This document shows positions 1-64,000 of a stretch of DNA of 64,000 bases, one piece after another (the first letter of the stretch is position 1; each line of letters starts with the position of its first letter). Source of the stretch: an uncultured Bacteroidales bacterium. Lineage in GTDB: Bacteria > Bacteroidota > Bacteroidia > Bacteroidales > FEN-979. The translations under genes and the position numbers were made by a program. Location of the stretch: positions 62,001-126,000 of the forward strand of contig CAIWXI010000030.1 of NCBI GenBank assembly GCA_903916595.1, given 5' to 3'. The notes beneath the pieces were generated by a model. It had not been told where the DNA came from, searched no databases, and worked only from the letters and a program-made list of their open reading frames with translations.

Positions 1-96
1 CAGAAACTGATTGAATTCAAGGAAGAATTGAAGAAAAAGATTGTAAAGGCGAATGAAGAACTGGCCCACGTGAAATACGATTTCAAAGTCGGTTAA
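1..96 (+). CDS. C-terminal fragment of an unidentified protein
   Basis: An open frame enters from the left edge and ends with TAA at 94-96, giving 31 residues. It is rich in Lys and Glu (KEELKKKIVKANEEL) and looks like a charged helix. The stop overlaps the stop of the convergent O-methyltransferase gene by three bases, which supports it as a real gene end. The fragment is too short to name a family. Confidence 0.55.
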   Translation, partial: QKLIEFKEELKKKIVKANEELAHVKYDFKVG

Positions 97-719
97 ATCT
101 TTCTCGCGATCATCAGCCCGTCGCGGAATGGGAGAAGCAGATTCTCAACCCTTTCATCGTTCTGCACAAACTCGTTATATTCGGCAATTCCAAGAGTGTC
201 TTTATCTGATGTTTTGGCTGATAGCACTTTGCCATCCCATAAAGCATTATCGGCCATGATCCAGCCACCCTTCCTGACCAGCGGGAAAACCAATTTGTAA
301 TAATTGAGATAGTTTGGCTTGTCTGCATCAATGAATACCAGATCCCATACTTCGTTCAGATCAGGAATGATATTCAGGGCTTCTCCCACATGCAGAATAA
401 CCCTGTTTTCCACACCGGTTTCTTTAATGTATCTGCGGATGATGTTTTCCAGTTCCGGATTGACCTCGATGGTATGAATGATTCCCTCTGAACCCAGGGC
501 CAGGCTGATTGCAGAATAGCCTGTAAACGTTCCGATCTCAAGAACCATTTTCGGCTTGATCATTTGACAGATAAAACGCAAAAGCATACCCTGCATATGC
601 CCTGAGAGCATACGTGGATAAACCTGGGTAAGATGTGTTTCACGGTTTAGTGCAGCCAGGAATGAGAGTTCGGGGCTTGAATGCAGCTCGCAATATCGTT
701 CTATTTCTTCCGGGATCAT
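93..719 (-). CDS. SAM-dependent O-methyltransferase (catechol OMT-like, family 3)
   Basis: This 208-residue protein has the class I Rossmann methyltransferase signature. Motif I is VLEIGTFTGYSAISLALG, an acidic loop (IHTIEVNPE) follows, and the metal-binding segment VFIDADKPNYLNYY is typical of the caffeoyl-CoA/catechol O-methyltransferase family. Such enzymes transfer a methyl group from SAM to a hydroxyl, usually with Mg2+; the substrate here cannot be told. It starts 11 bases after mutB ends, so it is probably the last gene of the mutA-mutB operon, although no role in that pathway is evident. The ATG at 719 gives a full-length protein for the family. Confidence 0.9.
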   Translation of the reverse strand: MIPEEIERYCELHSSPELSFLAALNRETHLTQVYPRMLSGHMQGMLLRFICQMIKPKMVLEIGTFTGYSAISLALGSEGIIHTIEVNPELENIIRRYIKETGVENRVILHVGEALNIIPDLNEVWDLVFIDADKPNYLNYYKLVFPLVRKGGWIMADNALWDGKVLSAKTSDKDTLGIAEYNEFVQNDERVENLLLPFRDGLMIARKI

Positions 720-730
720 GAGAAGCAGTT

Positions 731-2881
731 TTATATCCTGCTTTCAATCAGGATGTCGAGGAGCTTTATGGCTGCATCGGAGATTACTGTGCCTGGTCCG
801 AAAATAGCGGCTGCACCGGCTTGATAAAGGAATTCGTAATCCTGGTGTGGGATAACGCCTCCCACGATCACCAGGATATCCTCCCTTCCGAGTTTTGCAA
901 GTTCCTCAATTACCTGGGGAACCAGGGTTTTATGTCCGCCGGCAAGACTTGAAACGCCCAGAATATGTACATCGTTTTCAACAGCCTGTCTTGCTGCTTC
1001 AGCGGGGGTCTGGAACAAAGGCCCTATATCCACGTCAAAGCCAATATCGGCATAGCCGGTAGAGACTACTTTGGCTCCGCGGTCATGGCCATCCTGGCCC
1101 ATTTTCGCAACCATGATTCTTGGCCTGCGGCCTTCCATCTCTGCAAATTTATCAGCCAGGGCACGTGCTTTTTTGAACAATTCGTTGTTCCCCGACTCCG
1201 ACGAATAGACTCCTGAAATGCTACGGATCACTGCTTTATACCTCCCGAATACTTTTTCCAATGAATATGAAATCTCTCCCAGAGTAGCTCGATTGCGGGC
1301 CGCATCAATGGCGAGAGCCAGCAGATTTCCCTCCCCTGATTCAGCAGAACGTGTAAGTGCATCAAGAGATTTCTTAACTACCTCGTTATCCCTTGAGGCT
1401 TTAACCTGTTCCAACCTCCTGATTTGAGATTCCCTTACCGCTGTGTTGTCGACTTCAAGAATCTCCATCGGGGCTTCCTTCTCAAGTTTGTAAAGGTTCA
1501 CTCCAATGATCTTATCGTTGCCCGAATCAATGCGAGCCTGCTTTCTGGCAGAAGCCTCCTCAATGCGCATCTTTGGGATGCCGGTCTCAATAGCTTTTGC
1601 CATTCCGCCCAAATCCTCCACTTCCTGAATCAATTGCCAGGCTTTATGGGCAATTTCATGAGTCAGAGATTCCACGTAATACGATCCGGCCCAGGGGTCC
1701 AGCGACTTGCAGATCTGGGTTTCTTCCTGGATATAAAGCTGGGTGTTTCTTGCAATACGTGCCGAAAAATCGGTGGGTAAAGCAATGGCCTCATCCAGTG
1801 AGTTTGTATGCAACGACTGAGTATGGCCCAGGGCAGCAGCAAGCGCCTCAATGCAGGTACGTGCAACATTATTGAATGGATCCTGTTCTGTGAGGCTCCA
1901 GCCGGAAGTTTGCGTATGTGTTCGCAGGGCCATCGACTTAGGATTCTTCGGATTGAATTGTTTTACCAGCTTGGCCCAGAGCATTCGCCCGGCACGCATT
2001 TTGGCGATCTCCATAAAATGATTCATACCGGCAGCCCAGAAAAATGAAAGCCTGGGTGCAAAAGAATCTATATCCATCCCGGCATTGATCCCTGTTCTCA
2101 GGTATTCAAGTCCGTCGGCAAGAGTGTAGGCAAGCTCGATGTCACAGGTTGCCCCTGCTTCCTGCATATGATACCCACTGATTGATATGGAATTGAATTT
2201 AGGCATGTTCCGGGCCGAAAATTCAAAAATATCGGCTATAATTTTCATGGATGGAGATGGCGGATAGATATATGTATTCCTAACCATGAACTCCTTGAGT
2301 ATGTCGTTTTGTATTGTACCGTTGAGATCGGCCATAGGCACACCTTGCTCTTCAGCCGCAATGATATAAAACGCCAGTACCGGAAGAACAGCGCCGTTCA
2401 TGGTCATCGAAACCGACATTTTATCAAGTGGAATCTGATCAAAGAGAATTTTCATATCCTCTAAACTATCAATAGCCACGCCGGCTTTGCCAACATCGCC
2501 AACAACCCTGGGATGGTCGGAATCGTAACCGCGGTGAGTAGCCAGATCAAAAGCAACACTTAGTCCTTTCTGCCCTGCTGCAAGGTTCCTGCGGTAAAAG
2601 GCATTCGACTCTTCGGCCGTTGAAAAACCTGCATATTGCCTGATCGTCCAAGGACTCATCACATACATCGTAGAGTATGGCCCGCGCAGAAAAGGAGGAA
2701 AACCTGCAGCGTAATTCAAGTGCTCCATATTGTTTAAGTCAGACTCCGTGTATTGCGCTTTAATGGGGATCTGCTCTGAAGTCATCCAGGTCTCTGCAGG
2801 GCTGTCTTTCCCCGAGTCTGCGTTATCGTTTGCAGGTTTCAGCGCCGACCGGAAATCAATGTCTTTAAAATCTACTCTCAT
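731..2881 (-). CDS. mutB: Methylmalonyl-CoA mutase large (catalytic) subunit
   Basis: This 716-residue protein interconverts succinyl-CoA and (R)-methylmalonyl-CoA with adenosylcobalamin, a step of propionate formation or use. The N-terminal TIM barrel carries the substrate-binding region, including the segment [15 protein letters not shown]. The C-terminal cobalamin domain carries the DxHxxG motif as GQDGHDRG, with the cobalt-ligand His near residue 599, followed by GVSSLAGGH and the glycine-rich VGGVIP. Length matches the family. Its partner mutA lies on the same strand but three genes upstream, an unusual separation. The gap to the upstream outer-membrane gene is 24 bases, so co-transcription is likely. 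Confidence 0.97.
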
Positions 2882-2905
2882 CTTAGTAATTGTAGTTTGC
2901 CAGGT

Positions 2906-3733
2906 TTAAAAGGATATCCCGAAGACCAGAAAAACCTTTTGTGTGTTAGGATTGACTATCAGTGATGCCTGGATTGGCAAGCAGTAAGTTTTTGTTATAG
3001 GAATAGCTTTTTTGGCCGTAAGCCCTACATTTGTAAATCCGGCCTTAGGTCCGTACCAACTCCCACCAAAAGGAGTACCTCCGGCAAAAAAATTCAGGTC
3101 TATCTTCCTGAACGAAACAGGGTAGGAAAGCTCCAGATAAGTAGAAAAATTATTTTTGTCAGGATTAGCATAAAAGCCTAAAGAATCCATCGCCTTATCA
3201 CAGCCGTAAACAATTGTCCCTGCAAAGAACTTAATCGGGAAAGCCGATGGCCCTGCAAATGACAAAGAGACCTCAAGCCCGTGTCCGGTCGTTTTATTAT
3301 TGAAATTGAAATACTGATATGACTTTATTCCCGTATAATCAGGATCTATACCATTCGGAACAAAAAAATCAAAACACATCAGAGTAAACCATTTGAAAGT
3401 ATAAGATATATAGGTATCCATCTCTGAGTAATTACCCATATCTACTGCGACTGTATTACTATACATGTTCTTGTATGAAGTAAAGGAATATGAACCCCAG
3501 AAGCCGATATTCAAGCCTCTCCAGCTGAAATAAAGATTGGGTTGAATTGCCGGAGAATTCCCATAATCAAAGCCTCTCCAGATGTACCGGCTCATAATGT
3601 CGGCTCCGAGATTAAGTGTAGCTGCTTTATCGTTTACCGATTCCTCGGCTTGTTTAACCGCCTGTTCGTCCTGTGCAAAAATCGAATGAATTGAAATGAA
3701 ACAAATAAACAAAAAAACAAGTATGTTTCTCAT
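2906..3733 (-). CDS. Putative outer-membrane beta-barrel protein with signal peptide
   Basis: This 275-residue protein has an N-terminal signal peptide (hydrophobic residues 4-19, then FAQ/DEQ). The rest is rich in alternating aromatic/hydrophobic residues typical of outer-membrane strands and ends in Phe (VFGISF). The early segment SRYIWRGFDYG resembles the start of TorF-like (Gcw_chp) putative porins, but this is a resemblance by eye. It lies 10 bases after the hybrid kinase and 24 bases before mutB, inside the mut operon. It could admit a substrate or act with the kinase as an envelope component; neither is shown by the sequence. Confidence 0.75.
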   Translation of the reverse strand: MRNILVFLFICFISIHSIFAQDEQAVKQAEESVNDKAATLNLGADIMSRYIWRGFDYGNSPAIQPNLYFSWRGLNIGFWGSYSFTSYKNMYSNTVAVDMGNYSEMDTYISYTFKWFTLMCFDFFVPNGIDPDYTGIKSYQYFNFNNKTTGHGLEVSLSFAGPSAFPIKFFAGTIVYGCDKAMDSLGFYANPDKNNFSTYLELSYPVSFRKIDLNFFAGGTPFGGSWYGPKAGFTNVGLTAKKAIPITKTYCLPIQASLIVNPNTQKVFLVFGISF

Positions 3734-3743
3734 TTGTGTTGTG

Positions 3744-5552
3744 TTAAATACTTAAGGCCCGGGCGAGCTCAGATTGCCTGAATGGTTTGCTTATATAATC
3801 ATCCATACCTGAGGCCAAACATTTTTCCCGGTCTTCCTTGGTTGTAGATGCCGTTAGTGCTACTATCTTAGTGCGTTTTCTGGCCGTTCCAACCAATACC
3901 CCTTCCCGTTCGATCTTTCGTATCATCCTTGTCGCTTCAATTCCGTCCATGTCGGGCATTTCCACATCCATAAGGATAATATCAAATTCTCCTTTCCTGA
4001 AAGCATCGACAGTCTGAGTGCCAGTCTCAGCCAATACAATATGATGTCCGAAACTTTCAAGGGTTTTCACAGCAACTTTCTGATTGATTTTATTGTCTTC
4101 AGCAAGCAGAATGTTAAACGCCTTACGCATGCGTAACTCCCTTTTTCCGGCATATTTTGTGATAATCCTCACCAGTTCCTCTGGCTGGAATGGCTTCGCT
4201 ACGTAATCATCCATGCCAACTTCGAGAAAACGTTCCTTGTCCCCCTCTACTGCATATGCAGTAAAAGCTACAATATACGAATGCCTTCTTTGCGGATTAT
4301 TTCGTTCTATTTCCCGCATCTTTTCTGTCGCCTCTAACCCATCCATCACGGGCATCCTGATATCCATGAGAATAATCTCATACTCTTTTCTTTCAAACAT
4401 ACGAACAGCAACCCGGCCATTCTCGGCTATTTCCAGGTTAGAGAAACCGTCCTTTTCCAAAGATGTCCTGGCGACTCTCTGGCTTATATAATTATCTTCA
4501 ACAAGAAGTATAGAAATATTTTTAATATCGTCTTCCTGTTGTTCCTGCTCGAGTTTCTCCAGATCAGATTTCAGCATTTTCTCAAACATGGCAGTAAACC
4601 AGAAGACAGACCCCTTTCCTTCTTCGCTCTCCACACCTATTTCACCCTCCATCAATCTCACCAGATCATAAGCAATTTTAAGACCCAAACCCGTTCCCCC
4701 ATATTTCCTCGTTGTTGAGATGTCTGTTTGCGAAAATTCCTTAAATAATTTCTCCCTGCCCTTTTCGGAGATTCCGATCCCTGAATCAGCAACCCGGCAT
4801 TTGACCATAAGCTGAATATCATTCTGCCATAACGGTTCAATTTCAATACTAACACTGCCTTCATTAGTGAATTTAATGGCATTGCTTGCCAGATTCAGAA
4901 CGATTTGTTTTAACCTGACCGGGTCGCCCTTTAAAAGGTCCGGCAAATCAGATGAGATCGTCAGAAAAAGCTTCAGCCTTTTTCCTTCCGCCCTTAAATG
5001 ACTCATCTTCACAACTTCTTCAAGATTACGACGAAGATTAAAGGGAATATTTTCGAGCTCGACCTGGCCGGCTTCAATTTTGGAAAAATCTAAAATATCA
5101 TTGATGATCGAAAGAAGATTGGTTCCCGAAATCTCAATAATTTCAAGGAATTCCTTCTGTTCATCGGTAAGCTGTGTGTCCTTCAGAATATTTGTCATGC
5201 CGATCACGCCGTTCATTGGTGTTCTGATCTCATGGCTCATGTTCGCAAGAAAAACTGATTTTGCCCGGCTCTCTTTCACGGCCACATCCCTGGCAAGCTG
5301 CAGTTCCTCCGCCATCTCCTTTCTTATGTTGATTTCATTCTGAAGTTGTTCCGTCCGCGATTGCATCATTTCCTCCACCTGGCCTTTGTAATCTTCCAGT
5401 TGCTTTTCAGCGCATTTCCTTTCCAGTATCTCAGCTTCAAGAATGCGGGTATTCTTTTTATAATATTTTACAAGAAAATAAAATAAAGGTGAAACAATCA
5501 GAAGGAAAAGTACCGTCCGCATAATAAAATAAGGAATGTCAAGACTCAACAT
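3744..5552 (-). CDS. Hybrid sensor histidine kinase with two receiver domains
   Basis: This 602-residue protein has one transmembrane segment (about residues 11-28) and a coiled coil (about 35-90). The HisKA domain has the phospho-acceptor His107 in MSHEIRTPMNG, and the HATPase domain has N-box Asn224 and glycine boxes DSGIGI and GGTGLGL. Two receiver domains follow, with phospho-acceptor Asp397 (LMDIRMPVMDG) and Asp529 (LMDVEMPDMDG). There is no periplasmic or PAS sensor domain, so any signal must arrive through the membrane helix, the coiled coil or a partner protein. It starts six bases after the single-receiver gene and lies between mutA and mutB. No HPt domain or DNA-binding output is encoded nearby. 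Confidence 0.93.
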   Translation of the reverse strand: MLSLDIPYFIMRTVLFLLIVSPLFYFLVKYYKKNTRILEAEILERKCAEKQLEDYKGQVEEMMQSRTEQLQNEINIRKEMAEELQLARDVAVKESRAKSVFLANMSHEIRTPMNGVIGMTNILKDTQLTDEQKEFLEIIEISGTNLLSIINDILDFSKIEAGQVELENIPFNLRRNLEEVVKMSHLRAEGKRLKLFLTISSDLPDLLKGDPVRLKQIVLNLASNAIKFTNEGSVSIEIEPLWQNDIQLMVKCRVADSGIGISEKGREKLFKEFSQTDISTTRKYGGTGLGLKIAYDLVRLMEGEIGVESEEGKGSVFWFTAMFEKMLKSDLEKLEQEQQEDDIKNISILLVEDNYISQRVARTSLEKDGFSNLEIAENGRVAVRMFERKEYEIILMDIRMPVMDGLEATEKMREIERNNPQRRHSYIVAFTAYAVEGDKERFLEVGMDDYVAKPFQPEELVRIITKYAGKRELRMRKAFNILLAEDNKINQKVAVKTLESFGHHIVLAETGTQTVDAFRKGEFDIILMDVEMPDMDGIEATRMIRKIEREGVLVGTARKRTKIVALTASTTKEDREKCLASGMDDYISKPFRQSELARALSI

Positions 5553-5557
5553 ATGTT

Positions 5558-5977
5558 TTATAGCTGAAGTATTCTGTTCAATTCCTCTATTTCAATTGGT
5601 TTATTCATATAGAAATCCATTCCGCTCTCAAAAAATTTAGTCCGGTCATCTTCAAAAGCGTTTGCAGTGATAGCTATTATTTTCACCCGTTTCCCCTGAT
5701 CTGCAGCTCTTCCGGCCTCGATTTTACGTATCTCCGTTGTTGCTGTAAGCCCATCCATCACCGGCATCATGATATCCATCAGAATTGCATCATAGGCATT
5801 TGCCTTGAACTTATCCAGTGCAATCTGGCCATCTGTTGCAGAATCCACCTGATGTCCTGCTCTTGTAAGGGCAGCAGTGATAAGCCTCAGGTTTATTGCA
5901 TTGTCTTCAACAACAAGAATTGCCAGTTTCTTTGGCTCTAGGCCGGCACTATCGTTGATTGTCTGGTTCTGATCCAT
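5558..5977 (-). CDS. Stand-alone receiver-domain response regulator
   Basis: This 139-residue protein is a CheY-like receiver with no output domain. It shows the acidic pair (VVEDN), the phospho-acceptor Asp68 in LMDIMMPVMDG, the switch Thr (AITANAF) and the conserved Lys (MNKPIE). It resembles the receivers fused to the downstream hybrid kinase and probably acts as a phosphorelay intermediate with it. It lies 22 bases after mutA and 5 bases before the kinase, so it is almost certainly co-transcribed with both. Confidence 0.92.
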   Translation of the reverse strand: MDQNQTINDSAGLEPKKLAILVVEDNAINLRLITAALTRAGHQVDSATDGQIALDKFKANAYDAILMDIMMPVMDGLTATTEIRKIEAGRAADQGKRVKIIAITANAFEDDRTKFFESGMDFYMNKPIEIEELNRILQL

Positions 5978-5999
5978 AAAAATCCTGATATGTTTATTG

Positions 6000-7889
6000 T
6001 TACTTTAACGGTATACCGATTTGGCTACAAAACGTTCTAAGGCTTTCAAGCAGATTGCTCCTCATATGTATAAAATCGTCGACTCCGGCCTTCATGATTT
6101 CTTCACGCTTGTACTTCGGGTAGCCCGCTACTATGGTAATGAGGCCTGGTAATGCAGCTTTTAATGCAGGGACTGCCCTGATGGCAAGGTCTTCATATTC
6201 TTCATCAGAACTGCAAAGCACTACAATAGCCGGAACTTTCCTTATTGCTTCTGCAATGCCCTCTTCAATGGTATCAAACTTCAGATTGTCGGTGATGGAA
6301 AAGCCTGCACACCCGAAGAAATTCGTTGTAAAGCCTGCTCTTGCCCGCATCATTGCCTGATTCCCATAAGTAAAAAGAAAAACTTCAGGCCTGTGGTTCC
6401 CGTTTTTTATGAACGCTTCCATAGATAGCCTTAGCTCCTCAATCGGGTGCGACACCCTGAAAGGATGTAATTTTTTGTATGTCCCTATACTGCTCTCGTC
6501 AAGATTGCCCGGATTTTGAACTTTCTCAAGCATGGTCTCCTTCAACTCCGGAAACTGATTTGTTCCTATCAAAACCGATTTTCTGAAAGCAATGTCTTCT
6601 TCCTTCTGTTTGCGTTTCTTTCCAATTTCATCCTGAACAAAGCCTGTTTTAACAGCTTCAATCATTCCTCCCATTCCCTCGACTTGCCGGAAGAGGTCCC
6701 AGGCATGCCCGGCAAGACTGTCGGTAAGACATTCAATATAATAGGCTCCTGAAGCCGGATCACTTACCCGGTTAAGATAGGATTCTTCCTTGAAGATGAG
6801 CTGCTGATTCTTTGCTATTCTGGAAGAAAATTCATCCGGCATTCTGAAAGGTTTGTCAAAGGGCCCTATGGCCAGGGAGTCGGTATGTCCGATAGCAGCC
6901 GACATGCCCTCGGTTGTAGTTCTCAGCATATTCACATACGGATCATAAATAGCCTTGTTCCAGGAAGCAGTGGATGTGTGGATGAACATTTTAAAAGATC
7001 GGGCGGATTGTGGATTGTATTGCTCAATTATTTTGGCCCATAATATTCTGGCCGCCCTGAGCTTGGCAATCTCCATAAAATAGTTCGTGCCGCAGGCAAA
7101 ATGAAAAAGAATTTCCGGAGATAGTAAATCCGCGGTAAATCCTTTTGCCGTAAGACTTGAGAGATATTCATTCGCGGAGGCGAGACTGAAACCCAGCTCC
7201 TGGACAAGGCTTGAACCGGAGTTTTGAAAATAATGACCATTAACAGTAATTGCCCTGAACCGGGGAAGACGCTTCCTGATGGTATTCAGAAGATATTCGG
7301 CTTCCTCCAGATTACTTTTGAAACTCAAATAGAAATCGCCATGCAGAAGAAGATACGAAAGAGGATCAAAGTTAATCCCTCCATTTATATGCTCACTTTT
7401 CAGACCCTGCCGGGTTACCTCATAAATAAAAAGCTCAAGTGTTAGCGGATATGATTTTGAACTGATAAAATAAATCCACGTCTTCTCCAGGTCGATTCCT
7501 TTGAGCAATGCCGACATCTGCTTTTGTGTGCTTATCTCTACCGCGTTAAAGCCTATTGCATTCGCTCCATGCCCTGTAGCTTCAGTGGCAAGCCGATTAG
7601 CCTCTGAAATATCTGATGTGGGAATATCCTGACGAACAATCCAGTCATTGCCTCTCCCTTCATCGAATATTACAGGCCGCGCTTTTTTCAACTGACCGAT
7701 ATACTCGAGGCTTTTCAGGTCATCTGCACGGTAATAGGGCTTCACCTGAAACCCTTCTCCCGTATCCCAGACAAGTTTTTTAGTATAATCGGCGCCTTTC
7801 AGATCGGCCATGATCTTTTTCTCCCATTCCTCAGTTGATATGGATGGGAATTCCGCAAATAGCATTTCTTTCTGATCGATGCTGCTCAT
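6000..7889 (-). CDS. mutA: Methylmalonyl-CoA mutase small (non-catalytic) subunit
   Basis: This 629-residue protein is the MutA partner of MutB. It keeps the TIM-barrel fold and the MutB-like helical region (FACGTNYFMEIAKLRAARILWA; MLRTTTEGMSAAIGHTDSL), but its C-terminal domain lacks the DxHxxG cobalamin motif. That loss is normal for small subunits, which are thought to be structural, so this is not a pseudogene. It is the first gene of the minus-strand operon, with a promoter element upstream. The next genes are a receiver, a hybrid kinase and an outer-membrane protein, and mutB only comes after those. Confidence 0.95.
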   Translation of the reverse strand: MSSIDQKEMLFAEFPSISTEEWEKKIMADLKGADYTKKLVWDTGEGFQVKPYYRADDLKSLEYIGQLKKARPVIFDEGRGNDWIVRQDIPTSDISEANRLATEATGHGANAIGFNAVEISTQKQMSALLKGIDLEKTWIYFISSKSYPLTLELFIYEVTRQGLKSEHINGGINFDPLSYLLLHGDFYLSFKSNLEEAEYLLNTIRKRLPRFRAITVNGHYFQNSGSSLVQELGFSLASANEYLSSLTAKGFTADLLSPEILFHFACGTNYFMEIAKLRAARILWAKIIEQYNPQSARSFKMFIHTSTASWNKAIYDPYVNMLRTTTEGMSAAIGHTDSLAIGPFDKPFRMPDEFSSRIAKNQQLIFKEESYLNRVSDPASGAYYIECLTDSLAGHAWDLFRQVEGMGGMIEAVKTGFVQDEIGKKRKQKEEDIAFRKSVLIGTNQFPELKETMLEKVQNPGNLDESSIGTYKKLHPFRVSHPIEELRLSMEAFIKNGNHRPEVFLFTYGNQAMMRARAGFTTNFFGCAGFSITDNLKFDTIEEGIAEAIRKVPAIVVLCSSDEEYEDLAIRAVPALKAALPGLITIVAGYPKYKREEIMKAGVDDFIHMRSNLLESLRTFCSQIGIPLK

Positions 7890-7946
7890 ACGTTTACATT
7901 TTCCTGTTTACATCACGAAGAGTTTTATCTGTAGGAAAATGGTAAG

Positions 7947-7954
7947 CAAATTTA
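7947..7954 (-). promoter_or_regulatory. Candidate -7 promoter element for the mutA operon
   Basis: On the minus strand this reads TAAATTTG, a perfect match to the Bacteroidota -7 consensus TAnnTTTG. It implies a leader of about 50 bases before the mutA ATG. No good TTG lies 19-21 bases upstream, so the assignment rests on the -7 box alone. Confidence 0.4.
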
Positions 7955-8043
7955 GTTAATTATTAGAAGTTTACATTCTTCACCGCAAAATTATTACTTC
8001 TGGTTTCCTGTTATTTTCTTTAGTAATTTTACAAAAAAACAAG

Positions 8044-8901
8044 ATGATTATTTCTATCAGTGGTGCGGGAGGTTTTATCGGTAAAGCCCTCAGCAGAGCT
8101 TTTCTTAATAAAGGCTGGACAATAAAACCGATCAGAAGGGAATCGTTCGCTCTGCCTGAAGCTGAATTCAGAAAAAATAATTTAGAAGGTTGCGACGTTG
8201 TAATAAACCTTGCCGGAGCCAATATTTCAAACCGATGGAATGCAGAATACAAAAAAGAAATCCTTGAAAGCCGCATTCAATCCACTCGTAAAATTGTTTC
8301 TTCTATCCGTTCCTGTTCAGAAAAACCAAAGCTTCTGATCTCTGTCTCGGCTGTCGATATCTATGACAACCTGAATACGCATGATGAAAGCAGTAACTCC
8401 TATGCCTGCAGTTTTCTCGGGGATGTTTGCCGGGATTGGGAAAATGAAGCGCTTTCAATATCAGCTGATGTTCGTGTTGTCATCCCCAGAATGGGACTGG
8501 TACTGGGTAAAGAAGGAGGCGCGATGAAAAAAATGTATCCTCCTTTCAGTATTGGATTTGGCGCAAAAATAGGTAAAGGTGACCAGTGGATTTCATTCAT
8601 CCATATCAAAGACCTCATTTCGGCTTTTATTTTCATCATTGAAAATGCATCCCTTTCCGGACCGGTCAATATGGTTAGTCCCTACCCTGTAACGAATTCG
8701 GAATTTAGCCATACTTTTGGCAAAGTACTAAAACAACCTGTTTTCCTTACACTTCCGGCATTTGTCCTGAAATTTATTTATGGAGAAGGCGCTGTTGTTT
8801 TACTCGATGGCCATAAGGTACTTCCGGCGAAACTTACCCAGGCCGGATTCCTGTTCAGTTATCCCACGATCACAAATGCATTGGTAAACCTGTTCGGATA
8901 A
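8044..8901 (+). CDS. NAD-dependent epimerase/dehydratase-like protein, TIGR01777 (YfcH) family
   Basis: This 285-residue atypical extended short-chain dehydrogenase begins with the nucleotide-binding motif ISGAGGFIGKALSRAF. It then has DVVINLAGANIS and RIQSTRKIV, hallmarks of the YfcH/SDR39U1 family, and a C-terminal region that stands in for a DUF1731 domain. Its substrate is unknown. It is transcribed divergently from mutA, and its end lies 15 bases from the convergent peptidase gene. It appears to be monocistronic. Confidence 0.88.
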   Translation: MIISISGAGGFIGKALSRAFLNKGWTIKPIRRESFALPEAEFRKNNLEGCDVVINLAGANISNRWNAEYKKEILESRIQSTRKIVSSIRSCSEKPKLLISVSAVDIYDNLNTHDESSNSYACSFLGDVCRDWENEALSISADVRVVIPRMGLVLGKEGGAMKKMYPPFSIGFGAKIGKGDQWISFIHIKDLISAFIFIIENASLSGPVNMVSPYPVTNSEFSHTFGKVLKQPVFLTLPAFVLKFIYGEGAVVLLDGHKVLPAKLTQAGFLFSYPTITNALVNLFG

Positions 8902-8916
8902 TGTCGCTTTGCCAGA

Positions 8917-11082
8917 TCAATCCTTAAGAATCTGCATCTCATCAATCAGCCTTTTGGCGCCGGCAAAACGATCAATAATGAAAAGACAGTACCGTATATC
9001 GAGAGTGATATTCCTGCATTGAGCCGGATCGTATTGAAGATCGCTCATAGTACCTTCCCAGTTCCGGTCGAAGTTCAAACCGATCAGCCGTCCGTTTGCA
9101 TCAATAACGGGACTGCCTGAATTTCCTCCGGTTGTGTGGTTTGAAGCAATAAAGGCCACATGCATCGTGCTGTCCTTATCCATGTATTGCCCGAAATCCC
9201 TGCTGTTTATAAGACCCTTAAGTTTTGGTTCCACTACATAGTCATAGATGTCGGGATTTTCCTTCTGCAGAATACCCTGAACAGTTGTATAATACCGATA
9301 GTTTACAGCATCTGCACCGCTGTAATCATCTACTTTGCCATAAGCGATTCTCATACTTGAATTGGCATCGGGATAACACAGTTTGCCGCTGTGGAAAAGC
9401 ATCAGTCCCTCAACATAAAGCCGCTGCAGACTGTCGACGCTGCGGCTACATTCCTGAATCACGGGATTTATCTTTTTTTCCAACACCGATGAAGCGGATG
9501 TGGAAAGAAGATATGCCTGATCAGATCCCAATCTTTTCAAGTCTTTAATTCTTAAATCGGAAAGCACCTTGATAAGCCTTGAACTATCAGCAAGAACTGA
9601 TGTTTTATATAAACGATTAACGTATTCTTCCCATTTTCCATCCTGTTTTTTCTCAATCTCAGCAAAATAATCAGGTTTGAATGAAGCGCCCATGTTTTCA
9701 GAAATCATTTCCAGCAAATCCTTAGCCACCCTACAGTCGACCTTCGGTTGATAATCTTTGTAGAAAGCCCTGGTCGCTGCTATGAGTTTTTCAGCGGCTT
9801 TTTGCAGATCAGCCTGGTTTATTTTTTTCTGCTGCAACAGCTTTTCGAGGTCCTTGAAACCTCCGGCAAATTTCAACAATTCAATTCCCTGGAAGCCTTC
9901 GGTGATATAAATGCCCGCAAGATCATAAGGATATAAGCGTTTGTAAACAGCCTCCTCTGCAATAATAATGTTACTGTATTTCTTTGACTTTTCCTTATCA
10001 GCATTAGCCCAGGCAATAAAAGCATCCTCCTGATCATGCTTGCTTTGCAACGTATTCAATCGTTCAATTCCCTTGCTTTCTCCCATCATTTTTTTCCAGC
10101 CATTGGCAATTCCTGCACGCTTTGAGGCATACTGTATCCTTGTCCTGGCGTCAGTAGACATGGCTGCTTCAATCACATCCAGTCTCTTTTGCCTGAAAGC
10201 CACTTTTACCGGATTCTCCTTAAACGCTATCAGATCAACGCCATAAGAAGTAAGATACTCCTTGGTAGTACCGGGAAATCCAAACACCAGAGTAAAATCA
10301 CCCTTTTCAACTCCCTTTAGCGAGACCGGTAAATATTTTCGGGGTTTGTACGGAACGTTGTCCCGTGAGTATTCTGCCGGTTTATTATCCTTTGAGGCAT
10401 AAATCCTGAATACTGAGAAATCTCCTGTATGCCTCGGCCAGGCCCAGTTATCCGTATCACCTCCGAAACTGCCGATGTTTGAAGGGGGCGCACCTACGAG
10501 TCGTACGTCCTTAAATATTTCATTAAGAAACAGGAAATACTGGTTACCTGAGTAGAATGGCTTGACTTTTGCATCATATCCGCTGGCTTGTGCCGCTTCC
10601 TTTTCGATCTTCCCGATATTTTTTTTTATGATCGCACCACGTTCCTGTTCGCTAATGTCAGGACTTACTCCTTCCAGAACCCGGGCGCTCACATCTTCCA
10701 TGCTGACAAGAAAAGTTACGCTGAGGCCAGGATTAGCAAGCTCTTCCTGCAGCGATCCGGCCCAAAACCCAGTTGAAAGGTAATCATGGTCCAAGCTGCT
10801 TTGTCTTTGAATGGATCCGAAGCCGCAGTGATGGTTTGTAAGTAAAAGACCCTGATCCGAGACCAACACTCCTGTACATCCTCCCCCAAACTGTACGATA
10901 GCGTCTTTGATCGAAGCATTCGTTGTGCTGAAAATTTCTTCAGCGCTTAGCTTCAGTCCCATTTTATGCATTTCAGCTATCTTCTTGCTAAGTAAGACCG
11001 AGGGCCACATTCCTTCCTCGGCTTTAAGAGTAAAAGGGAACAGATTCAGAATGATCAGGATAAATAATATATATCGTTGCAT
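8917..11082 (-). CDS. dpp11: S46-family dipeptidyl-peptidase, DPP11 type (Asp/Glu-specific)
   Basis: The protein is 721 residues from the ATG at 11082, which places a signal peptide (MQRYILFILIILNLFPF) at the start; an upstream extension to 11127 would precede that signal and is unlikely. The S46 triad is visible: His85 in LTNHHCGFG, Asp221 in RHTGDFS, and Ser655 in GGNSGSPV. Arg673, 18 residues after the catalytic Ser, matches the residue that gives Porphyromonas gingivalis DPP11 its preference for Asp/Glu at P1; DPP7 has Gly there. The predicted role is periplasmic removal of acidic dipeptides from oligopeptides for amino-acid use. It follows trmB by 20 bases. Confidence 0.93.
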   Translation of the reverse strand: MQRYILFILIILNLFPFTLKAEEGMWPSVLLSKKIAEMHKMGLKLSAEEIFSTTNASIKDAIVQFGGGCTGVLVSDQGLLLTNHHCGFGSIQRQSSLDHDYLSTGFWAGSLQEELANPGLSVTFLVSMEDVSARVLEGVSPDISEQERGAIIKKNIGKIEKEAAQASGYDAKVKPFYSGNQYFLFLNEIFKDVRLVGAPPSNIGSFGGDTDNWAWPRHTGDFSVFRIYASKDNKPAEYSRDNVPYKPRKYLPVSLKGVEKGDFTLVFGFPGTTKEYLTSYGVDLIAFKENPVKVAFRQKRLDVIEAAMSTDARTRIQYASKRAGIANGWKKMMGESKGIERLNTLQSKHDQEDAFIAWANADKEKSKKYSNIIIAEEAVYKRLYPYDLAGIYITEGFQGIELLKFAGGFKDLEKLLQQKKINQADLQKAAEKLIAATRAFYKDYQPKVDCRVAKDLLEMISENMGASFKPDYFAEIEKKQDGKWEEYVNRLYKTSVLADSSRLIKVLSDLRIKDLKRLGSDQAYLLSTSASSVLEKKINPVIQECSRSVDSLQRLYVEGLMLFHSGKLCYPDANSSMRIAYGKVDDYSGADAVNYRYYTTVQGILQKENPDIYDYVVEPKLKGLINSRDFGQYMDKDSTMHVAFIASNHTTGGNSGSPVIDANGRLIGLNFDRNWEGTMSDLQYDPAQCRNITLDIRYCLFIIDRFAGAKRLIDEMQILKD

Positions 11083-11102
11083 GGTAATTAGATTTTTCTG
11101 TT

Positions 11103-11768
11103 TTAAAGGCAGAACCGGAGATAACATATCTTTTTCCCCATGTCAAGCCAGATGTTCTCATAATAAGTCCTTACTTTTATCACATCGTCGGTTATTGCTG
11201 AATGATCTGAATGATACAGGTCGTCGGTGGCGAAGCCAGGCTTGAGGCCATGATCCCTTATTACACCCAGTGTATAATTATAAAACTCCCGCTCATCTGT
11301 TTTCAAATGAATAATTCCGTCTGGGTTCATTATTTTTCGGTAAATCTCAAGGAACCTGGGACAGCTTAGTCGCTTCCTTTCCTTTCCGGGCTGAGGATCC
11401 GGAAAAGTGATCCAGATTTCTGAAACTTCCCCCGGACCAAAATAGGATTCAATCTGGTCTACCATGCTACGGATAAATGCGACATTGCCAAGATTTTTAT
11501 CTTTGACCGTGCGGCAGCCCCTCCATAGTCGGGCACCTTTGATATCTATGCCTATGAAATTTTTCTCCGGATAAGCTTGCGCAAGCCCAACTGTGTATTC
11601 GCCTTTTCCACAACCCAGTTCCAGTATAAGTGGATTTTCATTTCCGAAAAAATTCTCATTCCAGCAACCCTTTAAGGAAAAGCCTTTCTGTAGTTCGATA
11701 TATTTTAATTGAAAAAGAAACGGGAAAGTAAGATTCTCCTGAAAATGGATCAGCTTCTTTTTAGTCAC
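11103..11768 (-). CDS. trmB: tRNA (guanine-N7-)-methyltransferase
   Basis: This protein makes m7G46 in tRNA using SAM. Motifs include the SAM loop LELGCGKGEYTVGLA, acidic FIGIDIKGARLWRG, and the family signature EIWITFPDPQPGKERKR. I place the start at the GTG at 11768 (221 residues, beginning VTKKKLIHFQENL), because the family starts with this basic segment and longer versions would overlap the upstream HU-SPOR gene. The gap to that gene is then seven bases. It belongs to an operon HU-SPOR, trmB, dpp11. Confidence 0.93.
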   Translation of the reverse strand: MTKKKLIHFQENLTFPFLFQLKYIELQKGFSLKGCWNENFFGNENPLILELGCGKGEYTVGLAQAYPEKNFIGIDIKGARLWRGCRTVKDKNLGNVAFIRSMVDQIESYFGPGEVSEIWITFPDPQPGKERKRLSCPRFLEIYRKIMNPDGIIHLKTDEREFYNYTLGVIRDHGLKPGFATDDLYHSDHSAITDDVIKVRTYYENIWLDMGKKICYLRFCL

Positions 11769-11775
11769 GCAAAAA

Positions 11776-12945
11776 CTATTTGGCAAGTAGCCATGCACCC
11801 GAAAATCCCCTGGCCCTGGCATCGCTGAGATTAGCGACTGCTTCTTTCTGAGTAAGGGCAGTAGTAAGAGCTACCCGGTATAACCCGGTCCTGGAACGAT
11901 CATATATCGCGGCATTAAGGCCTTTTGTATTAGCATCCTGAACGCATTTTACGGCATTCTCCTGAACCTTGAATGCCCCGATAATAACCGCGAAATTATC
12001 GGTCTTATTGATAGGCTCAGCGCTTTCCAAAGAAGCAGTTTCTGTATATTGAGTAAGCGATTTTTCTTCAACATCCGGTACAATCAAAGGATTTTCTTTC
12101 TTCTGATTTCTTGTGACAGTATTGTTGTCGGAAATCAGATCTGCTGCCTGATGAGCCGAATTGACCATGATATCCATATCCAGGTCAGGGGCTGCAGTGG
12201 ACTCAACAGCAGGCGACGGGTCACTGAACATCGACGGAACTGCACCGAAATCGTAATTGATCTCCGGGCCATGAGCCGGAGCTTCCTTCTTTTCAACAAG
12301 AGAAGATGCCGAAAAACGTGAAAATACCGAACTCAGAATGCCGGCATTGTTTACCGATGGATTCCTGAGTTTATCATATTGGGTAATCCCGATGATGGCT
12401 GCAGTACCAATGGGAATTGCGAGCATAGCAGCCCACTTCAATGAACGGGGGAACTGCCGCCTGGCAACTGAAACATCACTTTGCCGTGGTACCAGAACTT
12501 TCTCAAACCTGTCGGAGTAAGAATTTCTGAGTACCGGAGGCGATACGAAAATTTGAAGTCCAAAGGCATCAGGTAAAAGGTTGGAGTCTTTCTGTTGTTC
12601 AAATTGCAGAGTGCCTTCCCTTCCTGCAAAAAGCCGGCCAACTTCCGGAATACTATATGGTTTACCGCTTTTCAGATGATGTTTGATCGTAGTAACCATC
12701 TCATTGACGATCGAAATTGCATCGGCATACGACACACCTTCATCAGTCACAATACGATTACATAATAAACCATCGTTTTGTTTCAGATTGATGTTAAACA
12801 GGATCTTTTTTGAGGGAGGAACAAACGTATGGTTAACCGGATCAATACGGGCAGGGGCATAATTGCCAATAAATCCACCAAAACCAGGCAGTATTACGCA
12901 ATCATGTTCTTCCAATAAACGGGCAATATTTACTCGCGGATCCAT
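11776..12945 (-). CDS. HU-like (CCDC81-type) and SPOR-domain membrane protein
   Basis: This 389-residue protein has an N-terminal region (about 1-115) typical of the Bacteroidota HU-domain family related to CCDC81 (VNIARLLEEHDCVILPGFGGFIG; KPYSIPEVGRLF). A predicted transmembrane helix follows (about 168-187, LKWAAMLAIPIGTAAIIGI). After a low-complexity linker comes a C-terminal SPOR domain (about 315-389, NFAVIIGAFKVQENA). SPOR domains bind denuded peptidoglycan at division sites. The layout, a cytoplasmic HU domain and a periplasmic SPOR domain, suggests a link between the nucleoid or cytoplasmic partner and the septal wall. Function is inferred. Confidence 0.85.
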   Translation of the reverse strand: MDPRVNIARLLEEHDCVILPGFGGFIGNYAPARIDPVNHTFVPPSKKILFNINLKQNDGLLCNRIVTDEGVSYADAISIVNEMVTTIKHHLKSGKPYSIPEVGRLFAGREGTLQFEQQKDSNLLPDAFGLQIFVSPPVLRNSYSDRFEKVLVPRQSDVSVARRQFPRSLKWAAMLAIPIGTAAIIGITQYDKLRNPSVNNAGILSSVFSRFSASSLVEKKEAPAHGPEINYDFGAVPSMFSDPSPAVESTAAPDLDMDIMVNSAHQAADLISDNNTVTRNQKKENPLIVPDVEEKSLTQYTETASLESAEPINKTDNFAVIIGAFKVQENAVKCVQDANTKGLNAAIYDRSRTGLYRVALTTALTQKEAVANLSDARARGFSGAWLLAK

Positions 12946-12965
12946 AAGACCGAAAATGTATGCTG

Positions 12966-12997
12966 CGAAGATACATAATTGATTACTGAACCCTCAA
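12966..12997 (-). promoter_or_regulatory. Candidate promoter for HU-SPOR/trmB/dpp11
   Basis: On the minus strand TTG (12995-12997) is followed after 21 bases by TATCTTCG (12966-12973), one mismatch from TAnnTTTG. The -33 part overlaps the kdsB stop codon. The leader to the ATG at 12945 would be about 14 bases. Confidence 0.35.
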
Positions 12998-13740
12998 TCC
13001 CTGTTAGTAAGTTTTAATAAGTCGGCAGGGGTGTCGATCGACACACTTTCGACGGTTGTTTCTTTCATGACTATTTTATAGCCGTGATCAAGCCATCTGA
13101 GCTGCTCAAGAGATTCCGCCGTTTCGAGGCCCGAAGGGGGTAACTTTACAATCTGTATCAAGGCATCCGGGCGGTAGCCATAAATACCGATATGCTTATA
13201 AAAAGTAAAATGCTCCAGCCACTTGCTTAACTCCCAATCCCTGATGTAAGGAATTGCTGCCCGACTGAAATATAAAGCCCTCCCATTGGCATCTGCCAGC
13301 ACCTTGACTACATTCGGATTACTGAGTTCATCCGTTGAATGTATTTTTTTCATCAGCGAAGCGATCACCGTTTCTTTCATACTGAAACAGCTGATTACCT
13401 GCTCTATCTGTCCGGGATCAATATATGGCTCATCTCCCTGAATGTTTACGATCACATCGAAATCCATGCCGTTTTGGCTATAGGTCTCACATATTTCGCT
13501 GCACCTTTCAGTTCCGCTCTTATGCTGAGCCGATGTAAGCCTGACTTTTCCTCCGAAAATGGAGACATGTTTCTCAATACTCTTATCATCGGTTGCAACA
13601 ACAACCTCAGAAAGCGCTCTGCATAATGAGGCCTGCTCATAAACCCTTTGGATCATACTTTTCCCATTTATGATGGCCAGGGGCTTACCAGGGAATCTTG
13701 TAGAAGAATAACGTGCCGGTATTACTCCGAGGACTTTCAC
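12994..13740 (-). CDS. kdsB: 3-deoxy-manno-octulosonate (KDO) cytidylyltransferase
   Basis: This 248-residue enzyme activates KDO to CMP-KDO for lipid A-core synthesis. It shows the nucleotidyltransferase start VIPARYSSTRFPGKPL, the segment VVVATDDKSIEKHV, VNIQGDEPYIDP and HIGIYGYR, all classic for KdsB. The start is GTG at 13740, placing the family N-terminus exactly. It follows the deoxynucleoside kinase gene by 12 bases. CMP-KDO implies a KDO-containing lipopolysaccharide, consistent with lptE elsewhere in the window. Confidence 0.96.
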   Translation of the reverse strand: MKVLGVIPARYSSTRFPGKPLAIINGKSMIQRVYEQASLCRALSEVVVATDDKSIEKHVSIFGGKVRLTSAQHKSGTERCSEICETYSQNGMDFDVIVNIQGDEPYIDPGQIEQVISCFSMKETVIASLMKKIHSTDELSNPNVVKVLADANGRALYFSRAAIPYIRDWELSKWLEHFTFYKHIGIYGYRPDALIQIVKLPPSGLETAESLEQLRWLDHGYKIVMKETTVESVSIDTPADLLKLTNRD

Positions 13741-13752
13741 GAATTACGGAGT

Positions 13753-14367
13753 CTAAAACAAACCATGAATTTCCGCGTTGACTTTATCGATAACAACGCC
13801 AAGATGCTCGGCATTTTCATTAAACTTTAAATTGTCGACATCAATAAAAAGGATTTTTCCAAGGGTGTATTTTTCAAACCATTCCTCGTACATATCGTTC
13901 AGATTTTTAAGGTAATCAATGCGGATGGCACTTTCGTATTCCCTCCCGCGCTTCTGAATCTGGCTTACCAGTGTAGGCACACTGGCTCTGAGGTAAATGA
14001 TAAGATCAGGAGGTTTAATCAGGGAACTGATAAGTTCAAATAATGATTTGTAATTCTCGAAATCACGGGTACTCATAAGATTCATCGCCTGAAGGTTAGG
14101 TGCGAAAATCTGGGCATCCTCATAAATTGTACGGTCCTGGATTACCGTTTTTCCCGATTTTCTGATTTCAATTATATGCCTGAAACGACTGTTCAGAAAG
14201 TAAACCTGAAGATTGAATGACCATCGTTGCATATCTTCATAAAAACTATGCAGATACGGATTCTTATCCACATCTTCGTAATGTGGTTCCCATTTCAGAT
14301 TCCTGGCCAGAAGAGCTGTAAGGGTTGTTTTTCCGGAACCTATATTTCCGGCAACAGCTATATGCAT
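13753..14367 (-). CDS. Deoxynucleoside kinase family protein
   Basis: This 204-residue protein has a P-loop at the N-terminus (AVAGNIGSGKTTL), the family segment RWSFNLQVYFL, the DRTIYED motif, and a lid-like region RGREYESAIRIDYL. It belongs to the dNK/dGK/dCK family that phosphorylates deoxynucleosides for salvage. Which base it prefers cannot be read from the sequence. It is the first gene of a two-gene unit with kdsB and has a strong promoter just upstream. Confidence 0.9.
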   Translation of the reverse strand: MHIAVAGNIGSGKTTLTALLARNLKWEPHYEDVDKNPYLHSFYEDMQRWSFNLQVYFLNSRFRHIIEIRKSGKTVIQDRTIYEDAQIFAPNLQAMNLMSTRDFENYKSLFELISSLIKPPDLIIYLRASVPTLVSQIQKRGREYESAIRIDYLKNLNDMYEEWFEKYTLGKILFIDVDNLKFNENAEHLGVVIDKVNAEIHGLF

Positions 14368-14383
14368 AAATCGGAATTTAATT

Positions 14384-14415
14384 CAAACCTACGTGATTTT
14401 TATGAACTGGGCAAA
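14384..14415 (-). promoter_or_regulatory. Promoter of the deoxynucleoside kinase-kdsB unit
   Basis: On the minus strand TTTG (TTG at 14412-14414) is followed after 20 bases by TAGGTTTG (14384-14391), a full match to the Bacteroidota consensus. The leader to the ATG at 14367 is short, about 10 bases. Confidence 0.6.
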
Positions 14416-14439
14416 TCCCCTGAACTTTTTTGATTTTCT

Positions 14440-15966
14440 TCAGGAGTATTTCTTTTCCTTGACCATACTGAGGATGTCGTCCACATACTTCCTTTCATTG
14501 GCAAGACGGGGAACCTTGTTCTGCCCTCCAAGTTTACCTTTCACCTTAAGCCATTGATAAAATGTGCCCTTGGGTAAAACACGGATAATGGGCGGTCCGA
14601 GCAAAAGGTCATGATACCTCTTGGCTTCGTAGTCAGAGTTCAGCGATTTTAAAGCATTGTCAAAAGTCTCAGTAAAAAAACCAAGATCGTCGGGACTCTG
14701 CTCAAATTCAATCAGCCATTCATGCGCACCTCTCTGCTCACCATAATAAACCGGGGCAGCTGTGAATTCGCATAGCTGGCCATTACACTTCCTGCATGCA
14801 ACCGAAAGTGCTTTTTCTGCATTATCAACAATCAGCTCCTCCCCGAAAGCATTTATGAAATTCTTTGTCCTGCCGGTAATCTGTATGCGGTATGGGCTAA
14901 CCGAAGTAAAAGTTACCGTATCTCCCAGCATATAACGCCACAATCCGCCGTTTGTCGTTATAACGATGGCATAATTCATCCCGGTCATTACCTGGCTTAG
15001 TGAAATCACTTTTGATATATCCGGACTGCCATCTTCCATAGGAATAAACTCGTAAAATATACCGTAATCGAGCATCAGAAGCATGTCATTTGAGCCATCT
15101 CGATCCTGTATGCCGAAAAATCCCTCGGAAGCGTTGTAGGTCTCAAGATAATTCACTGTATTGGAAGGAAGAAGTTTTCTGAACTGGTCCATGTATGGCA
15201 CAAAATTGACGCCCCCATGAATATACAATTCAAAATTCGGCCACACTTCAAGGATATTTTGTTTTCCGGTAATCTCAAGCGCTTTTTTAAGCAGTAACAG
15301 GGTCCATGAAGGAACACCCGAAATATTGGTAACGTCATGTTGTACAGTGGCAGCCGCCATTTTCTCAATTTTTGACTCCCACTCATCCATCAGCGCAATT
15401 GAAAGGCCGGGGGTCCTGAGATACTCCACCCAAACAGGAAGATGCTGGATCAGAATAGCCGAGAGATCTCCATGATAATATGATTCATTGTTTACTTCCA
15501 CGATCTGATGAGTGCCCCCCATTGCCAGGGCTTTGCCCGCGAAAAGATTTGATTCAGGATGATTGTTGCAATAGATCGAAAGAAGGTCCTTCCCTCCTTT
15601 GAAATGACATTCTTCCAGGGCCTCCTGGCTCACCGGGATAAATTTACTCTTGTCGTTTGTTGTCCCTGAAGACTTTGCAAAGCATTTGATCTCTGTGGGC
15701 CAGAGAATATTCTGCTCCCCTTGTTTAAGCCTTTCGATAAACGGTTTCAGCGATTCATAATCATTCAAGGGAACGCGACTCCGGAATTCATCGTAAGTCT
15801 GAATCGAACGAAAATCACAACGCTTTCCCCATTCTGTATTTCTGGCTGTACCCAAAAGCTTTCGCAACCATTCCTGCTGCACCTCCAATGGATATTTCAT
15901 AAACAGATCGATTTGGTGGATCCGTTTTTTCATAAGCCATGAAATAACCGAATTGATCAGAGCCAT
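14440..15966 (-). CDS. GH3-family acyl-adenylating protein
   Basis: This 508-residue protein matches the GH3 (auxin-responsive promoter) family of the ANL adenylating superfamily. Recognisable segments are the P-loop-like CFAKSSGTTNDKSKFIPV, the internal YNASEGFFGIQD and the region LWRYMLGDTVTF with ITGRTKNFINAFGEEL near the hinge. Plant GH3 enzymes form amino-acid conjugates of plant hormones. Bacterial members are common in Bacteroidota but have no settled substrate. There are no transmembrane segments. It seems to be a single-gene unit. Confidence 0.9.
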   Translation of the reverse strand: MALINSVISWLMKKRIHQIDLFMKYPLEVQQEWLRKLLGTARNTEWGKRCDFRSIQTYDEFRSRVPLNDYESLKPFIERLKQGEQNILWPTEIKCFAKSSGTTNDKSKFIPVSQEALEECHFKGGKDLLSIYCNNHPESNLFAGKALAMGGTHQIVEVNNESYYHGDLSAILIQHLPVWVEYLRTPGLSIALMDEWESKIEKMAAATVQHDVTNISGVPSWTLLLLKKALEITGKQNILEVWPNFELYIHGGVNFVPYMDQFRKLLPSNTVNYLETYNASEGFFGIQDRDGSNDMLLMLDYGIFYEFIPMEDGSPDISKVISLSQVMTGMNYAIVITTNGGLWRYMLGDTVTFTSVSPYRIQITGRTKNFINAFGEELIVDNAEKALSVACRKCNGQLCEFTAAPVYYGEQRGAHEWLIEFEQSPDDLGFFTETFDNALKSLNSDYEAKRYHDLLLGPPIIRVLPKGTFYQWLKVKGKLGGQNKVPRLANERKYVDDILSMVKEKKYS

Positions 15967-15998
15967 TGGTAAAAGCAGCTTAGTAAATAAATTCAGAC

Positions 15999-16006
15999 CA
16001 AAAATA
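15999..16006 (-). promoter_or_regulatory. Candidate -7 element for the GH3 gene
   Basis: On the minus strand this reads TATTTTTG, matching TAnnTTTG, about 33 bases before the ATG. No TTG stands at the expected upstream spacing. It lies in the 250-base divergent region 15967-16216, which otherwise contains only AT-rich DNA and the ackA promoter. Confidence 0.35.
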
Positions 16007-16106
16007 CAACCTTAATCGGGAATACCTATCCATCGAGTAAAATATCTTGATTTATAAGCATATAACATTCACCATAAAAATTCCTTAATTTTTTTTCATG
16101 TTCCCA

Positions 16107-16136
16107 TTGTAATTATGTATTTTAGTTGTAAGTTTG
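16107..16136 (+). promoter_or_regulatory. Promoter of ackA and its response regulator
   Basis: TTG at 16107-16109, a 19-base spacer, then TAAGTTTG at 16129-16136 is a perfect Bacteroidota promoter. It leaves a leader of about 74 bases before ackA. I see no clear riboswitch-like structure in that leader. Confidence 0.65.
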
Positions 16137-16216
16137 CTTACCTAACAATTTTAATCATTCGAGAGTTTTTTACTTGATATTCAAACTAACAATTACTACA
16201 GCATCTTGCTCAGATT

Positions 16217-17434
16217 ATGAAAATTCTGGTATTAAATTGCGGCAGCTCATCCATCAAATACAGGCTTTTTGAAATCGAAATCGAAGCCGAGCTTTTAGCG
16301 AAGGGCCTGCTAGAAAGAATCGGTCTTGAAAAAAGTGAACTTATTCATCATGTTACCGGTAAAGAAAAACTAAAAATTATTAAGCCTATCCCCGACCATC
16401 AGGATGGCATTCACCTGATTCTTGAAACTCTGATGCACCCCGATCATGGTGTGATCAGTAACATCAACGAGATAGAAGCCGTGGGTCACAGGGTAGTGAA
16501 TGGCGGTGAAAAATTCAAGACCAGTGTACAGATCGATTCGGAAGTTAAAGAAGGCATAGAGAGATGTATTGAGCTTGCCCCTCTTCACAACCCGGCAAAC
16601 CTGAAAGGCATTTTATCTATGGAAGCAATTCTGCCCGATGTTCCCCAGGTTGCCACATTCGACACCTCATTTCACCAGACTATGCCTGCCCAGGCGTATA
16701 TGTATCCTCTCCCCTACGAATATTATGAGAAATACAAGATCCGGCGTTACGGTTATCATGGAACTTCGCACCAGTACGTTGCTGAGAAAGCCTGCAGATA
16801 CCTTGGGAAGGACTATTCCTCGAATAGAATCATTACCTGTCACCTGGGGAATGGATCTTCTATGGCTGCTATCAGCAGGGGAAGATCTATCGACACCTCC
16901 ATGGGTTTTACTCCGGTTGAAGGTCTGATGATGGGCACACGTACCGGCGATATAGATATCGGCGTACTGCTTTTTATTGCCGAAAAAGAAAACCTGAGTA
17001 TCAAAGATACAAATAACCTGTTCAACAAGCAAAGCGGCATCTGCGGAATCTCAGGCATTTCTTACGACATGCGGGATGTGGAAATGGCAGCCGAACAGGG
17101 CTTTGAGCGAGCCCGGCTGGCCCTCGACATGTACGCTTACCGGGTAAAGAAATATATAGGTGCTTATGCCGCCGCAATGGGCGGTGTAGACCTCATTATT
17201 TTGACAGGAGGAATTGGCGAAAACGATTTTGACACTCGCCGAAGAATACTTCAGGACCTGGATTTTCTGGGTGTTGAATTCGATCCGGACCGCAATGAAG
17301 GGATACGGGGAAGGGAAGCTATTCTTACCAGGCCCGGTTCTAAAGTCCTGGCCATGGTAATGCCAACAAATGAAGAGCTGGTTATTGCCATCAACACCTT
17401 TAATATTATTACTAAAGCTGATTTTAAATTTTAA
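16217..17434 (+). CDS. ackA: Acetate kinase
   Basis: This 405-residue enzyme makes ATP and acetate from acetyl phosphate and ADP. Signatures are the N-terminal phosphate-binding LVLNCGSSSIKYRLF, GHRVVNGGEKF, and the second family motif around TSMGFTPVEGLMMGTRTGD, plus TGGIGEND. Length is normal. The usual partner phosphotransacetylase is not in the window. Instead a response regulator gene follows after 17 bases with no obvious promoter between, so the two are probably co-transcribed. Confidence 0.97.
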   Translation: MKILVLNCGSSSIKYRLFEIEIEAELLAKGLLERIGLEKSELIHHVTGKEKLKIIKPIPDHQDGIHLILETLMHPDHGVISNINEIEAVGHRVVNGGEKFKTSVQIDSEVKEGIERCIELAPLHNPANLKGILSMEAILPDVPQVATFDTSFHQTMPAQAYMYPLPYEYYEKYKIRRYGYHGTSHQYVAEKACRYLGKDYSSNRIITCHLGNGSSMAAISRGRSIDTSMGFTPVEGLMMGTRTGDIDIGVLLFIAEKENLSIKDTNNLFNKQSGICGISGISYDMRDVEMAAEQGFERARLALDMYAYRVKKYIGAYAAAMGGVDLIILTGGIGENDFDTRRRILQDLDFLGVEFDPDRNEGIRGREAILTRPGSKVLAMVMPTNEELVIAINTFNIITKADFKF

Positions 17435-17451
17435 CCTCAAAACAAATAATT

Positions 17452-18423
17452 ATGGCCCCCATCAGTATTTATATCGTTGAAGATGAGTTGATCCTTGCTC
17501 ATGATCTTAAAACTAAATTATCTGAACTTGGGTATGAAATCCTGGGTATCGATTCCAAAGGAGAAAACGCCGCCGAGAATATCGCAGCCCTGAAAGAGCA
17601 TAATAAAGAACCAGACATTGTAATCATGGATGTTAAGCTGGCCGGGAAAATGGATGGGATTGAAGCGGCCAGAGTTCTTACAGAAAACTCCAATTCAGGT
17701 ATTATTTTCCTCACTTCGATGAATAAAAGCGAGGTATTCGCTAAGTCTTTCTCACTTAAACCTTACGCTTACCTGTTCAAGCCAGTCGACATAGACCAGA
17801 TCAGGGCAGCTATTGAGGTTGCTAATTACCAGAGAAATCTTGAAATCACTAACGAACGAATCATTTCTGAGCTCAAGTATGAAATTGAGCAGCGTAAGAA
17901 AGCCGAAAAGGAACGTAACCTGAGGTTGCAGGAAAGAATACGCGCCGAACAAAAAGTGAACCAGCTTTTAAAACAAAAGCATCAGATGGAGCTCGATCTC
18001 ATTAATCGCGAGCTGGCAACTTCATCCATATTTATCAGCCAAAAGAATAAGATCATAGGCTTGATAAAAAAAGACATCAACCGTTTACTGAAAAACGAAA
18101 CCGTCATTAACCGGAATGAGATTACAAGAGTGCTGAAGACAATCGATGAAAATATCAAATTCGATAACGACTGGTACAGGATAAAAGCTCATTTTGAGAA
18201 AATCCATCCCGGATTCTTTGATCGTCTTCGTAAACTGCATCCACAGCTAACCCCCAACGATCATAAATTATGTGCTTTGCTAAGGATGAATCTGAACACT
18301 AAGGAAATTGCGCACATACTGAAAATCACGGCCCCAAGTACAGAAATATCCCGCATCAGGTTGAGAAAAAAGCTGGATCTGAACAAACGCGTTAACCTTA
18401 CCCAGTTTATCTGCGAAGTCTGA
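17452..18423 (+). CDS. Response regulator with receiver, coiled coil and LuxR-like HTH
   Basis: This 323-residue protein has a receiver domain (1-125) with phospho-acceptor Asp60 (VIMDVKLAGKMDG), switch Thr/Ser (FLTSMNKS) and the conserved Lys (LFKPVD). A long charged coiled coil follows (about 130-190, NERIISELKYEIEQRKKAEK). The C-terminal part (about 245-323) is a LuxR-like helix-turn-helix found at the ends of many Bacteroidota regulators (HPQLTPNDHKLCALLRMNLN; TKEIAHILKITAPSTEISRI). No kinase is adjacent. Pairing with ackA raises the possibility that acetyl phosphate is its donor. Its stop codon abuts the stop of yebC. Confidence 0.88.
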   Translation: MAPISIYIVEDELILAHDLKTKLSELGYEILGIDSKGENAAENIAALKEHNKEPDIVIMDVKLAGKMDGIEAARVLTENSNSGIIFLTSMNKSEVFAKSFSLKPYAYLFKPVDIDQIRAAIEVANYQRNLEITNERIISELKYEIEQRKKAEKERNLRLQERIRAEQKVNQLLKQKHQMELDLINRELATSSIFISQKNKIIGLIKKDINRLLKNETVINRNEITRVLKTIDENIKFDNDWYRIKAHFEKIHPGFFDRLRKLHPQLTPNDHKLCALLRMNLNTKEIAHILKITAPSTEISRIRLRKKLDLNKRVNLTQFICEV

Positions 18424-19167
18424 TCATCCTAGCTTTTCAGCCATCTCATCGTTAATATGGAGATTGTGGAAAACGTTCTGAACGTCTTCGTCTTCTTCAA
18501 GAATGTCTATCAGTTTAAGCGCTTTGCGTGTTGAATCTTCTTCCAGGGTTACATACGTTCTGGGAATTCTGTGCAGAGAGGCGCTTTCCGGTTCAATGCC
18601 CATCGATTCGAGCTTCTTCATCATGGAACCGAAATCTTCCATGGCAGTAGTAACAGTGAATGATTCATCTTCAATTTCGATATCCTCAGCCCCCGCATCA
18701 ATCAGTGCCATCTCAAACTCATCTTGCACAAGCTCGCCCTTTGGGATTTCAAAAACTCCTTTGCGGTCAAATAAATAGGCCAGAGACCCATTGGTCCCAA
18801 GCTCACCCCCGTGTTTGTTAAAATGTGCCCTGATATTGGAAACCGTTCTCTGAAGGTTGTCGGTGGTACATTCCACGAATATCGCTATCCCATGAGGTCC
18901 TTTGCCTTCATACGTTGTCTCAAGAAGACTTGCTGCATCTTTATCGGTTCCCTTATTGATTGCCCTCTGCAGTGTTTCCTTTGGCATAGAAGCGCCCTTT
19001 GCATTGGCAATGGCAAGACGAAGCCTCGGATTTCCATCAGGATCAGGTCCGCCTTCCCTTACAGATATTGTAATATCTTTGATTATTTTCGAGAACATCT
19101 TAGAACGTTTTGCATCCAAAGCTCCCTTTTTACGCTTGATAGTGGACCATTTATTGTGACCTGACAT
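18424..19167 (-). CDS. yebC: YebC/PmpR-family protein
   Basis: This 247-residue protein opens with the family signature MSGHNKWSTIKRKKGALDAK and contains GPDPDGNPRLRLAIANAKGA and the central HFNKHGGELGTNGSLAYLFD. YebC proteins were described as transcription factors. More recent work assigns some of them a role in easing translation of proline-rich stretches. The gene is alone on its strand, with its own promoter. Its stop touches the convergent regulator's stop as TGA|TCA. Confidence 0.95.
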   Translation of the reverse strand: MSGHNKWSTIKRKKGALDAKRSKMFSKIIKDITISVREGGPDPDGNPRLRLAIANAKGASMPKETLQRAINKGTDKDAASLLETTYEGKGPHGIAIFVECTTDNLQRTVSNIRAHFNKHGGELGTNGSLAYLFDRKGVFEIPKGELVQDEFEMALIDAGAEDIEIEDESFTVTTAMEDFGSMMKKLESMGIEPESASLHRIPRTYVTLEEDSTRKALKLIDILEEDEDVQNVFHNLHINDEMAEKLG

Positions 19168-19223
19168 ACCGTATCTGTTTGTAAATTAACAATGAATAAT
19201 CTGATCTATGGGAAATTCCTGTT

Positions 19224-19255
19224 CAAAATTAATAAAAAAATCATAGATGATACAA
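19224..19255 (-). promoter_or_regulatory. Candidate yebC promoter
   Basis: On the minus strand TTG (19253-19255, within a T run) is followed after 21 bases by TAATTTTG (19224-19231), a full match to TAnnTTTG. The leader to yebC is about 50 bases. Confidence 0.5.
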
Positions 19256-19303
19256 AAACGATTGGTAATTTTGGAAGCGATAAGGCCATCAATTCCGTTT
19301 CAA

Positions 19304-21124
19304 ATGAAATATCAGGGGAAATACATTTTGGTTCTGTTTTTACCATTCTTCTTAATACTCTGCGGATGTGCCAATCAGGTTGCACCTGAAGGTGGCCCAA
19401 AGGACACTAAACCACCACGAGCCGTGGAATGCGACCCGCCTAACTTTTCGACTAACTTTAAAGAAAACAGCATTAAAATCGATTTCGATGAATTTATTGC
19501 TCTTAAAAATCAGGCCACTGAGGTAACCGTGTCCCCTCCTCTGAAAACCATTCCTGACCTCAGGCTAAGAGGAAAAAGTCTGGTCATAAAACTGGAGGAT
19601 ACCCTGGCCGCCAACACTACCTATTCTATTGATTTTGGCAAATCTATTTCTGATATCACCGAAAATAACGCCTTTGCAGGCTTTTCCTATGTTTTTAGCA
19701 CCGGACCTTTTATCGATTCCCTAAGCCTTCGCGGAACCGTAATAAATGCTTTTGATCTGATCCCTCAGAAGGACGTGTTTGCGCTTCTATACATCAACAA
19801 CAACGACACTCTTGCTCTGGATTCTTTACCCCTGAAAGTGAAACCATATTATGTAACAAAAACCAATGAGAAAGGAGAATTTCTTTTCCACAACCTGAGG
19901 TCTTCTCCCATGAAACTCACAGCCCTTTCTGATCAGAACGGGAATCTTATCTTTGATCAGGCCAGTGAGAGAGTGGGGTTCAGCGACAGCCTGGTACATC
20001 CCGCGTATATCCCGAAACCCAAAATAGATTCTTCTGAAATACAAAAAGACTCATTGAATGCCGCTACAGACACGGCTGCTATTAAACCCCCGAATTCAAA
20101 ACACTCAAAAAATATTACTAAAGCTTCGAGCGACACTACTAAAAAAGATTCCATTGAATTAATGTCTGCAATACCAAACAACCATCTGCTACTCTTTGAT
20201 AACGCCGATTCGATCCAGAGAATACAGAAAACGCTGGTGGTTAAAAAAGGTCTGGTACTTATCACATTCCGCTTTCCAACCAAAGAGATAGCAATTAAAC
20301 CTTTGAACTGTGACACATCACGGCCCTGGGCTTTCGAAGAATATTCAAGCCACAAAGACTCATTGTATCTCTGGCTTGCCAATTCCCAGATGGACTCACT
20401 GATCCTAAGGGTTTCCCAGGATACTACCCTGGTTGATACACTTAAAATTGAACTATTAAAAAAAGACGATAAATCTGCGGCCAAGAAAAAAGATCAGGGA
20501 AAGGTTTTCCTGGGAGTAAGCAATAATGCCAGTTCAGCAGCATTTAATCAGTTTGCCGGAAATTTTTTAATCACCTTTTCCTATCCTCTTAGCTCGGGTA
20601 AGCTTAGCCTTGTAAGGCTGATCCAGGAGAAAGATACGCTTAAGCCTAAAATTTATTATACCGATAGCCTGAGGCGTTCTATTGTTATTGAAACAAAGTG
20701 GAAAGAAGATAGAAATTATTCGGTTTTTGTGCCTGATTCAGCCTTTATCGGGATCAACGAACTGGCCAATGATACGGTTAGGATCAGGTTTAAAACCAAG
20801 CAGGCAAGAGATTTCGGGAACCTTATCCTGGAAATTGACATGTCGAAACATCCCGGTTATTACCTGATTCAATTACTGAATGAAAGGGATGCAGTTTTAG
20901 CGGAAAAGAAAATCAATTCAAACGGAAAAGTAAAGTTTGAATACTTGAACCCGGGAAAGTTTAAAGTGAAAGCTATTTACGACCGTAACCATAACGGCCG
21001 CTGGGATACAGGAAGTTTCAGAAAGAATATACAACCTGAGGAAGTCCTGTTTCTTCAAAAAACCATTGAAATCAGAGCAAACTGGGACGTTGAAGAAAAA
21101 TGGGCTACCTCTTCAGCTTACTAA
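19304..21124 (+). CDS. Large lipoprotein with N-terminal Ig-like (Big_5) domain
   Basis: This 606-residue protein starts at the ATG at 19304, which gives a lipoprotein signal (YILVLFLPFFLILCGC) ending at the lipobox Cys. A longer frame from 19247 would bury that signal. The mature part begins ANQVAPEGGPKDTKPP, then IKIDFDEFIALKN...VTVSPPL...TYSIDFGKSISD, typical of Bacteroidota Ig-like-domain (Big_5) lipoproteins. The C-terminal segment FKVKAIYDRNHNGRWDTGSF is also typical of this group. It is likely surface- or periplasm-facing; its partner is unknown. A -7 box (TAATTTTG, 19266-19273) precedes it. Confidence 0.85.
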   Translation: MKYQGKYILVLFLPFFLILCGCANQVAPEGGPKDTKPPRAVECDPPNFSTNFKENSIKIDFDEFIALKNQATEVTVSPPLKTIPDLRLRGKSLVIKLEDTLAANTTYSIDFGKSISDITENNAFAGFSYVFSTGPFIDSLSLRGTVINAFDLIPQKDVFALLYINNNDTLALDSLPLKVKPYYVTKTNEKGEFLFHNLRSSPMKLTALSDQNGNLIFDQASERVGFSDSLVHPAYIPKPKIDSSEIQKDSLNAATDTAAIKPPNSKHSKNITKASSDTTKKDSIELMSAIPNNHLLLFDNADSIQRIQKTLVVKKGLVLITFRFPTKEIAIKPLNCDTSRPWAFEEYSSHKDSLYLWLANSQMDSLILRVSQDTTLVDTLKIELLKKDDKSAAKKKDQGKVFLGVSNNASSAAFNQFAGNFLITFSYPLSSGKLSLVRLIQEKDTLKPKIYYTDSLRRSIVIETKWKEDRNYSVFVPDSAFIGINELANDTVRIRFKTKQARDFGNLILEIDMSKHPGYYLIQLLNERDAVLAEKKINSNGKVKFEYLNPGKFKVKAIYDRNHNGRWDTGSFRKNIQPEEVLFLQKTIEIRANWDVEEKWATSSAY

Positions 21125-21127
21125 GAC

Positions 21128-21430
21128 CTATGCCTCAACGCATTGATTGATACAATCAATCACCTGAGCCAGAGTTGTAACTTTAAGTGAATAATGAATC
21201 GTCTTACCATCCCGTTTTGATTCAAGAATACCTTTGTTTTTCAGGATGTTCAGATGATGTGATGCCGAAGCCTGTTCGATATTCAGGTTTTCGTATATTT
21301 CAGTGACCGTAAGTTTCTTGTTATCAGTAAGCAGGTCGATAATTGCAATACGCATCGGATGGGCCATGGCTCTAAGCTTGCTTGCAGCTGTTTCCAGTTT
21401 CTGAAGATCTAAAGTCGGTTTCTTCTTCAT
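21128..21430 (-). CDS. ArsR-family transcriptional regulator
   Basis: This 100-residue winged-helix protein starts at ATG 21430 (MKKKPTLDLQKLE). It has the ArsR core: AMAHPMRIAIIDLL, then the recognition helix EQASASHHLNILKNKGIL and wing SKRDGKTIHYSL. It lacks the ELCVCDL metal box of arsenic sensors. Two Cys near the C-terminus (DCINQC) might bind a ligand, but that is a guess. It lies downstream of adenine deaminase on the same strand, with an AT-rich palindrome and a -7 box in the 74-base gap. Confidence 0.92.
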   Translation of the reverse strand: MKKKPTLDLQKLETAASKLRAMAHPMRIAIIDLLTDNKKLTVTEIYENLNIEQASASHHLNILKNKGILESKRDGKTIHYSLKVTTLAQVIDCINQCVEA

Positions 21431-21455
21431 GGTAATCAAGGTTTTAATTTCTACA

Positions 21456-21463
21456 CAAATATA
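21456..21463 (-). promoter_or_regulatory. Candidate -7 element for the arsR gene
   Basis: On the minus strand this reads TATATTTG, a match to TAnnTTTG, 26 bases before the arsR ATG. No TTG lies at the normal upstream distance. Confidence 0.4.
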
Positions 21464-21480
21464 AAAAAATATTGCACGCT

Positions 21481-21498
21481 AATATATATGTATATATT
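21481..21498. promoter_or_regulatory. 18-base perfect palindrome upstream of arsR
   Basis: AATATATA-TG-TATATATT is a perfect inverted repeat with a two-base centre, located in the -25 to -35 region of the candidate arsR promoter. ArsR-family dimers bind AT-rich inverted repeats and often repress themselves, so this is a reasonable operator. AT richness alone could also produce it. Confidence 0.35.
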
Positions 21499-21504
21499 TT
21501 TCTG

Positions 21505-23142
21505 TTAAATCTTAAACAGCTGAATGAAACTGAAGGTCTTTCCGTTGAACAGGCCCTTATCGCTTAGCTTTAGATTTGGGATCACGAGAAGCGCCATGAA
21601 CGAAAGCGTCATGAAAGGGGCCCGAAGCGGGCTTCCAAGCGCTTTAACCAAAAGGTCCATCCGATGGTATTTTTCGGCCACAACATGGCCATTCTCGACA
21701 GTCATAATCCCCGCGAAAGGCAGAGGTAAAACTTCTTCCATTGTTCCATCAACCAGAGAGATTCCTCCTTTATTTCTGATTATCAAATTAATAGCCCTTA
21801 CAATAGATTCATCATCAGTTCCTGCCGCAACGATATTATGACTATCGTGGGCCACACATGAAGCTATCGCACCTCTTTTCAGGCCAAGGCCCTTAATAAA
21901 TCCTATTCCTGCACCACTTTCTGAATACCTGTTTTTAACTACAAGTTTTAGTATGTCTCTCTCCGGATCACTAATTACACATCCACCGGCAAGTATGGGT
22001 TCAAGCTCCAGGCTCCCTGTGATTAACTGTCCATCGTAAGCCTCCTGTAAACAGATCCTTCCGGCTTGCTGTTTTACCTGGATGCTATCCGCCGAAATTT
22101 CACCGATATTGAAATTGTTAAACGGAATCTCAGTAACAGCAGAGATGAGTGTCAGACCTCGTTCTGCAACCTTAACCCCATCAATATAAGTCTCCAGAAT
22201 ATTAAAATCATTCAGGTTGTCAACAATGATAAAATCAGCACAATCGCCCTGTTGAAGAAGTCCCGACCCGAGCTTATAATGTTGCACCGGATTGAGCGTA
22301 CAGGCCCTTAACACATTAAATAGCCCGAGGCCCTTACCCAAAGCTCTTCTCACAAGGACGTTGATGTGACCTTCAACCAGGTCATCAGGGTGCTTGTCAT
22401 CGCTGCAAAACATTACCATTTCAGGATATTCATCAATAAGATCTGATAATTCCCCGAAATTTCTGGCAGCACTTCCTTCCCGGATCAGGATCTTCATCCC
22501 ATATTTAATTTTCTCTATTGCCTCTTCCTTTGTAAAACATTCATGATCGGTAGTGATTCCAGCCTGGATGTATCTTGCTAAATCATCACCCCTTAATCCC
22601 GGAGCATGCCCGTCGACAGGTTTACCGTATTTCGCAGCTAATTCTATTTTTGCCATCACCTCCGGATCTTCAAATAATACTCCCGGAAAATTCATCACTT
22701 CAGAAAGATACCGAACTTCCTTCATCGAAAGCAGTTCTTCGAGCTCCATAAGTCCAAGACTTGCGCCAGATGTTTCGAACGATGTGGCAGGAACGCAGGA
22801 GGATGCACCGAAGTTAAACTTAAACGGAACTTTTTTCCCATTCTCTATCATAAACTTAACCCCCGCTACACCAAGTACATTGGCGATCTCATGAGGGTCA
22901 GAAACCGTTCCGACAGTTCCATGAACCACGGCCAGCCTTGCGAATTCCGAAGGAATGAGCATGGAACTCTCGATGTGTATGTGAGCATCGATCAAACCCG
23001 GAAGTATAAAGTGATCAGAAGAAGCAGGCCCTTCCATGATTTTTTTCACAATCCCGTTTTCCACAAGAATGCTGCCCGTGAAGATCCTTTTTCCGACTAC
23101 ATCTACGATGTTACCCGAAACAGTAAAGCTGTTCTTTTCCAT
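21505..23142 (-). CDS. ade: Adenine deaminase (amidohydrolase family)
   Basis: This 545-residue enzyme converts adenine to hypoxanthine for purine salvage. It shows the metal site GLIDAHIHIESSML, the family stretch VSDPHEIANVLGV, the glutamate helix region VLFEDPEV, DGHAPGL, and the C-terminal SCVAHDSHNIVAAG. Length matches bacterial Ade proteins. Upstream lies the octamer array shared with the end of rlmN; downstream is arsR. I see no match to the promoter consensus in the 84 bases between rlmN and ade. Confidence 0.95.
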   Translation of the reverse strand: MEKNSFTVSGNIVDVVGKRIFTGSILVENGIVKKIMEGPASSDHFILPGLIDAHIHIESSMLIPSEFARLAVVHGTVGTVSDPHEIANVLGVAGVKFMIENGKKVPFKFNFGASSCVPATSFETSGASLGLMELEELLSMKEVRYLSEVMNFPGVLFEDPEVMAKIELAAKYGKPVDGHAPGLRGDDLARYIQAGITTDHECFTKEEAIEKIKYGMKILIREGSAARNFGELSDLIDEYPEMVMFCSDDKHPDDLVEGHINVLVRRALGKGLGLFNVLRACTLNPVQHYKLGSGLLQQGDCADFIIVDNLNDFNILETYIDGVKVAERGLTLISAVTEIPFNNFNIGEISADSIQVKQQAGRICLQEAYDGQLITGSLELEPILAGGCVISDPERDILKLVVKNRYSESGAGIGFIKGLGLKRGAIASCVAHDSHNIVAAGTDDESIVRAINLIIRNKGGISLVDGTMEEVLPLPFAGIMTVENGHVVAEKYHRMDLLVKALGSPLRAPFMTLSFMALLVIPNLKLSDKGLFNGKTFSFIQLFKI

Positions 23143-23179
23143 AAAGTATGTTTAGCAAGTTGCGTCCTGCCGAAAATTT

Positions 23180-23251
23180 CACCATTTCACCATTTCACCA
23201 TTTCACCATTTCACCATTTCACCATTTCACCATTTCACCATTTCACCATTT
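23180..23251. repeat. Nine tandem copies of an 8-base unit
   Basis: CACCATTT is repeated nine times without mismatch over 72 bases. The right part lies inside rlmN, so the array encodes the last residues (GEMVKW) and the TGA stop of RlmN on the minus strand. The rest fills the gap before ade. It has no spacers and is not a CRISPR. It belongs to the family of stop-codon-proximal arrays in this window. Confidence 0.97.
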
Positions 23252-24297
23252 GTACTCCCTGCCAGCTGCCCGCAGGCTGCCTCAATATCCTTGCCACGGC
23301 TTTTACGGATATTGACTACCATATTTTTCTTCTCAAGGAAATCTGCAAATTGCGTCATTTTTTCCTGAGCCGAGGGAAATAAGCCCGTTCCTTCAACCGG
23401 ATTGTATTCCAGCAGGTTTATTTTTACAGGGAAATTTTTACAAAAAGCCGCGAGCTCCCTTGCATCGGACAGGGAATCGTTGATGCCATTGAACAGGATA
23501 TATTCAAGTGTAAAACGCTTGCCTGTTTTACGGTAATAATATTTCAGTGCTTCCATAAGTTCATCAAGGGGATGCTTCAAATTGTACGGAAGGAGACGGT
23601 TTCTTTTTTCATTTCCTGCAGAATGCAAGGATACCGCCAAATGGCATTTCATATCATCATCGGCAAATTTCTTTATCATTTTGGGGATCCCCAGGCTTGA
23701 AACCGTGATCCTCTGTGGCGACATCCCCAACCCATCAGCAGAAGTAATCATCTCTACCGATTTTTTTACGTTCTCATAGTTAAGCAAAGGTTCACCCATA
23801 CCCATATAAACTATGTTTGACAAGCCCGCCGGGCTATTCGTTCGTTCAAAGGCTAGTTTATCAAGATAAGCCACCTGGTCAAATATTTCACCTGCAGTGA
23901 GGTTGCGTTTGAAACCCAGCATGCCTGTTGCACAGAACACACAAGCAAGCGGGCAGCCCACCTGAGAAGAAACACAAGCTGTAAACCTCCCCCCTGAAGG
24001 GATCAGAACACCTTCAATGATAGATCCGTCGAAAAGACCAAATGCAATTTTCACTGTGCCGTCAGCACTTTCCAGCGTTTTTACAGGAGTCGCCTTTTGA
24101 AATGTGAAATTAATCTTCAGAAGCTCTCTGCATGTCTTAGAAAGATCGGTCATATCTTCAAAAGATGCACACTGCTTTTTCCAAAGCCACTCAAAAACCT
24201 GTCTCCCCCGAAATGGCTTTTCTTTATTCGTAATAAAAAAAGACTTTAAGTCTTCCGGAGAAAGGTCACGGATGTCGGAAATCAATTTACCACTCAT
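23227..24297 (-). CDS. rlmN: Dual-specificity 23S rRNA A2503 / tRNA A37 C2-methyltransferase
   Basis: This 356-residue radical SAM enzyme starts at ATG 24297 (MSGKLISDIRDL); the longer frame starts with TTG and is less likely. It has the CxxxCxxC cluster motif as CPLACVFC, then YMGMGEPLLNYENV, and the C-terminal AACGQLAG with the Cys that forms the covalent RNA intermediate. After that motif the tail STNGEMVKW and the stop are encoded by the octamer array. Its start overlaps the upstream DUF4468 gene by 11 bases, which suggests translational coupling. Confidence 0.96.
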   Translation of the reverse strand: MSGKLISDIRDLSPEDLKSFFITNKEKPFRGRQVFEWLWKKQCASFEDMTDLSKTCRELLKINFTFQKATPVKTLESADGTVKIAFGLFDGSIIEGVLIPSGGRFTACVSSQVGCPLACVFCATGMLGFKRNLTAGEIFDQVAYLDKLAFERTNSPAGLSNIVYMGMGEPLLNYENVKKSVEMITSADGLGMSPQRITVSSLGIPKMIKKFADDDMKCHLAVSLHSAGNEKRNRLLPYNLKHPLDELMEALKYYYRKTGKRFTLEYILFNGINDSLSDARELAAFCKNFPVKINLLEYNPVEGTGLFPSAQEKMTQFADFLEKKNMVVNIRKSRGKDIEAACGQLAGSTNGEMVKW

Positions 24298-24838
24298 CCT
24301 TTTTGACAACAGTAGGTTTCATTTTTTCTTTTAGTGTCAAAACCAGTCTTTGCATAGTAGTGTCGACCTGGAATAGATACAAATCCCAGTTTGGATTGTA
24401 TGCCGGGTCAGATTTGTTCATCCATTTTTCGATTGGATATCGTGAGGCCAGTTTTAAACTGAAATCTGTGATTGTATAGCGGAACCGGTTTTCCTTGAAT
24501 TCTATCTTAATAAGGTATGTGACCATACCTCCATCAGTGTGAGCGCCGGTTTTACTGTCACTGTTATAGATCCTCAAACGGCCCAGGCCTTCCACCTTGC
24601 CATTGGTCCTGTCCTGGACCGAGAATACCGAAGCCGGACTGAGATAATAATAGCCAAACCACTGAATGGCTTTGTCATACAAGTAACCCGGGTTACCCTC
24701 CTGGTTTACAACATCTTTATAAGTGATCTTGTTTGTCTCCGGGTCAACCGGCAAACCGGTAGATGCAGTCTGGGCAGAAACTTCATATAACAAACTGCAG
24801 CCCAGAAGTATATTTATTAAAATTAAAGAAAACTTCAT
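24287..24838 (-). CDS. DUF4468 secreted protein
   Basis: This 183-residue protein has a signal peptide (SLILINILLGCSLLYEVSAQ) and the segment LPVDPETNKITYKDVV, typical of the DUF4468 'TBP-like fold' domain in Bacteroidota. The domain spans most of the mature protein. Its role is unknown. It overlaps rlmN by 11 bases and lies downstream of the groEL terminator. Confidence 0.85.
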   Translation of the reverse strand: MKFSLILINILLGCSLLYEVSAQTASTGLPVDPETNKITYKDVVNQEGNPGYLYDKAIQWFGYYYLSPASVFSVQDRTNGKVEGLGRLRIYNSDSKTGAHTDGGMVTYLIKIEFKENRFRYTITDFSLKLASRYPIEKWMNKSDPAYNPNWDLYLFQVDTTMQRLVLTLKEKMKPTVVKKDEW

Positions 24839-24900
24839 GGCGAAAAAGATTTAAACCGGGTATAAATTCATTTTCTCAAAACTACGAAAAATTGGCAATA

Positions 24901-24928
24901 AAAAAACCCCGCGGTTGCAGGGTTTTTT
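24901..24928 (-). terminator. Intrinsic terminator after groEL (bidirectional shape)
   Basis: AAAAAACCC at 24901-24909 pairs with GGGTTTTTT at 24920-24928. Inside, GC/GC pairs and a GGTT loop extend the stem past one mismatch. A-run and T-run on opposite sides make it a Rho-independent terminator for groESL on the minus strand. Confidence 0.85.
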
Positions 24929-24946
24929 AAACAAAAGATTGTGATT

Positions 24947-26593
<1,647 letters not shown>

Positions 26594-26642
26594 TTAAATT
26601 TTAAGGGTTACAATGTGAATGATTCATGAATGTGATTGATGA

Positions 26643-26921
26643 TCAGATAACAGCTACGATATCAGATTCGCGCATGATGAGATAGTTTCCGCCATCAATA
26701 GTAATCTCTGTTCCGGAATATTTTCCATAGAGAACAACGTCACCAACTTTAACTGTCATTGGTTCGTCTTTCTTGCCGGGACCAACAGACACAACAGTAC
26801 CTTTCTGCGGTTTTTCTTTTGCAGTGTCAGGAATAATAATTCCGCCTGCAGTTTTTTCTTCTGCCTGCGCTGGTTCAACCAGAACGCGGTCTGCCAGGGG
26901 TTTAATCTTAAGTTTTGCCAT
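26643..26921 (-). CDS. groES: Co-chaperonin GroES
   Basis: This 92-residue protein has the GroES start [12 protein letters not shown], the mobile loop [19 protein letters not shown] and the core [14 protein letters not shown]. It caps GroEL. It is the first gene of the groES-groEL unit. No CIRCE element or TAnnTTTG box was found in the 169 bases up to the secG terminator. TGACA half-sites lie about 135-160 bases upstream. Confidence 0.99.
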
Positions 26922-27055
26922 TTTAATACTATTAAAAGTTAAACATTATGAATTTCACTTTATTCTATTCCTTCATAGTCAGAAACCATGCCAAAGCCAT
27001 ATCCGGGAACATTAAAGACAATTTTTCAGCTAATTACTTAATAAAAAAAATAGCT

Positions 27056-27080
27056 TGTCATATTTTCTGACATTCTGACA
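27056..27080. promoter_or_regulatory. TGTCA/TGACA half-site cluster upstream of groES
   Basis: TGTCA (27056-27060), seven bases, TGACA (27068-27072), three bases, TGACA (27076-27080). The first two form an inverted repeat and the last two a direct repeat. They lie between the secG terminator and groES. They could be a regulator site for the chaperonin operon; the binding protein is unknown. Confidence 0.3.
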
Positions 27081-27090
27081 TTAACCCGAC

Positions 27091-27124
27091 AAAAAAAGCT
27101 GTTCCTGATAATAGGAAACAGCTT
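27091..27124 (-). terminator. Intrinsic terminator after secG
   Basis: On the minus strand the stem AAGCTGTTTCCT pairs with AGGAACAGCTT (one bulged base), and a run of seven T follows. It ends the long minus-strand run that includes secG. Confidence 0.85.
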
Positions 27125-27152
27125 AATACTCTTGTAAATGATGAATCAGAAT

Positions 27153-27491
27153 CTATTTTTTCTTCTCTGCCGGATTAGGCTGAAAATCTTTTACAGGCGC
27201 TGTTTTTGACTGGTCTATTTGTTTCTTGATTTCGCTCTCCTGAACGGGGGTTGCACCCTGATTCTTCGGGATCGAAAAAATTGAAGCCAGGCTGAGAAAC
27301 AGCAATATTATTGCGAGAGTCCAGGTAGTCTTTTCCAAAAAATCAGCTGTTTTTCTTACTCCCATATACTGATTTGATGAAGCGAAATTTGAGGCAAGTC
27401 CGCCACCTTTTGAATTCTGAACCAACACAACTAAAACCATCAGTGCAGATGAGATCAGAATAAGTACTGAAACAACAATGTAAACACCCAT
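27153..27491 (-). CDS. secG: Preprotein translocase subunit SecG
   Basis: This 112-residue protein has two transmembrane helices (about 3-22 and 54-73) joined by the SecG loop LVQNSKGGGLASNF. The C-terminal tail is hydrophilic. SecG supports SecYEG export across the inner membrane. The order sigma-54 activator, lptE, TPR protein, secG is commonly seen in Bacteroidota. Confidence 0.94.
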   Translation of the reverse strand: MGVYIVVSVLILISSALMVLVVLVQNSKGGGLASNFASSNQYMGVRKTADFLEKTTWTLAIILLFLSLASIFSIPKNQGATPVQESEIKKQIDQSKTAPVKDFQPNPAEKKK

Positions 27492-27542
27492 AATTCAAAT
27501 TTTGTAAAATTATTTAACGCTTTATTGAGTCACCAACCAGGC

Positions 27543-28349
27543 CTAGCTCTGGGGTTTATTTCCTTTGATATTCTCAATTTGGGCCGCAAAGTAACGACTT
27601 TTTTCGGAGAATCGCAAGGATAATTTCTCATAAACGTGGATGGCTTTCTGCATATTGCCCTGTTTTGCATACAAAAGAGCCAGGGTTTCGCTCACGATAT
27701 CTTCATCATCCATATTCGATCGGTGTGAACTTACAGCAGGGCTGAAAAACTCCTTTTTCGGTCTTGAAATCTGAGGTTCCTCCCGAATAAATCTATCGAT
27801 CAGCTGATCTTTCGGAATGCTGAATTCGGCAGCATTTCTCAATACAGGCTTGCCCACATCTGTCTCCTCTGAATGTACATCTGCTTCAACCTTAATTGCT
27901 TTCCTGTTTGTTTCCTCTTTGATTTCCAAAAGCCTTTTCCTTACAATTGATAGCAGTTCGTTCTGCGATAATTTTTCTTTAGGTACTGCGGATGACTTAT
28001 TCAACGATAGCATAGGGGCACCCGCTTTAACTACCTCCTCCTTTTGTATGGCAAGGGGAGTCGTATCATGAACAGCTTCGGGTGAAACAATTGGAGAAAC
28101 TTCCGTGAACTGTTTTGGCTTTCCTTCAAGATGTTCCTTCAGTTTTTTCCTGTCGCCTGCATACGCAACAGCTTTTTTCAACTGCGCAGGGTACGAAGCT
28201 TGGTTCTGCTGAAGCAGGTTCAGTGTGAAAAGAATCTGGGCCGTCTGGCAATATGGATATTGCTTAAGAAGGCCCTGGATCTCAATACTGCTTTCCTCCG
28301 TGAGGGCCAAGGGGTCTCTGACTAATTCCGAAAACTGCTGACGATTCAT
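27543..28349 (-). CDS. TPR-like protein of unknown function
   Basis: This 268-residue protein has an N-terminal helical region (SIEIQGLLKQYPYCQTAQILF) typical of Bacteroidota proteins placed before secG. A charged, low-complexity middle follows, then a C-terminal TPR-like repeat (about 215-260, SETLALLYAKQGNMQKAIHVYEKL). No signal peptide or membrane segment is seen, so it is probably cytoplasmic. It lies between lptE and secG, which suggests a link to envelope biogenesis, but no function is known. Confidence 0.75.
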   Translation of the reverse strand: MNRQQFSELVRDPLALTEESSIEIQGLLKQYPYCQTAQILFTLNLLQQNQASYPAQLKKAVAYAGDRKKLKEHLEGKPKQFTEVSPIVSPEAVHDTTPLAIQKEEVVKAGAPMLSLNKSSAVPKEKLSQNELLSIVRKRLLEIKEETNRKAIKVEADVHSEETDVGKPVLRNAAEFSIPKDQLIDRFIREEPQISRPKKEFFSPAVSSHRSNMDDEDIVSETLALLYAKQGNMQKAIHVYEKLSLRFSEKSRYFAAQIENIKGNKPQS

Positions 28350-28376
28350 GCTTTGATTTTGTTCTAAAAGGCCGGA

Positions 28377-28946
28377 TTACCAGTTGACGACAGATTTATT
28401 GAATACATCCTGAACGAGCTGATCTGTGATTACAGCGTTAAGCCTGTCCTGAACGGTGTTGAGGTCGGCAACGGGATAATCCTGATATCTTGAAAATGTA
28501 CTCTCGTAATTCTGCTTAGGATTCTTCTTGTTGACAAATTTAATATTTATAGTAATGGTCAGGCGGTTCATGGCTGCTGTTTCATTTCCCTGAATAGCTA
28601 CAGGGGTCACAGTATACCCGCTGATGTTGCCGGTAAGTTCCAGGTCCCCGTTTCTCTCTACTACCTGAAGGCTGGTTTGGGAAGTGAAGTAATTTCTTAA
28701 CGCATCGGTAATGCTCCTGTTCAAGGTAGGAATAATATACGAAGAAGTATTTGTCATGAATGGAATAGCCACCGTTTTCACATCGGGAGAAATAGAAGCT
28801 CCTGTAAAAGAGTAGCTTACTTTGCATGAGGTCTGCGGAAGCAGTACCATCAACGACATCAGAAAAAGAAAACAAATCCGAAGTAATAAACTTATACCTG
28901 ATAACGAGGTTCTGTATGCTTTCATTCTGGGTTTTAACTTAGCCAT
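28377..28946 (-). CDS. lptE: LptE-family LPS-assembly lipoprotein
   Basis: This 189-residue protein has a hydrophobic signal region (about 15-38) ending in a lipobox-like LPQTSC. The mature part follows the LptE pattern: SFTGASISPDVKTVAIPFM, ITDALRNYFTSQTSLQVV, then GDLELTGNISGYTV. LptE plugs LptD in the outer membrane for LPS insertion. The ATG directly follows the stop of the sigma-54 activator with no gap, which implies coupled translation. Confidence 0.88.
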   Translation of the reverse strand: MAKLKPRMKAYRTSLSGISLLLRICFLFLMSLMVLLPQTSCKVSYSFTGASISPDVKTVAIPFMTNTSSYIIPTLNRSITDALRNYFTSQTSLQVVERNGDLELTGNISGYTVTPVAIQGNETAAMNRLTITINIKFVNKKNPKQNYESTFSRYQDYPVADLNTVQDRLNAVITDQLVQDVFNKSVVNW

Positions 28947-30176
28947 TTATTCAAGGTAGTAATCCTTAATTTTTCTGTATAATGTCCTCTCCGAGATGCC
29001 CAGTTCACGAGCGGCTTCTTTTCTTTTGCCTTTGTACTTCTCAAGTGCTCGTTTTATAAAATCTTTCTCCCTCTTTTCCAGAGAAAGGGATTCTTCAACC
29101 TCTTCGGGTTCCTGAATAGGTTCAGAAACAGGCATTGATCGGTCTGTTGCCTGCACGATAAAAGGGTGAGTCTGCCCCTTTTCCTCTCCAATATCTTCAT
29201 AAAGTTTTTTAATAAGCTGGTAGTTCTCCGACTGAGAATTTCCCAGGGCCTGCTCGTTTTGAAGAAGGTTCATGACCAGCTGTTTCAGGTCGTTCATGTC
29301 TTTCTTCATGTCGAAAAGCACCTTATATAGCAGATCCCTTTCAGAAAAACCGGAAGATTCCTGGCCCTTGTATAGAACCGGAAGGTCGCTTGAGTGCGCC
29401 AATGGCATATATTTCGTCAGTGTCTCCGGAGTTATAATCCTGGTCTTTTCAATGATTGAGATCTGTTCCGCCAGATTCTTCAACTGCCTGATGTTCCCTG
29501 GCCAGCGATATGAACCCAATATCTTTTGGGCATCTTCATCCAGTTGAATTGCTGGCATGCGGTACTTCTCTGCTGCATCGGAAGCAAATTTTCTGAAAAG
29601 AAGATAAATATCCTCGGGTCTGTCCCTTAGAGCAGGGACAGAGATAGGTACCGTGTTCAGGCGATAATAGAGATCCTGCCTGAATTTCCCCTGACCAACC
29701 GCATCGGGAATATTCACATTCGTGGCTGCAACTACCCTTGCATTTGTTTTCAGGACAGTTGAAGATCCGACGCGGATGAATTCCCCGCTTTCAAGCACAC
29801 GGAGTAAACGCACCTGAGTTCCCAGGGGCAGTTCGGCAACTTCATCAAGAAAAATAGTTCCACCGTTAACAACTTCAAAATACCCTTTTCGGGCCTCATG
29901 AGCGCCTGTGAAGGATCCTTTTTCATGGCCGAACAATTCTGAATCTATTGTGCCTTCAGGAATGGCCCCGCAGTTTACTGCAATGTAAGAACCATGTTTT
30001 CGTGAGCTGAGCTGATGGATGATCTTCGGAAAAAACTCCTTACCTGTACCGCTCTCCCCGCTTATCAGTACTGTAATATCAGTAGCAGCTACCTGCCTGG
30101 CAATATCAATAGCCCGGTCGAGCAAAGGAGAATTCCCTATAATCCCAAACCGCTGTTTGATCATTTGAACATCCAT
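28947..30176 (-). CDS. Sigma-54-dependent transcriptional activator (AAA+ and Fis HTH)
   Basis: This 409-residue protein has the AAA+ domain of sigma-54 activators: Walker A GESGTGKE (40-47), the GAFTGA loop present as GSFTGA (87-92), Walker B GGTIFLDEVAEL, and a C-terminal Fis-type HTH (KRKEAARELGISERTLYRKI). It has no N-terminal receiver or GAF sensor, so its activity is probably controlled by level or by partners. Ala to Ser in the loop occurs in some active members. The start codon is immediately preceded by GGATAAC heptamers. Confidence 0.93.
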   Translation of the reverse strand: MDVQMIKQRFGIIGNSPLLDRAIDIARQVAATDITVLISGESGTGKEFFPKIIHQLSSRKHGSYIAVNCGAIPEGTIDSELFGHEKGSFTGAHEARKGYFEVVNGGTIFLDEVAELPLGTQVRLLRVLESGEFIRVGSSTVLKTNARVVAATNVNIPDAVGQGKFRQDLYYRLNTVPISVPALRDRPEDIYLLFRKFASDAAEKYRMPAIQLDEDAQKILGSYRWPGNIRQLKNLAEQISIIEKTRIITPETLTKYMPLAHSSDLPVLYKGQESSGFSERDLLYKVLFDMKKDMNDLKQLVMNLLQNEQALGNSQSENYQLIKKLYEDIGEEKGQTHPFIVQATDRSMPVSEPIQEPEEVEESLSLEKREKDFIKRALEKYKGKRKEAARELGISERTLYRKIKDYYLE

Positions 30177-30180
30177 AACC

Positions 30181-30271
30181 GTTATCCGTTATCCGCTATC
30201 CGTTAATTGTACATCGTACATCGTACATCGTTCATCGTACATCGTACATCGTTCATCGTACATCGTACATC
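30181..30271. repeat. Two adjacent heptamer arrays between the sigma-54 activator and a sugar dehydrogenase
   Basis: First, GTTATCC, GTTATCC, GCTATCC (30181-30201), directly before the activator's start codon. Second, nine units at 30209-30271: GTACATC with GTTCATC at units 4 and 7. The last unit holds part of the dehydrogenase's TGA stop. The variants recur every third unit, which suggests duplication of a three-unit block. Confidence 0.95.
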
Positions 30272-31916
30272 ATTTTCTCACTTCTCTTTTCAGTCTCGCC
30301 AGATGTCCCCGGCCCAGCGCTTTGACTTCACAGCCCAGCTGGAAATACCGGCGGATTTTAGTATCGTCAAGTATTCCGAAAGCATCCACGACGGCAAGAG
30401 GCCCTCCCGCCCATTTCACGATATCATCAGGGGCAAGATTCATATAATGGGAATGTGGCACTGCAAGAATAATTGCATCCATCCCTTTTATCGCCTTTTT
30501 CAAATCCTTACTAACTGTAACATTCTTCAGGCCTTCCTGGTTACGAAAAAACCGTTTCCATGAAGTTCCCGGTGAGGGGAATGAATCCTGATCTTCCAGC
30601 TCATACCAATGTTCAATATACGGATCATGCACCTTTATCTCGGCACTCATCTCGCTGAGCTTACGAACAACCATCTCGCTTCCGCTATAGCGGGTATCTC
30701 CAACATCCTGACGGTATGAAGCGCCGCAAAGAAGCACCTTGGACCCGGCAATATACCGCCCCATATTGCGCAAGGCATCACGCACAAGCTCAGCCACATG
30801 TAAGGCGCGGGTATCATTGATATCGATGGCTGTTGGTGTAATCTTGAACAATTTTTCTCCGTCTTCAAAACCAAGGATATGTTTATATGCCCAATATCCA
30901 AGCCCGCCGTCCTTGGGCAGACAGTACCCTCCAACACCGGGGCCGGGGAAAATAATATTACTATGCGTCGGCCTCATCTTGATAGCATTGACCACCTTGA
31001 TAAGATCAACCCCGTTGCGTTCCGCAAAAATGCTCCATTCATGCAGGTAGGCAAGTATCGTCGCCCGGTACGAATTCTCAACGATCTTAGTTGTTTCAGA
31101 CTCAATCGGACGGTCCATCACCGTGAGAGGAAAATCCCTGGTGTTCACAACCTCATGCAAAAAGATCTCAACCCGCTTACGGGCGATTTCATCGCAACCG
31201 GAGCACACCCTCCAAAAATCCCTCACCGAAGCCACATAATTTTTTCCAGGCATAACGCGCTCAAAACTGTGGGCCAGGAGCGGAGTACTTTTTAAGCCTC
31301 TTTTATGGAACTCCTGTTTGAGGATAGGCCAGGCTACAAACTCGGTCGTGCCGGGTGCAACCGTGGTCTCAATCAGGACCAGACAATCAGGACCGATCTT
31401 CTCTCCGATAGTTCTCACCGAATCCTCCAGTGCGGCCATATCCGTCTCACCGGATCTCATGTTACCGAGCTCTTTTTTAACGAAATCGCACTGAACGTCA
31501 ACTATCACACAGTCGGCCAGCTTAAGACAATCATTGTTATAAGTTGCTACAAGGGTTTTATTCCTGACACATCGGTCAATAAGGATATCCACTTCCGGAT
31601 CTTCGGCCTTCACTGGAGAAAGTCCCCTGTTCATCATCTCAATCTTCCAATAGCTCCTTGGACTTGGCAAATCACACCCAATGACCATCTTGCTATTCCG
31701 GCCTTTTTTGTCTTTTGTGTCGGCCACGGTAGCTGCCATCACAGATCCCACGAATCCGATTCCCATAACCACGACAATTTCCTTCTTTTCTTTCCTGGCC
31801 TGTATAACCAGTTGTTCAAGCCTTTGGAACTCCTTGTCGTAATCCTTCTTCACAGGAAGCATATACTTCTCACCGTCGGGGCTCACCGAGTATACCAGGT
31901 TCTTTTTTGCTGACAC
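30270..31916 (-). CDS. UDP-glucose/GDP-mannose dehydrogenase-family protein, long form
   Basis: This 548-residue protein is longer than usual (about 430). The first 45 residues precede the NAD-binding motif (VVVMGIGFVGSVMA). The catalytic Cys332 sits in GVGGYCLPKD, and the segments LIETTVAPGTTEFV and PIESETTKIVENSYRA fit nucleotide-sugar 6-dehydrogenases. Insertions also lengthen the NAD domain and C-terminus. The start is GTG at 31916. The substrate is not evident. It could supply a uronic acid to the wlb genes in this window, though they are 27 kb away. Confidence 0.85.
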   Translation of the reverse strand: MSAKKNLVYSVSPDGEKYMLPVKKDYDKEFQRLEQLVIQARKEKKEIVVVMGIGFVGSVMAATVADTKDKKGRNSKMVIGCDLPSPRSYWKIEMMNRGLSPVKAEDPEVDILIDRCVRNKTLVATYNNDCLKLADCVIVDVQCDFVKKELGNMRSGETDMAALEDSVRTIGEKIGPDCLVLIETTVAPGTTEFVAWPILKQEFHKRGLKSTPLLAHSFERVMPGKNYVASVRDFWRVCSGCDEIARKRVEIFLHEVVNTRDFPLTVMDRPIESETTKIVENSYRATILAYLHEWSIFAERNGVDLIKVVNAIKMRPTHSNIIFPGPGVGGYCLPKDGGLGYWAYKHILGFEDGEKLFKITPTAIDINDTRALHVAELVRDALRNMGRYIAGSKVLLCGASYRQDVGDTRYSGSEMVVRKLSEMSAEIKVHDPYIEHWYELEDQDSFPSPGTSWKRFFRNQEGLKNVTVSKDLKKAIKGMDAIILAVPHSHYMNLAPDDIVKWAGGPLAVVDAFGILDDTKIRRYFQLGCEVKALGRGHLARLKREVRK

Positions 31917-31949
31917 AGATTTTTCTTTAATAGTTAATATTTCACAGGT

Positions 31950-34445
31950 CTATCTCACCTGTGCATTCAAATTCTTATTAAAAGCAATGATCAAACGATC
32001 CATGCATTTATCAATTTCCTTGTCGGTCAGGGTTTTTTCCTCGTCTCTTAGAATAAAGCTAAGGGCATAGGACTTTTTGCCTTTTCCTATTTTCTCACCT
32101 TCATAAACATCAAATAACCCGACATGTTTCAGAAGTTTTTTTTCTGTCTGATATGACAATTTCTCTATGTCTTCGAATTTCACAGTTTCATCGAGCAAAA
32201 GGGCAAGATCCCTTTTTACTTCAGGAAATTTAGGAAGTTCCCTGTATTGAGCATTTTTAACAGGCGCCAATGAAAGAACAGCGTTCCAGTTAAATTCGGC
32301 ATAATAAACATCTTGCCTGATATCAAACGGTTTAAGGATGGTTCGCGACAATATGCCGGCATAACCTATCGATTTGCCATCTATGCTAAAGGTTATTCCG
32401 TTGGCTAACATCTGGCCTGAGTATGGTTTCTGCAAGATTCTGCCATCTGAATTTCCGATCGAAAAGCCGATACCCAGTTTATGTAATATAGCCTGAATAA
32501 AACCTTTCAATTCAAACCAGTTCACAAGGCCGGTCCCTGAGTTCCAGTTTTCGGGGGATGATCTGCCTGTAAGTAAAATGGCCAGATGATTTTCCTCGTG
32601 ATATCCTTTAACAGGGTCATCCGTTTCGCTCGCGGTCTGATAGACAGTGCCAAATTCGTAGAGTTTTAAATCGGCAGATTTACGGTTAATGTTATAAATC
32701 ATGCTTTCAAGACATCCGAATAAAAGTGTTTGCCTCATCACGTCGAGATCGCGGCTGATGGGATTTAATATTCTCACGCAGCGTTCTGCCGGAAAACCGG
32801 AATTCTGTTGGTGATACACGGAACGCGTTAGTGAGTTGTTCATGATCTCATTAAATCCATTCGAAGAGAGATAATCCGAAACGACGTTTCGGATTTTATC
32901 GGGATCGGGCTTTTTCGTGTAAGACTGCGATGACCTGACTTCGTTAGGGATCTCTACATTATTATAACCATATATCCTTAGCACTTCTTCAATCACATCC
33001 ACATCACGGTTTACATCAACCTTACAGGAAGGTACTATGAGCTCCAAACCATCTGTACCCTCTTTTGCCATTAGGGTGACCTCCATTCCAAGGTCCTCTA
33101 GGATATTTACAACTACCATTCTGTTAAGAGCTTTCCCAATCAATCGGTCAAGGTTAAACCAGGGTAAAATCACCCTGGCCTGTTCGATCTGCCTGGGATA
33201 TATATCAACAACCGGGGAAGAAATCTGTCCTCCTGCAATCTCTTTGATAAGCATTGCTGCTCTTTTAATGGCATAAACCGTAATATTGTAGTCAGCGCCA
33301 CGTTCGAACCGGAAGGAGGCATCGGTTGAGAGCCCGTGATATCTTGCTGTTTTCCTGATATGAACAGGATCAAAATAAGCGCTTTCAAGAAAAACAGATG
33401 TAGTTTCTGATGTAACTCCCGAGCTGATCCCTCCAAAAACCCCGGCAATACACATAGGTTCTGATCCGCTGCATATCATCAGATCGTCATTTCCAAGCTC
33501 GCGTTCAGTTCCATCAAGAGTAGTGAATCTTGTGCCTTTGGGATATTTTTTTACCACTACCTTATTCCCCTCTATCCGGCTGGCATCAAATGCATGCAAA
33601 GGCTGACCCAGTTCCATCAGGATAAAGTTGGTAATATCCACAATGTTATTAATAGGCCTCAGGCCCACGGCCAGCAGCCTGTTTTTCAGCCAGGCCGGTG
33701 ATTCTGCAACTTTAATCCCGCTAATGGTAAGGCCGGTGTACCGCGGACAGGCAATCGAATCCTCGACTGTGACACCGATGACCAGGTTGTTGTTATCTTG
33801 TTTGTAACCTGAAACATCTGGCATACTCACTTTTACCCTGGTGGTCTCAATTGGTTCTGATCTGCCAAAACTATTGATAACGGCAGCCACATCCCTCGCC
33901 ACTCCAAGATGGGAGGCAGCATCAGCCCGGTTTGGAGTAAGACCTATTGTGAAAATCCAATCATGTTCTACGTTGAAAAAATCTGAAGCAGCAGTACCAA
34001 TCCGGGCTTCCGCAGGTAAAACCATTATTCCTGCATGGTCGCTCCCAAGCCCTAGTTCATCTTCAGCACAGATCATTCCTTCAGAAACTTCACCCCGTAT
34101 TTTGGTTTTCTGCAGTGTAAGTTCTTTTTCGTTGAAATACAGTGTAGTCCCAACAATGGCAACCACAACTTTTTGCCCGGCCGCCACGTTCGATGCGCCG
34201 CAAACAATCTTTAAAGGTTCTCCCTGCCCGAGGTCGACCGTAGTAAGCGAAAGGTGATCAGAATTGGGATGTTTCAAACAAGTCAGCACCTCTCCAATAA
34301 CCAATCCTTTCAAGCCTCCCTTTACACTATAAAACTCTTCAATGTTCTCAACTTCGAGACCGCAACCGGTAAGCAGTTCTGCCAATTTTTCAGGCGGCAG
34401 ATCAGTGGTAATATATTGCCTAAGCCAGTTAAAGGAAATCTTCAT
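31950..34445 (-). CDS. pheT: Phenylalanine-tRNA ligase beta subunit
   Basis: This 831-residue protein has the N-terminal tRNA-binding (EMAP-like) domain (about 40-150; HPNSDHLSLTTVDLG, KIVCGASNVA), the B3/B4 editing domain, B5, the catalytic-core-like domain and a C-terminal FDX-ACB domain (FPEVKRDLALLLDE). The alpha subunit gene is not in the window. It follows recG by 50 bases on the same strand. Confidence 0.97.
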   Translation of the reverse strand: MKISFNWLRQYITTDLPPEKLAELLTGCGLEVENIEEFYSVKGGLKGLVIGEVLTCLKHPNSDHLSLTTVDLGQGEPLKIVCGASNVAAGQKVVVAIVGTTLYFNEKELTLQKTKIRGEVSEGMICAEDELGLGSDHAGIMVLPAEARIGTAASDFFNVEHDWIFTIGLTPNRADAASHLGVARDVAAVINSFGRSEPIETTRVKVSMPDVSGYKQDNNNLVIGVTVEDSIACPRYTGLTISGIKVAESPAWLKNRLLAVGLRPINNIVDITNFILMELGQPLHAFDASRIEGNKVVVKKYPKGTRFTTLDGTERELGNDDLMICSGSEPMCIAGVFGGISSGVTSETTSVFLESAYFDPVHIRKTARYHGLSTDASFRFERGADYNITVYAIKRAAMLIKEIAGGQISSPVVDIYPRQIEQARVILPWFNLDRLIGKALNRMVVVNILEDLGMEVTLMAKEGTDGLELIVPSCKVDVNRDVDVIEEVLRIYGYNNVEIPNEVRSSQSYTKKPDPDKIRNVVSDYLSSNGFNEIMNNSLTRSVYHQQNSGFPAERCVRILNPISRDLDVMRQTLLFGCLESMIYNINRKSADLKLYEFGTVYQTASETDDPVKGYHEENHLAILLTGRSSPENWNSGTGLVNWFELKGFIQAILHKLGIGFSIGNSDGRILQKPYSGQMLANGITFSIDGKSIGYAGILSRTILKPFDIRQDVYYAEFNWNAVLSLAPVKNAQYRELPKFPEVKRDLALLLDETVKFEDIEKLSYQTEKKLLKHVGLFDVYEGEKIGKGKKSYALSFILRDEEKTLTDKEIDKCMDRLIIAFNKNLNAQVR

Positions 34446-34495
34446 GATAATAGCCTTATTTTAGGGAACAAAGGTAGGAATTATTGAGAAATAAA

Positions 34496-36598
34496 CTATG
34501 AAATCAGACCCCAATTTTGCTTATGTTCATCCATGTGGTCGACATATTTTGCCAAATTGGCATTTTTTTCAAGCTTTAGTCCGGGGTCATCATCAAGTAT
34601 ATCAGAAGCGATATTACGGGCGAATTTCAGGATTTTCTCATCCCGAATAATATCTGCAATCCGCAGGTTCAGAATACCGCTCTGCTGTGTCCCCTGCAGA
34701 TCACCTGGTCCGCGAAGCCGTAAATCTGTTTCTGCGATTTCAAACCCGTCATTGGTTCGAAGCATGGTGTTAATACGCTGGCGTGCATCATTTCCAAGTT
34801 CATCTGGTGTCATAAGAATGCAGTAAGATTGAACGCTGCCTCTCCCCACTCTGCCTCTTAGCTGATGAAGTTGCGAAAGCCCGAAACGATCTGCATTTTC
34901 TATGATCATCACAGTGGCCTGAGGTACATCCACTCCTACTTCAATCACAGTTGTTGAAACCAGAATCCGTGTTTCTTTCTGCAGAAAGCGCTTCATCTCT
35001 TCATCTTTCTGCTGCTGTTTCATCCTGCCATGAACCATGCCAACCTTAAAATCCGGTTCTGGAAATTCCCTGACCACACCCTTATACCCATCGGTAAGAT
35101 TTTTAAGGTCGAGTGATTCCGATTCCTCTATAAGAGGATATACAATATAAACCTGGTTCCCTTGCCTGATCTTCTGTTTCAGAAAATTATACACTTTATA
35201 ATGATCGCGGTCATAGACATGTTTAGTGATTATGGGTTTTCGTCCGGGAGGCATTTCATCGATCACCGATACATCCAGATCACCATACAATGTCATAGCC
35301 AGTGTTCTGGGTATAGGAGTTGCGGTCATAACCAGCACATGAGGTGTTTTTTGGTTTTTTTCCCATAAGGCGGCTCTCTGGGCTACTCCGAAACGATGCT
35401 GTTCATCGATGACAACAAGGCCAAGATTTCTAAACTGAACATTGTCCTCAATAAGAGCATGAGTTCCAATCAGGATGGAAAGGCTTCCGCTTTCGAGCAT
35501 TTCAATGACCTCTTTACGCTCTCCCTGTTTTTTAGATCCTGTGAGAAGTCTCACATTGATATTGAGCCCTGAAAGCATCCGGGAAATGTTGCTGTAATGC
35601 TGGTTGGCAAGAATCTCTGTTGGAGCCATCAGGCATGCCTGAAAATTATTATCCAGGGCGATAAGCATGCACATCAGCGCCACCATAGTCTTTCCACTGC
35701 CTACGTCTCCCTGCAACAGACGGTTCATCTGCTTACCTGACCCCATATCAGCCCTGATCTCCCTTATCACTTTTTTTTGAGAATTTGTCAGTTCAAAGGT
35801 CAGGTGGTGGTGATAAAAATTATTAAGGTATTCGCCAACATTGGTAAATACGTGGCCATCTGTCTTCTGCAACCTGAATGCCCTGTTTTTAAGCATCCTG
35901 AGCTGAACAAAGAACAACTCCTCAAATTTAAGCCTGGCTTGTGCTTTCGCCAGCAAATCAGGACTCTGAGGAAAATGAACAGTAAGGAACGCATCCTGCC
36001 TGCTAACAAGCCTCAGCCTGTCAATAATATCCAAGGTCAGGTTTTCGGCCAGGTAAAACTTCTTATGCATAAGCAATGCTCTAACCAGCTTCCCAAGACC
36101 TTTATAATCAAGGCCTTTTGATTTAAGTTTCTCGGTGGAACTGTAAATCGGCTGAATACTTTTACTGATGGGTAGAAGTTCTGATTCCGGAGGTTCTACC
36201 TCAGGATGAGGTATGTTCCATTGTTTGTTGAACTGCTGCGGTTTCCCGAAAACGATCCATTCCTGTCCGTTTGAAAACTTGTCGCCCAGCCATTTAACGC
36301 CCTGAAACCAGACCAGGTCAATTTGCCCGCTTTCATCTTCAACCGTAACAACAAGTCGCTGTGAGCGGGCTGTGCCAACAATCAAAGTTTTAATTACTCT
36401 CCCCCTGATCTGGACATAGGTGTTTTCTTCCCGTATCTCAGCGATGCGATACATCTTTGAGCGATCCACATAACGAAAAGGAAAATGGGTAAGAAGATCT
36501 CCGAATGTTTCAATCTGAAGTTCAGAACACAAGGCTTCAGCCCGAACTGGTCCGACGCCTTTCAGATATTCTATCGGAGTGTCGAGAAATGGTTTGAT
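34496..36598 (-). CDS. recG: ATP-dependent DNA helicase RecG with non-standard start
   Basis: RecG unwinds stalled forks and branched DNA. Motifs include the wedge/OB region, Walker A LLQGDVGSGKTMVAL, the DExH-type VIDEQHRFG, TATPIPRTL, and the C-terminal QLRGRVGRG. The conserved N-terminus (LDTPIEYLKGVGPVRAEAL) is encoded in frame upstream of any ATG or GTG; an in-frame TAA lies at 36602-36604. The only standard start in frame is TTG at 36532, which removes that segment. I extend the call to ATC at 36598 (700 residues, the family's usual length) as the most likely real start. It follows gldN by about 10 bases. Confidence 0.88.
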   Translation of the reverse strand: MKPFLDTPIEYLKGVGPVRAEALCSELQIETFGDLLTHFPFRYVDRSKMYRIAEIREENTYVQIRGRVIKTLIVGTARSQRLVVTVEDESGQIDLVWFQGVKWLGDKFSNGQEWIVFGKPQQFNKQWNIPHPEVEPPESELLPISKSIQPIYSSTEKLKSKGLDYKGLGKLVRALLMHKKFYLAENLTLDIIDRLRLVSRQDAFLTVHFPQSPDLLAKAQARLKFEELFFVQLRMLKNRAFRLQKTDGHVFTNVGEYLNNFYHHHLTFELTNSQKKVIREIRADMGSGKQMNRLLQGDVGSGKTMVALMCMLIALDNNFQACLMAPTEILANQHYSNISRMLSGLNINVRLLTGSKKQGERKEVIEMLESGSLSILIGTHALIEDNVQFRNLGLVVIDEQHRFGVAQRAALWEKNQKTPHVLVMTATPIPRTLAMTLYGDLDVSVIDEMPPGRKPIITKHVYDRDHYKVYNFLKQKIRQGNQVYIVYPLIEESESLDLKNLTDGYKGVVREFPEPDFKVGMVHGRMKQQQKDEEMKRFLQKETRILVSTTVIEVGVDVPQATVMIIENADRFGLSQLHQLRGRVGRGSVQSYCILMTPDELGNDARQRINTMLRTNDGFEIAETDLRLRGPGDLQGTQQSGILNLRIADIIRDEKILKFARNIASDILDDDPGLKLEKNANLAKYVDHMDEHKQNWGLIS

Positions 36599-36608
36599 TG
36601 CTTAGGTC

Positions 36609-37463
36609 TTAATATTCCCAGAGGCTTGATTCAAATTCCAGGATTTTGTTCTTGGCTCTTTCCGATTCCAGGAGTGCATCAACACCGGTAGAATAATCGC
36701 TGATCTTCCGGTCATATACATTTTCCTCCTTATAGATATAACTCGAGAAAATGCGTTTCATAAATACATCGTCATAGGTAAGGCGGCCGGCTACACCGTT
36801 ACGCAGATTGAATTGCTCATTCCTGGCAAACAGATTACGACAGTCGGGGAAATAAATCCAGAAAAGCGGTTTGTAACCTCGGGATGTTCCATCATCGGAA
36901 AAGCTTTCCATCATCGGGCAAACCCCAAGAATACGTACCTCAAGCACCGACCTTTGTTTGTCGAAATACCAGTCTTCCTTTACCCTCAACTGTTTTACAT
37001 CAGAGGCATAGAAAGGTTTTGAAATCACGGTATCAAATTCAATATCAGGATTATCCGGACGCTTTAGTCTAAGCTTTTGCTTCGTTTCAAGCTGGTCCAT
37101 CAAATCTTTATGGGCTAAGGGGACCAGAAAAAGGTCAGTTTCGGCTGAATAGGCCTGTATCGTGCCTTCCTTCATCCCGTCGAGCACAATCTGCATAAAA
37201 CTTTTCCATTGGTTCTGGGGAGTTTCAGGAAAATAAAAAGGCTGGTTCATCTTCTCGCGCATGTCGATGACTCTCCAAACTCTCTTTGTCCAGATGATAT
37301 CTGCCTCCCTTAAATAAGGATAAGGTATTGGTTGAACCTGAGTGATCACGGTTCTGTCATAAACACCATCTCTGGGAGGAGCTTCCAGAACTTGTGCCTG
37401 GGAAGTCAACCTGATCCCGGCTACAAATACTGCCACAAATGCAATGAAAATTATCCTTTTCAT
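36609..37463 (-). CDS. gldN: Type IX secretion protein GldN/PorN
   Basis: This 284-residue periplasmic protein has a signal peptide (IIFIAFVAVFVAG...SQA). The mature part shows GldN features: PPRDGVYDRTVITQVQPIPYPYLREADIIW and VWRVIDMREKMNQPF. GldN/PorN and GldK/PorK form the ring under the outer membrane. It is the last of the five contiguous T9SS genes. Confidence 0.95.
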   Translation of the reverse strand: MKRIIFIAFVAVFVAGIRLTSQAQVLEAPPRDGVYDRTVITQVQPIPYPYLREADIIWTKRVWRVIDMREKMNQPFYFPETPQNQWKSFMQIVLDGMKEGTIQAYSAETDLFLVPLAHKDLMDQLETKQKLRLKRPDNPDIEFDTVISKPFYASDVKQLRVKEDWYFDKQRSVLEVRILGVCPMMESFSDDGTSRGYKPLFWIYFPDCRNLFARNEQFNLRNGVAGRLTYDDVFMKRIFSSYIYKEENVYDRKISDYSTGVDALLESERAKNKILEFESSLWEY

Positions 37464-37484
37464 GATGTGCTGGAATATGTTTGA

Positions 37485-39083
37485 TTAATTAATTTTTAAG
37501 TTGATGGAGGCAATAGTACGCTCGCCATCAGGTCCTTTTACAGTGATATTCTCAAACCAGAGACGTTTGTTCTTTTTGGCATTGGTGATCATCCTTACGA
37601 TTTCAGGAGTCAGCCTGTTACCCTGAACCTTCACTTCAAAAATGTCGCCTGTAATGTCAGTAACGAAATTATAGGAAATTACGACGTATTTCAGGTCAAA
37701 ATCAAATCCAGCCTGCATTTCAGGCACAAGGAACGGACTTGCAAGGACGATACTTTTTGAGATCACTCCTTCGCTCTTTCCTGCAATCTTGGCAACAGGG
37801 TCAGGTACACGTTTAAGTCGGGCGACATAGCTTCCCATGGTCTTGGATTTACCAGAGAATACAGCATTCACCGTGATGGTAGCTTCCCGGGTATTTTGAG
37901 GTAGGCCGCTTACGATATAATCTTTTCCTTCCAGGCGAATATTGCCCACCGAAATAGTCGGAGTAACTCTTTCAGGTCCGCCTGGAACTGAGATAGAAAC
38001 AGGGTTATCAACACCAATATAGAATACGTTCATCTTGGTTGGTGAGATGGTAAGGGCAGGTTTAGCCACAATGAACTCATCTTTGAAGTGGAATGTCATC
38101 GTATCGCCAAGAGGACTAACAATTTTAATGATCCCGGCGAATTTCTTCAATCCTTCTGATGATCCTCCGAGTTTTAGTGTAACGACCCCGTTCTGCCCTT
38201 CGATAGGTGTTGCATTTTTAAAATTTCCAGGCGTTAGTGTATCGGCACCCAGAATGTAGCGGACATTCGGATTGGCTTTGGTATCATAGGCTGCAACCAG
38301 AACTTCGGCAGTATACTCTTCACCAAGGAATACATAGCTGCTTTTGGGGATGACTTTAGCACGGATTACATCAAACTTCCAGTCTTCAGCCGAAACAGCG
38401 GCGAACAGATTATTGACCACATCGAATTCAGCATTATACACATCAGCTTTGATCTGGTTAAGTATAGTGACGGTAGCAGCAAGAATAGTGTGATAGAAAT
38501 TATGCATTTCCCAATTCTGTACTTCGCCATAAGAATCCTTGAACTGGCCCTCGGTGGTCAGACCCAGTTTCATGGTCCCTTGAAATTTGGGATCCAGTAA
38601 GCCTATCATCTCTTTCTTATAAATTTCAATCTTATCCCTTAAAATTCTGGCTTGTCCGGCTGACCCATCATGGGAACCCCCAATTAAATAATTTGTAGGG
38701 GCGTCATAATTGTCCTGGCGTTTAACTTTAGAAAGTGGTAAAACTTTTGCTTCCGTGTAAGTGACCTTTTCTGTTCTGGAAATCACCGTATACTTCAGAC
38801 TGTCGATATAATTTGCCAGGTCTTCGGAAAGCTTCCTCGCTTTCTGAGCTCTGTCCCAGTAAGGACCTACCTTTTTCTCATTTAGCTGGTACTGGATTTT
38901 GAACTTTGAAATAGTGTGATCGAGTTTTTTATTAAAATTCGAATTCGTATTTTCCATGGTTTCATTAACCACGATGAATGCATCAAGCATTTGCTTCGAG
39001 ACATTCAGCGCAAGTAAAGCAGTAAGCACGAGATACATCATCCCGATCATCTTTTGCCTTGGTGTCTCTTTATATCCTGCCAT
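37485..39083 (-). CDS. gldM: Type IX secretion motor protein GldM/PorM
   Basis: This 532-residue protein has one N-terminal membrane helix (about 11-30, MIGMMYLVLTALLALNVS) preceded by Arg9, the residue that pairs with the GldL glutamate in the proton channel. A long periplasmic part follows with the D1-D4-like domains. GldM forms a dimer around which GldL assembles as a rotary motor. It lies 50 bases after gldL and 21 bases before gldN. Confidence 0.96.
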   Translation of the reverse strand: MAGYKETPRQKMIGMMYLVLTALLALNVSKQMLDAFIVVNETMENTNSNFNKKLDHTISKFKIQYQLNEKKVGPYWDRAQKARKLSEDLANYIDSLKYTVISRTEKVTYTEAKVLPLSKVKRQDNYDAPTNYLIGGSHDGSAGQARILRDKIEIYKKEMIGLLDPKFQGTMKLGLTTEGQFKDSYGEVQNWEMHNFYHTILAATVTILNQIKADVYNAEFDVVNNLFAAVSAEDWKFDVIRAKVIPKSSYVFLGEEYTAEVLVAAYDTKANPNVRYILGADTLTPGNFKNATPIEGQNGVVTLKLGGSSEGLKKFAGIIKIVSPLGDTMTFHFKDEFIVAKPALTISPTKMNVFYIGVDNPVSISVPGGPERVTPTISVGNIRLEGKDYIVSGLPQNTREATITVNAVFSGKSKTMGSYVARLKRVPDPVAKIAGKSEGVISKSIVLASPFLVPEMQAGFDFDLKYVVISYNFVTDITGDIFEVKVQGNRLTPEIVRMITNAKKNKRLWFENITVKGPDGERTIASINLKIN

Positions 39084-39133
39084 TTAATTTGTCTTTTTCA
39101 GGTGAATACTCCGGATTTATTAAGATGCCAGGG

Positions 39134-40315
39134 TTATTTAATTGAGATGTTCATGGCTGAGAGCATATTGCCATATACCTTATTCATAGCTGCAATATTA
39201 CTGGCCAGGGAATCCACTTGTTCTTTAAATCTACCCGTTTGAGTAACCGATGCATTCAGATTTTCAAGGAACCGTCGCATACTTTCTTCCATCTGCGATG
39301 AAGCTTCAACCTGGTTAGTTGAAGTTTGCAACTGTTTCTCAAAAACCATATTTAAATGGTTTAAATTATCCTTGTACTTGACAGTATTTGTGACAGATTC
39401 GGTAAGATTATCGGCAAATTTTCCAAGGACTGCATTGAATTTATTGGTGTTTTCCATTTGTTCATTTGATCCCTGGAGATGGAGCTCATACAAGGCGTTC
39501 AAGGCTGACAGATTACTTGAAACCCGATGCATTTGTTTGTTGTACTGTTCATTTTCCGAAGTAGAAGATACTAACGTGGCAGCAGTTTTGGAAAGCATTT
39601 CAGCTGATTCATTGTATTTCTCCATGAATTTATTTGCTGAAATTGTAGCAGCCGATATGCTTGAAGTCATATCTTTATTCACTTTGATCTCCTCCTTCAG
39701 TGAATTTGCTACTTCCGTGTAGGCGCTGGAAAGACCGGCAGCGCTCCTGGCTGCCGACTGCATATGCTGCAGCTGCTCCTGGGAAGTACTAACACTCTGT
39801 TCCAAAACAGTAGCAGTTTTCTTATATGAATCGCTGAGTTTGGAAGCTCCGTCGGTGGCAAGTTTAACCTGGTTTACAAACTGATCATTGGTAACAGCGG
39901 CATCTGACATTTTACCCAGCTTTGACGTTGTATCGGCAAGAGTGCGCATCCCTTCACCAAGGCTAAGTATGAGTTCAGGTCCGATCTTAGCTTTTTCGAG
40001 CATCTTGTCAAGCTCCTGCGACACTGTTTCACCTTTAGCCAATGCCTGAGAAACATCGATATCTGCGTCATGATACATCCCGGCAAGCTGGGGGTATACC
40101 AGACTCCAGTCGGGTTCAACATGAGGTGGTTCAAAGGCCGAAAAGAAGAATATAAGAGACTCGGTTCCTAACCCAACAATCAGCATATAATCAGCTCCCC
40201 AATAATGATTGATCTTGAACAAAGCTCCAATAATAACTACTGATGCACCCCATCCGTACAGCTTGGCCATGAAGAGCTTGTACCCCTTAGATTTAACAAA
40301 ACTCAGAAAACCCAT
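39134..40315 (-). CDS. gldL: Type IX secretion motor protein GldL/PorL
   Basis: This 393-residue protein has two N-terminal membrane helices (about 18-34 and 41-60). Glu52 (GLGTESLIFFFSAF) lies in the second, at the position of the proton-coupling glutamate of GldL. The rest is a long Ser/Thr/Asn-rich coiled coil with repeated segments; GldL proteins are often shorter (about 215-310). It forms the five-subunit stator around the GldM dimer. Confidence 0.95.
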   Translation of the reverse strand: MGFLSFVKSKGYKLFMAKLYGWGASVVIIGALFKINHYWGADYMLIVGLGTESLIFFFSAFEPPHVEPDWSLVYPQLAGMYHDADIDVSQALAKGETVSQELDKMLEKAKIGPELILSLGEGMRTLADTTSKLGKMSDAAVTNDQFVNQVKLATDGASKLSDSYKKTATVLEQSVSTSQEQLQHMQSAARSAAGLSSAYTEVANSLKEEIKVNKDMTSSISAATISANKFMEKYNESAEMLSKTAATLVSSTSENEQYNKQMHRVSSNLSALNALYELHLQGSNEQMENTNKFNAVLGKFADNLTESVTNTVKYKDNLNHLNMVFEKQLQTSTNQVEASSQMEESMRRFLENLNASVTQTGRFKEQVDSLASNIAAMNKVYGNMLSAMNISIK

Positions 40316-40364
40316 AATTTAGAATGTATTAGTTAAAATTGGTTAAAATTAATTGAACTCGTTC

Positions 40365-41732
40365 CTAATTATACACCTTGGAGGCCCTGGCCGGATTGTC
40401 ATCCTTCTGACGGCCAAGGAAGTTCTGTACACAGCGGAATCCTATGTAACACTTCGATGTATCCTGGTACTCATAACCTCTGGTGGAAACACGCAGGTAA
40501 TATGCAATATCTTTCCATGAACCACCGCGAGTTACTTTGCGTTTCAAAGTTGGAGGGTCGCTGTCCTTGGCATTGTATGTATAATCGGGGTTCAAATCCC
40601 AGGTAAAATTGTAAGAAGAAGGATGGAATGCCGACCTGGTCCATTCCGCAACATTACCAGCCATATCATATAGACCAAATTCGTTGGCCGGATAGTGAGC
40701 TACAATAACAGTGTTTAAACCTCCATCATCAATATAATTACCTCTGAGGGGTTTAAAGTTAGCGAGGAAACATCCTTTATCGTTACGGGTATATGGTCCA
40801 CCCCATGGATAGGAGTTGCCGTCATATCCACCCCGGGCAGCCCATTCCCATTCAGCTTCTGTTGGAAGACGGAATTCACTGATCGAAGACTCTCCTTTCT
40901 TACCATATAAGAAACTGTTCTTCAGCTGTGTGCGCCATATGCAGAAGGCATTGGCCTGTTTCCAGTTAACTCCAACAACAGGATAGTTGTCATATGCGGG
41001 ATGCCAAAAGTATTTTTCGGTTGAAGGGTCATTAAAGGAATATGCGAAATCATGAATCCAGCAGAGAGTGTCGGGATAAACGCTGATAACTTCTTTGCGT
41101 ACATACACTGAACGGTCTTTCATACCCTGGGGACGGTTGGCAAGTCCGGCATCCTTGGTATCTGCCTGACCTCCCCATTCCTTGCGGGCTGCGGCTTTCA
41201 GATCAACAAAATAATATTCATAATAGAGCTTGCGGGAATCAATCTCCTTAACTCTGAAATAACGTTCATTTTCGGGCAAATACATTTGGTTCAAAGCATC
41301 TCTGACATCCTGCTGCTGAGAATTCCATTCGATTTTTGTTTCCCAGTTAAGACAAGGCGGGTCAAAGGTTTCACCTGTTTTCTTGTTTTCGGAAATAAAA
41401 TAAAGCTCAGGTTTTATCTCACCAAGAATCCGCCGGGCTATGGAATCCCTCACCCAGTTAACGAACTGCCGATACTCATTATTAGTGATTTCTGTCTGAT
41501 CCATGTAGAATGCCGCAACCGACACTGTACGCGGGTTATTGAGCTGGGCATAAGGTACATCTTCATCGCTTACTCCCATGGTAAAAGAACCCATTGGGAT
41601 ATAAACCATGCCAAAAGGATCGGGCTGATAATACCTTTTCCTTGCCTTAACCCCGGTCAGTTCTCCGTTTCCTGAGTTGCTGCAGCTTCCAAGAAAGACG
41701 AGCAGGACTAAAAACACGAGTAGTTTTTTCAT
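40365..41732 (-). CDS. gldK: Type IX secretion ring lipoprotein GldK/PorK
   Basis: This 455-residue protein has a lipoprotein signal (LLVFLVLLVFLGSC). Its body is the formylglycine-generating-enzyme-like (FGE-sulfatase) fold: MVYIPMGSFTMG, EITNNEYRQFV, RLPTEAEWEWAARGG, NVAEWTRSAF and TRGGSWKD. In GldK the fold is structural; it binds GldN to form the periplasmic ring. It follows porP and precedes gldL. Confidence 0.96.
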   Translation of the reverse strand: MKKLLVFLVLLVFLGSCSNSGNGELTGVKARKRYYQPDPFGMVYIPMGSFTMGVSDEDVPYAQLNNPRTVSVAAFYMDQTEITNNEYRQFVNWVRDSIARRILGEIKPELYFISENKKTGETFDPPCLNWETKIEWNSQQQDVRDALNQMYLPENERYFRVKEIDSRKLYYEYYFVDLKAAARKEWGGQADTKDAGLANRPQGMKDRSVYVRKEVISVYPDTLCWIHDFAYSFNDPSTEKYFWHPAYDNYPVVGVNWKQANAFCIWRTQLKNSFLYGKKGESSISEFRLPTEAEWEWAARGGYDGNSYPWGGPYTRNDKGCFLANFKPLRGNYIDDGGLNTVIVAHYPANEFGLYDMAGNVAEWTRSAFHPSSYNFTWDLNPDYTYNAKDSDPPTLKRKVTRGGSWKDIAYYLRVSTRGYEYQDTSKCYIGFRCVQNFLGRQKDDNPARASKVYN

Positions 41733-41832
41733 TTTTCGGGCAGTTGGTTGATAAAAATAAACGCTATTTCTTGAGCTTTAGTATGTGATTGTCTGGTTTT
41801 CGAATTAAACCGGCAAATGTAGTAAATTAAAT

Positions 41833-42807
41833 TTATAAAAAGCGTGTGTTACGGTAACTTCTTCTAAATTTATCGGTATCAATTTTAAGCACATAATTTA
41901 ACATTACCTCAAAACTGCCATTGCTGTATTTCATCATTTTCGATATACCAACATCATAGGCTAATCCAATTCTGAAGCCTTTTATAGTAAGTCCGGCAAG
42001 AACAGAAACCGCATCTTCGAAGCGGTATGCAAGCCCTCCATAGAATTTGTTGTTATACCAGACAAGCCCGCTGAGGCTAAACTGGAATGTAGTCCCATCG
42101 AACATAACAAAAGCACTTGGCTGAAGCTGAAACGCCGGATGATTAGGGATATCCCACTGGTAGCCCCCCGTAAGATAAAACGTCCGGTTGAGCCTGTACT
42201 GTGTGTTACTACCCTTAGACTGAAGGAGCTGATCACCCGACAAACCTATATAAAATTTCTCTGGTACACGGTAATACACACCAACTGCCAGATCAAAAAT
42301 CATGTCGCTTTTTGCCTGATCCCCCTGAAGAAGCGGATCACTCGTACTAACAGGCTTGAATTTAGAATAATCAAATTTGCCATTCTGAAACCCCAGCTGC
42401 ACTCCTGCCGAAAGGATCCCTGAACCGACTTCTGCCTTGTAAGCATACCCTATTTTAAGAGTAGTATTTTTAAAAAAACCGAGCTTGTCCTGTGAAACCA
42501 TACCCCCTATACCTCCGTGAATCGCACGTATAGGCGCATCAACAGTGAGGAACAAAGTCTCCGGTGCAACCTTATTCCCATCACTGTCTTTAAAACCAAA
42601 CCATTGTTCACGAATAAGGCCCGTTATGGAAATCCCACCACTCATGCCTGCAAAAGCCGGATTGAACACCATATTGTTAAACATGTAATTCGTGATCACA
42701 CTGGTTTGTTGTCCCCTGCTTTCAGAAAAGCATAAAACATTTAAACACAGTAAAACCAAAGAAATATACTTAAAGAAAGGCTTTCCCTGGAGTTTTATGG
42801 CTTGCAT
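41833..42807 (-). CDS. porP: Type IX secretion outer-membrane protein PorP/SprF
   Basis: This 324-residue protein starts at ATG 42807 and has a signal peptide (YISLVLLCLNVLCFSES). The first mature segment (NYMFNNMVFNPAFAGMSGGISITGLIREQW) is the hallmark of the PorP/SprF family. The rest is outer-membrane beta-barrel. In the T9SS PorP-type proteins bind the GldK-GldN ring or anchor surface adhesins. It heads the porP-gldKLMN cluster. Confidence 0.95.
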   Translation of the reverse strand: MQAIKLQGKPFFKYISLVLLCLNVLCFSESRGQQTSVITNYMFNNMVFNPAFAGMSGGISITGLIREQWFGFKDSDGNKVAPETLFLTVDAPIRAIHGGIGGMVSQDKLGFFKNTTLKIGYAYKAEVGSGILSAGVQLGFQNGKFDYSKFKPVSTSDPLLQGDQAKSDMIFDLAVGVYYRVPEKFYIGLSGDQLLQSKGSNTQYRLNRTFYLTGGYQWDIPNHPAFQLQPSAFVMFDGTTFQFSLSGLVWYNNKFYGGLAYRFEDAVSVLAGLTIKGFRIGLAYDVGISKMMKYSNGSFEVMLNYVLKIDTDKFRRSYRNTRFL

Positions 42808-42959
42808 CAAATTCCGGATGTTATCGTTTTTCGTTTCAGGCGTTAAAAGTACTGCTTTTTTTATTCAGGTCATCATTCCACCCTCGCAAGTAAGATTAAT
42901 AAACATGTTTATATCTTAAGCGATGAAGCCTGTAATTTATTATACGCAAGAACTTTTAT

Positions 42960-42990
42960 TTTGTTACCAACGATCTTTTCATCAACTTTG
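42960..42990 (+). promoter_or_regulatory. Candidate promoter for the YitT-family gene
   Basis: TTTG at 42960-42963, 19 bases, then CAACTTTG (42983-42990), one mismatch from TAnnTTTG. It gives a leader of about 42 bases. The surrounding 42808-43038 region separates divergent porP and YitT genes; I see no clear porP promoter there. Confidence 0.4.
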
Positions 42991-43038
42991 TTTTCATGAC
43001 TCTGCGTTTTTTTGTTTTTCCTAATAATTCTCTGACTT

Positions 43039-43935
43039 ATGGCTTTTTTTATGATCAAGGAAAAACCGTTTTCAAGAAAATGGTTTCTATCGTATGGTTT
43101 TATTGTTGTCGGCTCTTTCATTCTGGCCTCTGCCTTTGTTCTTTTTTTTACACCCTATAAGATCATTCCAGGCGGCGTATATGGTATTTCCATCGTTCTC
43201 CATTACGTTCTTGGAACCCCGATCGGGATGATGGCTCTGTGCTTCGACATTCCACTCACAATCATTGGAATGAAAGTACTTGGGCCAAGGTTCGGGTTCA
43301 AAACGGTTCTGGGTTTTTCACTAACAGCCGTTTTTACAGATACCCTTACATGGCTCTGGGGATTTGAACCTCTTGTAAATGGGGATGCTTTACTGTCTTC
43401 AATATTTGGCGGATTGCTTTGCGGGCTTGGGCTCGGGCTTATATTCAGATCCAAGGCAACATCCGGAGGAAGCGATATTGTAGCCGCCATCATTGCCAAG
43501 TATACTAAATTACCGATCGGCCAGCTTATGATCATGGTGGATTCTGTAATAGTGCTCCTCGGACTATTTGTGTTCCAGGATTGGAAAATTCCTTTGTATT
43601 CGTGGATTGCAATCTTCATAACAGGCAAGGTAATCGATGGGGTCCTTGAAGGGATAAATTACGAGAAGAGTCTGTTTATTATCTCTGAAAAACACGAGGA
43701 GATTAGAGATAAAATTATCAATAACCTAAACCGGGGAGGAACAATTATTGAAGGCCAGGGTATGTTCAACATGGCCGAACGTAAGATCATATTCACCGTT
43801 GTAAGCCGCAGGGAACTTGTTATTCTCGAAGAATATATTCATCAGATCGACCCTAAAGCATTTCTTACGGTCTTTAATGCCTCGGAGATCCTTGGAGAAG
43901 GATTCAAGTCGCTGAAGGAGAAGATATCAGATTGA
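43039..43935 (+). CDS. YitT-family membrane protein (DUF161 + DUF2179)
   Basis: This 298-residue protein has five or six membrane helices in the first 190 residues, with the YitT repeat motifs FTPYKIIPGGVYGISIVLHY and SKATSGGSDIVAAI. The last 80 residues form a soluble DUF2179 domain (RGGTIIEGQGMF). Transport has been suggested for the family but the substrate is unsettled. The stop codon is the first three bases of a heptamer array. Confidence 0.9.
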   Translation: MAFFMIKEKPFSRKWFLSYGFIVVGSFILASAFVLFFTPYKIIPGGVYGISIVLHYVLGTPIGMMALCFDIPLTIIGMKVLGPRFGFKTVLGFSLTAVFTDTLTWLWGFEPLVNGDALLSSIFGGLLCGLGLGLIFRSKATSGGSDIVAAIIAKYTKLPIGQLMIMVDSVIVLLGLFVFQDWKIPLYSWIAIFITGKVIDGVLEGINYEKSLFIISEKHEEIRDKIINNLNRGGTIIEGQGMFNMAERKIIFTVVSRRELVILEEYIHQIDPKAFLTVFNASEILGEGFKSLKEKISD

Positions 43936-43981
43936 ATTTCGAATATCGAATATCGAATGTTGAATGTTGAATGTTGAACGG
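43933..43981. repeat. Seven-unit heptamer array starting at a stop codon
   Basis: Units: TGAATTT, CGAATAT, CGAATAT, CGAATGT, TGAATGT, TGAATGT, TGAACGG. The first unit begins with the YitT gene's TGA. GAATATCG (43941-43948) pairs with CGATATTC (43993-44000), so the region can also fold as a hairpin between convergent YitT and rseP genes. Confidence 0.92.
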
Positions 43982-44008
43982 AATAAAAAATCCGATATTC
44001 AAAATCAT

Positions 44009-45328
44009 TTACCTGAAAAGTTTCATTATATCATTCCCGTTAGCAAAAATCAGCAGCCCGAAAAGTATCACCATCCCGACGACCTGTGCATATTCGATGA
44101 ATTTATCACTGGGCTTACGTCTGAAAATGATCTCGTAAAGCAGAAACATCACATGTCCGCCATCCAATGCAGGAATCGGCAATACATTCAGAACTGCAAG
44201 CATAATAGATAAAAATGCCGTGAGATGCCAGAAAGCCTGCCAGTCCCAGGTTGATGGGAAGATGGAGCCAATAGCAATAAAACCACCCACAGATTCATAC
44301 GCTTTTTCCTGAGAGAATAAAAGTTTAATTGATTTTATATAATTGCCAACCCCTTCAAAAGCCTTAACAACGCCTGCAGGAACAGCCGTAAACAAAGTAT
44401 AGGATTTTTCTTTGAAATCAAGAAAATCGGAAGGAGGTTTTGAATACACCCCGATCAGGCCTGTGGATGGAACAGAGATTTTTAGTTTAAGTGTGTCTTT
44501 GCCCCTGAGAACCGAAACACTGACTTCCTTATTTTTATATCCCTGTAGCGCTTTTCTGAACTCAATAAAATATGGATGCAGAGTATCGTTAATGCCAAGA
44601 AGATAGTCGCCTTTCAACATCCCGGCCTTACTGGCAGGCGCCCCGGCGCTGAAACTTGAAATCACGAAGGGAATGCGGAATGAAATAAAATCAGTCAATT
44701 TATATTTAATAAGCTTACTGATGAACCCTTTGGGTATTTCAATGTTCACTTTTTCACCGTTGCGCATAACCTGCATCGTTTTAGCTTCCTCAAGTACCAG
44801 AGTTTTAGGAATAGATGCAAAATCATCGACTACTTTATTGTCAATTGAAAGTATATTGTCCCCGTTCCTCAGGCCCATCTGGTAACCCGTGGAATCAACA
44901 GAAATACCGTATTTAAGAGCCGAAACAGGCAGGTACTGATCGCCCCAGATAACAAGCAGGGTAATATAGATAACAATGGCAAGGAGCAGGTTCACGGAAA
45001 CCCCTCCCAGCATAATGATGAGCCTCTGCCATGCTGGTTTTGACCTGAATTCCCAGGGCTGTGGCGGTTGCTTCAACTGTTCCATATCCATCGATTCATC
45101 AATCATTCCGGAAATCTTTACATAGCCTCCAAGCGGAAGCCAGCCAACCCCGTATTCAGTCTCTCCTTTTTTAAATTTAAATAATGAAAACCACGGATCA
45201 AAAAACAGGTAAAACTTCTCAACCCTGGTTTTAAACAATTTCGCGGCAACAAAATGCCCCATCTCGTGTACAATCACCAGAATTGACAAACTGAGAAGAA
45301 GCTGAACAATCTTTATGAAAATTTCCAT
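44009..45328 (-). CDS. rseP: RIP site-2 protease RseP
   Basis: This 439-residue intramembrane metalloprotease has HExxH in the first helix (VIVHEMGHF, His21, Glu22, His25) and the second metal site in the last helices (PIPALDGGHVM). One or two PDZ-like domains lie between. It cleaves membrane-bound anti-sigma factors or signal peptides. Its ATG shares an A with the dxr TAA (TAATG), indicating coupled translation. Confidence 0.95.
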   Translation of the reverse strand: MEIFIKIVQLLLSLSILVIVHEMGHFVAAKLFKTRVEKFYLFFDPWFSLFKFKKGETEYGVGWLPLGGYVKISGMIDESMDMEQLKQPPQPWEFRSKPAWQRLIIMLGGVSVNLLLAIVIYITLLVIWGDQYLPVSALKYGISVDSTGYQMGLRNGDNILSIDNKVVDDFASIPKTLVLEEAKTMQVMRNGEKVNIEIPKGFISKLIKYKLTDFISFRIPFVISSFSAGAPASKAGMLKGDYLLGINDTLHPYFIEFRKALQGYKNKEVSVSVLRGKDTLKLKISVPSTGLIGVYSKPPSDFLDFKEKSYTLFTAVPAGVVKAFEGVGNYIKSIKLLFSQEKAYESVGGFIAIGSIFPSTWDWQAFWHLTAFLSIMLAVLNVLPIPALDGGHVMFLLYEIIFRRKPSDKFIEYAQVVGMVILFGLLIFANGNDIMKLFR

Positions 45329-46524
45329 TAATTTTTCTTTTTTGGTATTAGTGTATTAACAATAAATTCTTCAGCGTATTTAACTGAATCCCTGTGGGTT
45401 TCAACATAATCATCATAAGAAGGCCTGCTTATGAAAGATACCGTTTGCATACAGTGTTCAATTACATCAGTCATTTCAAGAAATTTGATTTTCTCGTTGA
45501 GAAATGCAAAAACAGCCGCTTCATTCGCGGCATTTAAGATACAGGGCATATTGCCTCCGGCCTCAAGCGCTTCATAGGCCAGGCCAAGGTTGCGGAACAG
45601 CTCCTTGTCGGGAGGTTCAAATGTAAGCTTTGGATGATCAAGGAAACTGAACCTGGGCAATGCCGATGGAAGCCTTTCGGGAAACCCAAGTGCGTACAAA
45701 ATAGGCAGCCGCATATCGGGCAGACCCATCTGTGCTTTTATAGATCCGTCGATGAACTGCACAAGGGAATGTATGACAGACTGCGGATGAATAATCACGT
45801 CGATCTGTTCAGGTTTAAGATCAAACAACCAGCGGGCTTCAATTACCTCTAATCCTTTATTCATCATCGAAGCGGAATCAATGCTGATTTTTTTTCCCAT
45901 CTTCCAGTTCGGGTGATTCAGCGCTTCCTCCCTGCTTACAGTTTGAAGGTATTCCCTGCTTTTTCCCCTGAAAGGACCTCCTGAGGCCGTGAGAAAAATC
46001 TTTTCAACACTCCCCGGTTTCTCTCCTATAAGGCATTGAAAAATAGCTGAATGTTCAGAGTCAACCGGGAGGAGGGATACATTCATTGAACGGGCCTTCT
46101 CGGTCACCAGATCGCCGGCAATAACCAGAGTCTCCTTATTTGCAAGAGCAATGTTTTTCCCATATTCAATAGCCCTGAGAGTGGGCCTGAGCCCGGCATA
46201 ACCAACCAGTGCACTGATAACTATATCAATCGACTCCATTTCCATAACCTGAGTTAAGGAGTCCTCGCCGGAGTATACTTTTATCTGCTCTGACTCCAGG
46301 GCTGCACACACTTTTCTGTAACATGCCTGATTTCCAATAACAACGGCATTCGGGTGGAACTCAAAGGCCTGGGTAATCAGCATATCGCAATTATTCTGGG
46401 CTGTGAGAACCTCAACCTCGAAAAGTTCAGGATTTGTCCTGATCACATCAAGAGTCTGCAGGCCTATTGAGCCAGTAGATCCCAAAAGGGCAACGCGTTT
46501 CTTAGGTAAGCTTGTACTTCCCAT
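45328..46524 (-). CDS. dxr: 1-deoxy-D-xylulose 5-phosphate reductoisomerase
   Basis: This 398-residue enzyme makes 2-C-methyl-D-erythritol 4-phosphate in the MEP isoprenoid pathway. It shows the NADPH motif LLGSTGSIGLQTLDVI, NKETLVIAG, PVDSEHSAIFQCL and the loop LTASGGPFRG. It is joined to rseP and the M23 peptidase in a tight operon. The dxr-rseP order is widespread in Bacteroidota. Confidence 0.98.
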   Translation of the reverse strand: MGSTSLPKKRVALLGSTGSIGLQTLDVIRTNPELFEVEVLTAQNNCDMLITQAFEFHPNAVVIGNQACYRKVCAALESEQIKVYSGEDSLTQVMEMESIDIVISALVGYAGLRPTLRAIEYGKNIALANKETLVIAGDLVTEKARSMNVSLLPVDSEHSAIFQCLIGEKPGSVEKIFLTASGGPFRGKSREYLQTVSREEALNHPNWKMGKKISIDSASMMNKGLEVIEARWLFDLKPEQIDVIIHPQSVIHSLVQFIDGSIKAQMGLPDMRLPILYALGFPERLPSALPRFSFLDHPKLTFEPPDKELFRNLGLAYEALEAGGNMPCILNAANEAAVFAFLNEKIKFLEMTDVIEHCMQTVSFISRPSYDDYVETHRDSVKYAEEFIVNTLIPKKKN

Positions 46525-47415
46525 TCAGAAGGATATATAATCTTTGGGGTTAACCGGCTTCCCCTCGTACCAAAGCTCAAAATGAAGGTGGGGACCTGTG
46601 GTGTATTCCCCTGACTCTCCGATAATGGCTACCGGATCGCCGGCATTTACATAATCTCCTGCTTTCGTCAGTATCGCCGAATTATGCTTGTATATACTGA
46701 CAATATTTTGCGAGTGCTGAATAGCCACAACGTATCCGGTTTCAAGTGTCCAGTTGGAAAAGATTACCGTTCCGTCAAGAACCGATTTGATAGCCTCGTT
46801 CTGCTTTGCCACAACATCAACACCGAAATGTTTTTTTACCGGATCGAACCCCTTTGTTATAACCCCTTTCAAAGGTGTAAAAAACAGCACACCTCCGATT
46901 GATCCCCTGGCCGATACAAAACTTTCTTCCGATTCAGCTTTGTATAAATTGTATTTTGCTTTACTTTCAACATCAATCCTCAACAATGAATCTTCTTCCG
47001 ACCTTTTAATGCGGATTTCTCCATATTTATGAACTGTATCGCGAACAATAGGCCGGTTCTCGGAAAGATCCTTCCCGTTGATCACATCCCTGAGATTCTG
47101 CAAATAGAGATTTTTGCGTATCAGGGCTTTTTCTATTGAATCCGTTTTAAGAGTGAGTTCATAATACTTCTTCTGAAGACCGACGCTGGAATATCCGGGA
47201 ATATATTCACGCAATGGAGTAAACGCGATCAGAATGGCTGTTAAGAAAATGAGAAGAATAGCAAGAGTCCCGAGAGCAATGAATACATTCAACCACGAAA
47301 GCCTGAAAGTAAAGCGTTCTTCCAGGGTTTCATCATTCATAAAAACCAGACGGTACTTATTCCTGAGCCTGTCTTTCCAGTTCCTTTTCTTCTTTTCGCC
47401 TTTTTCCTGGGCCAT
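46525..47415 (-). CDS. M23-family peptidoglycan peptidase, membrane-anchored
   Basis: The protein is 296 residues from ATG 47415; a longer frame starts with TTG. It has one membrane helix (about residues 44-66) and a C-terminal LytM/M23 domain. The metal ligands HFGVDV (HxxxD) and GPHLHFELW (HxH) are intact, so it should be an active endopeptidase of cell-wall cross-links. Its stop directly abuts the dxr start (TGAATG). Confidence 0.92.
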   Translation of the reverse strand: MAQEKGEKKKRNWKDRLRNKYRLVFMNDETLEERFTFRLSWLNVFIALGTLAILLIFLTAILIAFTPLREYIPGYSSVGLQKKYYELTLKTDSIEKALIRKNLYLQNLRDVINGKDLSENRPIVRDTVHKYGEIRIKRSEEDSLLRIDVESKAKYNLYKAESEESFVSARGSIGGVLFFTPLKGVITKGFDPVKKHFGVDVVAKQNEAIKSVLDGTVIFSNWTLETGYVVAIQHSQNIVSIYKHNSAILTKAGDYVNAGDPVAIIGESGEYTTGPHLHFELWYEGKPVNPKDYISF

Positions 47416-47467
47416 CCCTGTCAATTCTACTGAATCAATAACGGCTGCAAATATCGTAAAATTATAC

Positions 47468-47475
47468 TAAATTTG
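47468..47475 (+). promoter_or_regulatory. Candidate -7 element for sprE/porW
   Basis: TAAATTTG matches TAnnTTTG. It implies transcription from about 47482 and a 30-base leader before the TTG start at 47513. The upstream element at the right distance is CTG rather than TTG. Confidence 0.45.
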
Positions 47476-47512
47476 CTGCTTTGTAGTTATACCTATATTA
47501 ATTACCAAAGAT

Positions 47513-50185
47513 TTGATCCCGACGAAGAAATACCCCCTCGCCGTATTTTTCCTATTGCTCACCGGCATAATTCTGTTCAGTGCCTGCTCTACCAGAAAAA
47601 ATACCTGGTTAAGACGCACCTATCATAACATAACTTCCCATTACAATGTTTACTGGAATGGCATGGACCTGATGCGGCAGGGAATCAAGGATTATGATTT
47701 ACAGATGAAAGACAACTATTCACTGGTGCTTCCTGTATATAACTTCGGGGATAAAACCGGAAACAAAGCAGCACAGTTTTCTGATAACGCTATAAAAAAG
47801 GCGTCCAAGGCGATTCAGAAACATTCTATGTTTTTCAATCGCAAGGAATACTGCAGTTGGATTGATGATTCGTATATGCTGATCGGGAAAGCTTACTTTT
47901 ACAAGAAAGATTACCCTATGGCGCGCAGAACCTTTGAATTCGTTATTAAAACTTACAATGATAACGACATCAAATACGATGCGATGTATTGGCAGGCCAT
48001 GTCGAATATTCAACTCGGTGATTATAACCGGGGCGAGTCGATGCTTGATATGCTGCTGAATAAAATAAATAAAGGTGATGCTCCTGAAAAATTTGAAGAA
48101 GCAGTAAATCTTGCCTATGCAAACTCCTTTATCCTTCAGAAAAACTATGATGCTGCTGTACCCTATCTTAACCGGGCACTTGAGCTGAATCCAAAAGTTA
48201 AGATGAAGATCAGGATTTATTTCATCCTGGGACAGATTTACCTGAAACAGGATGATCCCGACCGGGCTGCTGCAATGTACACGCAGGTACTGAAACACAG
48301 CTCCACTTACGAAATGGAGTTCAATGCAAAAATAAACCTTGCACAGTGCTATACAAGCAGATCGACCGACCGCGAATACATTGTAAAGAAACTCAACAGA
48401 ATGCTTAAGGACGAAAAGAATAAGGAATACCTCGATCAGATTTATTATGCCCTGGCACAAATTTCACTCACCGACAAAGACAGCAGTCATGCTATACAAT
48501 ATCTCGGAAAATCGGTCAGTACGAGCAAAACAAACAATTACCAGAGATCCATTTCGGCCCTTCAGCTTGCAGATATTTATTTCTCATTCCCAAATTATCC
48601 CAAAGCCCAGGCATATTATGACAGCACCATGCAGTTTCTACCCACCGATTTTGCAAATTATACGTTCATTAAAAAAAAGACAGAAACATTAACCGACCTT
48701 GTTCAGCAGCTCCAACTCATCAGCCGGGAAGACAGCTTACAGGCTCTTGCTCTAATGCCGGAAGAAAAGAGAAACAGGGTCATCGACATACTTATTGCAA
48801 CGTATGTTGCCGAGGAAGTTAAGAAGCAACAGGCAGATCAGACAAAACAACAAAACCAGATGTTCGCGAGCCAGGAAGAACGGGCTGGTTCAACATCTAC
48901 CCAGGGCCGATGGTATTTCTACAATACCACTACACTCTCAAGCGGCTTTTCTACTTTCGCAAAAAAATGGGGAAGCAGAAAATATGAAGACAACTGGTTC
49001 CTTACCGATAAAGCGGTGACCATGGCAGGAAACGAACTTCCGGTTGATTCTGCCAATGATATCCTTTTAGCAGAAACTGATACTTCAGGTGGAAAGAAAC
49101 CCGTTCAAAAAACAACTAACCCCCGAGATAGAAAATATTACAGTCAGGACATTCCTCTGTCTACTGCAAAACTTGCAGTATCGAACCAGAAACTGATGGA
49201 TGCATTTTATAAATGCGGTTTCATTTATATTGAAGGACTCAACGATTACGGTCATTCCATCGGAAGCTTTGAAACCCTGCTTCAAAGGTATCCCGATTTT
49301 CCCAGAAAGGCGCAGACCTACTATGAACTTTACACTCTTTACAATGACCTTAAAAACGAGCCAAAATCAGATTTTTACAAGAACCTCCTGCTTACCGACT
49401 ATCCCGAAACAGACTACGCCAAACTGCTTGTAAATCCAAATTATTACAAAGAGCTGGCCTCCAGGAAATCAGAATCGTCAAAATTATATGAGATAACTTA
49501 TAAGGCATTCCAGAACCAGCAGTTTTACATGGTTATAAGTAATGCTGCAGAAGCTCATGCCAAATATAAAAACGATACAGCCCTGCTTCCCAGGTTTGAC
49601 TACCTTCGCGCTCTTTCCCTGGGTAAAATTGAAGTTGCTGATTCCATGCTTGTTGCTCTTACAAAAATCCAGAAGGAATATCCCAAAAGCCCTGTAAGCG
49701 ATCTGGCCCAGGATATTCTCGTCTCCATGTCGTCTTCTTCGGGACAAGGAAGCCAACCAGGGAAGACACCTGCCGATTCTTCTGCAGCGATGCTGAAAGC
49801 AGCAGAGAATATATACAAGTATGATTCTTTGGCAGTTCATTTTTACGTTCTTATTGTCAATAACACGAAAGTGGATGTGAATGCCCTGAAAATTAAAATT
49901 GCAGACTTTGACTCTAAAATGCATGATCTTGAGGGCCTTGAAGTAAACAGTCTGTTGTTCGACGACAACCAGGAAATGATCACTGTAAATAATTTTGATG
50001 ATGCCAGGCAAGCGGTTCAATACCTTTTAAGCATCAGGGACAGCAAATACATCTTTACTAAACTTGACGCAGCCGGGGATTACAGTGATTTTGTAATTTC
50101 GGCTAACAATTATCCGGTGTTATATAAGAATAAAGATATCCGCAAGTATCAGAAATTTTTCGAAAAAAATTACCCGACAAAATAA
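47513..50185 (+). CDS. sprE: SprE/PorW-type TPR lipoprotein of the type IX secretion system
   Basis: This 890-residue protein has a lipoprotein signal (AVFFLLLTGIILFSAC), then the SprE/PorW N-terminus (WLRRTYHNITSHYNVYWNG). TPR-like helical repeats follow (about 100-400) and a long second helical region. SprE/PorW links the GldKN ring to the Sov translocon in T9SS models. The start is TTG at 47513; there is no ATG or GTG in frame upstream. It lies 5 kb from the porP-gldKLMN cluster on the opposite strand. Confidence 0.85.
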   Translation: MIPTKKYPLAVFFLLLTGIILFSACSTRKNTWLRRTYHNITSHYNVYWNGMDLMRQGIKDYDLQMKDNYSLVLPVYNFGDKTGNKAAQFSDNAIKKASKAIQKHSMFFNRKEYCSWIDDSYMLIGKAYFYKKDYPMARRTFEFVIKTYNDNDIKYDAMYWQAMSNIQLGDYNRGESMLDMLLNKINKGDAPEKFEEAVNLAYANSFILQKNYDAAVPYLNRALELNPKVKMKIRIYFILGQIYLKQDDPDRAAAMYTQVLKHSSTYEMEFNAKINLAQCYTSRSTDREYIVKKLNRMLKDEKNKEYLDQIYYALAQISLTDKDSSHAIQYLGKSVSTSKTNNYQRSISALQLADIYFSFPNYPKAQAYYDSTMQFLPTDFANYTFIKKKTETLTDLVQQLQLISREDSLQALALMPEEKRNRVIDILIATYVAEEVKKQQADQTKQQNQMFASQEERAGSTSTQGRWYFYNTTTLSSGFSTFAKKWGSRKYEDNWFLTDKAVTMAGNELPVDSANDILLAETDTSGGKKPVQKTTNPRDRKYYSQDIPLSTAKLAVSNQKLMDAFYKCGFIYIEGLNDYGHSIGSFETLLQRYPDFPRKAQTYYELYTLYNDLKNEPKSDFYKNLLLTDYPETDYAKLLVNPNYYKELASRKSESSKLYEITYKAFQNQQFYMVISNAAEAHAKYKNDTALLPRFDYLRALSLGKIEVADSMLVALTKIQKEYPKSPVSDLAQDILVSMSSSSGQGSQPGKTPADSSAAMLKAAENIYKYDSLAVHFYVLIVNNTKVDVNALKIKIADFDSKMHDLEGLEVNSLLFDDNQEMITVNNFDDARQAVQYLLSIRDSKYIFTKLDAAGDYSDFVISANNYPVLYKNKDIRKYQKFFEKNYPTK

Positions 50186-50191
50186 AAAGCT

Positions 50192-50575
50192 ATGGCTAAA
50201 ATCAGAGAACCTGAAATGCCCTCCATTAACATTATGGGACCCGGCACGGTAATAAAAGGCGAGATCAGCGTAAATGGCGACTTCAGGGTCGACGGAACAC
50301 TAATTGGAAATATTCATTGCAAAGGTAAAATGGTTGTCGGTCAGACCGGCAGGATCGAAGGCGAGATTATTGCTCAAAACGCTGATTTCTCAGGCGATGT
50401 TAAAGCTACGGTGAAAGTCACGGAATTACTTACTTTTAAGGAGACTGCTATATTCAGCGGCGATATTACTACCGGTAAACTTGCTATCGAACCAGGGGCG
50501 AAATTTTCCGGGACCTGTAAAATGGAGATTCCCGGAGGCGGTGAGGTAAGACCCATTTCTGATGAAACTGCCTGA
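50192..50575 (+). CDS. Bactofilin (polymer-forming cytoskeletal protein)
   Basis: This 127-residue protein has a central beta-helix of repeated short strands (VIKGEISVNGDFRVDGTLIGNI; GKMVVGQTGRIEGEIIAQNA). Bactofilins self-assemble into filaments that scaffold cell-wall enzymes. It starts six bases after sprE ends. Its stop overlaps the AtpZ-like gene by 14 bases. A cell-wall role fits the M23 peptidase just upstream on the other strand. Confidence 0.93.
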   Translation: MAKIREPEMPSINIMGPGTVIKGEISVNGDFRVDGTLIGNIHCKGKMVVGQTGRIEGEIIAQNADFSGDVKATVKVTELLTFKETAIFSGDITTGKLAIEPGAKFSGTCKMEIPGGGEVRPISDETA

Positions 50576-50780
50576 TGATCCGAAAAAAAACCTGAACCAG
50601 TATGCAAAGTATTCGGGGATGGCTTTCCAGATGATGGTTATCATTGTTGCGGGTACATTTGGAGGATTAAAACTTGACTTGTGGCTGAAAACAAAACCTG
50701 TATTTACTGTCATTCTTTCTGTTGCCGCGGTTTTCCTTTCGATATATTACTTTACCAGAGACCTGCTTAAAAAAAAATAA
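50562..50780 (+). CDS. AtpZ/AtpI-like small membrane protein
   Basis: This 72-residue protein has two membrane helices (about 22-40 and 46-64) and the family start LNQYAKYSGMAFQM with GGLKLDLWL. AtpZ/AtpI proteins aid assembly of F-type ATP synthase c-rings or carry Mg2+/Ca2+. Its start overlaps bactofilin's end. The usual ATP synthase genes (atpB, atpE and so on) are absent downstream in this window. Confidence 0.8.
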   Translation: MKLPDDPKKNLNQYAKYSGMAFQMMVIIVAGTFGGLKLDLWLKTKPVFTVILSVAAVFLSIYYFTRDLLKKK

Positions 50781-50782
50781 TT

Positions 50783-51181
50783 ATGAAGTCAGTCGTTGCA
50801 ATATATGCCAAACACCTGCTGTTCTTAAGTCTTGCTGCCGGAATGCTTTCAGCTCTCCTTTTTATTATTCTTCCCGGGGCATGGTTTTCTCCTGCACTCC
50901 CTTTTTTATTTGTTTTTTATTATGCCTGCAGCCTTATTTCCTTCCTGATCCTCAGCCGATCTTTGCAAATAAGATTCGGCAGGTTTGTATCTGTTTTCAT
51001 GCTTGCCACTGCAGCAAAACTGTTTCTTTATATTGCTGTCATGATCATCTACGCCCTGATCAATAAAAAAGATGCTGTTTCATTCCTTCTGAATTTTTTT
51101 ATTCTATACCTTGTCTATACTATCTTTGAAGTTACACAGATTATCAGACTAACCAAACCGCCGACATCTGCCGAAGCATAA
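50783..51181 (+). CDS. Four-helix membrane protein, possibly AtpI-associated
   Basis: This 132-residue protein has four membrane helices (about 9-31, 37-58, 67-88 and 94-118) and few charged residues. Bacteroidota often have such a protein between an AtpZ-like gene and atpB, so it may assist ATP synthase assembly, but no atp gene follows here. It starts two bases after the AtpZ-like gene. Confidence 0.65.
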   Translation: MKSVVAIYAKHLLFLSLAAGMLSALLFIILPGAWFSPALPFLFVFYYACSLISFLILSRSLQIRFGRFVSVFMLATAAKLFLYIAVMIIYALINKKDAVSFLLNFFILYLVYTIFEVTQIIRLTKPPTSAEA

Positions 51182-51184
51182 AAC

Positions 51185-52219
51185 ATGATCACAATCATAC
51201 GGACTGCAAGAAGCTCACTGATACTAACCCTGATTTGCCTGGCTTTTTCATCTGCCGCACAAACTACCGATTCTGTTTCAGGTCCCAATATTGACTCCAA
51301 TTACATTGAAGATTATACCGGATGGCTTACAACCAGACTCTATGCGTTGTACCAAAACGCAGCTTTTATTGTAAGCACAGATGAGGTCGATAATATTGTC
51401 TTCCAACCAAACACCAACATCAAAGTTGGCATTGCTGCGTTTTATAAATGGTTCGGGGTGGGCTTATCTATCAATAACCCGTTTTACCAGTTCCAGGAAT
51501 CCACGTATGGCAAAACACGCTCTATTGACCTCAGGATAAATGCATTCGGCAGGGCCGTGGCAGCCGAATTTTTTATCCAGGAATTCAAAGGGTTTTATAT
51601 CAAAATCCCGAATCCTCCGAACCGCGATTACTATATCTTGCCCGACATGAACCTGGTCTCTATCGGAGCCTATGCCTACTGGATCTATAACAGCAGAAAG
51701 TTTTCTTTCAGAGCGGCTTTTGTACAGAATGAAAGGCAGGTGAGAAGCGCAGGCAGCTTCATGATAAGGCCCGGGATCTCCTATTACAGTATATCTTCCG
51801 ATACAGGGATCATACCCGGTGAAATTATCAACATTTACCATATAAAACATGATGAGATAATAACCAGAGGACAGTTTTATTCGATCAGCCTTGCCCCAGG
51901 CTATTCATATACCCTCATATTTTTAAAAAACGCATATATTAATGCAGCTGTGTTTCCTGGTGTTTCATGGGTCACATATTCTTATGATGGAAAGTATGAT
52001 TCGTATTCCCGCGCCGATTTTGTGTTTCAGCTTGGACTGAGAGTAGCTGCCGGATACAACACCAGGAAGTGGTATGTGGGAGGCTCAGTCATCACAAGCT
52101 TCAACGACCTGGATGCATCGTGGAGTAATTCTTCCTTTTTTTATGACGTCTCCCAGTTCCGATTCTGGGGTGGAGTGCGCTTTGATATTTTCAGGAAGAA
52201 AAAGAAAAATAATCCGTAA
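51185..52219 (+). CDS. DUF4421 outer-membrane-like protein
   Basis: This 344-residue protein has a signal peptide (SLILTLICLAFSSAAQ) and then the DUF4421 pattern (YIEDYTGWLTTRLYALYQNA; KVGIAAFYKWFGVGLSINN; GSFMIRPGISYYSI). The strand-rich, aromatic-rich body suggests an outer-membrane barrel. Function is unknown. It starts three bases after the four-helix protein gene, so it belongs to that transcript. Confidence 0.82.
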   Translation: MITIIRTARSSLILTLICLAFSSAAQTTDSVSGPNIDSNYIEDYTGWLTTRLYALYQNAAFIVSTDEVDNIVFQPNTNIKVGIAAFYKWFGVGLSINNPFYQFQESTYGKTRSIDLRINAFGRAVAAEFFIQEFKGFYIKIPNPPNRDYYILPDMNLVSIGAYAYWIYNSRKFSFRAAFVQNERQVRSAGSFMIRPGISYYSISSDTGIIPGEIINIYHIKHDEIITRGQFYSISLAPGYSYTLIFLKNAYINAAVFPGVSWVTYSYDGKYDSYSRADFVFQLGLRVAAGYNTRKWYVGGSVITSFNDLDASWSNSSFFYDVSQFRFWGGVRFDIFRKKKKNNP

Positions 52220-52224
52220 CTTTG
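52217..52224 (+). promoter_or_regulatory. Candidate -7 element for queD-folE
   Basis: TAACTTTG matches TAnnTTTG and begins with the TAA stop of the DUF4421 gene. It would give a leader of about 15 bases. There is no TTG at the normal upstream position. Confidence 0.3.
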
Positions 52225-52245
52225 CCTTGAAGTAACAAAACAGGA

Positions 52246-52662
52246 ATGGTTTATATTACACGAAAAGAGCATTTTAACTCTGCTCACAGACTTTTTCGTG
52301 AGGAATATTCCGACGAGGAGAACCTGCGCATTTTTGGCAAATGTTCCAATCCCCTGTGGCATGGCCATAATTATGTTTTGCAGGTCACGGTCAAAGGCGA
52401 GTTGAGCCCGGTTACCGGCTTCGTGATGGACCTCAAAGTCTTAAGCCGGCTAATAGATGAGAAAGTACTGCAACAACTTGACCATAGAAACATTAATCTT
52501 GAGGTGGCATTCATGAAAGGCAAGCTGGCCTCTACAGAGAATCTGGCTATAGGAATATGGGAAGAACTTGAACCCGGTGTCTGCTCTTCAGGTTCAATCC
52601 TTCATTCGGTCAGACTCGAAGAAACAGAAAACAACATAATCGAATATTTCGGAAACAAATAA
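52246..52662 (+). CDS. queD: 6-carboxy/6-pyruvoyl tetrahydropterin synthase
   Basis: This 138-residue protein has the zinc-binding His14 (FNSAHRL), His39 and His41 (WHGHNY) and the catalytic Cys33 (GKCSNP). The Asp-His pair (LDHRNIN) and the Glu near the end (VRLEETENN) complete the site. QueD turns the GTP cyclohydrolase I product into 6-carboxytetrahydropterin for queuosine. The next gene, folE, makes that substrate, which favours this role over biopterin synthesis. Confidence 0.93.
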   Translation: MVYITRKEHFNSAHRLFREEYSDEENLRIFGKCSNPLWHGHNYVLQVTVKGELSPVTGFVMDLKVLSRLIDEKVLQQLDHRNINLEVAFMKGKLASTENLAIGIWEELEPGVCSSGSILHSVRLEETENNIIEYFGNK

Positions 52663-52674
52663 GGACAAATTGTC

Positions 52675-53286
52675 ATGACAGAAGAAAAGCTCAGCTATGA
52701 AAAGTTTGAGGATTACGATTCAGAAAAAATCGAAAAACTTAGCTACCATTACAAGGAAATACTCAGGCTGATCGGCGAAAATCCCGATCGGGAGGGCCTC
52801 CTTAAAACTCCTTTACGGGTAGCAAAATCTGTACTCTTCCTGAACCAGGGATACAATCTTGATCCTGAAGAGATCCTGCTATCGGCCCGCTTTCGTGAAG
52901 ATTACCGCGAGATGGTGATTGTGAAGGACATAGAGATCTATTCCATGTGTGAACATCATATGATCCCCTTCATCGGAAAAGCACATGTGGCATACATTCC
53001 CGACAAATACATTACCGGCCTCAGCAAGATTGCCAGGGTCGTTGAGATCTATGCAAGAAGACTTCAGGTTCAGGAACGTCTCACGATGCAGATCAAGGAT
53101 GCAATAAACAATACACTTAAGCCTCTCGGTGTAGCAGTTGTAATTGAGGCACAACATTTGTGTATGTCAATGCGTGGTATTCAGAAGCAGAATTGTGTGA
53201 CAACCACTTCTGATTTTATCGGAGCATTTGAAAGAGATAAAACACGTGCAGAGTTTTTACATTTAATATCAACGAGGTTGCATTGA
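52675..53286 (+). CDS. folE: GTP cyclohydrolase I
   Basis: This 203-residue enzyme makes 7,8-dihydroneopterin triphosphate from GTP for folate and queuosine. Zinc ligands are Cys92 and His95 ([10 protein letters not shown]) and Cys163 (HLCMSMRG). [20 protein letters not shown] and NCVTTTSDF are also typical. It follows queD by 12 bases. The 42 bases after its stop hold a degenerate heptamer series (ACCACCA, ACAACCA, ACCCCCA at 53289-53309). Confidence 0.97.
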
Positions 53287-53313
53287 TAACCACCAACAAC
53301 CAACCCCCAAAAG

Positions 53314-53320
53314 AAAGGAG
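53314..53320 (+). promoter_or_regulatory. Strong Shine-Dalgarno before the BI-1 gene
   Basis: AAAGGAG stands eight bases before the ATG at 53329. Most genes in this window lack a clear site of this type, as is usual in Bacteroidota, so this one stands out. Confidence 0.6.
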
Positions 53321-53328
53321 AACAAAAC

Positions 53329-54063
53329 ATGTTTGAAGACAATAACAGAAACAATTATGGCTCAGTTACCGGTGCGGATGCCGGAGTGATAACAAGAACA
53401 TTTATGTCGCAGGTATTTACCTGGATGACGCTGGCCATGATTATAACCGCTGGAACTGCCTGGTGGTTTGCCTCGTCGGAAGCCGCGATCAGGAGCCTTA
53501 TCAATGTTGAGACCGGCGGATTATCTCCGCTTGGCTGGATTGTAACGCTTGCCCCTTTAGGTTTTGTTTTGCTGATGTCGTTCGGCTTTCAGAAACTTTC
53601 GGCCCTTGCAATGACATTATTATTTATTGCTTTTTCTGTATTGATGGGCATGAGCCTCAGTTTTATTTTACTTGCATACACGGCAGCATCGGTTTTTAAA
53701 ACATTCATCGTGACTGCCGGGATGTTCGGCATCATGGCTGTTACAGGCTATACTACAAAGACCGACCTCACCAAATTCGGCTCCATCTTGATGATGGGCC
53801 TTATCGGTATCATGCTTGCGATGCTGGTCAATTTCTTCCTGCACAGCAGTTCGCTGGAATATATCATCAGTATTCTCGGCGTCCTGATCTTTACAGGTCT
53901 GACAGCCTATGATGTTCAGAGGCTGAAAAAGATTGGCGCAGGAGCAGGCGCCTATGGCGAGGAGAATGCCAAAAAATTAAGTATTATGGGAGCGCTTACG
54001 TTATATCTTGATTTCATTAACCTGTTCCTGTTTCTTCTCAGGTTTATGGGAGACAGGAAATAA
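53329..54063 (+). CDS. Bax inhibitor-1/YccA-family membrane protein
   Basis: This 244-residue protein has seven membrane helices. It follows the BI-1 pattern: FMSQVFTWMTLAMIITAG at the start, FVLLMSFGFQKLS in the middle, and FTGLTAYDVQRLKKI with the terminal Asp-containing helix (LYLDFINLFLFLLRFMG). Members leak protons or Ca2+ and interact with FtsH in E. coli. It follows folE by 42 bases. Confidence 0.93.
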   Translation: MFEDNNRNNYGSVTGADAGVITRTFMSQVFTWMTLAMIITAGTAWWFASSEAAIRSLINVETGGLSPLGWIVTLAPLGFVLLMSFGFQKLSALAMTLLFIAFSVLMGMSLSFILLAYTAASVFKTFIVTAGMFGIMAVTGYTTKTDLTKFGSILMMGLIGIMLAMLVNFFLHSSSLEYIISILGVLIFTGLTAYDVQRLKKIGAGAGAYGEENAKKLSIMGALTLYLDFINLFLFLLRFMGDRK

Positions 54064-54105
54064 GTAGCGGAGTAGCGAAGATCCTTATCTGTTATCTGTT
54101 ATCTG
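54064..54105. repeat. Short octamer and heptamer arrays after the BI-1 gene
   Basis: GTAGCGGA and GTAGCGAA follow directly after the TAA stop (54061-54063), then TTATCTG is repeated three times (54085-54105). It fills most of the 57-base gap before fabD. Confidence 0.85.
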
Positions 54106-54120
54106 ACATATAAATAATCC

Positions 54121-54996
54121 ATGACTGCATACGTATTTCCGGGCCAGGGAGCCCAGTTCGTCGGAATGGGGAAAGACCTTTACGAGAAATCCGGTCCCGC
54201 GAAAGAACTTTTTGAAAAAGCCAACGAAATTCTTGGCTTCCGTATTACCGACCTGATGTTTTCGGGCACTGATGAAGACCTGAGACAGACCAGGGTTACC
54301 CAGCCTGCTATTTTCCTGCATTCGGTGATTCTTGCGTCCACTTTGGGCGAAACGTTCAAACCCGACATGGTTGCAGGACATTCTCTGGGTGAATTTTCAG
54401 CATTGGTTGCCAACAAGGCACTAACATTTGAGGACGGACTTAAGCTTGTTTTCGCGAGAGCACAGGCAATGCAGAAAGCCTGCGAAAAAGAACCTTCAAC
54501 TATGGCCGCTATTCTCGGTCTGGAAGACCAGAAAGTTGAAGAGATCTGCAAATCGATCGACGAAATTGTTGTACCTGCGAATTATAACAGCCCCGGACAG
54601 CTGGTTATTTCGGGCAGTATGAAAGGGATAGAGATCGCCTGTGAGAAGCTAAAGGCCGGAGGTGCCAGACGTGCATTGCCGCTGAAAGTCGGAGGAGCGT
54701 TTCATTCACCCCTGATGGAGCCAGCCCGGGTGGAACTTGCTGAAGCTATCAACAGTACTGTATTCCATGAACCTATCTGCCCTATTTACCAGAATGCAAC
54801 TGCCGAAAGAGTAACTGATCCTCTTAAGATCAAAGAAAACCTGGTCGCCCAGCTTACAGCGCCTGTATTGTGGACACAGCTCATTCAGCACATGATTTCC
54901 GACGGGGCAACGCATTTTATTGAAGTTGGTCCGGGGAACGTTTTACAGGGACTTATCTCGAAAATCGGGAAAGACGTCAGTGTTGCCGGAGCATGA
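54121..54996 (+). CDS. fabD: Malonyl-CoA:ACP transacylase
   Basis: This 291-residue enzyme loads malonyl groups on ACP for fatty-acid synthesis. It shows the start YVFPGQGAQFVGMGKD, nucleophile Ser88 in GHSLGE, the Gln/Arg region and the catalytic His in GGAFHSPLM. Length matches the family. No other fab gene is adjacent. It converges on rfbB with a 52-base gap. Confidence 0.97.
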   Translation: MTAYVFPGQGAQFVGMGKDLYEKSGPAKELFEKANEILGFRITDLMFSGTDEDLRQTRVTQPAIFLHSVILASTLGETFKPDMVAGHSLGEFSALVANKALTFEDGLKLVFARAQAMQKACEKEPSTMAAILGLEDQKVEEICKSIDEIVVPANYNSPGQLVISGSMKGIEIACEKLKAGGARRALPLKVGGAFHSPLMEPARVELAEAINSTVFHEPICPIYQNATAERVTDPLKIKENLVAQLTAPVLWTQLIQHMISDGATHFIEVGPGNVLQGLISKIGKDVSVAGA

Positions 54997-55048
54997 AACA
55001 CAACGGCATGGGAGCAAGCAGCCGGGGCACTGCGTTTATACCTGTTTA

Positions 55049-56098
55049 TTATCTTTTATTGTATTGGCTATCGTAATACTTCTGGTACTCTCCTGAAGTT
55101 ATATTCTTCATCCACTCCTCATTGGCCAGATACCATTCGACAGTCTTCTCGAGACCTTTCTCGAAAGTAGCTCCCGGTTTCCATTTTAATTCCTTTTGAA
55201 GCTTGGAAGAATCAATGGCATACCTCCGGTCATGTCCTGCACGGTCTTTTACAAAAGTGATCAGATGCTCAGAAGTTCCACTGGTCCGGTTAAGCTTCTT
55301 GTCCATAATCCTGCACAACAGCTTCAGCAAATCAATGTTCTTCCATTCATTATTCCCGCCGATATTATATGTCTCACCAATAGTTCCGGAATGAAAAATG
55401 CGGTCAATGGCTTCTGCATGATCCTCCACATATAACCAGTCCCGGATATTTTCGCCTTTACCATAAACAGGAATCAGCTTGTTGTTCCTGATGTTATTAA
55501 TCGCGAGAGGTATCAGCTTTTCAGGAAACTGAAATGGCCCGTAGTTATTGGAACAGTTTGAGATTACCATGGGCAGTTTATAAGTATGATAATAGGCCCT
55601 AACAAGGTGATCTGAACTTGCTTTTGATGCCGAATAGGGGCTCCTGGGGTCATACGCTGTAGATTCAACAAACAATCCGGTATCACCCAGTGAACCATAA
55701 ACTTCATCGGTGGAAATATGGTAAAACCGCTTACCTTCAGAAGGATCCCATATCTCGCGTGCTGCATTCAGCAAATTGACCGTTCCAATGATATTTGTAT
55801 AAATAAATTCAGTGGGGTTTGCGATAGACCTGTCGACATGCGACTCTGCTGCAAGATGAATCACCCCGTCGAAACGGTATTTCTGAAAAATCTTTTTTAC
55901 CAGCTCTCCGGCAACAATATCCGCCCTGATAAATTCGTAATTCGGTTCCTTCTCAACATCTTTGAGATTTGCAAGATTTCCTGCATAGGTTAGCTTGTCA
56001 AGGTTCACAATCTTGTACTGCGGGTAATTTCTCACAAAACGCCGTACAACATGAGAGCCTATAAATCCTGCGCCTCCAGTTATTAAAATCGTTTTCAT
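55049..56098 (-). CDS. rfbB: dTDP-glucose 4,6-dehydratase
   Basis: This 349-residue extended SDR enzyme makes dTDP-4-keto-6-deoxyglucose, the first committed step toward dTDP-rhamnose and related sugars. It has ILITGGAGFIGSHVVRRF, HLAAESHVDRSI, the active-site STDEVYGSL and the catalytic YxxxK in SPYSASKASSDH. rfbA, rfbC and rfbD are not in the window. It is 44 bases downstream of galE. Confidence 0.96.
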   Translation of the reverse strand: MKTILITGGAGFIGSHVVRRFVRNYPQYKIVNLDKLTYAGNLANLKDVEKEPNYEFIRADIVAGELVKKIFQKYRFDGVIHLAAESHVDRSIANPTEFIYTNIIGTVNLLNAAREIWDPSEGKRFYHISTDEVYGSLGDTGLFVESTAYDPRSPYSASKASSDHLVRAYYHTYKLPMVISNCSNNYGPFQFPEKLIPLAINNIRNNKLIPVYGKGENIRDWLYVEDHAEAIDRIFHSGTIGETYNIGGNNEWKNIDLLKLLCRIMDKKLNRTSGTSEHLITFVKDRAGHDRRYAIDSSKLQKELKWKPGATFEKGLEKTVEWYLANEEWMKNITSGEYQKYYDSQYNKR

Positions 56099-56141
56099 CG
56101 ATCCGGATATTTAGTTTTCAATTATCAAAAATAAACAAATA

Positions 56142-57170
56142 TTATTTCGGTGCCCACTCTTTTGCAAGCACCTTCTCCCATTTCCATGCAGAGAGAGTCA
56201 TTTCATCAAGGTTTTTTTCTGCTGTCCAGCCTAACTCTTTGTTCGCAAAGTCCGTATCGGCCCAAACCTGCTCTATGTCGCCGGCCCGGCGTCCCATAAT
56301 CTGGTAATTAAGCCTGACTCCTGTGGAGCGCTCAAATGAATCAATCACCTGCATCACCGAAAAACCATTTCCGGTGCCAAGATTGAACACTTCAACCTTT
56401 TGCTTCATCTTGCTGTTCAGCATCCTTTCAACAGCAATAACATGAGCCTTCGCAAGGTCGGTAACATGAAGATAATCCCTTATTGCAGTGCCGTCGGGAG
56501 TATCATAGTCGTTTCCCCAAACCCTCAGGAAAGGCCTTTTGCCAATAGCAGTCTGAGTAATATAAGGCATCAGACTATTGGGCTCTCCAAGCGGAAGCTC
56601 TCCGATAAGAGTGCTTTCATGAGCCCCGATCGGGTTAAAATACCGCAGCAGTATCGCTTGTATGTCTGTGACTTTACTTGTATCGTTCAGAATATCTTCC
56701 GATATCTGTTTTGTGTTGCCATATGGCGACCATGCTTTCTGAAGAGGAGCATCCTCTTTCACAGGCAGTATTGCAGGCTGACCATATACAGTGCAGGATG
56801 AAGAGAACACAATATTCCGGATTGTGTTCTCTTTCATTCCATGCAGTATGTTAATAAGTGAAACCAGATTATTATGGTAATATTTAAGAGGAAATTCAAC
56901 TGACTCCCCGACCGCCTTGAAAGCAGCAAAATGAATGATTCCACCGATGTCTGTATTATTCCTGAAAAATGCACCGGTCTTTTCAGTATCCGTAAGATTG
57001 AACTGCTCAAACAAAGGCTTCTTTCCTGTAATCTTTTCAATGTTTCCAAGGACTTCGATGGAAGAATTCGAGAGATCATCCACGATAATTACTTCATACC
57101 CCTTCGCCAGCAATTCAACCACGGTATGGCTTCCGATGTAGCCAGTGCCGCCTGTGACCAGTATTTTCAT
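56142..57170 (-). CDS. galE: UDP-glucose 4-epimerase
   Basis: This 342-residue SDR enzyme interconverts UDP-glucose and UDP-galactose. It carries KILVTGGTGYIGSHTVVEL, IIHFAAFKAVGESVE, the serine SSSCTVYG, and YxxxK in SPYGNTKQISE, with the family segment HNLVSLINIL. It may also act on N-acetylated sugars. It lies 70 bases downstream of the wlbA end, after a small hairpin-forming heptamer region. Confidence 0.96.
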   Translation of the reverse strand: MKILVTGGTGYIGSHTVVELLAKGYEVIIVDDLSNSSIEVLGNIEKITGKKPLFEQFNLTDTEKTGAFFRNNTDIGGIIHFAAFKAVGESVEFPLKYYHNNLVSLINILHGMKENTIRNIVFSSSCTVYGQPAILPVKEDAPLQKAWSPYGNTKQISEDILNDTSKVTDIQAILLRYFNPIGAHESTLIGELPLGEPNSLMPYITQTAIGKRPFLRVWGNDYDTPDGTAIRDYLHVTDLAKAHVIAVERMLNSKMKQKVEVFNLGTGNGFSVMQVIDSFERSTGVRLNYQIMGRRAGDIEQVWADTDFANKELGWTAEKNLDEMTLSAWKWEKVLAKEWAPK

Positions 57171-57214
57171 ACATTTTGAATCTAAGTAAATGTTCTTTTT
57201 AACTTTGGGGATTG

Positions 57215-57242
57215 GGGGTTAGTGTTTAATCCCTAACCCCTA
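57215..57242. repeat. Heptad-phased inverted repeat at the wlbA stop codon
   Basis: On the minus strand, starting with the wlbA TAG: TAGGGGT, TAGGGAT, TAAACAC, TAACCCC. GGGGTTAG (57215-57222) and CTAACCCC (57233-57240) are a perfect inverted repeat, so it can fold as a hairpin and may terminate the wlb transcript. Confidence 0.7.
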
Positions 57243-58229
57243 CTTCCCCTTGAGAAACGGATGATAATCCCCCTTCAATCCCAATGGTTTCTCATTCCTT
57301 ATCTGGAATGCAATCTTAATGCTTGCCCTGGCATCGGTCAGCCCATAGCCTTTTCCCGAAAGAATATCTTTGTAAGTATCCGTATGAAGGTCGGTAAAAC
57401 CTTCACTGAACTCTACTTCTTCCCCGTCGAGTGTAAGCAAACGGTACGTTCGCCTGCCTGTCTTCTTGATCTGCTCCGGAACATCATTATAATCAAGGCT
57501 AAGAAACCAGCGGATCCTGGCTTTTTCAAGCTCAAGGTATCCCCCTGCCTTATCCGCAGCCATCACATGAACTTTGTTTGATTTCACATCACCGAATATC
57601 CAGGTAAGCATATCAAAGAAATGTATACCGATGTTGGTCGCAATCCCTCCCGATTTGGAAATATCTCCCTTCCAGGAACGATAATACCAGTTACCCCTTG
57701 AAGTGATATATGACAAGTCAAGGTTATAAATTTTGTTTTTCGGGCCTTTCCGTATTCTCTCCCTGAGTGCGATAATGGCCGGATGCAGCCTGAGCTGCAG
57801 TACAGTATACACTTTTTTACCCGTCTCTTTCTCGATCTCCTTAAGAGCGTCAAGGTTCCATGGATTAAGCACGATCGGTTTCTCGCAGATGGCATTGGCA
57901 TCGTTCCTCAGAGCAAGCCTGATATGCGAATCGTGCATGTAATTCGGCGAGCAGATACTCACGAAATCAATCTTGTTATCCTCCAGCCGTTTCTTGGCAA
58001 TGGCCATCCTCCTCAGTTTATCAAGATGGCGGTCGAAACGCTCGGGTTCAATAAAAAAATCGGCTTCCGGGAAATAGCTGTCGATAACCCCAACCCCATC
58101 GTAAGGATCCAGAGCGCATACAAGTCTGTTGCCTGTTTCTTTAATCGCCTTCATATGCCTGGGAGCAATATACCCTGCAGCGCCTATCAATGCAAAATTC
58201 ACCGGCCTGTTCATCTCTGTCTTTTTCAT
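57240..58229 (-). CDS. wlbA: UDP-sugar C3-oxidising dehydrogenase, WlbA/WbpB type (Gfo/Idh/MocA)
   Basis: This 329-residue protein starts with the family motif [20 protein letters not shown]. It has the catalytic Lys in [15 protein letters not shown] and the WlbA-like segment [21 protein letters not shown]. WlbA/WbpB oxidises C3 of UDP-GlcNAcA before transamination. It overlaps wlbB by four bases (ATGA) and is the last of a three-gene operon with the matching acetyltransferase and aminotransferase. Confidence 0.9.
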
Positions 58230-58807
58230 TTCCCTAAATTAATTACTTTTCCGTTGTTATACTGATATTTTTCATTGCTTTCGGGACAAACAGCAAATCC
58301 CTTTTCGTCAAACTCAAGCCGGTGGCCGTATTCACTTATCCAGCCAATCTGCCGACCCGGATTTCCCACGATCAGAGCATAGGGCGGAACATCTTTGGTA
58401 ATAACGGTTCCGGCTCCTATAAAGGCAAATTCACCAATCGTGTTGCCACAAACAATTGTGGCATTCGCTCCGATGGAAGCGCCATGTTTAACGAGAGTTT
58501 GCATATACTGGTCTCTTCTCAGGATATGGGAACGTGGATTGATAACATTCGTGAACACCATCGACGGACCCAGGAACACGTCATCCTCACAGATCACACC
58601 AGTATAAATAGACACATTGTTCTGCACCTTCACGTTACGGCCCAGGGTAACCTGGGGGGAAACAACCACGTTCTGGCCCAGGTTACAGTCTTCCCCTATA
58701 ACACAGTCTTTCATGATGTGCGTAAAATGCCATATTTTACTGCCTTTTCCTATCTTACAGCCTTCGTCAATGACAGCGCTGGAGTGAGCAAAATATTCTT
58801 TTTCCAT
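58226..58807 (-). CDS. wlbB: UDP-amino-sugar N-acetyltransferase, WlbB/WbpD type (left-handed beta-helix)
   Basis: The protein is 193 residues from ATG 58807. Its hexapeptide repeats ([50 protein letters not shown]) form a left-handed beta-helix acyltransferase. The segment [19 protein letters not shown] is characteristic of WlbB/WbpD. It acetylates the 3-amino group made by WlbC. Its start lies one base from the wlbC stop. Confidence 0.92.
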
Positions 58808-58808
58808 A

Positions 58809-59942
58809 CTATGCATTTACAAATTCAAGTACTGCTGCCGTGATGTGCTTCAGCTGCTCCTCATCCAGTTCCGTATGCATAGGCAATGAAACAACCGAAT
58901 CCGAAAGATGCTCGGTAACCGGAAAATCACCCGATTTGTACCTGGAATCCAGGTAAGCTTTCTGCAGATGCAATGGCACCGGATAATAGATCATGGCCGG
59001 AATATCCTTTGAATTCAGGTGAGCAATCAGTGCCGATCGGTCCAGATCTTTTGTGACCAGAGTATACTGATGAAAAACGTGGTTCGACCTGGAATACCTT
59101 GAAGGAATTTTAAGCTTTGGGTTGCCTGCAAACGCTGCATCATAGAAGTCTGCCGCGGCCCGGCGACTGGCAGCATACTTGTCGAGATACTGCAGTTTAA
59201 CTTTCAGTATAGCCGCCTGAATACTGTCGAGACGTGAATTCACACCCACGTAATCATGATAATAACGTACCGCCATTCCATGGTTTACCAAAACTCTCAG
59301 CTGTTTAGCCAGTTCGTCATCATTGGTAAAGATGGCTCCCCCGTCACCATAGCATCCAAGGTTCTTTGAAGGAAAAAATGAAGTACAGCCGATATGGCCG
59401 ATAGAACCGGCTTTCTTACTGCTTCCATCAGCGAAAAAATAATCGGCGCCGATGGCCTGGCAATTATCTTCGATCACAAACAGCTTGTGCTTCGATGCAA
59501 TGTCCATAATCTCTTCCATGGGAGCAGTCTGGCCAAACAGATGAACCGGCACGATTGCTTTTGTTCTTGGAGTGATGGCTCGTTCGATAGCCTTTGGATC
59601 TATGTTGAATGTATCGGGATCCACATCCACGAGAACAGGTGTCAGGCGAAGCAGAGCAATGACTTCCGCAGTGGCAATAAACGTAAAAGAAGTAGTGATG
59701 ACCTCATCGCCGGGTTGCAGACCCAGGGCCATCATGGCCACCTGCAATGCATCAGTTCCGTTAGCACATGCAATCACGTGCTTTATCCCGAGATACTTCT
59801 CCATGTCCTTCTGAAAGCCTGTCACAGCCGGCCCATTAATAAAAGCGCATGAATCAATGACCTCATGAATGGCATGATCAATCTCATCTTTCATGTTCAG
59901 GTACTGACCGCGTAAGTCAACCATTTGTATTTTCTTCATCAT
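58809..59942 (-). CDS. wlbC: PLP-dependent UDP-3-keto-sugar aminotransferase, WlbC/WbpE type (DegT/DnrJ)
   Basis: This 377-residue protein is a DegT/DnrJ/EryC1/StrS aminotransferase. It has the PLP Lys in [15 protein letters not shown], the cofactor-phosphate loop [10 protein letters not shown] and [10 protein letters not shown]. With WlbA and WlbB next to it, the predicted product is UDP-GlcNAc(3NAc)A. It is the first gene of this minus-strand operon; adjacent ATG codons at 59942 and 59939 are both possible starts. Confidence 0.93.
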
Positions 59943-59964
59943 CAAATAATTTAGTTATTGGCTG

Positions 59965-59972
59965 CAAAAATA
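59965..59972 (-). promoter_or_regulatory. Candidate -7 element for the wlbCBA operon
   Basis: On the minus strand this reads TATTTTTG, matching TAnnTTTG, about 23 bases before wlbC. There is no TTG at the normal upstream spacing. Confidence 0.35.
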
Positions 59973-60057
59973 AGAATGTATAAGGAATTTAAATTCATCC
60001 TGGGAATTTTAATAACTTTACTATGAAAAACAGTAACACTATTATAACGCTGGAAAT

Positions 60058-60699
60058 ATGAAAAAATTTGCTGTAGTCCTTGCAGGATGCGGTGTTTTTG
60101 ACGGAGCCGAGATCACCGAGGCAGTCCTGACCATGCTGGCTATTGAAAAAGCCGGTGCAACGTATCATTGCTTCGCACCTGATATTTCTCAATACCATGT
60201 TATTGATCATGTGAAAGGGAAGCCTGCAGGAGAAACCCGGAACGTGCTCACCGAGTCGGCGAGAATTGCCAGGGGAGACATCAAACCTCTCAGCGACTTT
60301 AACGCCGCAGATTTCGATGCACTTATTTTTCCCGGCGGATTTGGCGCTGCCAAGAACCTATGCAGCTGGGCCTATGAAGGAGATAACGCCAGGGTAAACC
60401 CTGATGTTGAACGGGCTGTCAAAGCCATGCATGAAGCAGGAAAACCCATAGGAGCCATGTGTATTGCACCGGTGATCCTTGCAATCCTGTTCAGGGGGGC
60501 GAAACTCACCACCGGACAGGATCCTGCCTCAGCAGGGTTTATAGAAAAGAAAGGAAATATCAGCATAATAAGCGATCATGCCCAGGTTATTATCGACCCG
60601 GTGCACAAACTGTTCACAACCCCATGCTATATGCTGGATGCTAAAATGTCGCAAATTGAGGAGGGAACGCAAAATTTAGTGAAAGAAATGATAAAGTGA
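60058..60699 (+). CDS. elbB: ElbB-family glyoxalase/isoprenoid-linked DJ-1-like protein
   Basis: This 213-residue DJ-1/PfpI superfamily protein has the ElbB start VVLAGCGVFDGAEITEAVL, then ALIFPGGFGAAKNL and the nucleophile elbow Cys in IGAMCIAPVI. E. coli ElbB has glyoxalase III activity and raised lycopene yield when overproduced. Its stop codon begins a heptamer array. It converges on a GGGP synthase gene, also isoprenoid-related, but on the other strand. Confidence 0.94.
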   Translation: MKKFAVVLAGCGVFDGAEITEAVLTMLAIEKAGATYHCFAPDISQYHVIDHVKGKPAGETRNVLTESARIARGDIKPLSDFNAADFDALIFPGGFGAAKNLCSWAYEGDNARVNPDVERAVKAMHEAGKPIGAMCIAPVILAILFRGAKLTTGQDPASAGFIEKKGNISIISDHAQVIIDPVHKLFTTPCYMLDAKMSQIEEGTQNLVKEMIK

Positions 60700-60769
60700 T
60701 GCAGGATGCGAGATGCGAGATGACTGGGTGACTAGGTTACTGGGTGACTGGGTGACTGGGTGACTGGTT
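60697..60769. repeat. Heptamer then octamer arrays after elbB
   Basis: From the elbB TGA: GATGCAG, GATGCGA, GATGCGA (60698-60718), then six octamers of GACTGGGT type (60722-60769: GACTGGGT, GACTAGGT, TACTGGGT, GACTGGGT, GACTGGGT, GACTGGTT). GATGCAGGATGCG (60698-60710) is the exact reverse complement of CGCATCCTGCATC at 60807-60819 and 60856-60868. Confidence 0.93.
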
Positions 60770-60802
60770 ACAAGTATCCCGGTTACCGGCGCGAAGCGCA
60801 TT

Positions 60803-60879
60803 ATCCCGCATCCTGCATCCTGTATCCTGTATCCTGTATCCTGTATCTCTTATCCCGCATCCTGCATCCTGTATCCTGA
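60803..60879. repeat. Eleven-unit heptamer array running into the GGGP synthase gene
   Basis: Units ATCCCGC, ATCCTGC, ATCCTGT (x4), ATCTCTT, ATCCCGC, ATCCTGC, ATCCTGT, ATCCTGA. The series ATCCCGC-ATCCTGC-ATCCTGT occurs twice, so the array has a higher-order repeat. Its right part lies in the GGGP synthase gene and encodes the end GYRMQDAG and the stop. Confidence 0.93.
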
Positions 60880-61605
60880 CATCAGACTTCCGATATCTGA
60901 TATCAGCCCGGGATTCTTCTCAATCGCATTTCCGATCACGATCACGTCAGCTCCGGCTTTCAGGGCCGCGGAGGCTTTTTCAACAGTGGAAATCCCCCCG
61001 CCAACGATCAGGGGTACAGACGTTTGCTTTTTAACCTGCTGTATTATTTCAGCAGGTACCGGGTTTAAGGCTCCTGAACCTGCATCCATATAAATCACTT
61101 TCAGCCCAAGCATTTCACCTGCAAGAGCGGTGCAAACAGCAATATCGGGTTTGTCTGATGGGATGGGCAAAGTGTTGCTGATATAGGAAACTGATGTAGG
61201 CCTTCCGCTGTCGATCAGCATATAAGCCGTGGGAATGATCTCAAGTTTGCTGGCTTTCAGCAGGGCCGCGGATTCCACATGCCTGCCGATGAGCAGATCG
61301 GGATTCCTGCCTGAAATCAGCGAAAGCAGCAAAATGCCATGGGCATTCGGAAAAATCTGCAGGCTGCTCCCCGGAAAGAGAATCACCGGAATATCAGAAT
61401 TGTCGCGAAGCAACTGTATCTGAGCTACACCATCTCCATGCATCAAAAGGCTGCCACCGAAAAAGAAATAGTCCACCCCTGCCTGTGTGGCAAGCCCTGC
61501 AAGTCTTTTAAGAGAGGCCGGAGTAGATTTATCCGGGTCCACGAGGACTGCAAATTTCTTTTTGCCTCCTGAGGCTCCCTTTATCAGTTTATCCAAAAAT
61601 TTCAT
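60850..61605 (-). CDS. Geranylgeranylglyceryl/heptaprenylglyceryl phosphate synthase family protein
   Basis: This 251-residue TIM-barrel protein is of the archaeal-type GGGPS/PcrB family. It has FAVLVDPDKSTPASLKRL, DYFFFGGSLLM, VILFPGSSLQI, IPTAYMLIDSG, the glycerol-1-phosphate and prenyl-site segment VIYMDAGSGALNPV, and LIVGGGISTVEKA. The family joins a polyprenyl chain to glycerol-1-phosphate by an ether bond. Group II enzymes are known in some Bacteroidota. The last residues and stop are encoded by a heptamer array. It follows metF by eight bases. Confidence 0.93.
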   Translation of the reverse strand: MKFLDKLIKGASGGKKKFAVLVDPDKSTPASLKRLAGLATQAGVDYFFFGGSLLMHGDGVAQIQLLRDNSDIPVILFPGSSLQIFPNAHGILLLSLISGRNPDLLIGRHVESAALLKASKLEIIPTAYMLIDSGRPTSVSYISNTLPIPSDKPDIAVCTALAGEMLGLKVIYMDAGSGALNPVPAEIIQQVKKQTSVPLIVGGGISTVEKASAALKAGADVIVIGNAIEKNPGLISDIGSLMSGYRMQDAG

Positions 61606-61613
61606 AAGGCTGG

Positions 61614-62570
61614 CTAGAAGATCGCTTTTGCTATCTGGCGGATGTTTTCCGAAATCCCTACAGTGAAATAATGCAATACCGGGACCCCGTTATCGAGTAA
61701 CTCCTTCGACTGCTTGATCCCCCATTCAATCCCGACTTTGAAAACATCATCATTCGATTTGCATTTCTGAACCGCATGAGAAAGCTCTTCCGGGATATCG
61801 ATATAAAAAATCTGCGGAAGTGCATTCAGTTCACGCATGGTGCAGATAGGTTTAAGTCCCGGGATGATGGGAACACTGATTCCTTCTTTACGGCAGGCAT
61901 CAACAAAACTGAAATATTTTGCGTTGTCGAAAAACATCTGGGTAATAATGAACTCGGCGCCGGCATCAATTTTTTGTTTCAGATAATTCAGGTCTGTAGC
62001 CATGTTCGGGGCCTCAATATGTTTCTCGGGATAACCGGCGACACCGATACAGAAATTGGTTTTAAACGTATGCTGCATCTCATCGTCAAGAAACTTCCCG
62101 TGATTCATCTCATTAATCTGGCTCACCAGCTGATCGGCGTTAACGTGACCATTTCCCTCAGGCTGGAAAGACCTCATATTTTTCGGTGCATCACCTCTCA
62201 AAGCAAGGATATTATCGATGCCCAGGTAATGAAAATCAATGAGAGCGTACTCCGTTTCTTCCTTCGAAAACCCCCCGCATATAAGATGAGGCACGACTTC
62301 CACCGAAGTGTACTTGTTTTTTATTGCCGCCGAAATAGCCACCGTTCCAGGCCTTTTGCGTATCGTCTTTTTCTCCAGCAGTCCGCTTGGATGCTTCTTG
62401 TAAACAACTTCCTCCTGATGATACGTAACATTTATAAACGCAGGATTAAAATCCATCAGCGGATCAATGACCTTGTAAATACTCGAAATATTATTCCCCC
62501 TGAGCGGAGGAAGAAGTTCAAATGAGAATAAGGTTTTATCGGCCTGTTTGATAATGTCTATAACTCGCAT
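61614..62570 (-). CDS. metF: 5,10-methylenetetrahydrofolate reductase
   Basis: This 318-residue FAD enzyme makes 5-methyltetrahydrofolate for methionine synthase. It has SFELLPPLRG, FINVTYHQEE, HLICGGFSKEETEYALIDFHYLGIDNILALRGDAP, and AGAEFIITQMFFDN. It starts three bases after metH ends, so methyl donor and acceptor steps are made from one transcript. Confidence 0.96.
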   Translation of the reverse strand: MRVIDIIKQADKTLFSFELLPPLRGNNISSIYKVIDPLMDFNPAFINVTYHQEEVVYKKHPSGLLEKKTIRKRPGTVAISAAIKNKYTSVEVVPHLICGGFSKEETEYALIDFHYLGIDNILALRGDAPKNMRSFQPEGNGHVNADQLVSQINEMNHGKFLDDEMQHTFKTNFCIGVAGYPEKHIEAPNMATDLNYLKQKIDAGAEFIITQMFFDNAKYFSFVDACRKEGISVPIIPGLKPICTMRELNALPQIFYIDIPEELSHAVQKCKSNDDVFKVGIEWGIKQSKELLDNGVPVLHYFTVGISENIRQIAKAIF

Positions 62571-62573
62571 TCT

Positions 62574-64000
62574 TTAATAGTTTAAGTTGGTATTAAGCAG
62601 TTTTTCTGCTCTTTCTATTGATATCCCTTTCCGTCTCGCGTAGTCAGCAACCTGGTCGCGGCTTAGTTTTCCAAGATTAAAATACTGTGACTGCGGATGT
62701 GAGAAATAGTAGCCCGAGACGGAGGCAGCGGGATACATGGCAAAGTTCTCGGTAAGCTGAATGTCGACTGTAGACTCAGCTGCAAGCAGATCGAAAAGCA
62801 CCCGTTTTTCAGAATGTTCCGGACAGGCAGGATAGCCCGGGGCAGGCCTTATTCCCTGATATTCCTCACGTATCATCGAAGTCACATCCAGGTCTTCATT
62901 GCCCGCGAAAGCCCAGAATTCCCGTCTTACGCGACGATGCATGTTTTCGGCAAAGGCTTCAGCAAGACGGTCGGCAAGGATTTTTACCATGATGGCATTA
63001 TAATCATCAAGATCTTTCTCGAACATCGAGGCCCATTCTTCAACTCCCAGGCCCGCGGTGACTGCAAAACCTCCTATATAATCAAGTATCCCTGAATCCC
63101 TTGGTGCAATAAAATCGGCCAGGCAGAGATTTGGTGCATTATCTTCTTTCTTCTGCTGGTTGCGAAGAAACCTGAAAACACTCAGTATACCAGATCGTTG
63201 CTCATCGGTATATATCTCCACATCATCTCCTACAGAGTTACAGGGATACAACCCGATGACCCCACGGGCAATCAGCATTTTCTTTTTTAGTATGTCGGCA
63301 AGAAGGTTCTGGGCATCATCGAAGAGTTTTCTTGCTTCGACGCCCTTAACCGGATCCTTGAAGATCTGCGGATATTTTCCTCCCAGCTTCCAGGCATGGA
63401 AGAAGAACGTCCAGTCAATATAAGGTACCAGCTCATCCAGCGGATAATCATAAAACACTTTGGTTCCATGCATCTGAGGTTTGGTAACCACAGTGTTTTT
63501 CCAGTCAATCCTGAGCCTGTTCCTCCTGGCTTCAGTCAGGGATAAGTATTCATGGTCGGCTTTCTTATCATAGCGGGAACGCATGCCTGCGTATTTCCCT
63601 TTCACCCCTTCAAGGAATCCCGAACGGTTTTCATCGGAAAGCAGGTTTGCCATTACTCCTACAGCCTTGGAGGCATCCTTTACATGAATGACTCCGTGCA
63701 TGTATTCAGGTTCAATCTTTACAGCAGTATGAATCTCTGAAGTAGTTGCACCGCCCAGGATAAGTGGAATAGTCAGGTTTTCACGTTTCATTTCCCTGGC
63801 CACATGCACCATTTCCTCAAGCGATGGAGTGATGAGGCCGCTGAGGCCTATGATATCTGCATGATGCTCCCGGGCCGCGGCAATGATCCTGTCTGAGGGG
63901 ACCATAACACCAAGGTCTATGACTTCGTAGTTGTTGCAGGCCAGGATAACCCCGACAATATTTTTTCCGATATCGTGAACATCGCCCTTTACGGTGGCCA
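62574..64000 (-). CDS. metH: Cobalamin-dependent methionine synthase, C-terminal part (cut by window edge)
   Basis: The frame has no stop up to 64000, so the gene continues beyond the window; 475 codons are visible. The cobalamin-binding motif DVHDIGKNIVG lies at the edge (about 63948-63982), then IIGLSGLITPSLEEMV and LGGATTSEIHTAV. The AdoMet-activation domain follows (RPAPGYPACPEHSEK, SVSGYYFSHPQSQYF). It transfers a methyl group from methyltetrahydrofolate to homocysteine. It is the second B12 enzyme in the window. Confidence 0.97.
   Translation of the reverse strand, partial: ATVKGDVHDIGKNIVGVILACNNYEVIDLGVMVPSDRIIAAAREHHADIIGLSGLITPSLEEMVHVAREMKRENLTIPLILGGATTSEIHTAVKIEPEYMHGVIHVKDASKAVGVMANLLSDENRSGFLEGVKGKYAGMRSRYDKKADHEYLSLTEARRNRLRIDWKNTVVTKPQMHGTKVFYDYPLDELVPYIDWTFFFHAWKLGGKYPQIFKDPVKGVEARKLFDDAQNLLADILKKKMLIARGVIGLYPCNSVGDDVEIYTDEQRSGILSVFRFLRNQQKKEDNAPNLCLADFIAPRDSGILDYIGGFAVTAGLGVEEWASMFEKDLDDYNAIMVKILADRLAEAFAENMHRRVRREFWAFAGNEDLDVTSMIREEYQGIRPAPGYPACPEHSEKRVLFDLLAAESTVDIQLTENFAMYPAASVSGYYFSHPQSQYFNLGKLSRDQVADYARRKGISIERAEKLLNTNLNY

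Follow-up and report, generated by a model that had tools for sequence, protein, structure and literature searches.

The repeats between the convergent genes elbB and GGGPS represent one copy of an element made of short repeats that is scattered genome-wide, and arrays of this kind tend to face away from the nearest gene. The junction, which lies in a window of 64,000 nt (the whole stretch of DNA that was analysed), is probably one instance of a population of tandem arrays with 7- or 8-nt units that spread, lengthen and are quickly replaced between species.

Results

Structure of the elbB/GGGPS junction

At the junction (Table 1), the TGA stop codon of elbB (60697-60699) overlaps the first repeat unit, and GATGCAGGATGCG, which occurs a single time in the region (60698-60710), has two bases in common with it. 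The reverse complement, CGCATCCTGCATC, is present in two copies (60807-60819 and 60856-60868), the latter residing within the reading frame of GGGPS, whose TAA stop codon is located at 60850-60852; the final residues of this protein, GYRMQDAG, are encoded by the array. Period 7 was called by TRF at 60705-60722 and 60802-60878. The purine-rich strand of the heptamer and octamer arrays next to elbB is directed away from this gene, and the array on the opposite side is directed away from GGGPS, into the coding end of which it extends. An earlier note on this DNA had claimed that the same heptamer stands at both gene ends, once as GATGCAGGATGCG at the elbB stop and twice as CGCATCCTGCATC at the GGGPS end, that both genes enter this unit in gene sense, and that a different, octamer array (TGACTGGG, 60721-60767) separates the arms, all of which was confirmed. 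A perfect inverted repeat of at least 13 bases arose in 16 of 1000 dinucleotide-preserving shuffles of the 183-base region, and thus the inverted 13-mers are just mildly improbable, given the repetitive make-up of the region; a better measure of them is the genome as a whole. The junction has tandem units of about 7 nt, with the unit dispersed at many loci, as is typical of the heptameric simple-repeat kind (STRR or long SSR), of which its octamer array is an extension.

Table 1. Coordinates of the junction features in the window and of related sites elsewhere.
Feature	Position	Strand	Remarks
elbB (glyoxalase ElbB), 213 aa	60058..60699	+	NF008747 ElbB, 291.7 bits
Heptamer array GATGCAG GATGCGA GATGCGA GAT	60698..60721	+	Arm of inverted repeats I1-I4
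Octamer array TGACTGGG, 5.9 copies	60721..60767	+	TRF
Mini-hairpin ACCGGCGCGAAGCGCATTATCC	60785..60806	no strand	Copy of dispersed core ATCGGCGCGAAGCGCCTTATCC
Heptamer array GATRCRG (ATCCYGY on +), 11 copies, one irregular unit	60802..60878	-	TRF
GGGPS-family gene	60850..61605	-	NF003198 GGGPS family, 267.3 bits (NCBIfam)
AAATGGTG-TTCGGCGAAGCCGT sites	C31:160356, C49:57951, C49:113748, C42:32020		Own genome; last two are converted held-out offsets
PolA, with putative linker	L106 14552-17554		In frame, repeat-coded, species-specific
CysS, with putative linker	L120 8362-9993		In frame, repeat-coded, species-specific
MurF-Alr, with putative linker	L070 16847-19513		In frame, repeat-coded, species-specific

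Abundance of the arrays

The genome comprises 3,786,092 bases in 166 contigs and is 97.8% complete. We sampled 1,147,324 bases (30%), consisting of a first sample of 753,571 and a held-out sample of 393,753 bases, in which genes were called with a home-made ORF scorer. Since the sampled contigs were picked largely for appearing in repeat hits, array densities are biased upward and represent upper figures. Allowing at most one mismatch, ATCCTGCATCCTG has 632 matches in the genome (348 + 284) and its reversed control has none; near-copies in seven congeners number 42-128. Exact copies of the 13-mer number 30 + 43 in the 1,147,324 sampled bases, and two units of the octamer TGACTGGG give 20 matches in this genome, again with none for the reversed control. 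Periods of 7 or 8 account for 155 of the 239 TRF rows in the first 753,571 bases, and arrays of 7- or 8-base units add up to 219 in the sampled 1,147,324 bases, 154 of them in the first sample (counted from at least 2.5 copies) and 65 in the held-out one. The families of the first sample include AAATGGTG (44 arrays), ACATCGT (18), AGGATGC (18) and AGATATC (11), among others. Array-bearing spacers in this sample were 15/88 of the convergent, 62/386 of the codirectional and 12/85 of the divergent ones, and hence the arrays have no preference for spacers bounded by 3' ends alone. Elsewhere in the window, arrays are located at 23176-23251 (ATTTCACC, 9.5 copies), 30209-30271 (GTACATC, 9 copies), 43932-43978 (TTGAATG) and 54085-54105 (TTATCTG).

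Polarity and opposed pairs

The labels used for polarity, ATG-bearing strand and purine-rich strand, were picked after the first sample. Where a single strand of the unit contains ATG, the sense-to-antisense ratio of that strand within 30 nt of a gene was 30:7 (stops) and 4:12 (starts) in the first sample (Fisher 3e-4), and 15:4 and 1:4, respectively, in the held-out sample (p 0.028). Scored by the purine-rich strand, the present genome yielded 50:14 at stops and 8:21 at starts (p 6e-6), the held-out sample 19:6 and 3:5 (2x2 p 0.08), and relatives with other units 10:0 and 1:5 (p 0.0014). Over entire codirectional spacers the ratio was 42:30 and not significant (p 0.19), so that the bias in orientation concerns the edge near the gene. 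Arrays of the ACGATGT family at stops were unbiased in the first sample (5:6) and numbered 5:0 in the held-out sample. The counts at stops favour the sense orientation to some extent, because ORF calling absorbs stop-free antisense arrays at gene ends and leaves stop-bearing sense arrays.

Opposed pairs are counted independently of gene calls. Arrays of the same family at most 200 nt apart faced each other ('-> <-') in ten cases in the first sample, the elbB/GGGPS junction being one of them, and in two in the held-out sample, and never faced apart ('<- ->'); five families were covered in the former and four in the latter, and same-family neighbours with the same direction numbered 21 and 5. 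Accordingly, of the set-direction growth raised in the earlier note as one origin of the arrangement, the polarity holds genome-wide (12:0 pairs), while the growth itself is what we infer.

Several causes of this polarity were rejected. Array-free spacers have a purine fraction of 0.500 after stops and 0.495 before starts, which argues against a purine bias of the spacers. If ATG were avoided upstream of genes, this could account for the start side here and not for the stop side, and would leave GGGAATC of Xanthomonas unexplained, a unit that in our reading is devoid of ATG on either strand. Microhomology alone is likewise insufficient: after array-free stops, AAAT outnumbers ATTT just 1.5-fold (163 against 111 at 739 stops), while 29:3 was observed, and before 773 starts the numbers are 406 and 316, while 4:13 was observed.

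Array edges

The edge-phase analysis covered all arrays of three families and 12 of the 16 of the AGATATC family. In the main family, the 5' edge is in one phase (AAATGGTG) in 47/63 arrays and the 3' edge in one phase (GGTGAAAT) in 29/63 (p 0.002 for the difference), and the first bases of AAATGGTG arrays are often provided by a TAA stop codon. Of 110 array edges at 3' ends, 40 lie at most 5 nt from the stop, compared with 10 of 100 edges at 5' ends. The phase-locked 5' edge suggests joining or priming via a short match. Four AAATGGTG arrays terminate immediately at TTCGGCGAAGCCGT, a further mini-hairpin, whose loop is GAA (Table 1).

Arrays inside genes

Arrays inside called ORFs make up 46 of the 154 in the first sample. 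Units of the GGATG type are stop-free in all frames; 26/39 of their arrays lie 60 nt or more within a called gene, compared with 1/63 of the AAATGGTG arrays. Ten proteins chosen from the 46 cases were scanned for family matches, and in eight of them, PolA, MurG, CysS, an FAD oxidoreductase, MurF-Alr, a NuoC/D-like protein, NadE and a short-chain dehydrogenase, single-frame matches flank at least one array on both sides; the PabB-like and the FGE-sulfatase proteins had no two-sided family matches around the array. In the genus alignment, the same PolA linker is occupied by different repeat peptides in the congeners, and the CysS site has an MQDAG-like remnant in four of seven.

Turnover across the genus

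The genus set consists of eight genomes, the present one and the congeners G001-G007. The convergent pair elbB and GGGPS is kept in all eight, and the junctions, which span 18-239 nt from stop to stop, are not alignable as one sequence. G002 and G004 carry units resembling AGCGAAA at both ends, in gene sense, and G007 has them at the GGGPS end; apparent decayed heptamers are found at both ends in G001, and G005 has no obvious repeat array. The C-terminus of GGGPS ends earlier in G003 (ISEILK), G005 (ISELLK) and G006 (IREIVR), and is encoded by own repeats in G002, G004 and G007. The earlier note would have abandoned a shared 3' structure if related genomes had the same gene pair and no related repeat; the comparison came out mixed, with such repeats absent in G005 and another repeat, arranged alike, in G002 and G004. 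The octamer family TGAAATGG / TGAAATGGTGAAATGG numbers 949 in the present genome, 0-8 in the seven congeners and up to 90 in the taxonomic family, indicating expansion in the own lineage. In smaller samples of relatives, array density ranged from 1.7 to 13 per 100 kb, with different units (AAAAGCG, for example). The junctions of G003 (L075), G005 (L074) and G006 (L076) share a longer interspersed sequence similar to GCGAAGCATCTCACACAAGCTGCCTTGGCTTCAAGGAGCG, which looks like a separate repeat family.

Folding of the junction and candidate mobile components

The predicted RNA of the junction has a minimum free energy of -85.6 kcal/mol (z -5.3) on one strand and -72.3 (z -4.5) on the other; thus, the 13-base inverted repeats can indeed form a large stem, as had been proposed. 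In the genus comparison, z on the two strands was -4.9/-3.3 for the present genome, -3.6/-3.0 for G001, -2.5/-3.5 for G002, -1.7/-1.3 for G003, -6.5/-5.3 for G004, -0.1/-0.6 for G005, -2.3/-2.9 for G006 and -1.1/-1.0 for G007, a range showing that some genomes of the genus lack a strong structure. Terminator-like sites with a G+C-rich stem and a T run numbered zero in 60550-61000 (0.2 expected), and Rfam gave no match at the junction up to E 1.

The core ATCGGCGCGAAGCGCCTTATCC, the version shared by most copies, was found with at most two mismatches in 7/8 genus genomes, with three copies in the present one. Among 20 loci, 16 were inspected, corresponding to 13 distinct sites, and at nine of these the hairpin was judged by eye to sit among '-> <-' arrays, inside the arm of the pyrimidine strand. 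Hairpins with a GAA triloop and a stem of at least 6 were 11 of 352 on the + strand and not outstanding. A Y1_Tnp (IS200-like) gene is single-copy and syntenic in all eight genomes (L222-L229), and the 200-260 nt inspected on its flanks contain no array or repeat. REP or REPIN elements with a RAYT would be expected to have a conserved palindrome of 20-40 nt in high copy, compared with three copies of the core here, and to flank the Y1 transposase, where the inspected stretch had no array. A reverse transcriptase of the RVT_1 type was rejected as agent, as RVT_1 has no match in this genome and matches in two of the eight genus genomes.

Discussion

The arrays are most likely self-spreading simple repeats that grow in one direction from short matches. 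Read from static draft genomes, most of them metagenome-assembled, growth and copying might proceed as follows. An array would begin at a DNA 3' end from a short match, e.g. AAAT or GAT, and would then grow 5'->3' via slippage or template switching; fold-back copying of the array could yield an opposed arm with the same unit. Copies would settle at harmless places, i.e. spacers, gene edges and, for stop-free units, tolerant linkers in enzymes. The elbB/GGGPS site would accordingly have two heptamer arms that face each other across the octamer array and the mini-hairpin. Facing arrays must pair, and the junction stem therefore follows from the polarity; it is best read as a by-product, and the site can be explained without it, although the long stem may incidentally affect the ends of both transcripts.

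The shared 3' structure suggested by the earlier note may be taken in two ways. As a device specific to elbB and GGGPS it found no support in the genus comparison: regulation of this gene pair was discarded as lead reading because the congeners keep the pair in 8/8 genomes and change the junction into non-homologous sequence, and because the arrays have no preference for convergent spacers; nothing found here indicates that the repeats serve these two genes in particular. As a functional bidirectional structure, in which a stem ends or protects both messages and the sequence is free as long as pairing is kept, a 3' role is possible as judged from the folds, and we regard it as unlikely. Strong stems of different sequence in the present genome, G004, G001 and G002 speak for it, as do gene-sense arms at both ends in the present genome, G002 and G004, where the equal unit could reflect selection for structure. 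However, the strong stem is absent in G005 and G007 and weak in G003, neither terminator-like sites (0, with 0.2 expected) nor an Rfam match up to E 1 accompany it, convergent spacers hold no excess of arrays (15/88, with 12/85 for divergent ones), and '<- ->' pairs would fold equally well, yet none occurs.

The presence of the core hairpin in seven of eight genomes and of one Y1_Tnp gene in each, the '-> <-' setting at 9/13 sites and phase-locked edges that resemble a fixed cleavage position might be explained by a mobile palindromic element, array, mini-hairpin and opposed array being moved jointly by a transposase, perhaps Y1 (IS200/RAYT-like). This is very unlikely, as the flanks of the Y1 gene (200-260 nt) are free of arrays and repeats, the arm units vary between copies, and three cores stand against 219 sampled arrays. 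That replication slippage acted independently on the two sides, starting from chance seeds, with equal units due to genome-wide word usage, is already disfavoured and highly improbable in our view. In many bacteria, no long simple repeats are more common than heptamers (Mrazek 2007, cited in the introduction of PMC4679880), and an inverted 13-mer does turn up in 16/1000 shuffles; slippage at random seeds leaves unexplained, however, why the same unit occurs at hundreds of loci, and also the lineage-specific burst (949 versus 0-8), the 12:0 pairs and the phase lock. A bolder proposal, which we consider quite unlikely, is that a directional process copies purine-rich units onto DNA 3' ends by a 3-4-base match, away from genes, with subsequent fold-back or rejoining giving '-> <-' arms, and does so with unrelated units across species and phyla, in a manner comparable to the addition of repeats at chromosome ends; a single event of this sort would then have left the elbB/GGGPS junction as its fossil.

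The putative linkers in PolA, MurF-Alr, CysS, MurG and NadE are made of repeats, with an own insert in each species, and the spread of simple repeats through coding genes thereby becomes testable via strain comparison. The open-licence full texts searched included no paper on 7/8-nt arrays in essential genes of Bacteroidales, and no precedent was found there for mixed 7- and 8-nt families, fast turnover and in-frame units in essential enzymes. Rickettsia palindromic elements are dispersed repeats that reside in frame within essential protein genes and are long conserved palindromes; the in-frame insertion is alike, whereas the units described here are simple 7/8-nt tandem ones. Heptanucleotide arrays of another phylum are dispersed and also occur inside a functional RNase P RNA gene, and are not known to have insertions in coding frames; the dispersed heptanucleotides are alike, while units and phylum differ. 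Heptamer arrays are on record from several phyla, with no mechanism attached to them; the many unit families of the genus studied here, together with its species-specific bursts, directional rule and locked edges, place constraints on the origin of such arrays.

The heptamer-array kind as such is already known, as evident from PMC4679880 and PMC4692102. The former describes TAACTGA direct repeats as intergenic heptamer arrays in Beggiatoaceae, Cyanobacteria and some Bacteroidetes, the latter having other heptamers in the same spacers and relatives without arrays; in Beggiatoaceae the repeats mostly reside directly upstream of starts in forward orientation. Our arrays resemble them as intergenic heptamer arrays, Bacteroidetes included, and differ in the unit and in that the ATG-bearing strand is mostly antisense before starts. 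The heptamers GGGAATC and GGGGAYT of Xanthomonas and Nostoc are, according to PMC4692102, genome-dispersed and near genes, preferentially on the coding strand just past stops, which some of them overlap, and on the non-coding strand shortly before starts, with few between divergent genes; each species has one G4-forming unit, about 90% of the repeats are intergenic, and they are stable between two Xanthomonas. The array polarity observed here is that of these heptamers (PMC4692102). In contrast to what is described there, many 7- and 8-nt families coexist in one genome here and turn over fast, many arrays are intragenic and in frame, and divergent spacers are not depleted.
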